Positions 1-64,000 of a DNA stretch of 64,000 bases are shown piece by piece (within the stretch, counting starts at the first letter, position 1; each line of letters starts with the position of its first letter). The DNA comes from Diprion similis (taxonomy: Eukaryota > Arthropoda > Insecta > Hymenoptera > Diprionidae). Location of the stretch: contig NC_060114.1 in NCBI RefSeq assembly GCF_021155765.1, positions 7,006,001-7,070,000 of the forward strand, read 5' to 3'. The notes below the pieces were generated by a model, which made no database searches, had not been told where the DNA came from, and was given only the letters and a program-made list of their open reading frames with translations. A program made the position numbers and the translations under genes.

Positions 1-382
1 TTTATAAGTCTATACCTCAATTTTTCGCTGACCTGTAGCGTCCAGTGGATAAATCCGTAGATATAGTGGGCGGAAGATTTAAAATCCTCAAACTTATCCA
101 TTAAATCGTGAATATTGAAATTATCTGCATAGCAATACTGGCCGCTGATACTACAGAAAATTCTTTTTATGAAATTGCCATATGATGGCGCTTGGTGCGT
201 TTCACCTAGGGAATATTTATTCCTCAAGCTGGCTAACCTGGGATCGAATGTCTAATAGTGGCTACGTTCAGACGACTGTTATGGTTCTGCTGCAATTTTG
301 ACGTGTGAACGAGTGGGTATCGCGATTAAAAGTCAGGTAGGGTCGGCGTGGCGCGCCTTTGGCCAAACACTAACGTCAAACG
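1..382. other. 5' flank of the TM9SF4 gene, no gene seen
   Basis: I find no reading frame with coding character here. The stretch directly precedes the inferred TM9SF4 start codon and so should hold its promoter and 5' untranslated leader. No clear TATA box is visible close to the start. Any gene ending before position 1 leaves no recognisable trace. Confidence 0.5.
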
Positions 383-3300
383 ATGGTGAGTAAAATAATT
401 ATAATATTCAACAACGATTCATCTTAACACCGAACATGTGCAGCGATATTCGAGCGTTCAATTTTCCTCTGTTACACGAATATTCGAATCTCCGTCGAAT
501 ATTTTTCATCTCCTCGCGGCTCGAGCATTTCTTACATATTCTCATCGCCTTTCTTCCTAACCATAAGCGATTTTTACTCCCCAAATATCCTTTATCGGCC
601 AAAATCGCACGTCACGTCGTCTTCAGTGGTTCATACCGCGTTTCAGTCTCTCTTCCTCTAAGCTTATTTTTTCCACTTATTCCACGCACTTCTGGTAATG
701 CAAACCGTCAGCCGTTGGTTCGACAAACACAGCTAATGAATTAAAGCTGTGCAAACATTTACTGACAGCTTGGCACTTTTTGTCAGTTGAACGCTTCACA
801 CCTTTTTATTAGTAAATATTTAATCCATTTCATCCAGATCCAACCTTTCAATATCCTGATTCCATCACGCTGAATTTCATCTATACCGCTGAATCTTGTT
901 ACACACTTTGATTCGTTTCCATTTTCATTGTATTTGCAGGAAAGGTTAAAATGGTGGACGATCTGGCTTTACGTCTTGCTTCTCCAGGCGGATGCTTTTT
1001 ATGTACCAGGAGTTGCACCGGTAGAATTCACAGCTGGTCAGAAAATCGACGTCAAGGCCGTCAAAATGACGAGTACTAGAACTCAGCTGCCGTACGGCTA
1101 CTACTCATTGGACTTCTGCAATCCAAAAGGCGGCGCTCTCATTTATAAGTCCGAAAACTTAGGCGAGATACTTAGGGGCGATAGGTGACACGATTTATTA
1201 TGAATCTGAGAAGTGTTCTGCTTCTATAATTGATTTTTGCACGATAAATCCAAATCTTGATGCTAAAATCTTTTACTATAATATAGAAATCAGGCGACAA
1301 GCAGGAATTGTATTTGATTTATGAATATACTTTATTACAATCCATGGAATTTTATTATTCCATTTAATAATATGATACAATCAATATGAAAAGAGTAGGA
1401 TTTCAAACCATCGCAAGTAATTTTCTTCAGAAGAGAGTAGTTTTTGGTTTTTACTAGTACTGTTTGTTATTTTAGAGTTTCAACAGCATCTATGCTACTA
1501 AATTTGTACGTCTTTCTTGTAGTTTTTGTTTGCGCCCAACTTGAAGCTGTTTTCTCTGTTCAAAGAATTGTCAACACACCTTATGAAGTGGAGATGAATG
1601 TTCCTGTTCATTGTCGACTTCTTTGCCATACGCCAAACGAGAAGATGACTTGGAGCAAGGAAAAATCTGAGCTAGCGATAGAGCGAATTCAGCACGAGTA
1701 CTATGTACATCTGTGAGTAAATTTTTCAACAATTCTGGTGATTCTGGGCTTGAAAATCTAACAAGGCATTTTCTTAAGAATTTTTTTCTGCGTTTCTCTT
1801 CATTCTGTTGCCCTTGCTGATTTCAGACTGATAGACAATCTGCCTGCGGCAACTAAACAGCAGCATCCAGAGACCAATGACTTCACAGTTCAACCCGGAT
1901 ACAGATTAGGTGGAATTAAAGATGGCCAAGCGTACATCAATAATTACCTGAAACTGATTCTCAGCTATCACAAACACGGAGAGTAAGTCGATCTTTATTG
2001 GAGAATAATTGAAACGTTAGTGACTTCAACTAGTATTTTATAAGAAAACAGTTTTAAAATCGAATGATAATCAAAATTGAAATGTGTGGATAAAAATGTA
2101 AGTCAGATTTACGAATAACATACTATCTTTTTTTTCTCTAAACAGAAACCAGTACAGAGTTGTTGGTTTTGAAGTGGAGGCAAATTCAGTTGATACCGAT
2201 CAGATCAAATTCACCGACAAGAATGAATGCATTATCCCTGATAATCCCAAGCCGCTGTTTATCAACCCTGAAGGCACCAAACTCCAATTTTTCTATTCTG
2301 TTGTGTGGAAAGAGTCCGCCATCAGTTGGGCGAGCAGGTGGGACGTTTATCTCGGCATGAGCGACGTCCAAATTCACTGGTTCTCGATAATAAACTCATT
2401 GGTTGTGGTCTTCTTTCTATCGGGTAAGAAATCAAGTGATTGATAATTATTGTTTACCTCAAATCGATGTTGCGGTAAACATTCTTCGTTCGTAAAAAAA
2501 ATTTGCAATTTTCTGAATAACTGGGTGAATTTCGAGAGTTTATGTATCTACATCCAATTATTCATTCGATTGGAGTTTGTTTCATTCAAAAGTCTATTGA
2601 TCAGACTTTGTATGCATTTCTTTTTATCGGAATCAATTGATAAAGCAAATAGATAAAAATAATTTCTCAACCGATTTGCTTTAGATTGGGGGACAGTATT
2701 CCTTGATAGATGAGTTCTACATCTTTCTCCCTGGAATCAAAACTTACCAGTTAGAATTTTCTCATTCAATATAGTGTAGTTTTCACAGTCTTTTTGACAA
2801 TTTTAATTTTGTAAACACATAAGCGACAGCGAAGTATCGAAATCCTGTTTTTCGCAGGAATACTGACAATGATAATGGTGAGAACACTCAGACGGGACAT
2901 AGCGAAGTATAACGCAGGCGAAAGTGACAGTTTGAGCGGTCTTGACGAAGCGATAGAAGAAACTGGGTGGAAACTCGTTCACGGCGATGTTTTCCGACCG
3001 CCAACAAACTCTCGGCTCTTCGCTGCTGTCATTGGTAGTGGAATTCAGATTTTCTTCATGGCGCTGATCACCATATGTAAGTCATTATTTCGGTTTATTT
3101 GTATATAAAAATAACGCAAATACAGAGAAAAAAGGATTCTCTAATAATATCATGCTAGAATTTGCAGCAAAACATTTCAAGTAAGTTTTAGACACTTTCC
3201 CATTATTATTTTTCAGTCTTCTGGACGGTTTTTACATTTTTTTAGGACTATTTCAGCCTGTTATCCGATTTCTTCATCCAATTTCTAGGGCTTTCAGATC

Positions 3301-5306
3301 TGTTCTGGTTTCTTTGTGCGGTATCTTGTTTCGTTTAATTCTGTAATATTCATTCTAATTATTCAGGACAATTTTCCACAGTTTTTGCAATGCTGGGTAT
3401 GTTGTCGCCCGCGAGCAGAGGAGCCCTTGGCACCTGCGCGATATTCCTTTACGTGTTCTCCGGGCTTGTCGCCGGCTACTTTTCGGCACGTCTCTACAAA
3501 ACGATGCGAGGCAGAGAGTGGAAGAAAGCTGCATTACTGGTGGGCGATTCCCTTCCTCGGGTGTTTCAATATCCGTTAAAATTTTTCATGATCGTCATCT
3601 GTGCGATGAATAATTTTTAAATTCTACTTTTCAGACCGCAACGCTTTATCCTGGAATAGTTTTCACCACTTGTTTCTTCCTGAATTTCTTCATTTGGGGA
3701 AAGAAGAGTTCGGGCGCTGTTCCTTTCACCACTATGTTGTCTCTGCTTTGCCTCTGGTTTGGCATATCTCTGCCACTCGTTTACCTCGGTTACTTTTTCG
3801 GATATAGAAAACAACCCTTCGCTCATCCCGTTAGGACGAATCAGATTCCTAGACAGGTTCCCGATCAACTGTGGTACATGAATCCAATTCTGTGGTTGGT
3901 ATTCGTTTTTTTTTTTTTTTTTTTATCTTTTTCTAATGAAGTTTTTGCCTTTTTGCAATTCTTAAAAGGAAGAAGGGCGTTATTTTTTTTTTTCGCCATT
4001 CGATGAGGAAGTCTTTGAAAGAGATAATAATAAAAGAATAATTTTTTTCTATCGAGCATTCGATGAATACCTTTTCATTTCAATGAATTTTCTCCGCGAA
4101 AATCACAATTATGCGTATATATTAGCGTGTTTCGGGAAAAAATAATTTACGAATTTCCATGAAAATTATGCGAAACAAACTGAAAATTCGAATGAATGCC
4201 ATCTTAAATGTACAGCGCTCAATTTTTGAGAGAATCTTTTTTTAAACCTAAACAAACTTTTCGAAGGGTACCGCGGTGGAAAATTGAAATTATTTTTTCC
4301 TAAAAGACCCTGGTGTACATGGATTGCAAAAAGAAACTAGTGTAGTTGGTCAAAACCTAATCAGTGCTTCTTTCCTCTTCACTTTTCAGTACGCTGATGG
4401 CCGGGATTCTGCCGTTTGGAGCGGTTTTCATCGAGCTGTTTTTCATCTTGACAGCACTGTGGGAAAACCAGTTTTACTACCTATTCGGTTTTCTTTTTCT
4501 CGTCTTTTGCATACTCGTCATATCCTGCTCGCAAATATCCATTGTAATGGTCTATTTCCAGCTTTGCGGAGAAGTAAGTAAATCGATTTATTATGTTCGA
4601 AAAAAAAAAAAAAAAAAAAAATGGAAACAATATCGACAAGTTTTTAATCAGTATAACAACATAACAAAAGTTGAAGAACCAAGAAGTCCATTAAGTTAGC
4701 ACACAAACTTTCAAAATATATATTTTTTTTTTTTCTAGTTTCTGAATTACTATTTCTATGCTTCATTCGCGATTTTTTTTGTTCAACTCCTTCAACCGAA
4801 ATTTGTGGTGCTACTAACTTTTAAAAAAGTAAGCAGCACCACAGTGTTAAATGAAGAACTGGTGCCGATAGAAAAAAAAGCAATATCACATTTTTTGTTT
4901 TTTATTTGCTCAATTAACCCGACGAGCCTAATTTTTTTGCTCAACCCCTGACTACACTTCTCCGTCTCGTATCTAAATACTTGGAACAAAGAGTAAACCC
5001 GTCAAGTAAATAACGAAAAATCGGAAATGAAAAATGATTGTTTCAATGATTTTTATTTATTTTCAGGACTACAGATGGTGGTGGAGAAGTTTTATAGTGA
5101 GTGGCGGATCGGCCATCTATGTATTGGCTTACTCGATATTCTACTTTGTGACAAAGTTGGAAATAACCGAATTAGTGCCAACGTTGATGTACTTCAGTTA
5201 CACAGGTCTGATGGTACTGACATTCTGGCTTTTGACCGGAACCATCGGATTCTTCGCGGCTTACGCGTTTATCGGGAAAATTTACGCTGCCGTGAAGATA
5301 GACTAG
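383..5306 (+). CDS. TM9SF4: Transmembrane 9 superfamily member 4 (nonaspanin)
   Basis: Polytopic membrane protein of the nonaspanin family; family members work in Golgi and endosomes in membrane-protein sorting, cell adhesion and phagocytosis. Exons: 383-385, 940-1184, 1566-1712, 1827-1982, 2146-2423, 2858-3076, 3382-3539, 3635-3894, 4390-4573, 5067-5306, giving 629 aa (human protein about 640). The first coding exon is the ATG alone followed by GTGAGT; joining it to 940 yields a hydrophobic signal peptide ending ADA, then the mature N-terminus FYVPGVAP. The ATG at 951 is out of frame. The lumenal domain covers about residues 24-270 ([25 protein letters not shown]). The rest is the nine-helix region with [39 protein letters not shown] and DYRWWWRSF. 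It ends in KID, matching the KXD/E COPI-binding retention signal of the family. The donor after exon 8 is the least certain: GTTGGT at 3895 was chosen because it fits phase and family length; GTGGTT at 3892 is a weaker alternative. Confidence 0.96.
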
Positions 5307-6859
5307 TCAGTGATATAAATATTAGTAATAATATTAAGATAAACGTTAAAGAAAATAAGAAGACTAGAAAAAAAGAAACAAGAAATACAAGAACTTCGAG
5401 GAAAAATAAACAAGTAAGAAAAAACCCCAGACGAGTTCGTTGGATCTTAAATAAATTCTTCTCACGATATAATAATATATATATATAAATCTTTGCGTTC
5501 TACGTAAAAAAAACAAAAAAAAAAAAAAAAAAAAAAAAAAAACTAATACGTACCAACCAAACAATAAATTCATCGAATTTCCATTTTCAACATATCTAAT
5601 AAATCATCCTGGATCTGGAATTTTTTCACAGTGATAGCAACACTTTCGACGTTTAGACGACGACGAAGCTGCGTAAAGAATTGTATCCAAATCGAATCTC
5701 GTCGAATTTACCTATTACCCCTCTAAATAATAATGATAATGACGATAAAAAAAATACCAATAATTCTTATAACAGACAGAAATCTTACCATATAATTGTA
5801 CCGCGCTCGCATTTTGTATACTTTTCATTAATACACAGGAGGTATGCAGTATTCAAAATAATCTTAACCAGAGTCAATATCTGCAATTTTTTGTTTCTAA
5901 GGTGAGCGATGGAGGGAAAAGATAATAGAGAAAGAAACAACATTTACAAAACTAACTAAATAGAAATCTGAATGTAATACGAAAATGAAAAAATTATCAA
6001 GCGTACATTGAACACGACGACTAACAACGACGCTAGAAGCTGTCTCGGTTGTACATAAAAAATGCGAAAACAGAAACAAAAAAGAAAAAAAAAGGAGGAA
6101 AATAAAAATTTTATATATAATAGGTAGAAATCGAAGTTATTATAAGATTCCGAGAAAATCGTTTATGTCGAGTGATTTCGTTCCTTGATCATCGACGTCA
6201 TCGAAGAAAGAGTAAAAAATAAAAATACATATTCAGACCATAAAACACAGTTTTTCTCTCAATTATCACTATCGTTAAGATAAATAATAATCATAATAAT
6301 AATAGTAATGATAATATTGAGCTTGGAATATGTATATCTCACTTACTGTTTATTATTATTGTCTTTATATATGTGTCGGAGGGTTTTATTGTTCTGGCCC
6401 ACACGCCAGGAGATGTCACCGTCCCCTTCCCCTCCTCCTCCTCCTCGATGCTTGGCGAAGTCCTCGCGATCGAGATTCAGCATCTTTCCTCGGTGATAGT
6501 CCGCTGAGTTACTGATTTTCGTCTTAATTGTTATTGAAGCGGTTCCTCCGGCTTACGTCGACAAATGTGAGTCTGTTGTTATCATACTTTGAGTTCAAAT
6601 CTCCCGCTGTCAACTGTTCTCACACCGATACATATCATATACCTATTTCATTCAAATCAACTTCATTGATCGATTTTTAATACGAAAAAGGAAAGAAAAT
6701 ATGTCGGAGTAAATGTGATTGGAAAATGATGAGAACCGATAACTGGTATGAGTGTGAAGTGTATAAACAATGATGAAATAATACAGTAAGTAAGTCAACT
6801 TAGCATACGATATGTGTGTTAGTGATTTTGTATACGCAGTTACATGAATTCGTTTTTTA
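5307..6859. other. Convergent intergenic region between TM9SF4 and MPPE1
   Basis: This AT-rich stretch separates the stop codons of two genes transcribed towards each other, so it must contain both 3' untranslated regions. No reading frame here resembles a protein. Short A runs and (AT)n at about 5478-5486 are the only simple repeats seen. TTTATT near 6347, which is AATAAA on the minus strand, could serve MPPE1. Confidence 0.6.
5563..5603 (+). terminator. Candidate polyadenylation signals of TM9SF4
   Basis: Two AATAAA hexamers lie at 5563-5568 and 5598-5603, about 260-300 bases after the TM9SF4 stop. They follow an A-rich tract (about 5505-5542) that is genomic, not a tail. Further AATAAA-like hexamers occur to about 6230, so a longer 3' end is possible. 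Confidence 0.4.
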
Positions 6860-9800
6860 CTAATCAACCTTCAGCAGACGACGATAAATGAAACGTCTTC
6901 TAACTTTGAGTGCGACGTAAAGAAATACTAGGATAAAACCGGTTATATATATTTTTATGACCGTGGTCTCGAGAGGCATGTAACACTTTGATACCATGTA
7001 ATTGTTCGGCGTGAATACACCCTGAAAAAAGACAACGAAAAATATGGTTTGATATTTGTTCTTTTCTTTTTTATACCTCGGTACGATTGGAAAACATTTT
7101 ACTGCATCATTGGAGCTTTGCATTTATTATTTATATACTTACGAGTAAAAATGACGGATTGTTTTTGTTGCGCCAACTGAAAGACGGAACGGTGAATTCG
7201 AGGATATTTTTACGGTGAATTTTCCTGCAGCCATGATGCGTGTGTCCATCGACTATAAGTCTCGGTTCCATTATGTCCAAAAGCTGTGAAAGAGAAAATT
7301 AATCAGATCGGTTTAGATCCATTAAATCATCAAGCGTGAAACCTGACGTATTAATTGTTCTCCGACTAAATATCAGCAGTTTTTGCTTTCGATGTTTTTA
7401 CTATCATCACTTTGAGAAAGTTGCTTGGTTAAAAATTGGTACATTTTTGTTAATTTTGACACTAAATATAATTAATTGTTAAATACTCAACATACGATAA
7501 GTTTTTATATAATTTTTAACATCGTATGGATATTTGACCAAAACAACCTTCTTGAAGTTCAATCACTCAAAACTGGTGACTTTTTTTCGTTATCTGTGTT
7601 TCGTGAGTGAGCTTTGATGCTCAAAAATAATATTGTGTCTCTGACGAACTTGCTCGGACGCTTCTTTCGACAGGCAATCCCAACGTTCTCGGAATTTCTC
7701 GTTTTTTATATTGGCCGGAGCTTCGTCAACCTCGTGGCAAATTTCATCAGATTCACGGTACATCGGATAGTGCTGAAAATAGATTCAATGTATAGATTAT
7801 TCATTCGCTCCTTTGAGTATGAAACTTCAAAAAGCATTTGGCTCTCAAAAAGTAACTAGAAAATTTTCTTCTCGTTCTAATAAATAAAAAAATATTATTT
7901 TTCCAGACGAAGCAAATTAAAAGGAAAAAAACATAACGAATCAGTATACGCCCTCTGCTGAAAAATTGCAAAACCTTTGGTTAAAGGCAGTTATTAATAA
8001 TTTTGCCCTTTCTCTCAATTTTGAAGTGAAAAAAAAAAAAAAAAAAGAAAAAGAAAGAGAAACCAAAAATCCGATTGTGATCGAGGTTTTGTAAATCTCA
8101 CTTGCAAAAGTATCGGCCTGCTGTACTGTTTCAGAATGTCTTTACTTTTGCAGCTACTTCCGATACCTTTCGTACATTTCAACTGCTCTGAAAGTGAAAA
8201 TGAAAATGGATGAGTTTCAAATTTTTTTTATCACAATCTTAACTGCAAGGCAAGTCAAAACTTGCGGTTTATGAAACAAATCAATCAGACTTACTGGCAA
8301 TTCTCTTCAGCGCCATTTCTGTAGGCTTGCAAAGGAAGCATCCGTCTCCTTCCAACGCCATGCTGTTCATTAGAACGAAATGATTTCCCCTCACACTAAC
8401 TCGCTCAACACTGGGCGCCTTCATCGCGTTAACGAACCTTTCATTTAAGTAAGGGATGATTTCTATGTTATAAAATTTTTACAATATTAGTTTTATATAG
8501 ACTCGATCACGTAGTTTCAAATGTCTTTGAGACTACTGTAAATTTTTTTAGCTTCTTTTTTGAATAAACTGTAAAAACGTTCTTTGCAAACGCATATTAT
8601 AGCTATATTGGAACTTGTAAGACGATAAGAGAAGAAAATAAATTATACTCCAACTTTGAGGAGGTCCGTTGCCCAAAAATCGACCCATTTTGTCAATTTT
8701 ATTACAAGACGGCATTATGTAACAATATTAATGAAAAGTGGGTAGCAATTTTTGGATAATCAACCTCCACAAGAAATAAATATTTAAACAGGCAAACTGA
8801 ATCAGAAAAAAATTGAAAAATGCAATCAAATCGAAGCCACGACACGACTGATAGCTCCAATACTGTGTCACTTAAATTCAACCTACGGTAATGAAAGCCC
8901 ATGTCGTGGTTTCCAGCAACGACATATAGCTGTGTATTTTGCGGAACGTAGAACAGGGAATTGAATCTAGCGACGTAACGTTCGAATTCGGCACGGCTGC
9001 ACCAAAGTCCCTCGTCAAATATGTCCCCTGAAATTTATTTCCTATTTTTATCAGTCTTTCTTGCATTCTATGTATGAAATTAAAATTTCTTGCCGATTTA
9101 CAAACCTAGTATGAAGACCAATTCCGGCTTGTGAATAGTCATCGCTGTCTGAAATGCTCTGTGCATTTGCCATTCTCTATAAAGAAAGAAAGAAAAAGGA
9201 TTATATATCACTGACGATAGAATACAAATCAACGGTATCAGGAAGCGATTATGACAAAGCGAACTCCAAACGATGCAAATCATCATATATCAATGCACAA
9301 ATCACAAGACTATTCGAAATTATTTATTCGAATGAACATTAAAATGTTTGGCTGCTAATTCTGGCTGCTAACTTCAGCCTCGTCAATATGAATCAGTAAT
9401 GAACGTAAGAAAAATGTGAAACATGAACAAAGAAACAAACACACTCGCACCGCAGATGAAAGCCCAAACAAATGTATACAAAAATGATGTAATAATAAAC
9501 TAAACTGAAGGAATTATAGATTTTTTTCTCAGACTAGATTCTTTTGCCAGACTGATGCAAGGAGTTAGCCACTCGGAAAAAAGTGAGACAGTGATTGCAT
9601 ACTACAGAGTCTATTAATATTTTTTATGCTTCTAAAAAATTTCCCCATTTTTAATGTGAAAATTTGAGTAAATATGCCTACAGAAAAGTTTCATGTAATC
9701 ATTAGTGATTTAGTTTTTATAAGTTAAGTAATGTATACCAAAGTATAGTGCATACACTTTTCGAAAAGCAAGACGTGAAGATTAATAGCGTTGTTGATAG

Positions 9801-11302
9801 CACTCTCTACTTCAAATTCGGTTGTTATATGATGTACTTTAACTTCTATGGACATTTTTGGTGCAGTTTATTGCACGTTCCATTTTTAACAAAGGGAGAA
9901 TCTCAAAAGTGATATTGTTTTAAAAATTTTACAAACTGTGAATGATAATTCAAGCTCGAACCTTCTTAACTTGTCGAACCAGTGACCGTTTCTGGAACCC
10001 AACAAGTGGGTATCGGCTAAAAACATGACTTTCACAGGCGGTTCTTCTGCATTGTTCAGCAGAATAGCTGGGTCTGCTTTTTGGGCGTCTAGATCTGGCC
10101 ACCCGCACTTAAAATGAGACAAAAATTAGAAAACAATTTGACAGAAAAATTGGTTTTGTTCAAACAAGCAAGATTTTTATTTTCAAAGAAAAAATATGAA
10201 CGAAAAACAAAGTTTTTCTAAGCTGTGAAAGCTTAGTCTTTCTGTTCAATTTTGGTAAATGGGGAAAGTAAAGATTAAGGGCAACAGCAGGGTTCTAAAA
10301 ACAAATCCAGAAATTAAGAGTTTGCTCAGGTTCATTTTTTTAATAATTTTACTGTAAAGTAAAAAAGAACCTGAACAAAAACACTCTTGAAAATTGGAAA
10401 TTTAGAATAAGTCTGAGCAATGTTCTTTGATTTTTGGGAAAAGGTATGAGCAGAATTTGAGTTTACTCAGTATTAATAAGTAAAAGTGGGTTTCTCTTTT
10501 ATTTAAAAAAAGAACATGAGAGTATATTTCTTAAAAATCAAGCGAGTATAATTCAGTATAAGTGAGCTCTTTTTTTTAATATAAACAATAAAATATTAAC
10601 TAAGTGAAAATTAGTCTCAAAGTAAATAAATAAAAGATGAGTTGTTTGATGTAAAATAGAAATATTCGAGTAAAATAATGATTCATCATTTTGCATTTTC
10701 GTAAAAAATTGTGACAAAGCGAATTTTACAAAACATCAGATTTCTCGTTTCTCTTTTGTTTTGAAAAAGATGAATGACGGCTAATTTTCTCCAGAACAAA
10801 AGAGTTAAGCTAAAATCGAGTTTCACGAAACAAAATAGTAACATTACAGAGTTCATGTTTCTCTTTTAAATATAAATGACAAGCAAGCTCTTCACAACAA
10901 ACGAATGAAACAGATTTTCGAGTGAAAAGATAGTTTCCGAGGCAAGTTACGAATGCAAAGGGAGTTTCTTCTTCTGTTTCATCTGTTTCATTACTTTGTC
11001 TGGTAATTCAATTCCTCTGTTTCCTTCGCGACTATATCCCGTTAGAGGAAACGCTATTTAACCGGTAAATGATCATCGAGGAAGCAATGTGTTGCAAAAA
11101 TTAAGTTTCGTCAAATCCTGGTGAGTCAAAAATAATGAGACTTAAAAGCTAGGCCGGCACCGACATGTCAAGTCGTCAAAACTGGATAACTAGTTATACT
11201 CACTTGAAAAATGACGAGGTAATGAACGGCGTATTCGCAGTAAAACAACAAGGCGACCAGGCCAAAACACGCGCGGAGTATACAACGATTGTAGGAGTTC
11301 AT
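6860..11302 (-). CDS. MPPE1: Metallophosphoesterase 1 (PGAP5), GPI-anchor remodelling
   Basis: The family removes a side-chain ethanolamine phosphate from the second mannose of GPI anchors, allowing GPI-anchored proteins to leave the ER. Exons (high to low): 11302-11204, 10107-9962, 9176-9106, 9027-8887, 8462-8295, 8187-8102, 7772-7650, 7283-7143, 7021-6860; all phases agree, 378 aa (human 396). Residues 8-32 form an N-terminal membrane anchor. Metal-binding motifs appear in order: ADTHLLG (DTH at 65-67), GDIFDEG (D107), GNHD (144-147), HYPMYR (238-243) and GHTHH (291-295). A second hydrophobic segment lies near residues 342-362, followed by a basic tail RRRFIYRR and C-terminal KVD. The catalytic set is complete. 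The first intron (10108-11203) is the longest and holds nothing recognisable. TM9SF4 converges on its 3' end. Confidence 0.96.
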
Positions 11303-11323
11303 TGATTGTATCTAATTTCAGAC

Positions 11324-11335
11324 AACCTAACCTAA
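11324..11335 (-). promoter_or_regulatory. TTAGGTTAGGTT motif just upstream of the MPPE1 start
   Basis: On the minus strand a TTAGGTTAGGTT dodecamer lies about 22-33 bases before the MPPE1 start codon, so in the leader or core promoter. Similar 11-14 base versions occur at 40121-40134, 54146-54157 and 56059-56069. The motif matches two units of the common insect telomere repeat. Its role here is unknown; the promoter link is inference from position. Confidence 0.3.
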
Positions 11336-13200
11336 TCTACTCCAACGAGATTTTGCAGTCGTCGTCGTCGTCGTCGATGCGGCTCGTGCGACTGACAACA
11401 GGTGGTGCCTCGTCACCGAACCACACAGAAATTACGATAAGGTTTGTAAAATCTGAGTCACTCATGGCGTGGATTCTCGCAACAACGTTTTGTGGTCGCG
11501 ATATTACTGTCCCTTTTATCTCATGCGAAATTATTCTCGATTTTCTCGTGTCTTAGATAGAAATCAATTTTCATATAATTATTTAAGAGCATATGCAGGC
11601 ATGGGGGAGGCATCGACGATGAAAGTGTCCACGTGCCAGTGAAAGAGAGAGACGTAGTAACACCGTTGATTGAAGCTATAACAATTGAGTGCCCCGAGCA
11701 TTGCGTTGATACAATTCGAATAATATGATAACATGTTATACGTTGACTAAAGATATTTGTATATCAGTATATTCAGTCAACGCTTACACCAAAGGGTATG
11801 CTAGACTTCGTTCTTGTTTGTATGCTCTATGATAATTCATATATCAGATATATCTCTATGTGATAATTACGTATGTACCTCGTCGCTAAATTTTTGTTGA
11901 CACGTGAGCATGGGTTGGTAACCTCTAATGACACGTGACTATCGGTCGGTAATTTTTACGCTACGCCATTGTCGGTCGGTAAAAAGAACAATACCTAATC
12001 ATCTTTGGTGCGATAGTGGTCAACGCATACTCAGCATCTGTCCTTATAAACCTCAGCGATCGTGTAATATTGATAGTTTTTTCAAATCGCGTGGGCAGCA
12101 GGCTACGGTACAGATAATGAAAGGTGTATATCGAATCACGCTGTCAATGTTTCTACGTTTATATCGTGAATCACAATTGATACACCTTTTGCATACTTGT
12201 ATCTCTAATCCGTGTAATTATTTCAAACATAATCTTGGGTGTTGAGAATGAAGAAAAAATTCAGGAATTGACAAATTTTGAATGAAATCGTAGTTCTATT
12301 ATATTAATGCGGACTGCGTATCTGATCTAGAAGCGTAGTATATAATATTTTGATTTCTTTTTTAATGTGTCGTTACATTAACGTTGCAAACTTTAATCGG
12401 ATTCATGTTCATCCGTATTTCAATTTGTTGTGTTCATGAACGGTTCGGGACAAGTAGAGTTGTGGTCGATTTCGACGTTGTCGTTCATACTTTCACTAGT
12501 CGCACAATCGATAGTTTGATCATTTTCGCTAGTTTTAAACGAGTCCCTATTCGGTTCACCGATTATTCCGCCTCGCCCTTCGCAGACTGAAGACTGTTCG
12601 AATTGTAAGATCCATTTATGAGGGTGCTCTAGTGATTTTGACGTTGTCGAATACATCTTCAAATATCGAAGTCCAAGTATCTCAAACGCGAAGGAGGATT
12701 TAACAGCACCTTTCTATACACAATTCTGAACAAAAACTTTACCTAAGCTCACATAATATCATAATAAACAAAACTAGTGATGTGATTGGTGAAGTGAAAC
12801 AATCTGTGGAAAAACGATGGGTGCACGAACATTGCACTTCCGGAAGTGGCCCGCTTCGCTGCAGCCGCTGTCATCAAGATTGAACTGCAATTGGTAAGTT
12901 TTTAAAAAATATTTAATCATTGTTTCATGAATTTACAGTGTCGTTTCAGACTCAAAAATTGTAGCTCTAAAAATCTCCTTACAGTGATTATAAAATCTTC
13001 AAAAGTCAGCTCACAATTTTTCAAAGCCATGTAACACGAAACTCCGAAAATTTTAAAGATTTATCGTTTGTGGTGACGAATTGCAATAGTAGTTATATAC
13101 TGTTATCATCAAACAAGAAGAACAATTAATTAGTGGATTAAAAATTATTTTCTCGTCTAAATCTTCAGTAGCCAATGTGAAACTGAGTATATACAATATA

Positions 13201-13207
13201 CATATAC

Positions 13208-13280
<73 letters not shown>
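13201..13280. repeat. (TA)n microsatellite, about 80 bp
   Basis: Starts as CATATA-type units and becomes an uninterrupted run of TA dinucleotides before a short CACACA end. It generates a false Tyr-Ile repeat reading frame on the minus strand. Confidence 0.97.
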
Positions 13281-13287
<7 letters not shown>

Positions 13288-13827
13288 TCTATATTTATTC
13301 ACTCTTTATAAATCATTCGTTTACAATAATTTAAAATTTATTTTTTGCGTAAGGCGAATTTACTCCCCCAACATTTTTTTAAATGTGTTTTATTAAACTT
13401 ATGTTAGAAGAAAATCACAAAAATACTATTTTTCATACATGTATAAGGTATGATAAAAGAGAGGGAAAGTTAGTTTGATAAATGGGAAAATTACTAATTC
13501 AGTTATGTTGTCATTATTTCATCGAGCTGCGGCTGCGTAGCACAAATAACTACAAGATTAATGACTGAATGTGATTTTTTCAACATGTGATGTGCTGACT
13601 ATTTTGCGGCCATTGCAGAGAATTTGTTTATCTGAATATGTTAGTTAATGTTGATAAAAATACTTTAAAGCCGCAATAAGTAAGATACCAATATTTGAAA
13701 ATATTTTGGCCCAAAGAATATCCAGTACTTGAAAAAAGTAAAATTATTCAATCGAATCTAGATGCATTCTATAGTTTTATGACACGTACTGGTTTTCACG
13801 AAAACACGTTGCGTAGAATCTCGATAT

Positions 13828-13833
13828 TTTATT
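13828..13833 (-). terminator. Candidate polyadenylation signal of chitin synthase A
   Basis: TTTATT on the plus strand reads AATAAA on the minus strand, starting 13 bases after the stop codon. If used, the 3' untranslated region would be very short; a longer one is equally possible. Confidence 0.3.
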
Positions 13834-13845
13834 GACGCTGGGCAT

Positions 13846-16800
13846 CTAAGCTCTGGGATTTTCTTCCGGATCGAAAGCGAGATTAACAACGCCTTGATGC
13901 GTCTCTGAAACGCGCATGATGATTGAGGCTTGGCTGCCTCTCCTACTCATTTTGGGCTGCATGCTTAATGAAGTCCTTGCCACGCCGTAATTACTGCTCG
14001 CTGCTCCTCCTGGCATCGCCTGCATTTGGGATTTTCTCTTCTCGGCCAAAATACTATGGCGTCTAGCTTCGAACGCCTTGAAAGCTACAGTTGATCTTCG
14101 CGAAGACATGCGCCTTGAAAAGTCTGGAGAGCCAATGAAAGAATGAGTTTATAATTTCGTACCCTTCATCAATTTCATCTCATTACTTCCTTCTCACGAG
14201 GAGTAAAACCTACCTGGACCCTCGGCTATGCTAAAGAATCTTTCTCTAAATGCATTGTCAAGATTTTTATTCGTCTGCGTTTGTCTTCTATTCTTTTGGA
14301 GGTTGCGAACAGTCGTGCGTCTTGCAGGCTGTTTATGAGTGTCTTCTCCATTCGTTTCATCAACGCTATCGAGTCGTTGAAGATCTTTCACTATCTGAAC
14401 CGCGTCTTTGCTCAACAATGCTTGTTCCGATACGTCTTCCGGCTGTTGAGGGGAAGAACGCAAACAGGATAATGTACTTGCAATTTTTAAGTCAGTTATG
14501 ATCGGGCTAACGTCTCTGTTCAAACATGTGAATTTTCCCTCACCTTCTTGCAGCAGTACCAATCCAGCGTTGTGGTTGCCACGATATGCGCGAACGTGCC
14601 GAATCGATGGAACAGCATTGCTATGAATTGTATGACCAGTACCAGAGCGAACGAGAATACAAACACTAGACCGATTGGTTCGAGCTGAAGGTACTCCGAG
14701 GTCAAGTTCACCTGAATGGTAGGAAACAGACTGGATTCATATCCGTATCGTTATCCAAATACAAATTTGGAAAGAGTGAATGACCATCCACTCACCTCCA
14801 AGGCGGTTTCATCGTAGGTAATATTCGTTTGGATACCCCAGGGCCACTCGATGTGTAAATCGTCTTTGTTGAGCTGCATCAAGAACACGACCATGACGAA
14901 AAGGGCATTCAGCATGAAAAATGCGAAGAAACTTTTGTCGCGAAGCTCTTTCAGGTCACCAGCAATTCGTGTCTATAGATTCGATCAGATCGGTATTAGG
15001 GCAAGAGTCATAAGACATGAAATGTACTTGGAACAAATCTCTGTTCTTCTACCTTCTCTGCCTTGTCTTCGTCGATCGGGAAGAGGTACTTCTCGAGTAT
15101 GTCCTTCCAGAATTGTTCCTCTTGTGGTGAAAGGAAATCGACCTCCCCCTTCTTAAGATCTTCATCCTCCAGCCAATAAGGACTCACCAAAAATGTACGC
15201 TCTCGATCGCCCTCAGTGTTCTGGCTCACCGTGCTATCCGTGTCGCTCTCCATTTGGTCTTTGTTCGTCAGATTCTCCTCAGCCAGGTTGGTGGCTTCAC
15301 CACCAGGCCGGGTGAACGAGACTCGCCTTTGTCTCGGACCTTGAGGATCTATGGCTCTATTGGAGACAGATTTGAATTATTCCTTCTCGAAGGACACTAA
15401 GATGTATTTTAAATTCATTTGTGACAATCAGCTCTCACTTCGATATGTTCTCCAACTTCTTCTCCATCTGGCTTAGGGATGTCGCAATTGCGTTTAGCTG
15501 TTGCTTTTCGTCGGACGGGTTGTTGTGGGTGCATAATATGCATTTGAACAATCCAGCCAGCGATATCTCTATTGAACCGTTATCGTCACTGTTGTTTCCT
15601 TTGCCGTCTTGCAAGAACCCGAAGAGCGACTTTTGCTTGCTCTTTCGTGCAGCCTCCTCAGCTTCCTTTTTATCTTCCTCTAATTCCTAAGAGTAGTTGA
15701 AAAAATGTGATGACATTGTCGTTACAATATCTAACACCATTCGGGGATATCCAAGCTAATCAGGTCTTCTAGGAATACTGGGAAACTAGTAGTTTGAACG
15801 ATTTTTCAGTTCATGATTGAGCATACGAATTTACTATTACATGAACTATAACGTCATATGATGATGTATAATTACCGCAGCCGTCTTTTTGACTTGCACT
15901 TCTCTGGTACCCCAGGCGACGTTGTTAAGGTTTGTGATGGAGTATATAACCAGTAGCATATACATGGCAGGTATTGTTACGTAGTAGATTATTCCACATG
16001 GAAGACACATCAATTCTTGGGGATGCATGAGTCCTGCTATGACCAGTTGGCCGGTGATCAGGAATAGAAAGAGAGAGCTGGGAGCAACCCAACCATCGTC
16101 TGCCATTTGTATTATAATAGCCACTATCACGGCCATCATAACAATGCCGTATCCCATGCTGATTACCGCGGCTACGAAAAGCTACCGGAGAGTGTTATTA
16201 GTACCTACGCGTGATAAACGCATAATGGAACTGTAAAGAGATTACATACACACAAACACACACACACACACATCTATATCATCACCATAAACACTAAGAC
16301 GGATAATAATGATGAACCCCAGTTTTGTGCGAGACACTGACCATAACAGACGTGTACGTGTCTCTTATTTGAACCTACATATCCCAAGAACTTAGTATCA
16401 ATATAGTAAAGAACTGCTTACTTGTGTATTGGATTTACAAGTTAGGCAGACAATCATGAATATCACAACCGGCACGAGGTTGTAATGAAAACTCGGCCAG
16501 TTCCCAATTCCGAAAGCGGCGCTACAGGCGCCAACCAGCATGAGAAATATTGTTCCCGGTCCGAGGATCGTTCCAACTGTTGATTAAACAGTGATTTTTA
16601 AGTTCAAACAAACTTCTTGAAATAGTTAAAGCTACCGACTCACCCATAAGGAAGGTCTGATACCACATATAAACAGTCGATATGTTATCATTGTTTTTTA
16701 TGGTCCGTTTTGAATCTCCAATCAGATCCATTATGTTAGCCATTGTCGAGGGAACCCAACGACGTCTTTGGTTGAAAAATTCGTTGAACCCTTCGGGTGC

Positions 16801-19800
16801 GTGAGTGTAGGCGTCACTAGCAGCCGAGTACTCAACCTAAAAACCATTTCCAATAATGAAAATGTGATGAAAGAGAGCGAGGCATAACTCTTTTCGTTCA
16901 GCTATTAGTCTGTTCTTCATATTTTTCCAAAGAAATCAGAACTCGTCAAGCTTACCCTGTAACCCCGCTGCAACAGCAGAGTGCATAGCCATCGATCCTC
17001 GCCCTGATCGTACTGAACGTAGTGCCGGGCTTCGTTGGAGACGGTCGTGTATTTGCTCATCACTCTATCGTCCATCAACGCCTTGCCTCTGAAAAGTGAA
17101 AAGCATCCAGGGCTGCAAAGCACGCAACCGATCGTGTGCTCGGTCGCCTTTTGTAGCCAATGCCCGATCGCGTATTCGAACATTTGGTACCATACCATGA
17201 AACCTGGAATAGTGATGGTATCACTAGCTGTACTGTGCGAAGTTTACGCTTTCGTGCTTACCAGATCCTACCGGATGGATGCGGCCACACGCGGCACCGA
17301 GGTTTTTATTTTTCTTCATTAAGTCGATCAGGAGCTTGACGGCGGCTGGTTGAAAGTCAATGTCGCCGTCAAGCGCGAGGAGGAATGTATGTTCGGCGAT
17401 AATTTCCTTCCGTTCAATGCTTATTGGCAGTTGCATTAGCCGGTGACCGAGAAGATAGTACATGTACATGACCTGAAAGCAATACAGTGCAGGAAATTTT
17501 AATTACTCAGTTCGCCGTTCTGGGTCTAGCTTCATCTCACCTGGCTCCATCGTTTCCTGTGCCGAATTTTGCTCTTGTCCTTAAGATGAGCAATCATCTT
17601 TGTCTTTCCTGGAAGTGTCCATACCAAACGTCCTCCATAGGGTGTCGGGTACTTCTTTGGTGCACTGACGTGCATCGTCGTTTGATGAACGTTCGAAGCT
17701 GCCTCATCCAGCGTGTTCACGAGAAGTTTTACGAACCGATTCACCTGCGATTCGTTTTCATCATGATCTGACATCTCGAACGCGTCGTCAAAGAATATGT
17801 GAGCTGAGGACGTAGTCATTAGATTTGGAGTAGTGCAATGTGTCATATATTGCAATAAAATCGATTGACCACTTACTTTCCAGCTCATAGTAATCGGGAT
17901 CAATAATCTTGAGGAAGTTCTGTGCGTTCTTTCTTGCGCACTGATCCTCATCCAGTCGCAGAATGCTTTTCAAGAACTCTATCATTTCCTCCTTGTTCTC
18001 GTGCCACATCGTGGCGCACACGTGAATTCTGGTCACCAGATCGCTATTCCTGCTGGCTGTGTGAGCAAACCCCAACCCTTCGTTCTGTTCGTATAAGCTC
18101 TCATAGTCTTCGTCGTGCTTCACGAAACCCTGCAAAGCATTGAACATTTTGTATAAGTGATGAAGTTTTCAATACCTAACAGAAAATACTATTGCACCTC
18201 ATCGGTCATGTCCGGCTGATCATCTCGCTGTCTGTTGAGTGCCAACGATTGGTCGACCATCATTCCATCGTACAGGGGCAGCACAAAAAGCTTCTCGGTT
18301 ACCGCAAGACGTTCACACTTTGGAGTCCATATGTGGATGGTGATCCACGTCTGCGAAAGCAGCCACAGTATCCATACCCAAGCGTACTCACTCCAAATGA
18401 AATCGCTCAATGTGTATAAAGACGGTGACTGGTAGAAGAGATAGTCAGGAATGAAACCGTGAAAAGTGCAAGGGTCTTCGTTTCGCAGAATGCACGCGGC
18501 TAACAGGAGCGAAATCGAGACAGGGACAGTGAGGTTAATGGGCAAGGCGTAGCCAAATCCCTGCATCAATATCTTGCAGGCGAGTTTACCTGAAAAATTA
18601 ACAATTCACTATTAACATTCGAATGGAAAGTCACTTTCGATGTTTAAACTTACCAAAAATGTAGGCAAAGTATGCTGCCAATACTTGTATCAGCATCACG
18701 TAAACCGGAGTGAGAGAGTCCGTTGTTACAATCGCCGTTACCCCATCGGGAAGAACCTCTGATAGGTCAGGGATCGTCCCTCCGCCAATCGTCGACTGAA
18801 TCTCGGAAACTGTGACATTGTGCTGGCTGAAAGTGATTCCGAACATGGTAAACAAGTTGCTGATCGTGGTACCCTTCATGTGTAGAATTGACAAAGTGGT
18901 CAGGAAGAAAGCGGCTATCTTCCAAATTGACACCATGAGGTAGGTTACGGGACGCGTGAGCTTTAGCTCCTCCTTTATTTGACCCAAGTATCTTATGATT
19001 CCTGTCGTCGTGAAAAATTCAAGGATTATCACATGCTACCGCTTAGATGTTTCGTTAGACTCACCCAAGGGACTCTGAATTGAAACGTAGTTTTCCCACC
19101 AACGGCAAGATACTAGCACTAGAGCAACGGGGGTTAGCCACATGGCTGGGTTCGAGATGTAGACGAATGGCCATACCACAAATCCCGTGACCTGCATTGC
19201 GAGGGCAGCAACATCCACGATGAATAGGAGAAACAGTATCGGCTTATCGCGTTTCTTGTAGCGGGAAAGAAGCCCTACGAATTAGCCATTTTTTACATCA
19301 TTCCTCATACTGGTTAAAAGACTTTTTAGTTCAGTTTTCACTCACCCAGCAGTCCTGGAACGAAGCACAGGCAATTTGTCAGCATTGCTCCCTGAATTAC
19401 ATCGAGGTCAGGTAATACGCTTACAATCAAAATGGCCAGCCCAATGACATGGGCGGTTTCTGTGATCCCTACAATCACGAAATGGGCCACTTTTGGTTTT
19501 TCGTACGACTTGAAACAGAGAATTCTTAAACTTCGGAAAAGTGTCAAGATTTCGGGGAACGAAAACGAGAATATTATGCACCATATCCAAGCTATCTTTT
19601 CTTCCTCTGGTAACGTGGCTGCGAAGGTTTTTGTCGTTCCTGAAAACAACGCGATCATTCATAACCGCCCAGTAAATTATTTTAGTGGGTTTTCATACCT
19701 AGCTGCTGTAGTACATTGCAGTAGTAAATAGTCCTGTCGTCCCGCAGTTGAGAAGTCATGAACAGTATTGTTCCCTTGGCAATGACGCTACAGCTCAAGA

Positions 19801-20154
19801 CCATAGCAAAAACAAAGAGATAGGCCACGATTTTTGATATCTTTATCGCCAGCTGCAAGCACTTCTGTTCGGACATCGAACCAGAGTCCTCCTTTAACGG
19901 TGGGTTCCGAAATAAGTCCCATTCTTTAGCTTCCGTGACTGTTTTTGAGCTGTGTGTATTCACGAACGAAGACATAAAGAAACGAGCGTTTATGACACGT
20001 TGTAGCTTTACTTACGAATTCATATTTCGTCTGGTGGTTCTCACCTTGCAGCGAATTGCTCCTGGACTGCTAGTGGGGTACTTTCATCATCTGAGAAATC
20101 GACCGGACCAACGGTTCCGACCCCAGGGACAAATCCGTTAGGATTTTTGGCCAT
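13846..20154 (-). CDS. Chitin synthase, tandem copy A
   Basis: Processive family 2 glycosyltransferase polymerising UDP-GlcNAc into chitin at the plasma membrane. Exons: 20154-20045, 19949-19699, 19639-19346, 19274-19065, 19001-18654, 18589-18198, 18129-17877, 17803-17541, 17472-17262, 17203-16956, 16836-16644, 16576-16422, 16181-15876, 15686-15439, 15356-15053, 14972-14796, 14711-14544, 14442-14214, 14123-13846; all phases agree, 1545 aa. Order: acidic cytosolic N-terminus (FSDDESTPL), clustered membrane helices (about 50-500), catalytic domain (CATMWHE 573-579, LDGDIDF with DGD 742-744, EDR 846-848, QRRRW 883-887), helix cluster with WGTREV (1066-1071), a charged heptad-like segment (KKEAEEAARKSKQK), two more helices, then a basic Ser/Arg-rich tail. 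The residue before WGTREV is Ala, where Ser is usual. The chosen ATG is the first in its exon; untranslated exons may lie upstream. CHS-A (kkv) versus CHS-B class is unresolved. Confidence 0.95.
16242..16272. repeat. (CA)n microsatellite in intron 12 of chitin synthase A
   Basis: A CA-rich run fills part of the short intron between the exons at 16576-16422 and 16181-15876. It leaves no room for a second copy of the following membrane-spanning exon. Confidence 0.9.
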
Positions 20155-22859
20155 CTCGCACTTTTGCTATAAACGAAATACAGTCCCTTCTTGCCTCACT
20201 AGGTTTTGGTAACGGAAAATTTACATGTTGGTATCGATTACGCATAATTCGAGCTCATTATCTTCAGATACCAGATGGTGGGAAGCTCCTTGCGATTTGA
20301 CGAGGCCGATATTTATGCTATTTGACATTTATCTTACCTTGGCATGGACGTTCTCTAACCGAGCAATATCTGTTAACATTATACCTACTTATTGTTGGCG
20401 GCCTCTAGTCAGAAAGATACGGCTACGCGATACCGTTTATCTAAAATTCTGTCATATCTTTATCAAACCGATCATTCCAAAACCTGTGCACCATTATTGT
20501 GTTGCCAGATGTTTATCGAGGGAATTTAATTGAACAATAAATAATATCGAGACAAATGAGCTTATATTGCAGGTCATAAAAAATTATAAAAAGTATTGCT
20601 GAAGTATCAAGTTTGAAAGTTGCAACGAATCTTTATACCCCGCGCTCGGTTAGTCTCGGTTAGCTCTAGTCCTTCAGATTGGTGCCAGAGTTTCAGGAGT
20701 TCGTAAGCATTATACGGTCCAAGCGATCATATATTCTCAAAGAATGCTGTATGTGATACCTGACATGTCAAAAGAATTTTGGTAATTATTTTTCATACAT
20801 GGCTGTACTTTTTCATGAGTTTTGGGATTAGAGTTCGACATCTGGATTTTGATGGGTGAGAAATTATCTTATTAATAATAAAGGAAGGTTTTTTGAACGC
20901 GAGATGCTGATTCTTTCGTCGTAACTTCCCAACCAAACAATGCAACGTTCAAATTCACAACGCAATATTAACAATTGCCTTCTGTTGTCTGGATATGAAA
21001 CCGGTAATGATTTTCGGCGTTCTTTTTTATCACTGGTATCACCTTCTCTGAAATGATACCGATCATCGTTGGCTAAGTAATTGAAACGTAATCAAGTCTA
21101 TACGTATAAACAAACACATTTTTATAGTGTATATGTGTTTATGAATAAGTCTGATTATAGGGGGTTATTTCTAGAAGCCATATCAGTGGACTGGTCTTAG
21201 GTTTAGATCCCTAATTGCTGATTGCCAATTAACTGTCAGTAATGTTAAAACTACATCAGTGGCCATGATTATTGTTGTTATTGCTAAATTCATTAAACCA
21301 CATCCTTCATAAAGTGACGTATAATCAAGAAAGTAAAAATTACGTTCATTCGATCATTTCATAAATCGCGGCTTATACGTTTTCTTGGCTGTACTAACTC
21401 AGCCGCTCCATATGTTGGCTTTCAAAGAATCATCTATCTCAATCGAGTGTCAAATTATCCACTTTGTAACTGACTGTCGATTACCGGCCAATATCGACAA
21501 TATCCAACTGTTCAATTATACTTCCGCACTAATAAATCGCTGTCTACTTCATAATCATCAAAACGACACATAGTTCACTAGTACAGAATCATTCATGCGA
21601 TATGAATACATCCACGACGGGTGGAACCTAAAATTTGAATCATTCCTTGGCTCTCAGAGGTATATTAAGGTTTGCTGATGAGAAATTATATATGGTCTCA
21701 GAACTGCGCATTTGTGGTTGGAAGTTTTAATAGACCAGCAATGCAAACGCGATATTGGTATACATATTACTTGTCAGCTTTAGAGATTTGAAGCCACATT
21801 AAAATCTTCTAAATCAGTAGAACAGTTTTTGTATCATCCGCTGTTTGGGCTATTTTGACCAGGTTTGCCGACACGTGGCGCAGTGCGATTCCAGTTTCAA
21901 GTTCTGTGTTATAGATTTGGATGGATCAGCGTGATTTGTAATTCAACTTACTGTTCGGTGCCAGTTAGCAATTAGTATTAGCCGCAGCCTACGTAATTGC
22001 AGAAATTTGCAACATGGACGCCTGAATGAACGGCTGATATTAAACTGAACACACGCGCCGTGTTCCTGTGAGTTGTGGGATCAAAGAGCAGCCAAAATGT
22101 CGATTATGTGTATCCGTTAAGCATTTTACGGACTGCGTCCCTCGCCGTAACTTTAAACCACTTCCAAAAAAAAATCAACACTACTTAAAAACTAGATTAT
22201 GGAATTTATTGCAAGTGTGTAAAACGCGTGTCGACTGAATACTGAGTCGACATTAACGAGAGAGACCCAACGCGGCAGAGTTTCTCATACTTTGAGGAAG
22301 GTTGCTTTCGGAATCTGATACTGACGATGACGTCATTCAAAAGATTTGTTATTGTATCAGAAAAAAGTAAAATAGAACAGAGTGGGGAAGCGAACCGAAC
22401 GAGCTTTCATGTATTAGTGATACTTACCTTGCAACGTTTTAATCACCGATCGTAATAGACATTGATAAACCTACTCTCGTGGCAACCGTATCATCGATAT
22501 ATCTCGATTTCGAATTTATATTTTACACTGTCTTCAACATAAGTTTGCAACATCGATAGAGCTCTCGAAGTCGAGTCATACTCGATTCCCTGGTGGGGGT
22601 TTTACAGATAAAAGCAGCAAAGCGACTCTTGGTCACGAAACAACAGTGATTATCTTTTGATTCTATGTAAAAATTTATTTAACATTTCAAAATATTTAAA
22701 AATAGAATGTAAATTTGTACAAAAAGTAGCCTAGAGAGACAATTATTTTTATTATATGGTTGAATATCGAAGTTCGGAAGAAAGAGCGAAATAGAGTGAG
22801 AGAAAACAAATTCCATTTTACTGATATCGCCACCGGAAAATGAAGTTCACTCGCGCACT
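20155..22859. other. Spacer between the two chitin synthase genes (upstream of copy A)
   Basis: This should contain the promoter and any untranslated first exon of copy A. No coding exon, TATA box or array of sites can be assigned with confidence. An acceptor-like TTATAG lies just before the copy A start codon, so a spliced leader is possible. Confidence 0.5.
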
Positions 22860-23659
22860 AACTTAAGGTTCTTATAAAGACCCGTTTGTACATACACCTC
22901 GAAAATGCGGGGATGCAAAACTCCTATACCGCTCAACCGATCAGAGTGAAACTTGGTCAATTAATGCCTTATTTTGGTAAAGAGTGGAGCGACTTTTTAC
23001 GTTTTTACAATTTGGAAAAAAATTTTACAGATTGGTTACCACCCACAGAAATCGGCCAAATTTTCACAGTTGCACTGAATGGATCGAACTATCCGGTGTG
23101 ATGCCACTCGGCGGTGATAAAACACACATTTTGAGCCCAGTCCCATGAGATTTGATAGTAAAGTGACGAAATGGCAGCTGATCTGGTTTTCGATTACGAA
23201 GAACACCGAAATCTCATTTTGGTGACATTTGTCGGTAATTTCTTACCGACATTACACGCATACATTACCGACATGCGCGTAATGTCGGTAACAAGTGTCG
23301 CCAAAATGAGATTTCAGTGTACTTCGTAAGCGAGAACCAGATCAGCTGCCATTTCGTCATTTCACCATCAAGTCTCATGGGACTGTGCTCAAAATGTGTG
23401 TTTTATCACCGCCGAGTGGCATCATACCGGATAGTTCAATCCATTCAGTGCAACTGCGAAAACTTTGCCAATTTCTATGGGTGGTAACCAATCTGTAAAT
23501 TTTTTTTTCAAAATTTGAAAAAGTAAAAAGACGCTCCACTTTTCGCCAAAATAAGGCATTAACTGCCCAAGTTTCACTCTGATCGCTTGAGCGGTATAGG
23601 AGTTTTGCATCCCCGCGTTTTCGAGGTGTACAACGGGTCTTTATAAGCACCTTAAGGTT
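22860..23659. mobile_element. 800-bp foldback (inverted-repeat) element between the chitin synthases
   Basis: Two arms of nearly 400 bp are inverted copies that almost touch at about 23262-23271. The left arm begins AACTTAAGGTTCTTATAAAG; the right arm read on the minus strand begins AACCTTAAGGTGCTTATAAAG with the final G at 23640. The centre carries repeated TTACCGACAT/ATGTCGGTAA motifs. Matching pseudo-reading frames occur in each arm (22886-23101 on +; 23422-23610 on -), showing how alike the arms are. No transposase is present, so it is a non-autonomous foldback or MITE-like element. RNA across it would form one long hairpin. Confidence 0.9.
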
Positions 23660-23743
23660 CCGCGCCAGATTTCAGTAGATTAAATTTCACTGCACTGCAC
23701 AATAGTAACAAGTTTCTGGGATTCACTATAGAGAATGAACACT

Positions 23744-24364
23744 TTATACTCTAGGAGAATCTTCACGCTCAAATCCGAGGTTGATGACGCCCGGATTTCT
23801 GTCGAATTCTTCGTCGTCCGAATTATCAGGATGACTTACTGGCCTAAGACGCATACTAGTGGGTTTCCCGAACATTCCGTATATACTGCTCCCCCCTGCT
23901 TGGGTTTGCAATTTCGACTGCTTCCTTTCAGCCAAAATTGTGTTTCGTCGAATCTCGAATGCTTTTACAGCTTGAATCGACCTTCGTGTTGCCATTTCGG
24001 TGGGCAATCCTGTTAGACAGATTAGAAAGTTTTTAGCCGTAAGCAATTTGTAAAGTTTCTCGAAATCTAATAACGGTAGGACCTTACTCAAGTCTTCTGC
24101 TATACTGAAGAATCTCTGCCTGAAAGCGTCGTCCAGGTTGTTCATCACCCGCGTCTTTCGTTTACCTTTTTCTAAATTATGGACCGTCTTCCTTCGGCCA
24201 GGCTCTTTACTGGTTATTTCCTCGTATTCACGATCCATTACGTCCAATCTTTGAAGGTCTTTAACTATCTCAACTGCATCGTTGATCTGCAACGTCTCAA
24301 TCGAAGCATTCTCTGCCTGTTGAATGAAATTTAATAAGATAAATTTTGCTGTCTCATATTCGTG

Positions 24365-24395
<31 letters not shown>

Positions 24396-27300
24396 GAATT
24401 GCACTTACTTACCTTCTTGCAACAATACCAGTCCAGTGTTGTACTTGCTAGTATGTGGGCTAATGTTCCAAACCGATGGAAGAACATAGCTATAAACTGG
24501 ATTACCATAACCAGTGCGAACGAGCAGACAAACATAATACCGATTGGTTCGAGTTGTAGGGATTCTGTGCTTATGTGAACCTGTAAGAGGAAATAAGAAA
24601 ACCACAGGCGTACATGATTTATCATCCAGAAATTAAACTTCGTCAAAGTTTGATGGTGTCACCTCAAGAGAATTCTCGTCGTAGGTGATGTTTGTCTTAG
24701 CACCGAACGGCCACTTGATGTGCAAGCTCTCCTTGTTCAGTTGCATTAAAAATATGATCAGCACGAACAGTGCGTTTAACATGAAAAATGCAAAGACGCA
24801 CTTGTTTCGAAGTTCCTTCAGATCAGCAGCGATACGTTCCTGCAATAAAGAAAATCCACGCTTACAGAATTTTTTCATTTTCACCCGGCCGTCAAAGCAA
24901 AGGAACCCCGAAGTGCGCTCACCTTCTCTGCTCGGTCTTCATCAATTGGGAAAAGATACTCGTCGAGTATCTCCTTCCAGAACTGTTCCTCCTGAGTTGA
25001 AAGGAAGTCGACTTCTCCCTTCTGAAGACTTTCGTCCTCCAGCCAGTAAGGACTCACCAGAAAGGTGCGTTCGCGGTGGACTTCCGGATCCTGGCTCATC
25101 GTATCTGACTCACTGTCCAGTTGATCGGTCTCGATTGAATTTTCCTCGATTGGATCCATCATATCTGCGTAGGCCATTGTAAACTTCCGTCCTGGTGGAT
25201 GTGGTTGAGGTTCAACGGCCCTATCGTTAGACGAATTGTTATTTCGAATTAAAAAGGTTTCGAAATTTATTCTTTGATGCCTAATTACCTCTCTATCTTC
25301 TTCAACTGCATCTGAAGTTTCTCCAAAGACTCTGCGATTGTGATTAGCTCCTGTTTCTCGTCAAATGGTTTGTTGTGCGTGCAAAGCATACATCTGAATA
25401 AACCAGCGCATGAGAAGTCTATAGAACCCTGGTCATTCTTGTTGATGCTCTTGCCTTCTCGGAGGACGTCAAGAAGCGGTTTGTTTTCATGCTGCCACGC
25501 AGTTTTCTCAGCCTCTTTTTTCTCTTCGTTCCATTCCTGTTGTGAAAATCGACGGATAAATGATTCGACACGATTTTTTCATCATTTGTAAAACATTACG
25601 TGATTCAGTAATGTATTTACTTACCCCAATAGTCTTCTTTACTTGCACTTCTCTAGTTCCCCAAGTAACGTTGTTCAGGTTTGTGATAGAATATATCACC
25701 AGCAGCAGGTACATCGAAGGTATTGTTACGTAGTAAATTATTCCGCAGGGTAGACAGAGCAGTTCTTGGGGATGCATGAGCCCTGCTATAACCAGCTGCC
25801 CGACTATCAGGAAGAGAAAAAGAGAGCTGGGCGCGGCCCAACCATCGTCTGCTATTTGTATTAGAACTCCAACGATCACAGCCATCATTACGAGTCCGTA
25901 TCCGATGCTGATTAATCCGGCTATTAAAAGCTGCAAAGATAATTTATTAAACACTATTCATTACCGTTGAAGGTTGAAAAAAAAATTTCAGTTTTGTGCA
26001 CAAAAAGGAAATCAAGGATCGGTGTATCGAAGTTTGTTGTTCTCTGAATGAATAGGGAATTGCAGTAGCGAAGCTAGTCACTAACTCATCGTTCAATGAA
26101 CAGTCATATTGATTAAGACGTAGTAGTCTGAAAAAGCAGTCGATCGTGTCACGATTATGAGAAAGAAAAGCAAACGAAAGGTAGATACGAACCTGAGCCT
26201 AATTCTATGCAAAACAACCGCAATATTCTAAAGCTACTTTATTACCGTACATATCTTTAGATTGTGAAACGATTTTCTCATACTTACTTGCACCTGAGAT
26301 TTGCAAGTGAAACAGACGATCATAAATATCACAATCGGGATTAAGTTCCAAAAGAAACTTGTCCAGTTATCGATCTGGAATGCAGCAACACAGGCTCCAA
26401 CCAACATTAGGAAGATTGTACCCGGTCCAAGGATTGTACCAACTGTGAATTCCAAAAGCATTGCGTTAATTATCTGGTCACCTATACATAGCTCTTATCA
26501 CACTAATTATCGTGTTCATGAAAATTAATTTAAGCACGTAGGCAGCTTACCCATGAGCAGGATTTGGTACGACATATACATCAGCGATATGTTGTCATTA
26601 TTCTTGATGGTACGCTTAGAGTTCATAATCAGATCCATGATGTTGGCCATTGTCGAGGGAACCCAACGGCGTCTTTGATTGTAAAACTCGTTGAATCCTT
26701 CGGGTGCATGGGTATAAGCGTCACTGGCAGCTGAATACTCAACCTAAAAATGACGTCAATAACACAAAATAAAATTTTTTTTTGCTGTCCTGATTTTTTC
26801 TGTGAATCTTTGTGTTTGAAAATATAAAAATTACGAATATAATTATGATTGTATTAGATTGGCTGTAGTTTTGATGTTATTGTAGTTTTGTATTTCAGAA
26901 AACTCAATATTTATTGGCGAACATTTCTTATTCAGTTAGAGTTAGGAAAATTCTATCTCATGAATTTGCATTTATGTAGTTTATAATTCAAGCCGTTTAC
27001 GAGAGAAAGATAATTAAAACATTTTCTGATTTTTGCTACGTATTATTTTAATGAAAAACCGAAAAAATCAATTTTAAAGCTCATATTTGGCTGAGATATT
27101 CTATTTGAGATACTTTACCGAATTTTTTTTTGCACACCCCAATAGCCTCGCTTTTGACTGAACTCGTGGTGCCCGATTTTTCATAGAGAGAACAACAAGA
27201 CATTATATTTTCTATATTTTTTTTGCTCTTGTCTGAATAAAGTGAATATAACTAGAGCTATTGATAGTATTTTTTTGATAAACTTTAGATATAAAAAAAA

Positions 27301-30300
27301 AAAAAAAAAATCAAATTTATCATCTAAATACGAGGGATTTAATCACTCTTGAGATCTGGTGTACACTTTTCTGGTAATTTTGTGAAATCTCTTGAAATAT
27401 TTGAAATTATCGAAATCTTACGAAATCTTTCGAAACCCCTAAAATCTTGTGAAGTCTTCTGAAATCTTTTGAAATCCCTGGTATATTTTGAAATCCTTGT
27501 AATCTTGAAATCAGATGTACATCAAGTCGATGCGTGATTAACCCCCCGTCTAAATATTGCTTTCTTGAGTCATGCATGAAAATGTCGATAAAATAAATAA
27601 CTACAGCCAATTTCTAAAAACTAGGCTTACTCATAGGGTCGTTGACATCAAATCCTTCTGAGACCACTCAAATACAGTGCAGAGGCTCAATAGGGCGCTA
27701 CGGGACAAGGAAAGAAGCGATTTTTCATAAATCGGATGGACTCTACCCTTCACCACCAAGCGTGCAAACATTGCATTTGATGCGCAGCTTTATTGAGAGT
27801 TGTGCCTGAGATAATAGCTTGGGTCCTATCCAGAGCGGCTCTAGTGAGATCGTGCACTGTTTCAAAAGCAATATAACCACTGTTGACCAGTGTAATGAAG
27901 ATGCGATGAAAAAGAGCCAGACATTACCGTTTCCATTCAGCGAGTGTATTTTTTTCGTTTCTGAAAGTGAAAGTTCAGGTCTCATCACACTTACCCTGTA
28001 GCCACGCTGCAGCAGCAGAGTGCATAACCATCGATCCTCACCCTGATCGTACTGGACGTAGTGACGTGCCTCGGTTGACCTGGTCGTATATTTGCTCATC
28101 ACTCTATCGTCCATAAGTGCCTTTCCTCTGAAAAGCGAAAAGCACCCTGGACTGCAGAGCACACAGCCGATCGTGTGCTCGGTCGCCTTTTGTAGCCAAT
28201 GCCCGATCGCGTATTCGAACATCTGGTACCATACCATTGGACCTACAATGGTTTAGGTGTCAACTCGCCATGCTGCCATAGAATTTACGTAGAGTAGAAT
28301 CTTGACTGTCCGAATTTCAATCATACGATCCCTCAATTATCCGAATCATGACATGATTTATCCGAACGCTCAATTATCCAAATCATGACATGATTTATCC
28401 GAACGCTCAATTATCCCAATGTCAGGTGAATAAATACATATTGGCGCGAAGTAGCGTTCTTCATCTTCCAACGTTAGTTTGTTTGTGCATACATACTTTG
28501 TTTCTACCAAAAGTCTTTATCTGTTACTTGTAGCGCACACAGAGTTGACTGTTGTATATATACATACATTACTATCTCTTAAGAGGAAGTTCCAGTCAAT
28601 TTTAACAAAAAATGAATACATCTCTGAAACGATGGCACGCAACAGATTGTTCCTTTGGGATTCGATGATTTACGAGTCTTAGGAACTAACGAAGACGTGA
28701 AAATATCGGAATCTGGAAAAAACGGATGAAACAGGTTTTATAGAATTTACGAGTCTCGGAGGCTGGCATGACAGTTTTACCAAGGGATCTTGCATATTTG
28801 CTTCACGCGCACTCTGTCGATCGATTGTCGAAAACTGTCATTTACATGGTTTCATATACAGCTCTGGAAATGAAGCCGCGTGTCTCTGTTGAACATAAAA
28901 TCGGGCCGTCACTGCCCGAATCGCGCCAGCAATGTGCAGGCTTGGAGAATAGTCAAAATAAATGACAAGTGCAATCAAAAAAAGGAATTTTTTCTAGATC
29001 TCAATGGTTTTCATGACTTCGTTAGATCCTATTGCTTATAAATCATCGAACCCTAAAGAAACAATCCACTAGGTAGCATCCTTTTGGATATATATTAATT
29101 TTTCGTCAAAATCGACTGGAACTTCCTTTTAAGATAAAAACTGAAGTTCGATTATCCGAGCTTTTTAACATCCGAATTAGGTTCGGTCTCAATTAATTCA
29201 GATAATCGAGATCCTACTGTATTTCGAAATTACCTGACCCCACAGGATGAATGCGACCACACGCCGCGCCCAGGTTCTTGTTTCTCTTCATCAAATCAAT
29301 CAGAAGCTTAACGGCGTTGGGTTGAAAGTCAATGTCGCCATCGAGGGTGAGGAGGTATGTGTTTTCAGCAATTATCTCCTTCCGATCGACGCTTATTGGC
29401 ATCTGCATTAATCGGTGTCCGAGGAGATAATACATGTACATCACCTAGAAAGTACAGACATTACTGAAGCTGTACTTTTTTTTTGCTTATGCTATACGAT
29501 GTCAGCATCAAACATCTGGCCCACTCTCACCTGGCTCCAACGTTTTCTATGCCGAATCTTGCTCTTGTCCTTCAAATGGGCGATCATCGTCGTCTTACCC
29601 GGTAGCGTCCAGACCAAACGACCGCCATAAGGCGTCGGATATTTTTTCGGCGCACTAACGTGAACTCGGGTTTGATGGACGTCAGAAGCGGCTTCGTCTA
29701 GCACGTTCACAAGCAATCTCACAAATCGGTTCACCTGCGAGTCGTTGATGTCGTGATCGGACACCTCAAAGGCGTCGTCGAAGAAAATGTGAGCTGAGGA
29801 GATGGGGTTCAGGAGAGATTTGTATCATTAGTGAAAAGTTGATACCTGACATCTTTTGAATTATTGTTTACGCTAAGTTGTTCTCTAGTGATTAATTATT
29901 TGTTTACACTTCTTCAAAATTCACTACATGCGGTCGAAACTTACTCTCCAATTCGTAGTAGTCGGGATCAACCACGTTCAGAAAATTTTGGGCGTTTCTT
30001 CTGGCGCATTGATCCTCGTCCAATCGAAGTATGCTCTTCAGAAAATCGATCATCTCGTCCTTATTCTCGTGCCACATTGTAGCGCAGACGTAAACCCTCG
30101 TTACCAGATCACTGGTGTAGGTAATGGTCGTGCCCAGAGCGGAATCATTGGTTTGTTCGTACGGAGTGTAATCAGAGTCGCTGTCATCCTGTTTTTTTCT
30201 CTTTGTTTTGGTTTTACTCGCCGCATTCTATGGGCATGAAATCATGTTTGATCGGTACTTTTAGTCAAAAAACGTTGTGCTCACCTTGGCCGAAATTTCT

Positions 30301-32252
30301 GGCTGGTCGTCACGCCGCCTGTTCAGTGCCATTGCTTGATCGACGAGAAGTGTATCGTACATTGGCGTAACGAAGAGCTTCTCAGTTGAGGCAAGACGTT
30401 CACATTTTGGTGTCCAAATTTGGATCGTTACCCAAGTATGGGACAGTAGCCACAAGACCCAGACCCAGGCGTGCTCTTCCAATATAAAATCGGTGAGGAA
30501 GTTGAAGGTTGGAGAGTCGAAAAAGAGGTGATCGGGAAGCGTGCCGTGGAAAAAACAGGGATTTCGATTTCGAAGACTGCAGGCTGCGGTGAGAAGGGAA
30601 ATTGACGTTGGGATTGTCAGGCTGATCGGTAACGCGAAGCTGAACTCCTGTATCATTATCTTACACGCGAATTTACCTAAAAAAGAAGAAACGAACGATG
30701 TGACGAAGCTAAGTCGAAATTTGGAAACCAGCTTAAAATCGCGTTTCTCCAACTCACCAAATATGTAGATGAAATATGCTGCAAGCATTTGCATCAGTAA
30801 TACGTATATCGGGGTTGAGAACGTCGTTGTGATAACCACCGATATTCCGTTTGGGACAACTTCAGACAGTTCCGGAATCGTTCCGCCGCCAATGGTTAAC
30901 TGGACCTCAGTGACGGTGATGTTGTGGTTGCTGAAGGTATTCCCGGCCATGGTGAAAATGTGACTTACTGTGTTTCCCTTGAAGTGCAGAATCAGTATGG
31001 AGAATGCGAAAAACGCAACGATTTTCCATACGGAGACGAAGATGTAAGTGAAGTACCTCGTGTACTTCAATTCCTCCTCAATTCGACCCAGCGAGCTTAT
31101 TATCTCTGTGGTTTAATGCCAATTCACCCATCGATCATCGGATTATTATGTTTAGCAGTTGGATTTCGCAATTTTAATTAATTACTCACCCACGGGACTG
31201 TGGATGGTGACGTAATTCCCCCACCATCGACAGGACACGAGAATAAGCGAGACTGGAGTCAGCCACAAGCTTGGATTCGAGGTCTTCTGGATCGGCCAAG
31301 CTATGAAGGAAGTCACCTGTGCAGCCAAGGCAACGACGTCGGCTAGGATATACGGAAGCTTCCTTACCCCGTCAACCTTTTCATTCCTCGAAAGAAGCCC
31401 TGCGATTGAAATCAAATTTCGGATTTTGTTATGCGGTTTGGTTTTTGCCAATTTTCGATTATAACGTACCGAGTAACGCTGGCACAAAACATACACAATT
31501 CATCAGCATTGCTCCCTGGATGACGTCTAGGTCGGGCAAAATGCTCATGAATAGTAACGCAAGTCCAATCACGTGTAGCGTCTCCATTGAAAACACGAAG
31601 ATGAAGTGAGCGGCTTTGGGCTTCCTCGACGATTTAAAGACGCAGATTCTCACGCTCCGGATCAGCGTACCAATTTCGGGCACCGCAAACCCGATCAGTA
31701 TGCACCATATCCACGACACCCTTTCCTCTTCCGGTAGCACCGCAACGAAAGTTTTTTCCGTCCCTAGTGGCAGATCAAAACATTGGAGACTCTTTCGTCA
31801 CGCTTGGTAGTCTACCGGATCGTTGCAAATTACCTAGAAGCCGGTTGCAGTACGAAACCGTCCGGTTAACCCGGAGCTGAGAGGTCATGAGGAGAGCCGT
31901 TCCCTTCGCGATCACGCCGCAGCTCAAGACTATCGCGAACACGATGGTATAGACCAATAGTTTGAGGATCTTCAGCGTGACTTCGATGCACTTCTGATCT
32001 GCCATCGAACCGGAGTCTCTCCTTAACGGCGGGTTGCGGAACACGTCCCATGCCTTGGTGTCTCCTGATGACCTTTGGACAGTCGTTGGAAATGGAATCG
32101 TTCACGCGATGCCGAATATGGGTAATGGTCACTCACCTTTCACCGTATTCGTCCTGCACCGTCAAGGGCGAACTTTCGTCGTCGAAAAAATCGTCCATGT
32201 CGGTTGCTTCCGCACCTTCTCCTGGGATGCTGGGGTTTTGATTCTTCAACAT
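23744..32252 (-). CDS. Chitin synthase, tandem copy B
   Basis: Second chitin synthase, same reaction as copy A. Exons: 32252-32137, 32072-31834, 31763-31470, 31399-31190, 31105-30758, 30676-30285, 30227-29945, 29793-29531, 29444-29234, 28242-27995, 26743-26551, 26442-26288, 25930-25625, 25536-25289, 25220-24923, 24839-24663, 24580-24413, 24316-24088, 24009-23744; all phases agree, 1547 aa. Acidic N-terminus FFDDESSPL, CATMWHE (581-587), LDGDIDF (DGD 750-752), EDR (854-856), QRRRW (891-895) and WGTREV (1074-1079, preceded by Thr) are intact, so it should be active. It has a Lys-rich acidic linker (TKTKRKKQDDSDSD) before the catalytic domain. The junction of exons 1 and 2 is the least certain: 32137/32072 was chosen for its GTGAGT donor; a donor at TACG|GTGAAA paired with TCATCAG also keeps frame. 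In-frame sequence extends upstream of the ATG to an acceptor-like CTCAG, so a further 5' exon is possible. The last intron is open (see 24010-24087). Confidence 0.94.
24010..24087 (-). other. Stop-free 78-bp last intron of chitin synthase B
   Basis: The intron between exons 18 and 19 has a good donor (GTAAGG) and a CTAACAG acceptor, is 26 codons long and contains no stop in the reading frame. Retention would insert 26 residues (Leu/Lys-rich, containing LDFEKLYKLL) into the C-terminal tail and give a 1573-aa protein. The equivalent 90-bp intron of copy A has in-frame stops. Confidence 0.75.
24365..24392. repeat. (CT)n microsatellite in intron 17 of chitin synthase B
   Basis: Uninterrupted CT dinucleotides inside the intron that separates the last membrane-helix exon from the C-terminal tail exon. 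Confidence 0.95.
27382..27513. repeat. Degenerate GAAATCTT-type tandem repeat in intron 10 of chitin synthase B
   Basis: About a dozen imperfect units of roughly 10 bases resembling GAAATCTTTT occur in a row. They lie in the 1.25-kb intron 10 (26744-27994), which holds nothing else that I recognise. Confidence 0.7.
28292..29219. mobile_element. TIR element in intron 9 of chitin synthase B, pogo/Tigger-like
   Basis: The left end GAGTAGAATCTTGACTGTCC and the right end, read in reverse complement, CAGTAGGATCTCGATTATCT are imperfect inverted repeats ending in GAAT. Both ends abut a TA dinucleotide, as in the Tc1/mariner/pogo superfamily. An internal inverted pair (about 28577-28606 and 29105-29136, sharing GGAAGTTCCAGTC) and a direct repeat of a 37-base unit containing ATTATCC (28333-28415) are present. 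No transposase frame survives, so it is non-autonomous or decayed. It makes intron 9 (28243-29233) almost entirely transposon. Confidence 0.75.
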
Positions 32253-33480
32253 GTCGTGATCCTTCGCTGAGGAGGAAAGAATAAAAGCCTTAAACGTCCA
32301 GAAAATCTGATGACATTTACATGACGGAGATATGTAATCGCCGCCGCGATTTTAACGTCGATCTTATCTGCGGTGACTAGACAACCAGTGCCTAAATATC
32401 ATCAGGTAAACCTGTTGTAATCAGGTCGCGACATAAGTGTATACAATGGTATTCGATATCGCCTATCTTTTGTTCCACACGGGTATCTTGATCAATGGCA
32501 ACCGCGTACGTCGTTAAATTTGCGAATTGTCGAAAGGTCGACATTGTATTTTACACGATCATACTCAGTGACGCAGTTGCCAACCATCAAATCTCCAACT
32601 TAGTCGACCGTAAAATTGAAAACGTATCACATTTTACGACACTGAAAAAAAAACACGACAAGGATGCGAGAAAATTGTACCATGGATAATACGATTGCTT
32701 TTCTTCAATGGAATGTTTCTCTACAGTAACGTTAAAGAATTTTTCCTCATATTCTGGTTTCACTCTGTATCGGATATCGTATTAATAACAACACACAGAG
32801 ATACTAATCGCACTTGAAGGGGCTTATTAAAATGCTAGGTATGAGCATGTATACTGCTCACTAGATATGATGCGAGATTATAGCTTGTTTCAATGAACGA
32901 TCAGTGTAGGGGATTTAAAGCCTGAACTACAGTTCGCATTTTAACCCACCCTAGCTATGAGTAACACTAATCATTAGGCACAAGCGTTTAAACCTGGATT
33001 AGCTTTTATTACTTCTTGTATAGTCATATGGTAACCCGGTTACCAGTCTAGCCACATGTAGTTGGATTTCAAGTTACTTAGTTCTCTACTAAAGAGATTA
33101 TCATGCTCGACCACTAAAGCGGTCAAAGTTGTTTCGTTCTCAGCGAATCATCGATTCTCGGATCTGTTATCAACGACCACGTGGCTTGGTATTTATAAAT
33201 GAGTTCATCAATATCAAGAATTATTCCTAGGAATTCCTAGATTAAGAATTCCTTTCATCCGAGAGATATTTGTTTTCTTTAGGCACGTCAATGAGCAGTG
33301 ACTACATTTTGAAAAAATTTTATAAGCAATGAAAGCCGATGATGGCACTACAAAAAGAATTTTTATCTTCAAGCTGTCCTGCTTAACAAGCAGTAGATTA
33401 TTTGAACAATGTCCCAATGATTTCAAAATAGAAACATTTCTGATGGTGTCAGATGACTCCTTGATCCAAATTAATGATTA
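32253..33480. other. Upstream region of chitin synthase B
   Basis: Should hold the promoter of copy B and possibly an untranslated exon; CTCAG just before the start codon would serve as its acceptor. No coding exon is seen. The rest is unremarkable AT-rich sequence. Confidence 0.5.
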
Positions 33481-33533
33481 TATTAAGGTTCGACAGTTTG
33501 ATAACAAATCCAAACCAACTCGATGTGGCTCTT

Positions 33534-33577
33534 CAGTCTCTTCGAAGGCGTGGGTTCGTATACCACCGCTGCCACCA
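33534..33577 (+). pseudogene. 3' half of a tRNA-Leu with CCA end (tRNA relic)
   Basis: CAGTCTCTTCG followed by AGGCGTGGGTTCG, CCACCGCTGCC and ACCA matches the variable arm, T arm, acceptor strand and discriminator of eukaryotic tRNA-Leu. The 5' half, with D and anticodon arms, is missing. The T loop is changed (GGTTCGTAT where GGTTCGAAT is usual). A CCA follows the discriminator; nuclear tRNA genes do not encode CCA, which points to reverse transcription of a mature tRNA or its 3' fragment. Not a functional tRNA gene. Confidence 0.7.
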
Positions 33578-33904
33578 GTGTCATGTCCGTTACGCATTAT
33601 TAAATTCCCACGCAAAGTAACCACTCCCGAAGGCCTTGGATAAGATGTTGAATAATGGTTCCTTCTTGGTCGAAACATGGTTTATTTGAGAATATGACTA
33701 TTGCAATTGCATATAGAGTAGAGATGTGTGTTTGAAGAGAGTAGGGTTTTGAGTGAACAAAGGATGTAAAGAGAGAGACGTGCAGAGGATGCCTAAGAGA
33801 AGTAGAAGGTGCTTTTCAGCTGTGTGCAAGCCGGAGGAGACGTGGAAGCTAGAGGAACAAGATGAGTAGTAAGAATATGGCATGTACCATATTCTTTCAC
33901 TTAC

Positions 33905-34351
33905 AAGGAGAGGTCTCCCACAGTGTAACATGGATTTTGATGAAATTGAAGGAGGTGACTCGGGGTGATGTCAGAAGAATTTTAGACCCCCAAACATACT
34001 CCACTGGAGCCTTGTTTTCGAGTTATTCGCAAAAAATGTTTTTAGAATTCGGCTGTCATGAAATATACTCGTTTTAAATAAGAAATAAAATTTTGGGATA
34101 GACAAACAATTGAAAATTGCACGTTATATATCTGAAAATCTTATTCCTTATTTAAAATGAATGTTTTTCATGATAGCGGATTCCTGTTCCGCTCCGAGTT
34201 TAAGTTATTTAAAAAAACTGTTTTTTGCGAATAACTCGAAAACAAGGCTCCAGTGGCACATGTTTGGGGGTCTAAAATTCTTCTGATATCACCTCGAGTC
34301 AGCTCCTTCAATTTCACCGAAATCCGTGTTACGCTAGGTGAGTCCTCTCCT
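33905..34351. mobile_element. Foldback element with about 180-210 bp arms
   Basis: The left arm (33905-34085) and right arm (34140-34351) are inverted copies sharing GAAGAATTTTAGACCCCCAA, CACTGGAGCCTTGTTTTCGA and GTTATTCGCAAAAAA. A short AT-rich spacer separates them. No protein is encoded. It is a non-autonomous foldback or MITE-type repeat. Confidence 0.85.
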
Positions 34352-37137
34352 CGTTGGTCAGATAAAGAGAAAACCCGAACCTCGATCATCTCGTCTCTTC
34401 GAACACTTCGACCACCAGCTTTCGCAATTCCTTTACTGCACAATGATTTCCCTTTTGTTCACGATTTTCGGTGAACCAGTCACCCACTTGTGATCAAGCT
34501 TGATCAAACAGCCAGCGTCAATCTGCGAAATTAGTTTATTGGTAGCACAGGTGCTGCAGGCCACTGGCCAGAGACTGACTGAACTTCTTTCCCCGTCTCA
34601 TGGCATCGGTATCCGATGTTATCAATAAGGTTACTCGAATCTGATATTGACCACACCGTGACGTAATTGAAATATTTATTGTTGGTTATGTATCAAAAAT
34701 GACACACTCTTACTCAATTCAACTGAAAGTTCGGCTCATCAATTATACAATATAACAATTGATCGATCGGGCACGATCAGCCTCGATGCATTTTGTATGT
34801 CATCGTAAGTGAGTTATTGTTTCTGGGAAATTTTGAACTTTCGTACTAATCATTATCAAAAGTTAGATTTTTTTCGACTTTACACCCATGTCATATTTTT
34901 TGAAGCAATGGTTTTACTCAACGATCCCTGATCGAAACATTTTATTCGGTAGGAGTCCCGTAGACGTGATTTGGCCGTGAAACGTCATCTCGAACCATGA
35001 TTTATCCAAGTTCGAACGTTTCGTTTAAATTTTTGACGGCCTATGATAGCATTTCGACGAGAGTCAAGTATTCTATTTTTCGAAAACTGATTCCGTTTTT
35101 CTGTTTTAATTTTTTTTATCAATTTGTCCATTGCATGTAAAAATTAAGTTCGTGAACGTCACGTCACCCAGCGTATAAAAAGTGCAGGCAAGTAAAAAAA
35201 AAATTGAAATCGTAAACAATAAGTGTAATTATTAAAATAGAATGTTTCGAAAAGATAACAACGGATATTTGATCAAAGATTGAGATTGGAAGGAGAGCTA
35301 GAACAAATTGAATGGAGCTTCACACACTTATTCTTTGCCTTGCGCAAATATCCTTATATTAGGATGCGATGGAACAACTACCAATCAAAAAGTACTTCGT
35401 CTTCTGATTTAAGATTTAGTCTGTTATTTAAAAAAAGCACTATTTCAACTTGGAAGTGATGTTGCAACAGACAGTTTGCTTCATGAGTGGCAATTATTGC
35501 AAACCGAAAAAGATCAAGACGGTAGCCAAAATATTCGAATGGATCCTTACTGTTCACAATTTTTTTTTTCTCTGTACAAAGTTTGTCATATGCTTCGTTG
35601 TCAAAACTATTTTGTGTCTTTCACATGGTTAAGCTGATGTAAAATGTAGATTTCATCATCGGATCGAAATTTAACTGACTTACTATGTTTTTTCTTTTGG
35701 TTATTTGTTTTACATTCATCGTGAATTTATTTTTTGTGCGTATTCCGGTCACTTTTAGATATTGCATTCATGTTTTTCAACCTCTGCAAGTCATAGGATC
35801 GTATTTTTGGATGGCTAGACCACTTGCAGTCGTTAATTAATTTCTGTAAAAATTCTGAAATTTGTCATTTAAAGAATCAAAGTATCCCTGCAAAATCACA
35901 ATTTTCTTTATTACGTTCTTACTGATTCCATCTTCAAACCTCAGGAAACAATTGATGGCTAATCCGAAGCTTGTTGAGCGTCGACTAGGTATATCAGCAT
36001 GATAAAGTTGGACGTATTCGATGCGTATCTTACGATTTATTTTTGAATTTTTTCTTATCAGAATCAGAGAGATCGCTAACATCTGTTTTCAAATTTATCT
36101 TATATTAATTTTTGCATAGTGTTGAATCATTATACTTATCACTTTTACTCTCTATTGTCGATTAAACATATCCCGCGGTGGAAACGGTCGGTAAAAGATT
36201 TTTCATTCCATACCCTTAATTCGTCTTCATAATCTCTTATATAAATTTCATCGATTTTTATATTTTTTTTATTACTTAATTAATACTTATTTCTATTCTT
36301 CTTCCTCTTTAATTTCTTTCATTATTATTTCTCGTCGATTCTTTACTTCGCTGAGCCTATTCTCCTTACCGACGACGATGGTAAACAACGTTTACGTCAC
36401 TAGAGAAAGTCTTAGTGTTTGTAAAGACTGCCACAGGAGGTCAGTGGTGGATACTATGATATAAGACAGGATATTTGTCAGGATAAATTTCATTTCATTT
36501 TTTAAAAATAGGCTGAAGGTTCGAAGATCAAGTTCACGTTATAAAAAGTTTGAAAAAAAAAGTCTTTTGAGGAATTGCAATTTTCTTGTTTCACTCTACT
36601 ATTCATGAGATTCTTTTTTTCTTCTAATCCTTGTATTCTCATCTGCCTGCTGTTACTTTAATTCAGTAGTGAAGTCAATTTCACACCAGAAGCTGCATCA
36701 CCGTCTAATGAGAAAATATTTTTTTACTCAATAAAATTTATCATCATCCGATACTACCGCAGGTCAATTAATCTCTGAAAACTGTTGACGAGACTTTTCA
36801 AAAATTATTTTACGATAAAGTCAATGTGAAAAATTTCGGTAACGATAAAGCAGATTTTGAATTTGATTTACTTGCATGAATTAGAATTCAGAAAATCTGA
36901 CGAAAGATTTTTATGGTTCTTTTTATAGAAACGAATGGTTCAACTTTTCGTGTATTTTTGCATCATTTTTCTCAAGGGTTCAAACTCTTTGCAGAGCTGC
37001 ACGGAGATGGTTTTGGGTTTCGGGTGCATCATCATCAGGAATACATTCAACCACACATTTATAGTCGCGTCGTTTGAGTGGGTGGTCATGTTGTGGATGC
37101 ATACATGCATGCGGGGCTGCACTTTGGATACGGATGG

Positions 37138-37172
37138 AAAAGAAGAAGAAGAAGAAGAAGAAGAAGAAGAGA
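37138..37172. repeat. (GAA)n microsatellite
   Basis: Eleven or so GAA triplets; the source of a Glu/Lys-rich false reading frame on + and a Ser-rich one on -. Confidence 0.95.
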
Positions 37173-38315
37173 AAAAAGAAGGCAAAGAAACAGAAATAGG
37201 AAAAAGAGTAGTGAGAGGTGCAGCGAAGTGACGGTGATCAGCCTCTCAGCTATTATTGTTAGAAGTGCAGCGTTGCATGCTGGGTCGCATTGGTTGTGGT
37301 TCGGTTCTGTTCTTCATCGCCTAATTCGTCCTTCCTCTCCGTCTCCCCCTCTTTGTTCTTTTACTTTTGCTTTATATTGTCCTTCAACTTACGCAAACTG
37401 ACACGAAAACGCGCGGAAAGATATTTTAACCTGCACGACTTGCAACATTTAACATAAAACACCCGGTAGATACTTTGAGAATATAATAAAAAGCGCGAAT
37501 TTAGAAATTTACTAATTTCCCATCATACCGGGAACAAAATGGAACTTCGTAATATCCAATTATCGTGGTGCCACACCGTAAAGTTATCAAATTTCGCGCC
37601 ATTTCTAAGTCCGCATTTTATTTGAGCGGTTAATTTGAAATTCGTTTAGTTATTACCTGTGAGATTAATTTTTTATTCTTCATTTGCGTACGGATTTATA
37701 GTAAATAAAATAGATTTTAATTTTCTTTTTTGCCTCGGTTTTCAACAAAATTCCAATGGTCGTGTGTTTGTTTCACTATTGGCATGTATAAAAACTGATC
37801 AATTGTTACGTGGCAATGGAACGCCGAGCGAGTATAAGTGCGGGAAATCATCTGACTATCAACAATTCTATAGTACGTATCATATTACAAACCAACAATA
37901 TTTCATCGCATGTTTTATAAATATATGTTTAAAAAAGAAACGTAATTGATATTTATAAAATAGAAAATCATAAAGAAAAGTTAAAGATACTTAATACATA
38001 ATAACTCAAACCAAGAAACAACAATAATTTTTAGTTCAGAAATTTCAACCTTTGACAACATAATGAAAGAAGTCACGTGATGATAATATTCTCAGATTTT
38101 TCTCCAGATTTTTTTATATCGTCAATTCGTAAACAGTTCTTCTATTCTTCGTGAATTGAGTATTAAAGACAAATAAAATTATAGGCAACGAATACTTTTA
38201 TCTTTATCGCTCGTTTGCTCTCTTTCTCTCTCTCTCTTTTTCTCTTTCTCACTCCGCAGATAAATGTTATTAATACAGCATCAAAACTGCGGTTTAAGCT
38301 CAGACAGAGCATCTT

Positions 38316-38323
<8 letters not shown>

Positions 38324-38348
<25 letters not shown>

Positions 38349-38349
38349 T
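38324..38349. repeat. (AT)n microsatellite
   Basis: A 26-base run of alternating A and T in gene-free DNA. Confidence 0.95.
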
Positions 38350-40639
38350 AATAGAATACTTAATCAAGTACGCATGTACTTAAGGATCATAAAAATAAAA
38401 ATAAAAAAAATCGATAACTATAATATTCTCAGAATTTTGCATCGCTGAATGCAGTTTGCATTAAAGAGAGCTAGAGGATGAAGAATCAGGTACTGTGGAC
38501 CAGATGGCCGGGGGCAAATCTGTTCATCGTCATATCGTGTGGAAGTGACGTAAAAATTGATATATTAGATACATAACAGTTTAATGTGCGAATGCCAATT
38601 TCCAAAGTCTAATCACCCACAGTGATAAAAATGTGTATATTATTATCGATACCATTTAGATTAGAGCCCTTAAGAAAAATAAGTTTGACGACGACACTGG
38701 TTTGTAGATTTCTAACCATACCGGTTTCAAAGATTCTTTAGTAAATAATTTAACTCGGTACCAAAACAGCTTTTTGTCACAACTTGAAAATCACGAACGT
38801 GATCGATTCGGTGCTACAAAAATGGTTCAGCATCGAAATTTTGCTCTTTTCAAAATCGGGTAAATTTTACGAAACTTGTCACCTTCACTTTCTTAACCCT
38901 CAAAATATGCATTTGTGGGTTTTTGACAAAGATTTAAAAGATTTCTGACCATCCAACTGCTGCTGCTTGGGCACACCTAATTTGACATCGTGGGTTGCTA
39001 GCTTCAGGACATGAAGTGGACCTTGTGCAAGGTTTGAAATTTTTTCGGAGGGGAAATAATGATCGGTATACCTGGCCGCGATGCGTTTTTTATTCCGCGC
39101 ACGTATCGACTTTGTGTTGAAAATAACTAACGCTTGTAAAGACCATCGTCTTCGTTTGGATTGGACATTTTTCTTCTTTGTGTAATTTGATTCTGATTGT
39201 ACCGTGTGGTGATTAAATCGTGTAAGAAATGTACTAGAGATTGAACTTTAGTCAATTTCATGATTCTCTTTTACTCTTTATACTTCTATCAATCGATTTC
39301 TGAGTAATCACTTGTAAACGAAACTATAACTGAATGATTTTATGCCGAATACTAAAAGCTGGTTACAATAATTATTACGAATTATTCAGCGAAAACTAAC
39401 CAAACGACAACGTAAGTTATGTAAGTAAATTAATTATGTACACTTAGTGGCAAAATTGTTGTACTATTCAGTATAAATTACTAAATAACTGATTGTACAA
39501 CTAAAATAATGAGATGTATTGCCAAACTGACCTTACGTAACACCTATTAAAAACTAAAACAGTATTTGTGAGAGCAATAGATGCAAATCGGGTGTTTACA
39601 AACTACGAGACTTTCGAAAATCGATCCTATCGGCATATAGCAATGAAATGACCGCTGATTTTTCCTAATCAGGAAAGGTTCGATATTATCTATCCGGAGC
39701 CCACGCGTCACGCTCTTAATCGCTAACGATTTCATTCCTAGATCTAGACGTGGGAGGAAGTTGTATACATAGTTTTGTATAAAGAGTATTTAGCACAAGT
39801 TTCCCTTCTTAGTTCCCGCGTAGGTGATCAGGCCTAATATCTCTAACGATGAATGCTCGCTGCTGTCCCTTCTCTGCAATTGCGTAATTATCATACCTAT
39901 AAGCACACACGAGTTTGTTATTTACATTCGTTTACTGAATTGATGCGAATATGTAAAGAAATTTAATAAGTTCGAAGTGAATTTTTTGGGTAACATTCGT
40001 TCGTTCTAAACCTTGTTACTCTCTAAGCAAACGAGTAAACTGGCTCCGGAAGTCCGTGCTGAGCAGCCAACAGCAGCGCCAGTCTGCTTCAAGATGGCGG
40101 TTCATAAATCCAGTTCTTATGTTAGGTTAGGTTACTTTGTATAGCCGTTTACCGGGCGGATTGGTCGTTGATCGTTTATCGACACGAGGTGTAAACGGAT
40201 AAATTCCTGATTCTCTCTAAATGGGTACCTAGCTTTTATTTACACCCGACGATACTGCTTAACCGTCGTCTACTGATGTGCTGTTGTTGCTGATCGAGCA
40301 CAGGAAATGCTGCCTGTGAAGCTGCATGGCCGTTCAGGAAGTACGAGAATAGCACCGAGCATACTCGGTGTCCATCACTTCGCAGTTCACGTTTATTCCG
40401 TTCCTCCGTGTATGCAACAATTCTCCCATTTTCTTCTTTGCACTGCGACTTGTCCGAGAAGGGATCTCTTCATCATCGCCACTTGACGAGTTGGCTTATA
40501 CTTCCTGTTTTATCGACGCCAATGACTATCGCATTCGTCGGTAATATCGGAATTGTCGGTATTCGATGAAAATAGTTAGAAATTTACGTGATGCTGTTCT
40601 TAAATTCTGACGTGACTGTCAGGGAATTCTTGTACTTTG

Positions 40640-40905
40640 GTACTCCAAAGCTTGTAGCAGACGTCAAGACGTATTCAACGCGTCTAAGCTCATCGAAATC
40701 GGATGAACCGTTCGCGAGATATCGCCGTGCGAAGTTCATCGCTAGCGCGAACTCCCATCGCTCGCCAAATCGCATCGGGCTAGTCGCAGGCGAGTTGAAC
40801 TTCAAAGTCCGATATCTCTTGAACGGAGAATCGGATATCAATGAGCTTGGGCTCGTTGGATTCGTCTTGACACCAACTACAAGTTGATCATCAAAAAGCA
40901 CATAA
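40640..40905. mobile_element. Foldback element, arms about 130 bp, no spacer
   Basis: The left arm GTCAAGACGTATTCAACGCG...GAGATATCGCCGTGCGAAGT and the reverse complement of the right arm GTCAAGACGAATCCAACGAG...GAGATATCGGACTTTGAAGT align along their whole length and meet near 40775. A diverged relative of one arm lies at 52120-52215. The element is GC-richer than its surroundings and codes for nothing recognisable, though both strands are open for about 100 codons because of the symmetry. Confidence 0.8.
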
Positions 40906-42694
40906 TTTCATCCAAAAAACTATCCACAATCCAGCATCTCAAATACGGCATAACATAGAGGAGAATTACTCCTGAGTTTTTCTTCTCGAAACACTTTCAG
41001 TTTTTGGAAAATGTGTTTTTACCAACACATATGAAAAGATCCGAAGTAATGATGATGATGAGTACTCCAAATCCAAACCAAGGCTCACAGTAGTTGACCA
41101 CAAAAAATAATCTAATAAATTAGGCGTTTCCTCTCGACTTACGCGTCTATACGTATATCTATGCCTAGAAACGCGTTTGTCTAGATGTAGATCGGGGTTT
41201 GGATCTATTTTTCTTCGTATCCGTGAGCATATGACGAACATTACACGCGCACCATATACATATACTAATATTATTTTAACGCCAGGACATGCGGCTGCTG
41301 CACTACAGTTATATGTATAATGCATGTAGGTATGTCTACTCAAAATGCATTATATATATACATATATCTACCGGAAAAAAGCTCAGACTTAATACGACTA
41401 ATTTTGGAACGCAGAACGGCTCTTTCATTCTCCCCTTTCCCTGCCCAGTAATGCACTCACCCTAAGGTTTAGTTACCTACCGCATTCGGTTTTCATTAGC
41501 ATGTATTTCGTATAAATGGATGCATATATACCTATATGTATGTAATTTTATGCGTACCTATACATATGCACACAGCATAGCGTAATTGACACTGTGCTGT
41601 ATAAGCTCTCCGATATCAAAGCTCAGATCTTCTTCTCGTAGGCTGTAATATTTTTGTAATATGCTTGGAGCAGGTAAAAAATGGAAGATTGGATCGTAGC
41701 GAAGAATATTCAATTATAGAAACGAAAAGTGCAAAGATAAACCCCAAATTCTTTATTCTCCTATTTACCGTAACTAATAATAACGATAATAACAATGATT
41801 ATCAAGTAAAAGTAATGATAATAATAATACAAATGTCAAGTCATGTCGTGAAAAGATTTTTTTCAGATATTCTATGAGTCGTAAATTTGTATATATGTTG
41901 TATTTTTTTTATATTTTTTTATGTTATTAGAATTATTCAAAAAATAATTGAAAAACTTTTTACCCCATCTATGCGTTACATAAAGATTTGGAGCTTCGCC
42001 GGGTATCAGATTTCAGCTCTGCATATAATTTGTTTCTTCGTCATTGCTGTCAAGTTTTTCAGTATCATAATATACTCAAACGTCACTTGTCATCTGTCAA
42101 GATAGTTGTAAGCGTTAGTAAAGTAGGCTTTCAATGCTTGATCTGTTGGTTATCAATAATACATTTTTGTAAGGAGCGACGCGGATTATTGTGGTAAATT
42201 GTGTTGGGACTCACTGTGACAATTCTATAGTCGAACGGCCGAATGAATGTTTTTTGATATAGCCAAAATTCGGGTAAATTTGACGACAGTTTCTATCTTT
42301 CAGAATTTCACGCGTCCTGAGATCTAAATGTAATTATAATTTTATGTTTAATCGAATCTTAATGCTTACATCGAATAATCATCAATTCCTACCTCAATTT
42401 AGTGAAAAAACATATAAAGTTTTGTTATTTCAGGTACAAGTGTTAGACATGCCGACTGTAAGAATTATCTATAGTCGATTTCGGGGATTATAAAGGCTTT
42501 AAAGAGAACGAATATTCAGAACGACACATTTTATTATCAGCTGAGACGGCCATGACATATCTCGAGAGAGAGAGACGCGCAGTCACTTGCTGCTTTACCA
42601 ACGCATGCTGCGCCATATAATATGCTAGTGATATAAGTACACAACAGCTACGTATGTTAGATACTTTTTTCTTCTACCTGGCACACAGTACCGT

Positions 42695-42998
42695 GGTGTG
42701 AATATACACGGTGTACCTAGGAGTGCAGCTTCTTTCTCCAAAAAAGTGTCTCTCTCGCGCTGGACTGGGCTTAAGTAAGACGTGTACCAACGGCGCCAAA
42801 ATACCCTAGATCGGTGGTGATTTATTGTTGTGACGTTGAATCTGCGTGGGGAAAAAATGAGCGAGATTTTTAATAACTCACATCAATACTGAGCAGGGTT
42901 AGCGTTCGCCAGAGAAATAATTCCCTAACAATATAGGGATTTATTTTGACGGTTGGTACACATCTTACTTGAGGGTTTTCGTAGTACCTCACGCCGTG
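42695..42998 (-). mobile_element. MITE copy 1 of a pair (inverted relative to 56770-57140)
   Basis: Begins AATATACACGGTGTACCTAG and runs through CTAGATCGGTGGTGATT, TCCCTAACAATATAGGGATT and GGTACACATCTTACTTGAGG. The whole stretch is the reverse complement of the element at 56770-57140 with many point changes. No coding capacity. Confidence 0.85.
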
Positions 42999-43105
42999 AA
43001 ACAAATGTTTATCTGAAGATATGATTGATTATTCGGCTGCGTGTGCAAACGTCTGCAAATTAGAAAACTTGAAATTTGGGAGAGTTTCGGGCTGGCAGGG
43101 TGGGT

Positions 43106-43125
43106 GGGGGGGGGGGGGGGGGGGG
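43106..43125. repeat. Poly-G tract (20 bp)
   Basis: Twenty consecutive G on the plus strand following GGGTGGGT; able to form quadruplex structure in principle. Confidence 0.95.
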
Positions 43126-43422
43126 ACTTCACATAAGTGTTTTCGTCTTGCATTGCAGTACTTTCGTGGGAAATGAAAAAGCGAACATTTTAATTCGTAT
43201 AGCTTGTAATATAATTAAATGTTAATTAAGAAACATTTCTAGTACAAAAATTTCTACTCTTTAACTGCCGCGTATATGTTGAATCAGAGACATGGCAGAA
43301 AAACAGATCTTGAGGCTATCTGCAGGTGAACGATTAAACCAGTGAAACGTTGGTTGTAATTATCAATTTCAATTCAACAACTACCGCCTATGCAATGATG
43401 GATTTTTTTTTTTTTTTTGCAG

Positions 43423-43517
43423 ATCAGGCCGACCGGCTCCCGGGGCTTCACATTCGTTACCACAAAACGTAGGAATCAACCGCTCAGGGAGTACCAAAGG
43501 ATGGCCAGATATTGCCG
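43423..43517 (+). other. Orphan exon-like segment with strong splice sites
   Basis: A 16-T tract and GCAG lead directly into a 95-base GC-rich segment that ends at a consensus donor, CCG|GTGAGT. Two of three forward frames are open: one reads IRPTGSRGFTFVTTKRR and continues to RMARYCR; the other reads SGRPAPGASHSLPQN and continues to KGWPDIAG. The surroundings are AT-rich. I do not recognise the product and cannot find its partner exons, so it may be an internal exon of a gene with long introns, an untranslated exon, or chance. Confidence 0.4.
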
Positions 43518-44139
43518 GTGAGTCGAAAATGAGTATATTGATTTTCTTCTTTGTTTTTGGTCTTATTAAAAACATTTTTGTAATGTTCTTGCTCGTATGA
43601 ATTTGAGAGATTTAGTTATACCATATATAATTTTATATTTATGCATTTGTATATTTAATCAATTGCTGAATTAAGTTTTTTTGTCTAATCGGGAATGCGA
43701 TGAATTTTAATTCCTGACTACATATAAAAAAAAAAAAACACACACACAAATTTTACCCTCGATGGAGAGTGAAAACGTTTTTGAAAATATTGTCGTTCCA
43801 TTGGTTTACTACGATATTTGATGAGCTTGAGAATAGAAAACGAAGCAAACTTCTGAATCATAGAAAATAGGAACCTTTCGATGGTGGAAAAAAGTTGTTC
43901 AAAATCCAAAAGGATCAACGAAAAGGAAAAACGATCAGTGATTGCTTACGTGCAAATTGATACATTTTAAGTTCTTCATCGGCATTGAACTAAACTGACC
44001 ATAAAAATGATTGACAGTGAGATGGAATTAGAAAGCAAAATAAATAAAACAAAAAAAAAAAAACAACAACAATTTTTTGTGCGCATTTTTTGACACATTA
44101 ACACCGCTACATCAAAGCACATCAGCGCAGTTGGAATAA

Positions 44140-44420
44140 GATAAACGGCGTGACCTCGGAGGTATTTATCCCTTAAGCAAGGAAGGCAGCTTCCTCCCGA
44201 ATTCTTGACAAGGCAGCTTGACTGGGGCCGCGGGAACCACGGCGTCCAGAGCCAAAAGAACCGGTCCGAACTTCCGGCGCCCCGGGCACGAAGCAAGCGA
44301 GACGGTGACCGGATTCGAGCGCTTTGTCTGTGTGTCGTGTTTGGTAGAAGTAGGCATGTACACCGAACTGCATTGATTGTGACGCGAAGAGCGCCGCAGG
44401 CGGCTGAAAAACGAAGCTTG
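44140..44420. other. GC-rich island of unknown role
   Basis: Base composition rises sharply here (GGGGCCGCGGGAACC, CGGCGCCCCGGGCACG). Frames are open on both strands (- 44173-44373 and 44166-44363; + 44205-44456), as expected of GC-rich DNA without being proof of coding. On the minus strand an acceptor-like AATGCAG stands just before TTCGGTGTACATGCC. It could be an exon, a promoter or a regulatory island; I recognise no protein. Confidence 0.35.
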
Positions 44421-45789
44421 ATTCTTCTTCGTAAATCGCTGAATGGAAAAAATTGAAGTGGAATAATGAAATCGTGATAATCGTACGGTGTGAAAATTAA
44501 TAGAAATTTCCGTTTCTATGCGTGCGAATTTTCATTGATTTATTGAAGAAAAGAAGAATAATGCTTGTTTTAGATCTCTTTAAGTAATGGAGGAAAAATG
44601 TACCTTTTTTAAACCCAAAGGTTCTTCAAGCGCGTTGTGATTTCATTTCTGGGTACATTTGATCCCCAAAAGCACCTCTGGTGCAGAAACCTTGCGTAAA
44701 GTACGTTGAAGTGGAAAACTCCAATAAAAATTCATTTTGTACTTTAGAAACAATTAAAATGACAATGTTCATTCAAGCTTCAATTTTCATAAGTACCAGC
44801 AACAATAACCTTCCTACATAAGAATATTGAAATCAAAAAGTACATAACTTCTTTGCACAAATAAGAAATGAACACTAAAAATATTGAATTACTTCTTGGT
44901 TGTACTTGGCAGTTCTTTTTAGAAAAACACTTGAAAAATTTTAACATTATTTTTTCATTTTACCTAATAAAGGCTTCTCTTCGCGGTAAAAAAGCCAGTC
45001 TCAGCTCGCGTGCTGAAGTGTTTTTTTTTATGAATTTGGCGCGAGGAATGACCGTTTCAGTCGTTCAAACTAGTCGGAATTGAAGAAAAACCTTCAACTC
45101 GTGTATGTACTTTGTGTAAAAAAAAAAGATCCGAAAGATAATCTATGGAATTGAGTATTGCTCCTTTGAGGCAAATTTGGATCACTTCGAAAAAAAATTC
45201 AAAAAAGAAAAACACAAGATGAATTGACAGGAATTTACGAAATATTTCAGAATCTTTTGCTCCGAATCAAAACTCCGACAACTATAACAACAGCTATACT
45301 AATTTCTTACCCTTTTCCATTTTTGAACTATTCATGCTCAGAGTTGCAGAAATTACACAACACCTCCTATTGATTTTTTCTTACAGCCACTACAGCAGTT
45401 GTCTTTAAAATACTTTTTATTCTTCTCACGTCGAGCAATTCTAATCTTATGATTATAGTGATTTTTCAAGAGTGTCTATGCTTTTGTTTTTCATAGTTAT
45501 GCTTTGGGGTTAACTTTGCTTACCGACTGAAGAATTCACTCGTTTGCTTCTCTAGCCAGAATTCGGCCAGTTTTACCACCGATAATTCCTAGCATTATCA
45601 GTAACGCCGGGTGTACGATTGCTTTGGAACAGGCGCGTGGCTGTTGGCCACCAGCCCATATGGTGGGGAGTAATGATTGCTGATCATATCGTGGGTCATT
45701 TGCTCACCGTCAAACACAATATTGTAATCACGACAAACGTTCGTTTTATTCTCTATGTATGCGTATGTTGACCACTGCATTTTCCAATA

Positions 45790-46152
45790 TGGAGGGGAGG
45801 GTGGGGCAAAGTGGGCACCTTAAAATTTGTGGTATCTTAAAAAATTTGGGGGCAATGTGGACCCCCTGAATTTTTTTAAATAACAAGGAACAAAATTAAT
45901 CATCTAAACTTTTTAATAAATATGAATTATTCGGAAGTCATTTACTCGAGTAATTACAGAAACGTTTAAAGTTGTGCTTTACTCTCAACTCGTCAAAGTA
46001 AAATAATTTTCTGAACTTGAGTTTATGATTACTTTTTATCGAGAAAGATAGATAATAATTCGAATTAATTGTTTATATGAAAACTAAACATTTTATTCTG
46101 ATTTTATGCGTTATTTTCTTAAGGGGCCCACTTTGCCCCATCCTCCCCTATA
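45790..46152. mobile_element. MITE with about 30-bp TIRs (GGGGCAAAGTGGG type)
   Basis: The left end carries GGGTGGGGCAAAGTGGGC and the right end, in reverse complement, GGATGGGGCAAAGTGGGC, each next to a TTAA and flanked by TA-containing sequence. The 363-bp interior is AT-rich with no reading frame. An internal copy of GGGGGCAATGTGGACCCCC suggests a nested repeat. Confidence 0.88.
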
Positions 46153-47782
46153 GGATGCAGTGTATAATAATATAAACGAGAATTGGGCCTCTTCTTGGAA
46201 TTAACTGTGAAACAAAAAACAAATTTTACATTTATATTTGGTACACTGTAAGGATAGTGATTTGGAAATCAAAAAACATGAAACTATACTTGAATTGTTC
46301 CAAAAACGGTCAAGTACAAATTTTTCCATCATCTCGACTTAGGAAAATATCAAAATTATTGAATTTTAAATCGAGAGTAAAAGTCTTTGAACTAAAACAT
46401 GATGAAATACAATTTAATGGGCCAAATTACAACAACCAATCTGTAGATTTGTAGGAAACCGAAGATCAAATTTAAAATGGCGGTGAAATTACAGCAGATT
46501 CGAATGAAAAGATGACCGGATTGACATCTGTACTTGAGGGTTTTCGGGCCTCTGATATCAAATGTAAAGTCAGAATTTACGAATCCAAAATGGCAGCCCT
46601 TTTTTCATTTCTCATATCTTTCTCACTCACATCGTGTTATAACTGAAAAGATGGAAGTATAACAAGGTGGCCACAAAAAATTTTTTGAAAAAAAATTCCA
46701 TGAAGTTCTAGTTTTTCCAGGACCTAAAACCTAGTTTTCACTGACATTTCCCAAGTTCTAGTAACTTAATAAAACCCAAATCGTTCAGCTTACCAACTTT
46801 ATATTCGTTTAAAATTGAACTCAAATTGAGAAGAAAAATAACGTCCCAAAAAATCAGTTTGAACCAATTTCTTTTCTCGACGAAAAAAAGTAGGCTTATT
46901 ATCCTAAAAAATCATTTCTAATTCCCATGATAGAAAAGTGAGATTTTCAGTTTTTTCCATCACCAAATTAAAAAATCCCCCAACAATTCCAGGTTTTTTA
47001 CATTTTCTAGGCGTGTGGCCACCCTGTTAAAAAAACCATGAGACTTACATCAGATTGCATTGTCATCGATAACTTTATTTCAATTCGTGTCAAAACGTCG
47101 CCGCGTTGCTTTGCAACGCGTTTGCATGCTTATGTACCAACAGCCGTTTATCAAAGCGCCGACTTTCTCGCCGTTTCCCTTTTACCGCGTCTCACGTCCT
47201 ACGCGCCCTACGTTAAAATCCTACGCCTTCATCTCAGTCCCGATCTCGTTCCTCCTCTTCTTCGCATTCTGATTCGTCGTTGCGTTTAATACCCACGTGT
47301 CGCCCACAACGTGCACGTGCGATACATACACAAAATAAACCTGCACGACATGAAAAACACAGAAATACGTGAGTATCCGTAACGGTCCTGTGTAACTCTG
47401 TAAAAATCGGTAAACCTTGTTCCATCGACCAGCTATCAACTGTTCCTAATATAGCGGGTATATTTTATATCGCATAACATTTTGTATTTATAATCTATTT
47501 ATTATCAGAGTCAAACGCTTTGCGTGGGTCTAAATCGATACACTGTGTAATAAAAAATGTATATTTTTGAAAAATAATAATCAGTCTCGTAATGTGGCAA
47601 TAATAAATTATACTCACAAATTTTCATTTGATACGGAATTTTAACTTAAGGTACTAAGTAACTCGTACGTTTTTTAATCCTTTTTCCGGGAATTTTCGTT
47701 CTTTTTCATGAGGAAAATAAAATTCAATCGGTTTGATTTTTAATATACTATTAATGGTATCTAAGAGTGTTCAAAAATAGGT

Positions 47783-48090
47783 ATTTATGTGACATGCCCG
47801 TAAACTGCCTGTTTTTTTGGCAAGGATAAAGATCGGTTTACGGGTATGCCACATAGAATATTTTTTACGGTATGGGCATTGAAAAGCAAAACGAAGAGTG
47901 AGGTTATGTCGCGATCTGTTAGACGAAGCTACTTTATTCGGCAGTTTGGGATGCGCACTTCGAACTGCGCATCAAAACTGTGCGGAGTAAAGACTTTATT
48001 CCGCAACTTTCTTCGCTGTCGTATAAAGTGTCACTTTACGGAACGAAAACTGCCACATAAAGTGGACTTTTCAATGCCCATGCCGTAGAA
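47783..48090 (+). mobile_element. Composite hairpin and TIR element, copy 1
   Basis: Two hairpin modules lie side by side. The first pairs GACATGCCCGTAAACTG with CGGTTTACGGGTATGCC around 47790-47855. The second has TIRs TTTACGGTATGGGCATTGAA and, in reverse complement, TCTACGGCATGGGCATTGAA, covering about 47863-48090. Copy 2 at 54975-55354 has the same order, so the composite moves or spread as a unit. Confidence 0.85.
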
Positions 48091-49157
48091 ATTTTTTTTT
48101 TTCTCAAAATTCATCTTTATAGTTTTGTAGCACAAAAGCGAGCGTCTCAAAAAAAAAGGTGGGTGACTGACCTAGGTGATTTCGCCGAAAAATCAAAAAG
48201 ATTATTGTTCTGTAAGTTTGTCATTCTGGTTGGAACTAGGATCAAACAATTTTGTTGAAAAATACCAAAATGGTGGACTTGGAAACAAAAAGTGACTTTT
48301 TTGTAGTGGAAATCGGCCTGTAAAATGGAAAGTTAGGGACAAAAAAAATCGTACTTTTTTTGTTAATTAATCGTCTTTTCAATTTCTTCGTAGGCATAAT
48401 TCTCAGCAACTTTTTCTGCCCTGCGACTCATTCTGGCTACATTAGAAGTACTTTAGTTGTACAATTTAGCGAGACGCTCTCAAATATTCATTATAACTTG
48501 ATTAATATTTCGGATCTCGGTCTAAAATTTTTACAATCTACTATCAATATATTTTACTTTCGAAATAAGTATGAAAAAAAATAATCGATTTTTACAAATC
48601 AAGTTATCAGACTACTATTTCAAGTTTTATTCAATCGAAGAAAAAATCATGCCGACTTAAATAAACGGAACGTTACGCGTTGCGTATAATTAGATGAATT
48701 ATCCCAATGACTTTAGAGATAAAAATTAAAACGAAATTCATATTCTTTGAGTTATAAAAAATTTATCGAAATTTTACTGCAAGTTAATATTATACTTTGA
48801 TACATTTATTTAATATAAAATTAAACTGAAAAGTATAATCGGCTCTCAGGATCGATGCCTTTCAAGCTTTTCAAAGAAATCGTCTCTACGTTTCTTTGCA
48901 CGTCTTTTCTCGATTACGCTGCAGCGTTTACGGTTGAATGACTACGAGGTATGATGTTCCGCAGGGTATAATATCGTGAGTTGAGAAGGCGTCGTCAATT
49001 CCTGCAACCGAACCTTCACTTCCGATCCTTTTACATTCTTTTCTTTATATCAATTGTCGTATCAACATTTAATTTTTAACTTTCCGGATTTTTTTTTTTT
49101 TGGACTTACAATTAGTAATTTAAAATATTAAAAAATTCTTGAATCAAGCCAAAAATT

Positions 49158-49439
49158 TTATTTAACCTGCTGAGACATTTTCTTCCTAACCGTGTTGGCA
49201 AATTTTTTTCTTTTTCGTACCTGCAAAGATTGGTGGAATAAATTAACAAATATCCTTCGGACGGCCTCGCGTCCTTCTCGAATCACAAAATAAATTACCG
49301 AATTAGGGTCACGCGGAAATCCCAGCTGCTCAAGAAACTTTTCAACACACATCTCGTTACCCATACATTTATGTCTAACAATAAATGGTGTATGTATAAT
49401 AGACAATACAAAGTATACGATACTCATCATCATTATCAT
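49158..49439 (-). other. Unassigned 93-codon open frame with splice-like signals
   Basis: The peptide contains HKCMGNEMCVEKFLEQLGF and a basic end VRKRKKFANTVRKKMSQQ. TTGTTAG precedes the first part, a GTAATT follows PRDPNS, and TTTGCAG precedes VRKRKK, so two small exons in one frame are conceivable. I know no matching family. It may be a decayed gene or chance. Confidence 0.2.
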
Positions 49440-49702
49440 CGCGTATAATGTGGGAATTAGGGAAAGCTTCAGTTGCCTTGCATTTTATCCTCTCTCTCGC
49501 TCTGTTTCTGTGCAGACTCCACGAGCCATTGCTTTTCCCTTCTTTATCTATTCTTTATTACATGGTCAAAAAAGAATCGGGATGCCGTGTCTACGTGTGT
49601 TTGTGTATGCCTCATTGTTTTTGTACCGCGGATGAGAACCGGGTACTGAAATTATTTCGTCTTTACTCTTTTCTTTTCATTCTTCATATATGATGTATTG
49701 CA

Positions 49703-50242
49703 TATGGGGCATTCCACGCCAACTCGACCGGTGTTGAACCCCGACCATCTCAAAATCGTTTCATGTTTTTTTCTAATATTCTACTCGGTAAAAAACGTGA
49801 GGAGAATTTTTTTCGCATTTTTTTATTAAACCGTTTATTTTTTATAAATATTTCAAGTCTATTTCGAATACCCATTTTTCAAAATCTGAATAAATTCTTG
49901 AAAATCCAGTGAACGACACGAAACACCCACCGTTAAGGAAAACGTCGGCAGAATTTTTGTTTCTATTTTTTTTTTTTATCACCTAATTCGGAATTTTCAA
50001 AATTTTTAAATCCAAAATTTTCTTTACTAACTAGAGTAACGTACCATCGAATTGGCGAAACTGAACATTTACAAGTAAATTGACCCTTCTTTGACGCTTA
50101 CCATTTGATCTTGTGTTAATTTTGGGTAAATAGAAAAAAATTCAGGTTACGTTCTTTACCGAGTAGAATGTTAGAAAAAACTTGAAATGATTTTGATATG
50201 GTCAGGGTTTAACAATGGTTCAGTTGGCGTGGAATACCCCAT
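49703..50242. mobile_element. MITE with about 95-bp TIRs (GGGGCATTCCACGCCAA type)
   Basis: The left end TATGGGGCATTCCACGCCAA and the right end in reverse complement TATGGGGTATTCCACGCCAA continue as imperfect inverted repeats through CTACTCGGTAAA. The interior is AT-rich and non-coding. Total length about 540 bp with TA at the ends. Confidence 0.92.
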
Positions 50243-50548
50243 ATACATAGTACTCGCGAGATTCGACGAGGACTAGCCTGCACAATATATACATAATAAT
50301 CTACCTTACAGGCATGGTTTTGCAGGAATATAATGATGCATCATAACTTAAAAACATCATAAAAATTAGCACATTAGATCCATAGATATCTCAATCAGTC
50401 AAAAATTTATTCTTTTTTGTGTGAGTGAATTTTTTTTTCCCCGAAACACTGCAAAAGAAAAAAAAATCATTATGGTATCCAGATTATGTATCAAACTAAT
50501 ATACCTAAATTTGTAAACAATTAAAAAAAAATTCCAAGCGACTTCAAA

Positions 50549-51012
50549 TTAAGGGATTATATACGGTTATAGGAGGTCCAAAAAATCGATTTTTCAAGAA
50601 TTTTTGCTGAGCAAAACTTTCAATTTATTAAAGTAAAATTTTTTACACGTATTACGGTAAATTTTAACTGTATTTTAACATTTTTTATTTGTAAGAATAA
50701 TTATTTTGAAAGCTGCTATACCTGATCTTCCAGAAATTTGAGACTGATCGGTTGAGCCGTTTCCGATCGAGAAATCTTGCTCACCGACTTTAAAAACACA
50801 GTTTTGAGAAAAACGCACTTAAAGTTTCAGAAGCACTTTACATGTTGCAGAAATATTTTTTTTGTTTTTCAACTTACATTGAATTGTCAATATTTGCCAA
50901 ATTGACAAGAAATTTTCTGTGTCTATACTTAAATATATGTACATAGATTACGAAAAAAAAACCATAAAAAAAATATCGATTTTTTGAAAATTTTTACTGC
51001 ATATAACCACTT
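50549..51012. mobile_element. TIR element (TTAAGGGATTATATACGG end)
   Basis: Left end TTAAGGGATTATATACGG pairs with the right end in reverse complement TTAAGTGGTTATATGCAG. AATCGATTTTT-type sequence recurs close to both ends. The centre contains GATCGGTTGAGCCGTTTCCG, which resembles sequence common in repeats of this kind. Non-coding. Confidence 0.65.
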
Positions 51013-52119
51013 AAAAAAAATATCAAATGTTTTATTTTCGCCTTAAGTTGACTTTAAGTTCTTATATATTCATTTTCAACTTCAAGTAATATTTATTTAA
51101 TACAGGACCCGAGTACACGTGGATTAATTACCGGATGAAACACTGCAGGGGTTACTGCGCCTAGTATTTTTTCGGCTTTTGTTTCGTCTAATATGGCTAA
51201 GTAATAATAGGGCTTCGGGTATCGCGTGGTGCTCAAAATTCTTCGGAGGATTTTTATACCTATCGCACTACCGGTTTGGTCTAGCTGCTTCCGATCTATA
51301 CTTCAACTTCCTAGAAATAAACTGAATGAAATGGTATCCAAACAAGCCTTGCAGCTTAGAATTAATTTCAAAATAAAATACATCCAATCATTTATTTGTT
51401 TAATATTACTTTGAAGGAAATGAAATGTTGGTTGGAATTCCAAATTTCTTTTCTATTTCATCGTTCTCCGAAAAGTTGGATGATAAATTAAAAAAAAAAG
51501 AACAAAAAAAAAAGCAACAACAATTGTTGAAACGTAATCGAATACAAAGGGAATAAATTTTATTTACCTAAGGTAAACGAATAACAAAATTTATGTACTG
51601 GTGTGATCTATTATTTCTATTTTTCATTATATGTACTGTACGTATAAGACCCGATGTAAAAACCGCATCAAAGCGGAGTATCGTGTTGACTTTAGACTCT
51701 GAGATATGAGTAGATCCCTATATCAATGTAGACTGAACGCCGCTTTCGGGGATGCCGGAAGCATTAAATTGAAGGAAGCAAGAAGGGGAGAGGACGAGTG
51801 AATATCTTTAGCCGGTAGAGAGGCTGAGCACGAAAAATAAGGAGAGAAAAATAGGAACTAGAAGTAGAAGTATGAGGGGGAAAGTTAATCACGTGGCAGC
51901 GTATCCCGGAACTTCAGATATTTTCATGAAAAATTTGAACGAAGAATAGCAAAATTGTTGAGAAATTGAGAAAAAAAAGTTCACAAGAAATTGTGTAAAG
52001 AGATCATACAAGCACGAGTATATCTTGACAAGAGTGATTCAGGAGAATCGATATTCGGTGATCAGTTTTTGGGAAGACGTTTTTTTTAACAGAAACGGTT
52101 TTTTTTATCGAACATACAG

Positions 52120-52235
52120 TCGATGTCAAAGTTGCAGGCGTCGAGACGAATCACACGAGTCTTCGTTCGACAATATTGGTCCAGCCGTCCCCGAGATATC
52201 GCGCTTCAAAGTTTTTGAGGTTATGTTATCTCCAT
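52120..52235 (+). repeat. Diverged fragment related to the 40640-40905 foldback
   Basis: GCAGGCGTCGAGACGAATC ... GTCCCCGAGATATCGCGCTT parallels one arm of the foldback at 40640. It is followed by TTATGTTATCTCCATAAA, part of which (GTTATCTCCATAAA) also occurs in the foldback at 57855-58290. Confidence 0.55.
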
Positions 52236-53728
52236 AAATTTAACGTTACATGGCTTCAATTGTGTTTGAATTTCTGCTGTAACTTTTGTATGCGACGTCA
52301 CAGCAACTTGAGACTATGCTTAAAATATCGCTTTCGAAAAATTGCATCGACGAAATGTTGACCCTAATTCATTTGATATTTTACGCCATTTCCCAAGCAT
52401 GATTAATCACATGTACAAAGAAAGGAACAGCGCTTGTAGCTTTCCTAAAATTCTGTATGTTTTATTGCAATCATTCTTCATTCCATCTCTCTTACAATAA
52501 TATGCGTAGTTGTACTGCAATAAAACTGCATGGAAGTTGCGACAGCTTTGTTTTGCGAAGAAGAAAGAGAGAGAGAGAGAGAGCGTCTCTGTCATGAAAA
52601 AAGGTAATTATGCTAGAGTAAAATAATCGAAAAGAAAAAGAAAGACAAAAAGGAGAAAGAAAAATTAGTCACTTCCGTGGAAAGTATCATAACTCCAGTG
52701 AGACTTTTTGTTTGGCAATTCGAGTAACAGTTTCAGGTTACTTGTTATTATACGTAGACGTATTTCAAAGGATTGTGACTCTGTTTAATGGAATTCATTC
52801 TGTTCTGCGACCCGCGCGTATTCCAAATTCATTAGATTAATTAGTCATAAAAAAATTCCCATTTATCAATTTAGGTGGATTAGCAGACGGAAATTAAAGT
52901 AAAGATAAAAAAAAAAAAAAATGGAAATTAAAACAAATGGAAAAGAAAAAACATGACAAGTGAAACGCGAGTCATGTCTGTACGAATTCACCGCCCTCTC
53001 GTGTCTGTCGCTTCTCCCTTTCTCTCGCTCTCTCTCTATCTCACTCTCTCTCTCTCCGATACAACCGCGAGTCTCGCGTGTCGGAAGTTCGGTTTCCGAG
53101 AGAAAAATATTCCGCTGGTCACACGGATCATATACACTACACCTGCCACAACGGGTCCTCCTCTCCGCTCGCTACAGCAACACCCGGAAGTGAAGAAAAT
53201 CCCACAGCAGAAGACAATCTGGTGCGCTTCGATTCACCTTCAACCTTTTCGTTCAACTATCGCGTTCTTATTCTTGTCCAATAACAAGACTACATCTCAA
53301 TTCATTCGTTTGATACTTCACAATTCTTCCAAATCATCTTTTGTATTTTTATTTCTTTCTTGTTTTTCTTCCTTTTTGTTTTTTTTTTTTTTTTTTTTTT
53401 CATTCGTCAGCCAATTTATATTCAGCATCGCTTGCGATTAGCTCAAGATTGCGAAAAAATTCTCGGTTATTTTATTTAAAACGATTGAGAGTAGGTACTG
53501 CACGATGTAGAGAATCAGGCTTTAACAATTGCGCGAACAATTGAATATTGTCATGCGTGTATTTCCTGCCTACTTTCCCCGGATTTTTCTCACGGCTCGT
53601 GTACTAGGAGAAACACGATACACGAGGTACGGGAAAAAAGTTCACCTGCAGTTGGCTTCCTCGCGATACACCTGCAATTATAATAATTCATGCCACATTG
53701 ATAAGGCGAGCATCAGAGGGTGGCGGGT

Positions 53729-53744
53729 GGGGGGGGGGGGGGGG
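53729..53744. repeat. Poly-G tract (16 bp)
   Basis: Sixteen consecutive G following GGGTGGCGGGT on the plus strand, similar in setting to the tract at 43106. Confidence 0.95.
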
Positions 53745-54754
53745 AGTACCGGTATAATGAGATTAGCCACATCTAGGTCGATCGGAAATCGAAAGTAGGT
53801 GGTTTGCATGACGCTTCTATCGCTAGTATGACGGGTCAAGTTTTCCTTGGCTGTAGCCAATCAGCCGTTTATTTGCACTGCAGATAAATGTATTAATACA
53901 TCGTTAAAGTACGGCGTGAAGTGCGAACCTGCAATTACCCGACATTCACCTGACTTCCTGTGTCTCCCCCATGTTCGTGCGGTGTTCTTATCACCTGTGC
54001 GAAATCAAATCGAGAATTTACAAATCGTACGACTATGCGATCGAACAGAATTTTCAGAAAATATTTCTCACTTCGTTGATCGTCTTCTTTTTGTAAAAAT
54101 CCAGACGCTTTTGCGGTATTAAACATTTTTGAGGAATTGTTTTCAAACCTAACCTAAACTAAGTAACCGTTTTCAAATTAAAGCCGTTCGAATTCTCAAC
54201 CAAACACGCTTTGTGAAAAATAACGGTTACGCAGTGTCGGCTAGTAATTGCTGCCAACTTCAGCGCGTTCTAGTTTGAAAATCATGAGAGGCTTGAGATT
54301 TTCGCTGACACAAAGTCGAGGCGGTTTTTTGCCTTCGTTTTGAATTTGTTTCTTTTCTAAGAGGCTATAAGTTCTCTTCGTTCGAGCAAATTTTAACAAA
54401 ACACTGTCTCTGGCCGTCTCTCAACGGTGTTTTTCTTCTCTGAGTCCCTAGTGGGCGGACCGGATCTTGCTCATAGACAGCAGCAGCTCCTCGCGTTATG
54501 TCTACTTAGCCGTTACGCAATTGGCTATCCGCATTTCCTGCTCTACTATACATACGCACGCCTTTACGTACCGTGTTAACTGTGTGAGTTATGCGCATGC
54601 AGGCACAACCACACGCGATAGAGTGACGCTCTGGAAATTATCGCTTGTTACGTTGGTACGCGGCGCGAATTAGGATTACGCTCGTATCGAGGTTGGCACC
54701 TTTTTCAAACTGCGAACTTCCACCAACTTCATCATCGATCAGTAATAATTCTTA

Positions 54755-54955
54755 AGTATATTCAAGTGACTTAAAATTGTTCGAAGTGTCCTTATATTAT
54801 AACGTGAACTCCAGTGACGTAGGGTACAGTTCGATCGAGCGAATTTTACTGACTTTGCAAGACTTCTGATGACTTGAAGTGATTTTCTACGACTTTGCTT
54901 GACTTAAAGTAAGTTTAGATGAGTTAAAGTGACTCCGTATTACTCCCGATCAATA
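54755..54955 (+). repeat. Degenerate GTGACTTNAAA minisatellite, left part
   Basis: Repeated imperfect units such as AGTGACTTAAAA, TGACTTGAAGTGA and TGACTTAAAGTAA. The same units continue at 55355-55560, so the array appears to have been split by the element at 54975-55354. Confidence 0.6.
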
Positions 54956-54974
54956 AATATCACATCTCAATAGC

Positions 54975-55354
54975 TATTTATGTGACATGTCCGTAAACTG
55001 CCTGTTTTTTTGGCAAGGATAAAGATCTCAAGACGAGCTGAAGGCGAGCCGGAAGCGAGCTGGAAGCGAGTACTGAAATTATCTGAGCCAAAAAACGGTT
55101 TACGGACATGCCACATACAATATTTTTAACGGTATGGACTTTGAAAAGCAAAACGAAGATTGAGGTTATGTCACGATCTCTTCGACGAAGCTACTTTATT
55201 CGGCAGTTTGGGATGCGCACTTCGAACTGCGCATCAAAACTGCGGAATAAAGACTTTATTCCGCAACTTTGTTCGCTGCCGTATAAAGCGTCACTTTACG
55301 GAACGAAAACTGCCACAAAAAGTGGACTTTTCAATGCCCATGCCGTAAAAAGTA
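54975..55354 (+). mobile_element. Composite hairpin and TIR element, copy 2
   Basis: Same two-module order as 47783-48090. The first hairpin pairs GACATGTCCGTAAACTGCC with GGTTTACGGACATGCC but has a longer loop with a GAGCTG/GAGCCGGAAGCGA tandem insert. The second module keeps both TIRs around GGGATGCGCACTTCGAACTG. It sits inside a GTGACTT-rich array. Confidence 0.85.
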
Positions 55355-55560
55355 ATTTACGTGACTTGAAGTCACTTAACAAGATTGAAGATGACTTGAA
55401 ATAATTATTTCACAAATGACTTTCAGTGACTTGTCGACCAACTTTACATTTATGGATACAAGTGATTATATACTGTCAACTTGAGTATCGTGGAATGATT
55501 TTAAGTGAATTTTTGTGACTCTTAGTGGAACTTTAAGTGACTTAATATGAGACCGGTATG
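55355..55560 (+). repeat. Degenerate GTGACTTNAAA minisatellite, right part
   Basis: Continues the unit type seen at 54755-54955, for example GTGACTTGAAGTCACTTAA, AGTGACTTGTCGACC and AAGTGACTTAATATG. Confidence 0.6.
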
Positions 55561-56769
55561 ACTTCGAGCTACACGCTAACCATTTCAATGTCCCCTTAAA
55601 TATGACACTTTTGAAAGACATTGCTGCAGGTTAAATTGCAAAATAGTAATCTTAGAATCTTCGGAAAGAAAAAAATAATAAAAAATACCACATGCTGCAT
55701 ACAACCAACATGGCGGCTCTGAGTTAAGTATGTGGACAAAGCAGATTATTTATTTTCGAATTTTATTTCGATTGTAAACCTGCCTCGTCACGGTCGGGTA
55801 GGTCAGGTTCCGCCGGATGAGGAAGTAAATTAGACTGACTGCAGTCCGGATCCAGAATCCAGACCGGAAGTATCGGCGTATCGCCGCGGCACAATTGTAG
55901 CCGAGTGTCCACATTCAACTTGTACAACGAATCGAGTCTCCCAGCGTTGTTTGAATTTATACATATACACTTAGGCGTACGAAATCCCGGTCGTTTTCGG
56001 TGTCACCGATAGCTGACATTATACGATGTACCACTTCCATTGTGGATAATTGGGTTACAGGTTAGGTTACATTGCTTCCCTGCACGCAATGGACACCCAA
56101 CCCATACAAAATTCGAAATTGAATTTATTGAAATCCGAATATAACCACGCGTCAATATGGCGGTTGCCGCCATCACGTGATCTTGAGTTTTTTCAAAGAC
56201 TGCAATGTGCCAATTACCGACTCTTAAAGATGGTGGCAATATTTTTTGCACTAGTTTCATTTCAGGTAGCCTCCGAGAAATAATTGCAAACAACCTAATG
56301 ATGCAAGATGGATAATGAAAGTCATCACATTTTGTCACAAAAGGATTTCAAAATTCGCTTTGATCTTTTTTTCTTAATGCTTAGATATATTTATGATTCG
56401 AGTTTGAAACTTCCCGCAAAGTAAACTGTCAATTGAATTTGCAATTAGTTGCGTACGCGGTTTAAGAGAAATAGTTTGATGGAAAACCAAACGAACCAAA
56501 TCGAGCAATGTAAAAAAAAAAAAACATCCGAGTTGATCCATAATGCGTGTAAACATGAATACTATAATCGGATAGAAAACGTTTTTGAATCGCCCGTTTG
56601 CATCGCCCCAAGCTTCAAGTTTTTCCCTCAGTTTCTTACTTCCTCTCTCTGTCGTTCTCTCTAACTATTTCTTTAATGCCATGGCCCCACATCGATCCAT
56701 CTGCACGAGAATATAAGAGAAAAAACAAAGAACCGAAAGAAAGGTGAAAACCAACCAGCCCCTAAAAAC

Positions 56770-57140
56770 GTGGTATGAATATACATGGTGTGCCTAGAAC
56801 TCCTACTACTATACGCCTTTTTCTTCGAGGTCAAAGCCTTCAAGTGAGACGTGTACCAACTGTCTAAAGAAATCCCTATATTGTTAGGGAATTATTTTTC
56901 GGGCGAACGCTACCCTGCTCGGTAATACCATCATGTATAGTTCTGGTGAGAGTTATTTAAAGTCTCGTTCATCTTTTCCCCACACAGATCCAACGTTACA
57001 AAAATGAATCACCACCGATCTAGGGTATTTTACCACCGTGGTACACGTCTTACTTAAGTCCAGTCCAGTGCGAGAGAGAAACTTTTTTAGAGAAAGAAGC
57101 TGCACTCCTAGACACACCATGTATACTCACACACCATGCC
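56770..57140 (+). mobile_element. MITE copy 2 of a pair
   Basis: Ends are AATATACATGGTGTGCCTAG on the left and, in reverse complement, AGTATACATGGTGTGTCTAG on the right, so it has TIRs. A second inverted pair inside is AAGTGAGACGTGTACCA and its partner TAAGACGTGTACCAC. Matches 42695-42998 in opposite orientation. Non-coding. Confidence 0.88.
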
Positions 57141-57854
57141 TAAAAAGGGAAAACGTCGCTTTCGTATCCCTCTATACACTACATAAAGGCACCCCAATCA
57201 GCGGGTGACGTGAAAATATTGCCTTACCTCTCGTCCATCAAAGCTTTATTTTATTTTCCCGTCTATTATCCGCGCGTGTAATCCCATCAACGCGTGTTAT
57301 CTGCAGATCGGGGAGGGTCCGACATATGCTGTATATACGAAGGTACGAATTATTATGTAATAGTTAAGTAGTTCGTTTGGGGCTGGACGATGTCGAGCAT
57401 GTGCAATACACGCGTAATATTATACACGCAACACGTGGGTGCAGGTAGGTGTGTGTAAAACTGAAGGGTCGAGTCTAACCACACCCTTGGTTGACCAGGG
57501 CGCGGCGAAGGGTGCGCCGGTCAATGCACTCATCCTTGTTCATTCGTCTCCGCGCGTGCAGCGAGCTACGCGTGCAGTTGTAGTTGTGCTGGATTCGTGC
57601 TTATGTTGGTAAAAAGGGGCATTAAGCGTAGATCAGGCAAGGGGTAATCAATTCTCATTACACCCACTGCGGAAGAATGATTATAATAGATTTCGTGAGG
57701 TGCGTTATGGGGCTCGTTAAGACTGAAATTATTTATTATGAAATCTAGCATCGTTCTAGCATCGTGATATAATTGAGAATTAGAGACAATATGTTAACGT
57801 GTATTCGAATGACTCGAATCGACTGTTCATGATATCGATTGAATTCCTCATGTA

Positions 57855-58290
57855 CTCTAAGACAGTCTGCGTTATGGTCGAAGTTTCTTATGTAAATAAC
57901 ATTTGGAAAACCTTTTTTTCTCAGTATATATTTTATTATAAAAGTAATAATGTTAAAAAAAAATTTCTAACCGTGAGGTTTAAGTCGGGATTAGTGCTAC
58001 TGTCTGGGAAAAAAAATTCACATAATCATAGGCACGGAATCTCGACGAATTGCACCTCCTGGAAATCTGACTTTTTTTTTGCATTCAGAGTCAGTGTAAT
58101 TCGTCTAGATTTTCTAGTATCGTGATGTAAATTTTTTTACATATAGTAGCACTAATCCCCACTAAAACCTCACAGGTACAGATTTTTTTCAAATATTATT
58201 ACTCTTGCAATAAAATATATACCGAGGAAACAAGTTTTTCTGATGTTATCTCCATAAAAAAAACTTCGATCACAAAACGAAGTATCCCAG
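57855..58290. mobile_element. Foldback element with about 160-bp arms
   Basis: The left arm contains GTCGAAGTTTCTTATG, GTATATATTTTATT and GGGATTAGTGCTAC; the right arm holds their reverse complements (CATAAAAAAAACTTCGAT, AATAAAATATATACCG, GTAGCACTAATCCCC). The short centre around 58050-58110 is unpaired. No coding capacity. Confidence 0.85.
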
Positions 58291-61200
58291 AGTTGAGGTA
58301 GAAATCTAAAAAAATTATTCAATTATTTTCGAATTATTTGAAGTTGATTTCGGGGGTGGGGCGGCTAAAAATTCGTCAACACCCTGAATAAGGGACACCC
58401 TATGCAAGGTGCATACATTAAATAAATATCGGTAATGCTATACCTCCGCCGATCGTAGCGCGCATTTAGGACACGGATAAAAGGAGATCCGGTCGCTCTG
58501 CACCCTTGCAGGTACACAAGCGGGGATATAGATAGTGCCCATTTCCGTATTGCGGGCCTCATGCGAGGAGGAACAATATCCGGAATTCTTCCTCTCCTTC
58601 ACCCTCGTTACGTTAGGTTTAGCTTCGCTTAATGCATCATGCAGGATCGCATGCATAAGTGTCGTAAAGTTCCCATGGGTGTGGCTTTACTAATGGCATC
58701 AGACACCATTTCGCAATTGTATAGGAAAATCGATTTACGATTAAAAAGAAAAGATAAATAATAATAATAATTTTATTAGCAGGGTCAACAGGCTCTGTAG
58801 AAAAATTATATTAACAGAACAATTATTTGACAATACGAAATAGATTTCACTCAATGTTCATATATTCATTGAATACATGTAAAAATTCTAGCATCTCGGG
58901 AATTTTACAAACTTGTGTAAAATATTTTTGTTCAAACATGTGGAACATATTTAAGCATCACATCGAATATTTAAAATTCTAAGACTTTTTGCAATTTTTT
59001 TTTTAATGCCAGGGAACTTTTGCTGGCGAAATTATTCGACTCAGTTTTTTTTTTCTTTCATTGTATTTGATTCGTTTCATTCGATGCACATCACATATTT
59101 TATGGTGTATTTTAAAAAAAATCAAATATTACTTCGCGAAACTTTTTTTTTCTCTCCTTTCTAGACGTCCGATTGTGTTTTTTTCTAGTTTTTTTCGATT
59201 TCCACATGTAGTTTCAATTTTAGAATAATTATAATGCAATATTCGTTGTTACTTTTTTTCCTACCTTATGAAGAACACATTTCTTATCAACCATCTCCTT
59301 ATCATTCCTTACAATTTGAAACTTTAAACAGGCATTTCTGCAGTCTAGATATATATTTTATCCTTGTATAATATAAACAGGTCGTGAGAGGGTTGCTTAT
59401 CTCTGTTATTTTAGAACTCTTGATAGAGCAATGCATATATAACGTGATTACATATTACTTCAAAATTATATGCACACGTATGTGTACAACCAACCGATGG
59501 GATACAAAGGAGTGTTTTCAGCCACGCGGTTCAACTGCGAACTGTAATGTTTACTTTTTACCTCACCAAAAACTCATGCATGTATATAGGCTGAGCCCTC
59601 TGATCAGCCTGAATACATATGTACACATAATTTTTTTCATACAATCTCATATGAACCCTTAATAAAGCAGGACAGGTAGAATGTTTGGCAAATATTGTAA
59701 CGTATACTTTTTTTTTTTTTTTTTTCTTATGGAACTGTAAACAAGCGGAGAAAAATGAAAAGAAGAGAAAAACGAAAAAAAGAAAAAATTATTCCGGTGG
59801 TGGTTTATTGTATATTGTAAAAAATAAATATGGAAGGAAAGTGATAAGAAAAAATAATTATTTCGTTATTATTAGTTTTTTTCCAAAAGTCCTTTTCACG
59901 TTGCCTGCAAAAAGTTCTCACCCATCGAACATCGTAAATTTGGCAAAGTTCATCGGATATTCGAAGACGATAGTAATATTAAGCTATAATAATATAATAA
60001 TTGGTCAATTAATTAACTAAATAAATAATTAACGAATCGCTCGATCTCGTTAAAGACCGGATATTTCACGAACTTCGATTTTTCCTCCATCTCATTAACG
60101 CAGCAGATGTCGCAAATATGAATGTTTCAAATCTCACGGTGCCTGCCAACCGAAGAACGGATGTGACAGTAATGTAGGGATATCTACCGTTTTAGCAGCT
60201 TCACTTATCTTTGGCTCGTTAAATTTTCAGAATACATTCCGGAGTACATCCGGTCGTTGCCTGATCTACGTAAAAGTATTTATGATGAAAAAATATGGAA
60301 ACTACAACGTGTGTAACTGAAAAAGTATCGAAAACTTGATTTCTAGAATCACGTAATATAAGAATATTTCTACATCGGTGAACGAAATCAGTGAAAATAC
60401 AGGCAAGAAACTAAAAAGAATGTTGAACGTGAAACACAATTTAGGGAATTTTTTTTTTCAAAATTTGGTTTCTCTAAGAACTGAAATAAGGTGCACATTG
60501 AACTACATTCATGATGAATTCATTGCACAGAATTTACTGACAGAGGGGTCATTATACGTGTGCAAGGATTTATAAAACGAGGGGATGCATGGCAGGCGAG
60601 ACAAGATCGTTAAACGACTTAATGCACGTTGCTGCATCACTTAGATCGTGGAAGGAAGGAAGACCGTGAAACGTGCATCAGGCCTTGTGCAATGCTCGTG
60701 CATAATTGTACACACGATGAGGTTTTTCTTTCTTCTCGATTCAAATCATGTAATGTAGACTAATTTTTTATAACAAGTTGTGCAGAATTTCGGGTAGAAC
60801 ACTGAATGCTGAATTGGCTGAATAATTTTACCCAGAACTGATCCAAATTTTTATAGAATAATTTCATGCATGACGGTTCGGCGAAATAATTTTTTTCGTT
60901 ATTATTAGTTTTATTATTAGTTCGATTACCCTTGTCCGAGATGAATACATATTTATTATTAACTGACATAATTTCTGCTCGTTATTATTAAATATTGTAG
61001 AACAGAACATAATATCCATGTAATTTTTTTTTTTTTTTTTTTTGATATGTAGAATGTATAGAAATGCAATGTGAACTTGCAAAGAAATTTTGTTCAGAAA
61101 TGTAATAATACGTTGTCTGACAACCTAAAATTTTTCATCGAAAAATAAATTTCTACATGTAAGTAGAATAATTTCATTCAGCCAACATTTTTTTTTTTTC

Positions 61201-61452
61201 AACACAGAATCGGTGCTCTATTCTCCTTGCAATTTATAGTTCGATACCATCGCAGTTACGTAATTATCAACATCGTTGAGTATACCATGCTGTGCAGAAA
61301 TGTGTGGATTATTCTCGGGTGACTGAGACGGTACCGTTTGCTTAATGTATTTGGTTTTTTTCATGTCTCAATTACACTTTTTCCACACATCCATACCGGG
61401 TTGGTTAATTGTGTGTTTGACGTTGCAGATCACCGACTCAATCTCTTAGAAA

Positions 61453-61770
61453 TATACCCTGTGTCCATGAGAAAAGTGCGCACAGCTAACTGTCAGAAAA
61501 TGTCCCTAGGCGACCACACCTACGTGTTAGAAAATGTCCCTAGGAAACCACAGCTAACTGTCAGAAAATGTCCCTAGGAGACCACAGCTAAGTGTCAGAA
61601 AATGTCCCTAGGAGGCCACCGTGAGCTGTGGGCTCCTAGGGACATTTTCTGAAAGTCGCGATTAGTATTGCGTCGGTTGCTCAATCAGGCGGTAACTTTC
61701 GACCAATAAAAGTCAAACAACTTGACGAACGCACAAAAGGTGCGCACTTTCCTCATGGACACACGGTATA
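61453..61770. mobile_element. TIR element with an internal 34-bp tandem array
   Basis: The left end TATACCCTGTGTCCATGAGA and the right end in reverse complement TATACCGTGTGTCCATGAGG continue as AAAAGTGCGCAC and AAAGTGCGCAC. TATA borders are compatible with a TA target site. The interior holds the tandem repeat at 61495-61628 and one inverted copy of its core (CCTAGGGACATTTTCTGA at about 61635-61652). No transposase. Confidence 0.88.
61495..61628. repeat. 34-bp tandem repeat, four units
   Basis: The core AGAAAATGTCCCTAGG starts at 61495, 61529, 61563 and 61597, an exact 34-base period, with linkers of the type NGACCACAGCTAANTGTC. It is not CRISPR: the intervening 18 bases are conserved, not unique spacers, and the genome is animal. 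Confidence 0.95.
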
Positions 61771-62214
61771 CATATTCTTGTAGGAGAAAAAAAGGAAACT
61801 TACGTGAATGAAGAAAGTTCTATAATTTTTGTCAATTAGTTACCAGAACATGAACATGTTTTTCGCAAAGTTAACGCTTTTCACATGTGGACAATCGGAG
61901 CTTTAGTGAACTAACCACACGAATAATCGAATTCACTAACTAAAATTCAACTATTTAGGAACAGTTGTGCACACGTACGTACACATGAAGAAACTGATTC
62001 ATTGTGCTATAAACTATTCAATTGATGTTTGGTCATCCTAAGTACTTTGCCGCTAAAAAATAGTTGCCGTGACTATAATTTCGTGTCATTTTAACACTAG
62101 TGTAATTCAATGCTTTCTAATACCACTTTACATAGTATATAACTGGAACATAGTTGTTGCAAGTATATTTTTTTTCATTTCAGCTTTCGAGTTTATTTCT
62201 TTTTAATATCACTT

Positions 62215-62745
62215 CATGGTTTATAGTTGGAAAATAGTTGCAGACTTCGATGTTCACTTCTTTAAGACAGGCACCACTTTTATGCATCGTTTTTAGATTA
62301 GAAATATTTGCTGAAATTATAATGTTGTGCTAAGTTGGCTGTGACATTTGAATCTTTCAATTTCTCTGCATAGTTTATGGTTGAAACCTAATTGCAGATT
62401 TCGATGTTCATTCCTTTAACATATCTATCACTCTACACAATTTATAGCTGAAAAATAGTTGCTACAACTATAATTTTATTTCCAATTTGGCTTAGAAGTT
62501 CAATCCTTTGAATCTCTATGTACCTATAGTTTGTGGCTGAAAAATAGTAGCTACTATAATTTTATTTCCAATTTCACTTCGACCTTCAATCCTTTTGATC
62601 TCTACGTATAGTTTATGATTGAAAAATAGTAGCGACACTTATAATTTTATTTCCAATTTGGCTTCGAAGTTCAATCCTTTGAATCTCTATGTATAGTTTG
62701 CGGTTGAAAAATAGTTGCTACAACTATAATTTTTTCCCACTGTGT
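62215..62745. repeat. About 85-bp minisatellite, decaying on its left side
   Basis: AAAAATAGT starts at 62451, 62540, 62622 and 62707 (spacings 89, 82, 85) with the shared body ATAATTTTATTTCCAATTT, TTCAATCCTTT and TCTCTA. Degenerate units with GAAAATAGTTGCAGA and TTCGATGTTCA extend leftwards to about 62040-62215. Confidence 0.85.
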
Positions 62746-62829
62746 CTTTGGTGTCCGTCTGGACTTCTTTTACGGTCCTCGTAGGTCCGGGTCCTGGGTT
62801 TCTGATGTTGTTGCACTTGCCGGTGTATG

Positions 62830-63160
62830 AGGTATATAATATAATAGTTGGCTATAAGAAGACCGGAGCTGTAGTTCACAGTGTTCGAGCGTCACATGGC
62901 CAGGGACATTCTGGAAACTCCGTCGTGTCATAGGGGAGGGGGAAAGGGACCGGGGGAGGACGGGCATCGCAGGATCTGTGGGAACGTAATGCAATACCAT
63001 GGGATCGCCTGGATGCATGGACCGCCTGGATTGCGCCGTCCGTCGCGTCGTCGTCGCCCGCCCCTGCATTATGCACAATGTATAGTCGGAGGACCAAACT
63101 CGAGCATTGCCATCCCCCGACCCTTTCGAAGTCTTTATGATTTGCGGGTCTCCTCCTAAA
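62830..63160 (+). promoter_or_regulatory. GC-richer segment with a TATA-like box and an 87-codon frame
   Basis: TATAAGAA at 62853-62860 is followed about 15-25 bases on by GTAGTTCACAGTG, and an ATG in fair context (CACATGGCC) at 62896 opens a frame of 87 codons ending at 63159. The peptide (MARDILETPSCHRGGGKG..., Arg/Pro/Gly-rich) matches nothing I know, and the opposite strand is also open. The base composition differs from the AT-rich surroundings. A promoter or first exon is possible; coding is unproven. Confidence 0.3.
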
Positions 63161-64000
63161 TCGCACTTGTTCCTCTGACAGCCTTTAAAAGGATGCTACA
63201 ATCGGTACTTATCGACCGAGTGAAACGTCATTATTTTTTATTATTATAAAAAGCTTGCGTATCATTGACTTTTATTTGGAATGCTGCATGCAGAGCAATT
63301 TTACATTTAATGTCTAACAAGTATTATATCCAAAAACGTTTTTTACTTATTGTCAGAAAATTTAATCCGGTGATAAATGGTAATTCAATTATAGGAATAT
63401 ATTTCTTGGCATCATCACTGTTGCACAAGCAAGAAATATGCACAAAATACGGTATTTTCACGTCGATGATGCGCAGGTTTTGACAATAGTCGAAAGGAGT
63501 TGATATTTTACTCGGTCGGTAAGGACTGACTGTAGCATCGCCCTAAGGCGGTTCACTGGCCAAAACTCGATACTCCTTCGTGAATATTACTACGAGGGTT
63601 ATACATACGAGTATTAATCAAATTACCGTACATCCGCAAACCATACGAAGACTCTATTAATGTTACAAAAATAGAAAATAGTAAAATTACAATAAAGAAA
63701 AGCTCAGATATCGATGCTTTGATTGACATTGCTTGAAAAAAAAATTGTTAAAAACCCAGTAAATTCGTTCAATTTTATTTTACGACGATTCATTTTGTTC
63801 ACAAGACTATTTACTACAAGTTTAGCAAAACATTTTTTCTTATCGTGGCAATATGAAATTAATTACCAAAATAATAGAAAATCTGTTACAGTGAATTTGT
63901 AGCAAAACGTTCTTCCGGATATAATGATAAATGAGCCATCCTATAGTGAAACTAAACCAATCAATAAGATTTTCGACACTTTTGAAGCGTTTTGAACTAT
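63161..64000. other. Right end of the window, nothing recognised
   Basis: AT-rich sequence without an identifiable gene, repeat or RNA. Confidence 0.5.

Follow-up and report, generated by a model that had tools for sequence, protein, structure and literature searches.

One chromosome of Diprion similis carries three chitin synthase genes: a cuticle-type CHS-A gene (g3) and a tandem pair (g2 and g1) whose proteins are alike in their core and roughly as far from each other as from CHS-A elsewhere. The usual description of insects has one chitin synthase for the cuticle and one for the gut. The mosaic pattern of g1 and g2 is a new observation, in which, judging from sequence, two neighbouring genes appear to have exchanged the part that builds and exports chitin. 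Our preferred reading, to which we give slightly better than even credence, is that g1 and g2 are old tandem copies in the CHS-B position, that CHS-A lies elsewhere as g3, and that the core of the pair has been homogenised by gene conversion.

Two intact genes in tandem

The window, that is, the whole 64,000-nucleotide stretch analysed, holds the two intact genes head-to-tail on its minus strand, a strand not stated in the first-pass annotation: g2 upstream (23744..32252; 1547 aa) and g1 downstream (13846..20154; 1545 aa). The exon lengths claimed in that annotation chain into spliced genes of 19 coding exons each, open throughout, with a start ATG and a stop codon in place and AG acceptors and GT donors at the splice sites, which bears out the equal lengths of exons 3–6 (294, 210, 348, 392), 8–14 (263, 211, 248, 193, 155, 306, 248) and 16–18 (177, 168, 229), as well as the unequal lengths of exons 1, 2, 7, 15 and 19 (110/116, 251/239, 253/283, 304/298 and 278/266 in g1/g2). 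Swapping the lengths between the genes leaves no valid chain for either. The lengths permit two chains in g1, differing only at exon 17, and four in g2, differing only at exons 10 and 16, and in both genes the chain that aligns with the other copy was chosen. All 18 introns are identical between g1 and g2 in aligned position and phase.

Both proteins contain the Pfam domains Chitin_synth_2 and ChitinSynthase_IV_N above curated cut-offs, and they combine Chitin_synth_2 with the EDR, QRRRW and WGTR motifs and with numerous transmembrane segments flanking the catalytic domain, several directly behind it, as is characteristic of animal chitin synthases (GT2). A plain hydropathy scan gives 17 such segments in g1, 16 in g2 and 15 in g3, and the last motif reads AWGTR, TWGTR and SWGTR, respectively. 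Chitin synthases polymerise GlcNAc at a cytosolic EDR/QRRRW site, from which the chain leaves through a bundle of transmembrane segments. Both g1 and g2 are predicted to be working membrane enzymes that would polymerise and export chitin in this way.

The two proteins are 67.5% identical over 1559 columns (blastp), and silent divergence over the entire coding sequence is saturated (NG86 dS 3.7), so that g1 and g2 are, by their sequences, old copies. This divergence at protein and silent sites, together with the open frames of both copies from start to stop, makes an assembly artefact that places two haplotypes side by side hardly credible, and we found no point in its support.

The spacer between g2 and g1 is 3.6 kb long and contains a self-complementary foldback (palindromic) repeat (22862..23656; 86%) with many copies in the genome. 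Rfam and ARAGORN scans of the window returned nothing. Elsewhere in the genome, the telomere repeat TTAGG occurs at those ends of C1, C2 and C3 that were tested and at the far end of C10, 14 contigs are longer than 10 Mb, the mitochondrial contig is rearranged, and the insect odorant receptor family PF02949 has 103 matches, compared with 0 in 14 control genomes. PF11671 and PF12278 had no match in the genome, but none in the controls either, so their absence is uninformative.

The third gene and the class of the pair

The first-pass annotation had weighed two readings, an ordinary CHS-A/CHS-B pair in tandem and a duplication within one class, the gene of the other class lying elsewhere, and had proposed a genome search for a third chitin synthase. 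That search (tblastn-type), in which all 53 matches listed fall in the g1/g2 pair or in g3, located g3 at C10:9179525-9187311, on the same chromosome and 2.1 Mb from the pair. Two alternative 177-bp exons are described as the insect CHS-A hallmark, and the SWGTR motif is noted in Sogatella CHS1, in passages of a paper that also reports aphids without the second alternative exon (PMC6355952). g3 has two versions of exon 16 (16a and 16b, 177 bp each) and SWGTR, and is, on its sequence, the cuticle-type CHS-A with alternative exons. Neither g1 nor g2 has this hallmark: the 177-bp exon 16 is single in both (14796..14972 in g1, the counterpart of the CHS-A alternative exon, and 24663..24839 in g2, both on the minus strand), and AWGTR and TWGTR stand in place of SWGTR. 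Searching the window by tblastn with all g1 and g2 exons plus 16a and 16b revealed no second exon 16; the two known exons were recovered, along with weak chance matches only.

We read g1 and g2 as a duplicate pair with CHS-A elsewhere. An ordinary CHS-A and CHS-B tandem can point to such adjacency reported in Spodoptera (PMC11249258), but it is contradicted by the third gene, which holds the CHS-A hallmark 2.1 Mb away, and we consider it extremely improbable. The second reading is supported in outline, with g3 as the other gene, subject to two corrections. First, g3, modelled with phases fixed, shares with g1/g2 17 of the 18 intron positions, as well as 12 of the 19 exon lengths, so that the matched architecture is ancestral and not peculiar to the tandem pair, and gives no sign of a recent event; second, the copies themselves, at saturated dS, are old.

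The duplicated gene is probably of the non-A class, CHS-B, by elimination: like CHS-B, g1 and g2 have no alternative exon, and they would take the gut-type position. Exons 16a and 16b differ at 17 positions, of which 6 agree with a, 3 with b and 8 with neither in g1, against 7, 5 and 5 in g2, so the single exon 16 is nested in neither version. The ancestor of the pair may have split from CHS-A around the exon 16 duplication, or earlier. Drosophila CHS-B is described without the coiled coil found in Kkv (PMC12431666), which is placed just after WGTRE (PMC9894549), and one coiled coil is reported in a moth CHS-B (PMC7370082). Compared directly, the stretch after WGTR resembles g3 in g1 and departs from it only partly in g2, a point that may weigh against class B; another heptad pattern persists in each of g1, g2 and g3. 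One genome paper argues that CHS2 represents a duplication confined to certain holometabolous lineages (PMC6444547), so that a CHS-B slot cannot be presumed.

It is conceivable, though unlikely, that g1 and g2 are CHS-A duplicates that lost one alternative exon and that a true CHS-B is missing from this insect. The CHS-A-like stretch of g1 fits this possibility, as do the N- and C-terminal parts, which are as near to g3 as to each other, and several insects are reported, in passages of two papers, to be without CHS2 (PMC9631950, PMC6444547). Against it stand an exon 16 that nests in neither 16a nor 16b and an exon 13 far from CHS-A, with 52 and 56% identity to g3. More distant relatives do not root the three paralogues: a PDB search returned 7 distinct sequences (best E 2.3e-10) that carry the names of chitin synthase or hyaluronan synthase and are too distant for this use, and a shorter query had no match in PDB. 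IMG/VR and GTDB contigs, each scanned twice, yielded no relative, and a plasmid search gave 104 records, all below 60% identity, those listed being mostly nodC. Published primer sequences, examined for CHS-B peptides, are too short to inform on the class.

A mosaic centred on exons 10–13

Whole-protein identity is star-like (g1–g2 68.6%, g1–g3 69.5% and g2–g3 69.7% over 1524 columns). Outside exons 10–13 the three proteins are roughly equidistant, and g1 and g2 are each as near or nearer to g3 than to each other, which leaves a sister relation of g1 and g2 unsupported. By contrast, exons 10–13, which encode EDR, QRRRW, the five-transmembrane block and WGTR, are 86.7% identical between g1 and g2 versus 73.1 and 78.4% for the pairs with g3. 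Private residues in exon 13 number 31, 4 and 0 in g3, g1 and g2 (Fisher versus the rest, 3e-13). After exon 13, g1 is nearer to g3 than to g2 (65.9 versus 57.8%). This last trend would suit a history in which CHS-B survives as one of the copies, with an independent CHS-A offshoot that landed alongside as the second, conversion later making the common core, and CHS1 and CHS2 are indeed reported as adjacent in Spodoptera frugiperda (PMC11249258); such a history requires more events, however, and neither copy has a second exon 16, so we regard it as quite unlikely.

The excess of identity extends to silent sites and, in the scans, is local and confined to the g1–g2 comparison, as expected of conversion. 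Silent third positions are identical between g1 and g2 at 146 of 234 sites in exons 10–13 and at 311 of 715 elsewhere. Although exons 10–13 were picked as the tract after the protein pattern was seen, the silent-site scans are independent of that pick and gave permutation p values of 0.0035, 0.001 and 0.002 for windows of 80, 120 and 160 sites and 0/2000 for 200 sites, the smallest p for pairs with g3 being 0.24; a scan restricted to four-fold sites gave only p = 0.02. Beyond the tract, exon 15 likewise shows identity between g1 and g2 at 12 of its 19 four-fold sites.

Non-coding homology is likewise confined to the tract. Of the 18 introns, only intron 10 can be aligned between g1 and g2, across its first 102 bp (16854..16955 in g1 and 27893..27994 in g2, minus strand), and none of 2000 shuffles or of 152 non-coding slices attains its score; among 54 intron comparisons, it alone had a score that 0 of 200 shuffles reached. 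Introns 9, 11, 12 and 13 give no g1–g2 alignment, 11 and 12 lying inside the tract, so any exchange was patchy or old. The remainder of g2 intron 10 (26746..27890) consists largely of dispersed repeat sequence, with at least 85 matches in the same genome from the scoring of 40 of 267 candidates, and presumably inserted later.

Because exons 10–13 are closer between g1 and g2, silent sites included, and because intron 10 aligns, we interpret the mosaic as the product of gene conversion, with putative tracts spanning exons 10–13 and introns 10–12 at 15876..17203 in g1 and 25625..28242 in g2 (minus strand). Selection without conversion, under which function held back the evolution of exons 10–13 in the pair, their rapid change having come in CHS-A or ahead of the split between g1 and g2, would accommodate the unalignable introns 9, 11, 12 and 13 and the fact that no part of the enzyme is more conserved than that encoded by exon 10. 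We find it very doubtful: protein selection explains neither the silent-site excess seen in g1–g2 only nor the alignable intron 10, and exons 8–9, equally conserved as protein, have no such excess (19 of 61 four-fold sites identical).

Under the preferred reading, gene conversion between neighbours would keep exons 10–13, the end of the catalytic domain and the five-transmembrane block, alike in the pair and unlike CHS-A, and the N-terminal membrane part and C-terminal tail would have drifted apart. The likeliest outcome would be a pair of enzymes alike in chemistry and channel that differ in regulation, partners or site of action. Alternatively, although we think it improbable, the pair may stand apart from both CHS-A and classical CHS-B as a third type of chitin synthase in insects, with a distinct catalytic and export core kept in common by conversion and both ends free to specialise; one insect would then run three chitin synthases with two channel types.

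Relation to known chitin synthases

What restricts the cuticle and gut enzymes to their tissues is not understood. In Drosophila, Kkv and Chs2 are reported not to be interchangeable, and chimeras fail (PMC12431666). Neighbours with a homogenised catalytic and channel core and divergent ends, set against a CHS-A with a different core, would offer a natural experiment on which part of the enzyme sets location and which sets chemistry, and the pair adds a case bearing on the timing and number of CHS-B origins or duplications.

With insect CHS-A (CHS1; kkv in Drosophila), g1 and g2 share the domain layout, the three motifs, the exon frame (seen in g3 of the same genome) and a 177-bp exon 16 with identical borders, and they differ in the single exon 16, in AWGTR or TWGTR for SWGTR and in a strongly different exon 13. 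With CHS-B (CHS2) they share the lack of an alternative exon and the presence of a CHS-A gene besides, but here there are two copies versus one, the class is only tentatively assigned, by elimination, and the heptad pattern after the five-transmembrane block is kept. In the mite Panonychus citri, CHS1 is described with TWGTR, as in g2, and with a single exon 16 (PMC3975363). These two features had suggested a mite as the source of the pair, a reading rejected on the odorant receptor genes, which mark this genome as that of a winged insect; it also has three chitin synthase genes. SfCHS2 and SfCHS1 of S. frugiperda, as presented in PMC11249258, likewise adjoin, but those neighbours are CHS-A and CHS-B, whereas here CHS-A lies 2.1 Mb off and the neighbours are two genes without its hallmark.

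Structure and setting of the tandem pair

The two chitin synthase genes lie on the minus strand, where the upstream copy, g2 (32252 to 23744), is followed in transcription order by a 3.6-kb spacer and the downstream copy, g1 (20154 to 13846). Exon chains were sought from the lengths proposed in the first-pass annotation, with an ATG, AG/GT borders, the right phase, open frames and a terminal stop. Two chains were obtained for g1 and four for g2, varying only in exon 17 (g1) and exons 10 and 16 (g2), and the chain aligning with the opposite copy was adopted as the gene model; each gene tried with its neighbour's lengths gave none. The proposed 19-exon structure was thus recovered in both genes, complete with ATG, splice borders and stop. 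The exons of g1 (-) occupy 20154-20045, 19949-19699, 19639-19346, 19274-19065, 19001-18654, 18589-18198, 18129-17877, 17803-17541, 17472-17262, 17203-16956, 16836-16644, 16576-16422, 16181-15876, 15686-15439, 15356-15053, 14972-14796, 14711-14544, 14442-14214 and 14123-13846, and those of g2 (-) 32252-32137, 32072-31834, 31763-31470, 31399-31190, 31105-30758, 30676-30285, 30227-29945, 29793-29531, 29444-29234, 28242-27995, 26743-26551, 26442-26288, 25930-25625, 25536-25289, 25220-24923, 24839-24663, 24580-24413, 24316-24088 and 24009-23744.

Pairwise alignment shows all 18 introns of the two genes matching in both position and phase; protein identity is 67.5% across 1559 columns. Both proteins exceed the cut-offs for Chitin_synth_2 and ChitinSynthase_IV_N and contain the EDR, QRRRW and WGTR motifs. 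Over the whole gene, dS is 3.7 (NG86), that is, saturated, and the two copies agree at 165 of 437 four-fold sites. At the start of exon 10 (17203-16956), directly ahead of the enzyme's most conserved part, g1 has phenylalanine where g2 and a third gene, g3, have the proline of SG(P)MVWYQ.

The spacer holds a foldback element (22862-23656) that is 86% self-complementary, each of its two arms measuring about 397 bp; the scored copies elsewhere (40 among 993 first-look candidates) are mostly 92-94% alike, which points to a foldback or MITE-like family that is young and present in many copies. Next to the pair are exons of a TM9SF-type gene (EMP70, PF02990; 874-5303, +) and of a metallophosphoesterase (PF00149; 8705-9034, -), which we take to be MPPE1. 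Two tandem arrays, with units of 34 bp (4.1 copies, 61481-61619) and 85 bp (3.3 copies, 62449-62733), are also present, and two open frames in gene-poor sequence (47804-48085 and 55087-55401) have closely similar translations and are probably copies of one repeat.

A third gene and the class of the pair

The assembly searched comprises 269 Mb in 60 contigs, 14 of them over 10 Mb; the window is C10:7006001-7070000 of it. The search for a third chitin synthase suggested by the first-pass annotation found one, g3, on the same contig: PF03142 matched three places, namely g1, g2 and C10:9183840-9184064, and the g2 protein gave 53 listed matches from 23 scored candidates, all within the pair or C10 9179582-9187057. 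These match counts are minimum values, and many of the short contigs showed N at the places inspected, so that an additional chitin synthase copy may lie within them. The host is a winged insect, as judged from 103 matches to insect odorant receptors in its genome, TTAGG repeats at those contig ends that were tested, and the 14 large contigs. A partial mitochondrial contig (G000:C32; L090 and L091), 82% A+T, carries nad2 on the opposite strand close to trnQ, trnW and trnC; its trnR-trnA and trnP-trnT stand in an order that is presumably not the ancestral insect one.

Modelled exon by exon on g2, keeping the phases constant and letting each exon vary in length by up to 60 bases, g3 spans C10:9187311-9179525 (-) and encodes 1561 aa. 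When the three genes are aligned, 17 of 18 introns fall at common positions, the exception being intron 1, displaced by one or two columns where the alignment is gapped; 12 of 19 exons have one length in all three. In this genome, then, the matched architecture characterises the gene family. An SH3-domain exon of a neighbouring gene (L004:591-932, -) lies about 2.6 kb downstream of g3; the stretches read showed no neighbour common to g3 and the pair.

Excerpts of the literature describe two alternative 177-bp exons of 59 residues in insect CHS1, none in CHS2, and no second alternative exon in aphids (PMC6355952). Two versions of exon 16, 177 bp each and with splice sites, occur in g3 (C10:9182016-9181840 and 9181655-9181479, -; 42 of 59 residues alike). 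On this sequence hallmark, together with its SWGTR motif, g3 is CHS-A. Exon 16 is single in both g1 and g2, and no second copy was found anywhere in the window. Of the two readings in the first-pass annotation, an ordinary CHS-A and CHS-B in tandem is therefore contradicted, the hallmark residing on g3.

Whole-protein identities are star-like (g1-g2 68.6%, g1-g3 69.5%, g2-g3 69.7%; 1524 columns). At the 17 positions that differ between the g3 exon 16 versions, 16a and 16b, g1 agrees with 16a at 6 and with 16b at 3, and g2 at 7 and 5, so the pair's exon 16 derives from neither version alone; this fits a separation of the pair from CHS-A that roughly coincided with the exon 16 duplication or preceded it. 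The CHS-B place is assigned to the pair by elimination; searches of PDB and of IMG/VR and GTDB contigs yielded no animal chitin synthase as a reference for a tree. In a published table, fly, mosquitoes, beetle, bee and wasp are each entered with one CHS2 (PMC9631950). Against presuming CHS-B, a genome paper argues that CHS2 arose by a duplication confined to certain lineages (PMC6444547). Excerpts likewise place a coiled coil after WGTRE (PMC9894549), say that it marks CHS-A and that Drosophila Chs2 is without it (PMC12431666), and report one moth CHS-B with one coiled coil (PMC7370082). This stretch seems to be retained in g1 and altered in g2 only in part, which also counts against CHS-B.

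Mosaic relationships along the coding sequence

The relation among the three genes changes from exon to exon. Identities for g1-g2, g1-g3 and g2-g3 are 62.5, 64.8 and 66.0% in exons 1-7, 89.2, 91.1 and 89.2% in exons 8-9, 86.7, 73.1 and 78.4% in exons 10-13, and 57.8, 65.9 and 62.1% in exons 14-19. In exon 13, g1 and g2 share 31 residues against g3, with 4 private to g1 and 0 to g2 (Fisher p 3e-13 versus the rest of the protein).

Such a protein pattern could come from an altered evolutionary pace, and the comparison was therefore extended to silent sites. Four-fold sites identical between g1 and g2 number 59/113 in exons 10-13 versus 104/318 elsewhere (Fisher 0.0003; p = 0.02 in a scan without a preset region), and synonymous third positions 146/234 versus 311/715. 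Third-position scans with windows of 80, 120, 160 and 200 sites gave p of 0.0035, 0.001, 0.002 and 0 of 2000, the best windows lying between g2 residues 784 and 1043; the smallest p for g1-g3 and g2-g3 was 0.24. The silent excess is absent from exons 8-9 (19/61 four-fold sites identical), where the protein is equally conserved; exon 15, outside the tract, has 12/19 identical as well.

Among 54 comparisons of every intron of the three genes with its counterparts (200 shuffles each), only g1-g2 intron 10 beat 200/200. Its alignable part is the first 102 bp (g1 16955-16854, g2 27994-27893), with a score reached by 0/2000 shuffles and 0/152 non-coding window slices. The intron measures 1251 bp in g2 and 119 bp in g1; beyond the first 102 bp that of g2 matches dispersed repeats of the host genome, and this part therefore seems to have been inserted later, when the intron was about the size of its g1 counterpart. 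No g1-g2 alignment was found for introns 9, 11, 12 and 13, which implies either a patchy exchange or one so old that these introns have since drifted. Intron 9 of g2 contains an inverted repeat (28577-29134; 147-bp arms, 77%) of low copy in the genome.

Proposed conversion between old tandem copies

The simplest account of these sequence patterns is interlocus gene conversion that affected parts of exons 10-13 in the two neighbouring genes. At slightly better than even odds, we favour a history with three chitin synthase genes, in which g3 is CHS-A and g1 and g2 are old tandem copies, probably CHS-B by elimination, that conversion has partly homogenised. Conversion would cover the end of the catalytic domain (EDR, QRRRW) and, as far as WGTR, the five-transmembrane block, a region taken in the literature to make and pass on the chitin chain, and would leave the protein ends free to diverge, which suggests that g1 and g2 may share chemistry and channel but differ in control or placing. 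No description of a tandem non-A pair with conversion was recognised among the papers that searches of the openly licensed PMC literature brought up. CHS1 and CHS2 have been reported side by side in Spodoptera frugiperda (PMC11249258), so tandem position by itself would not have been new.
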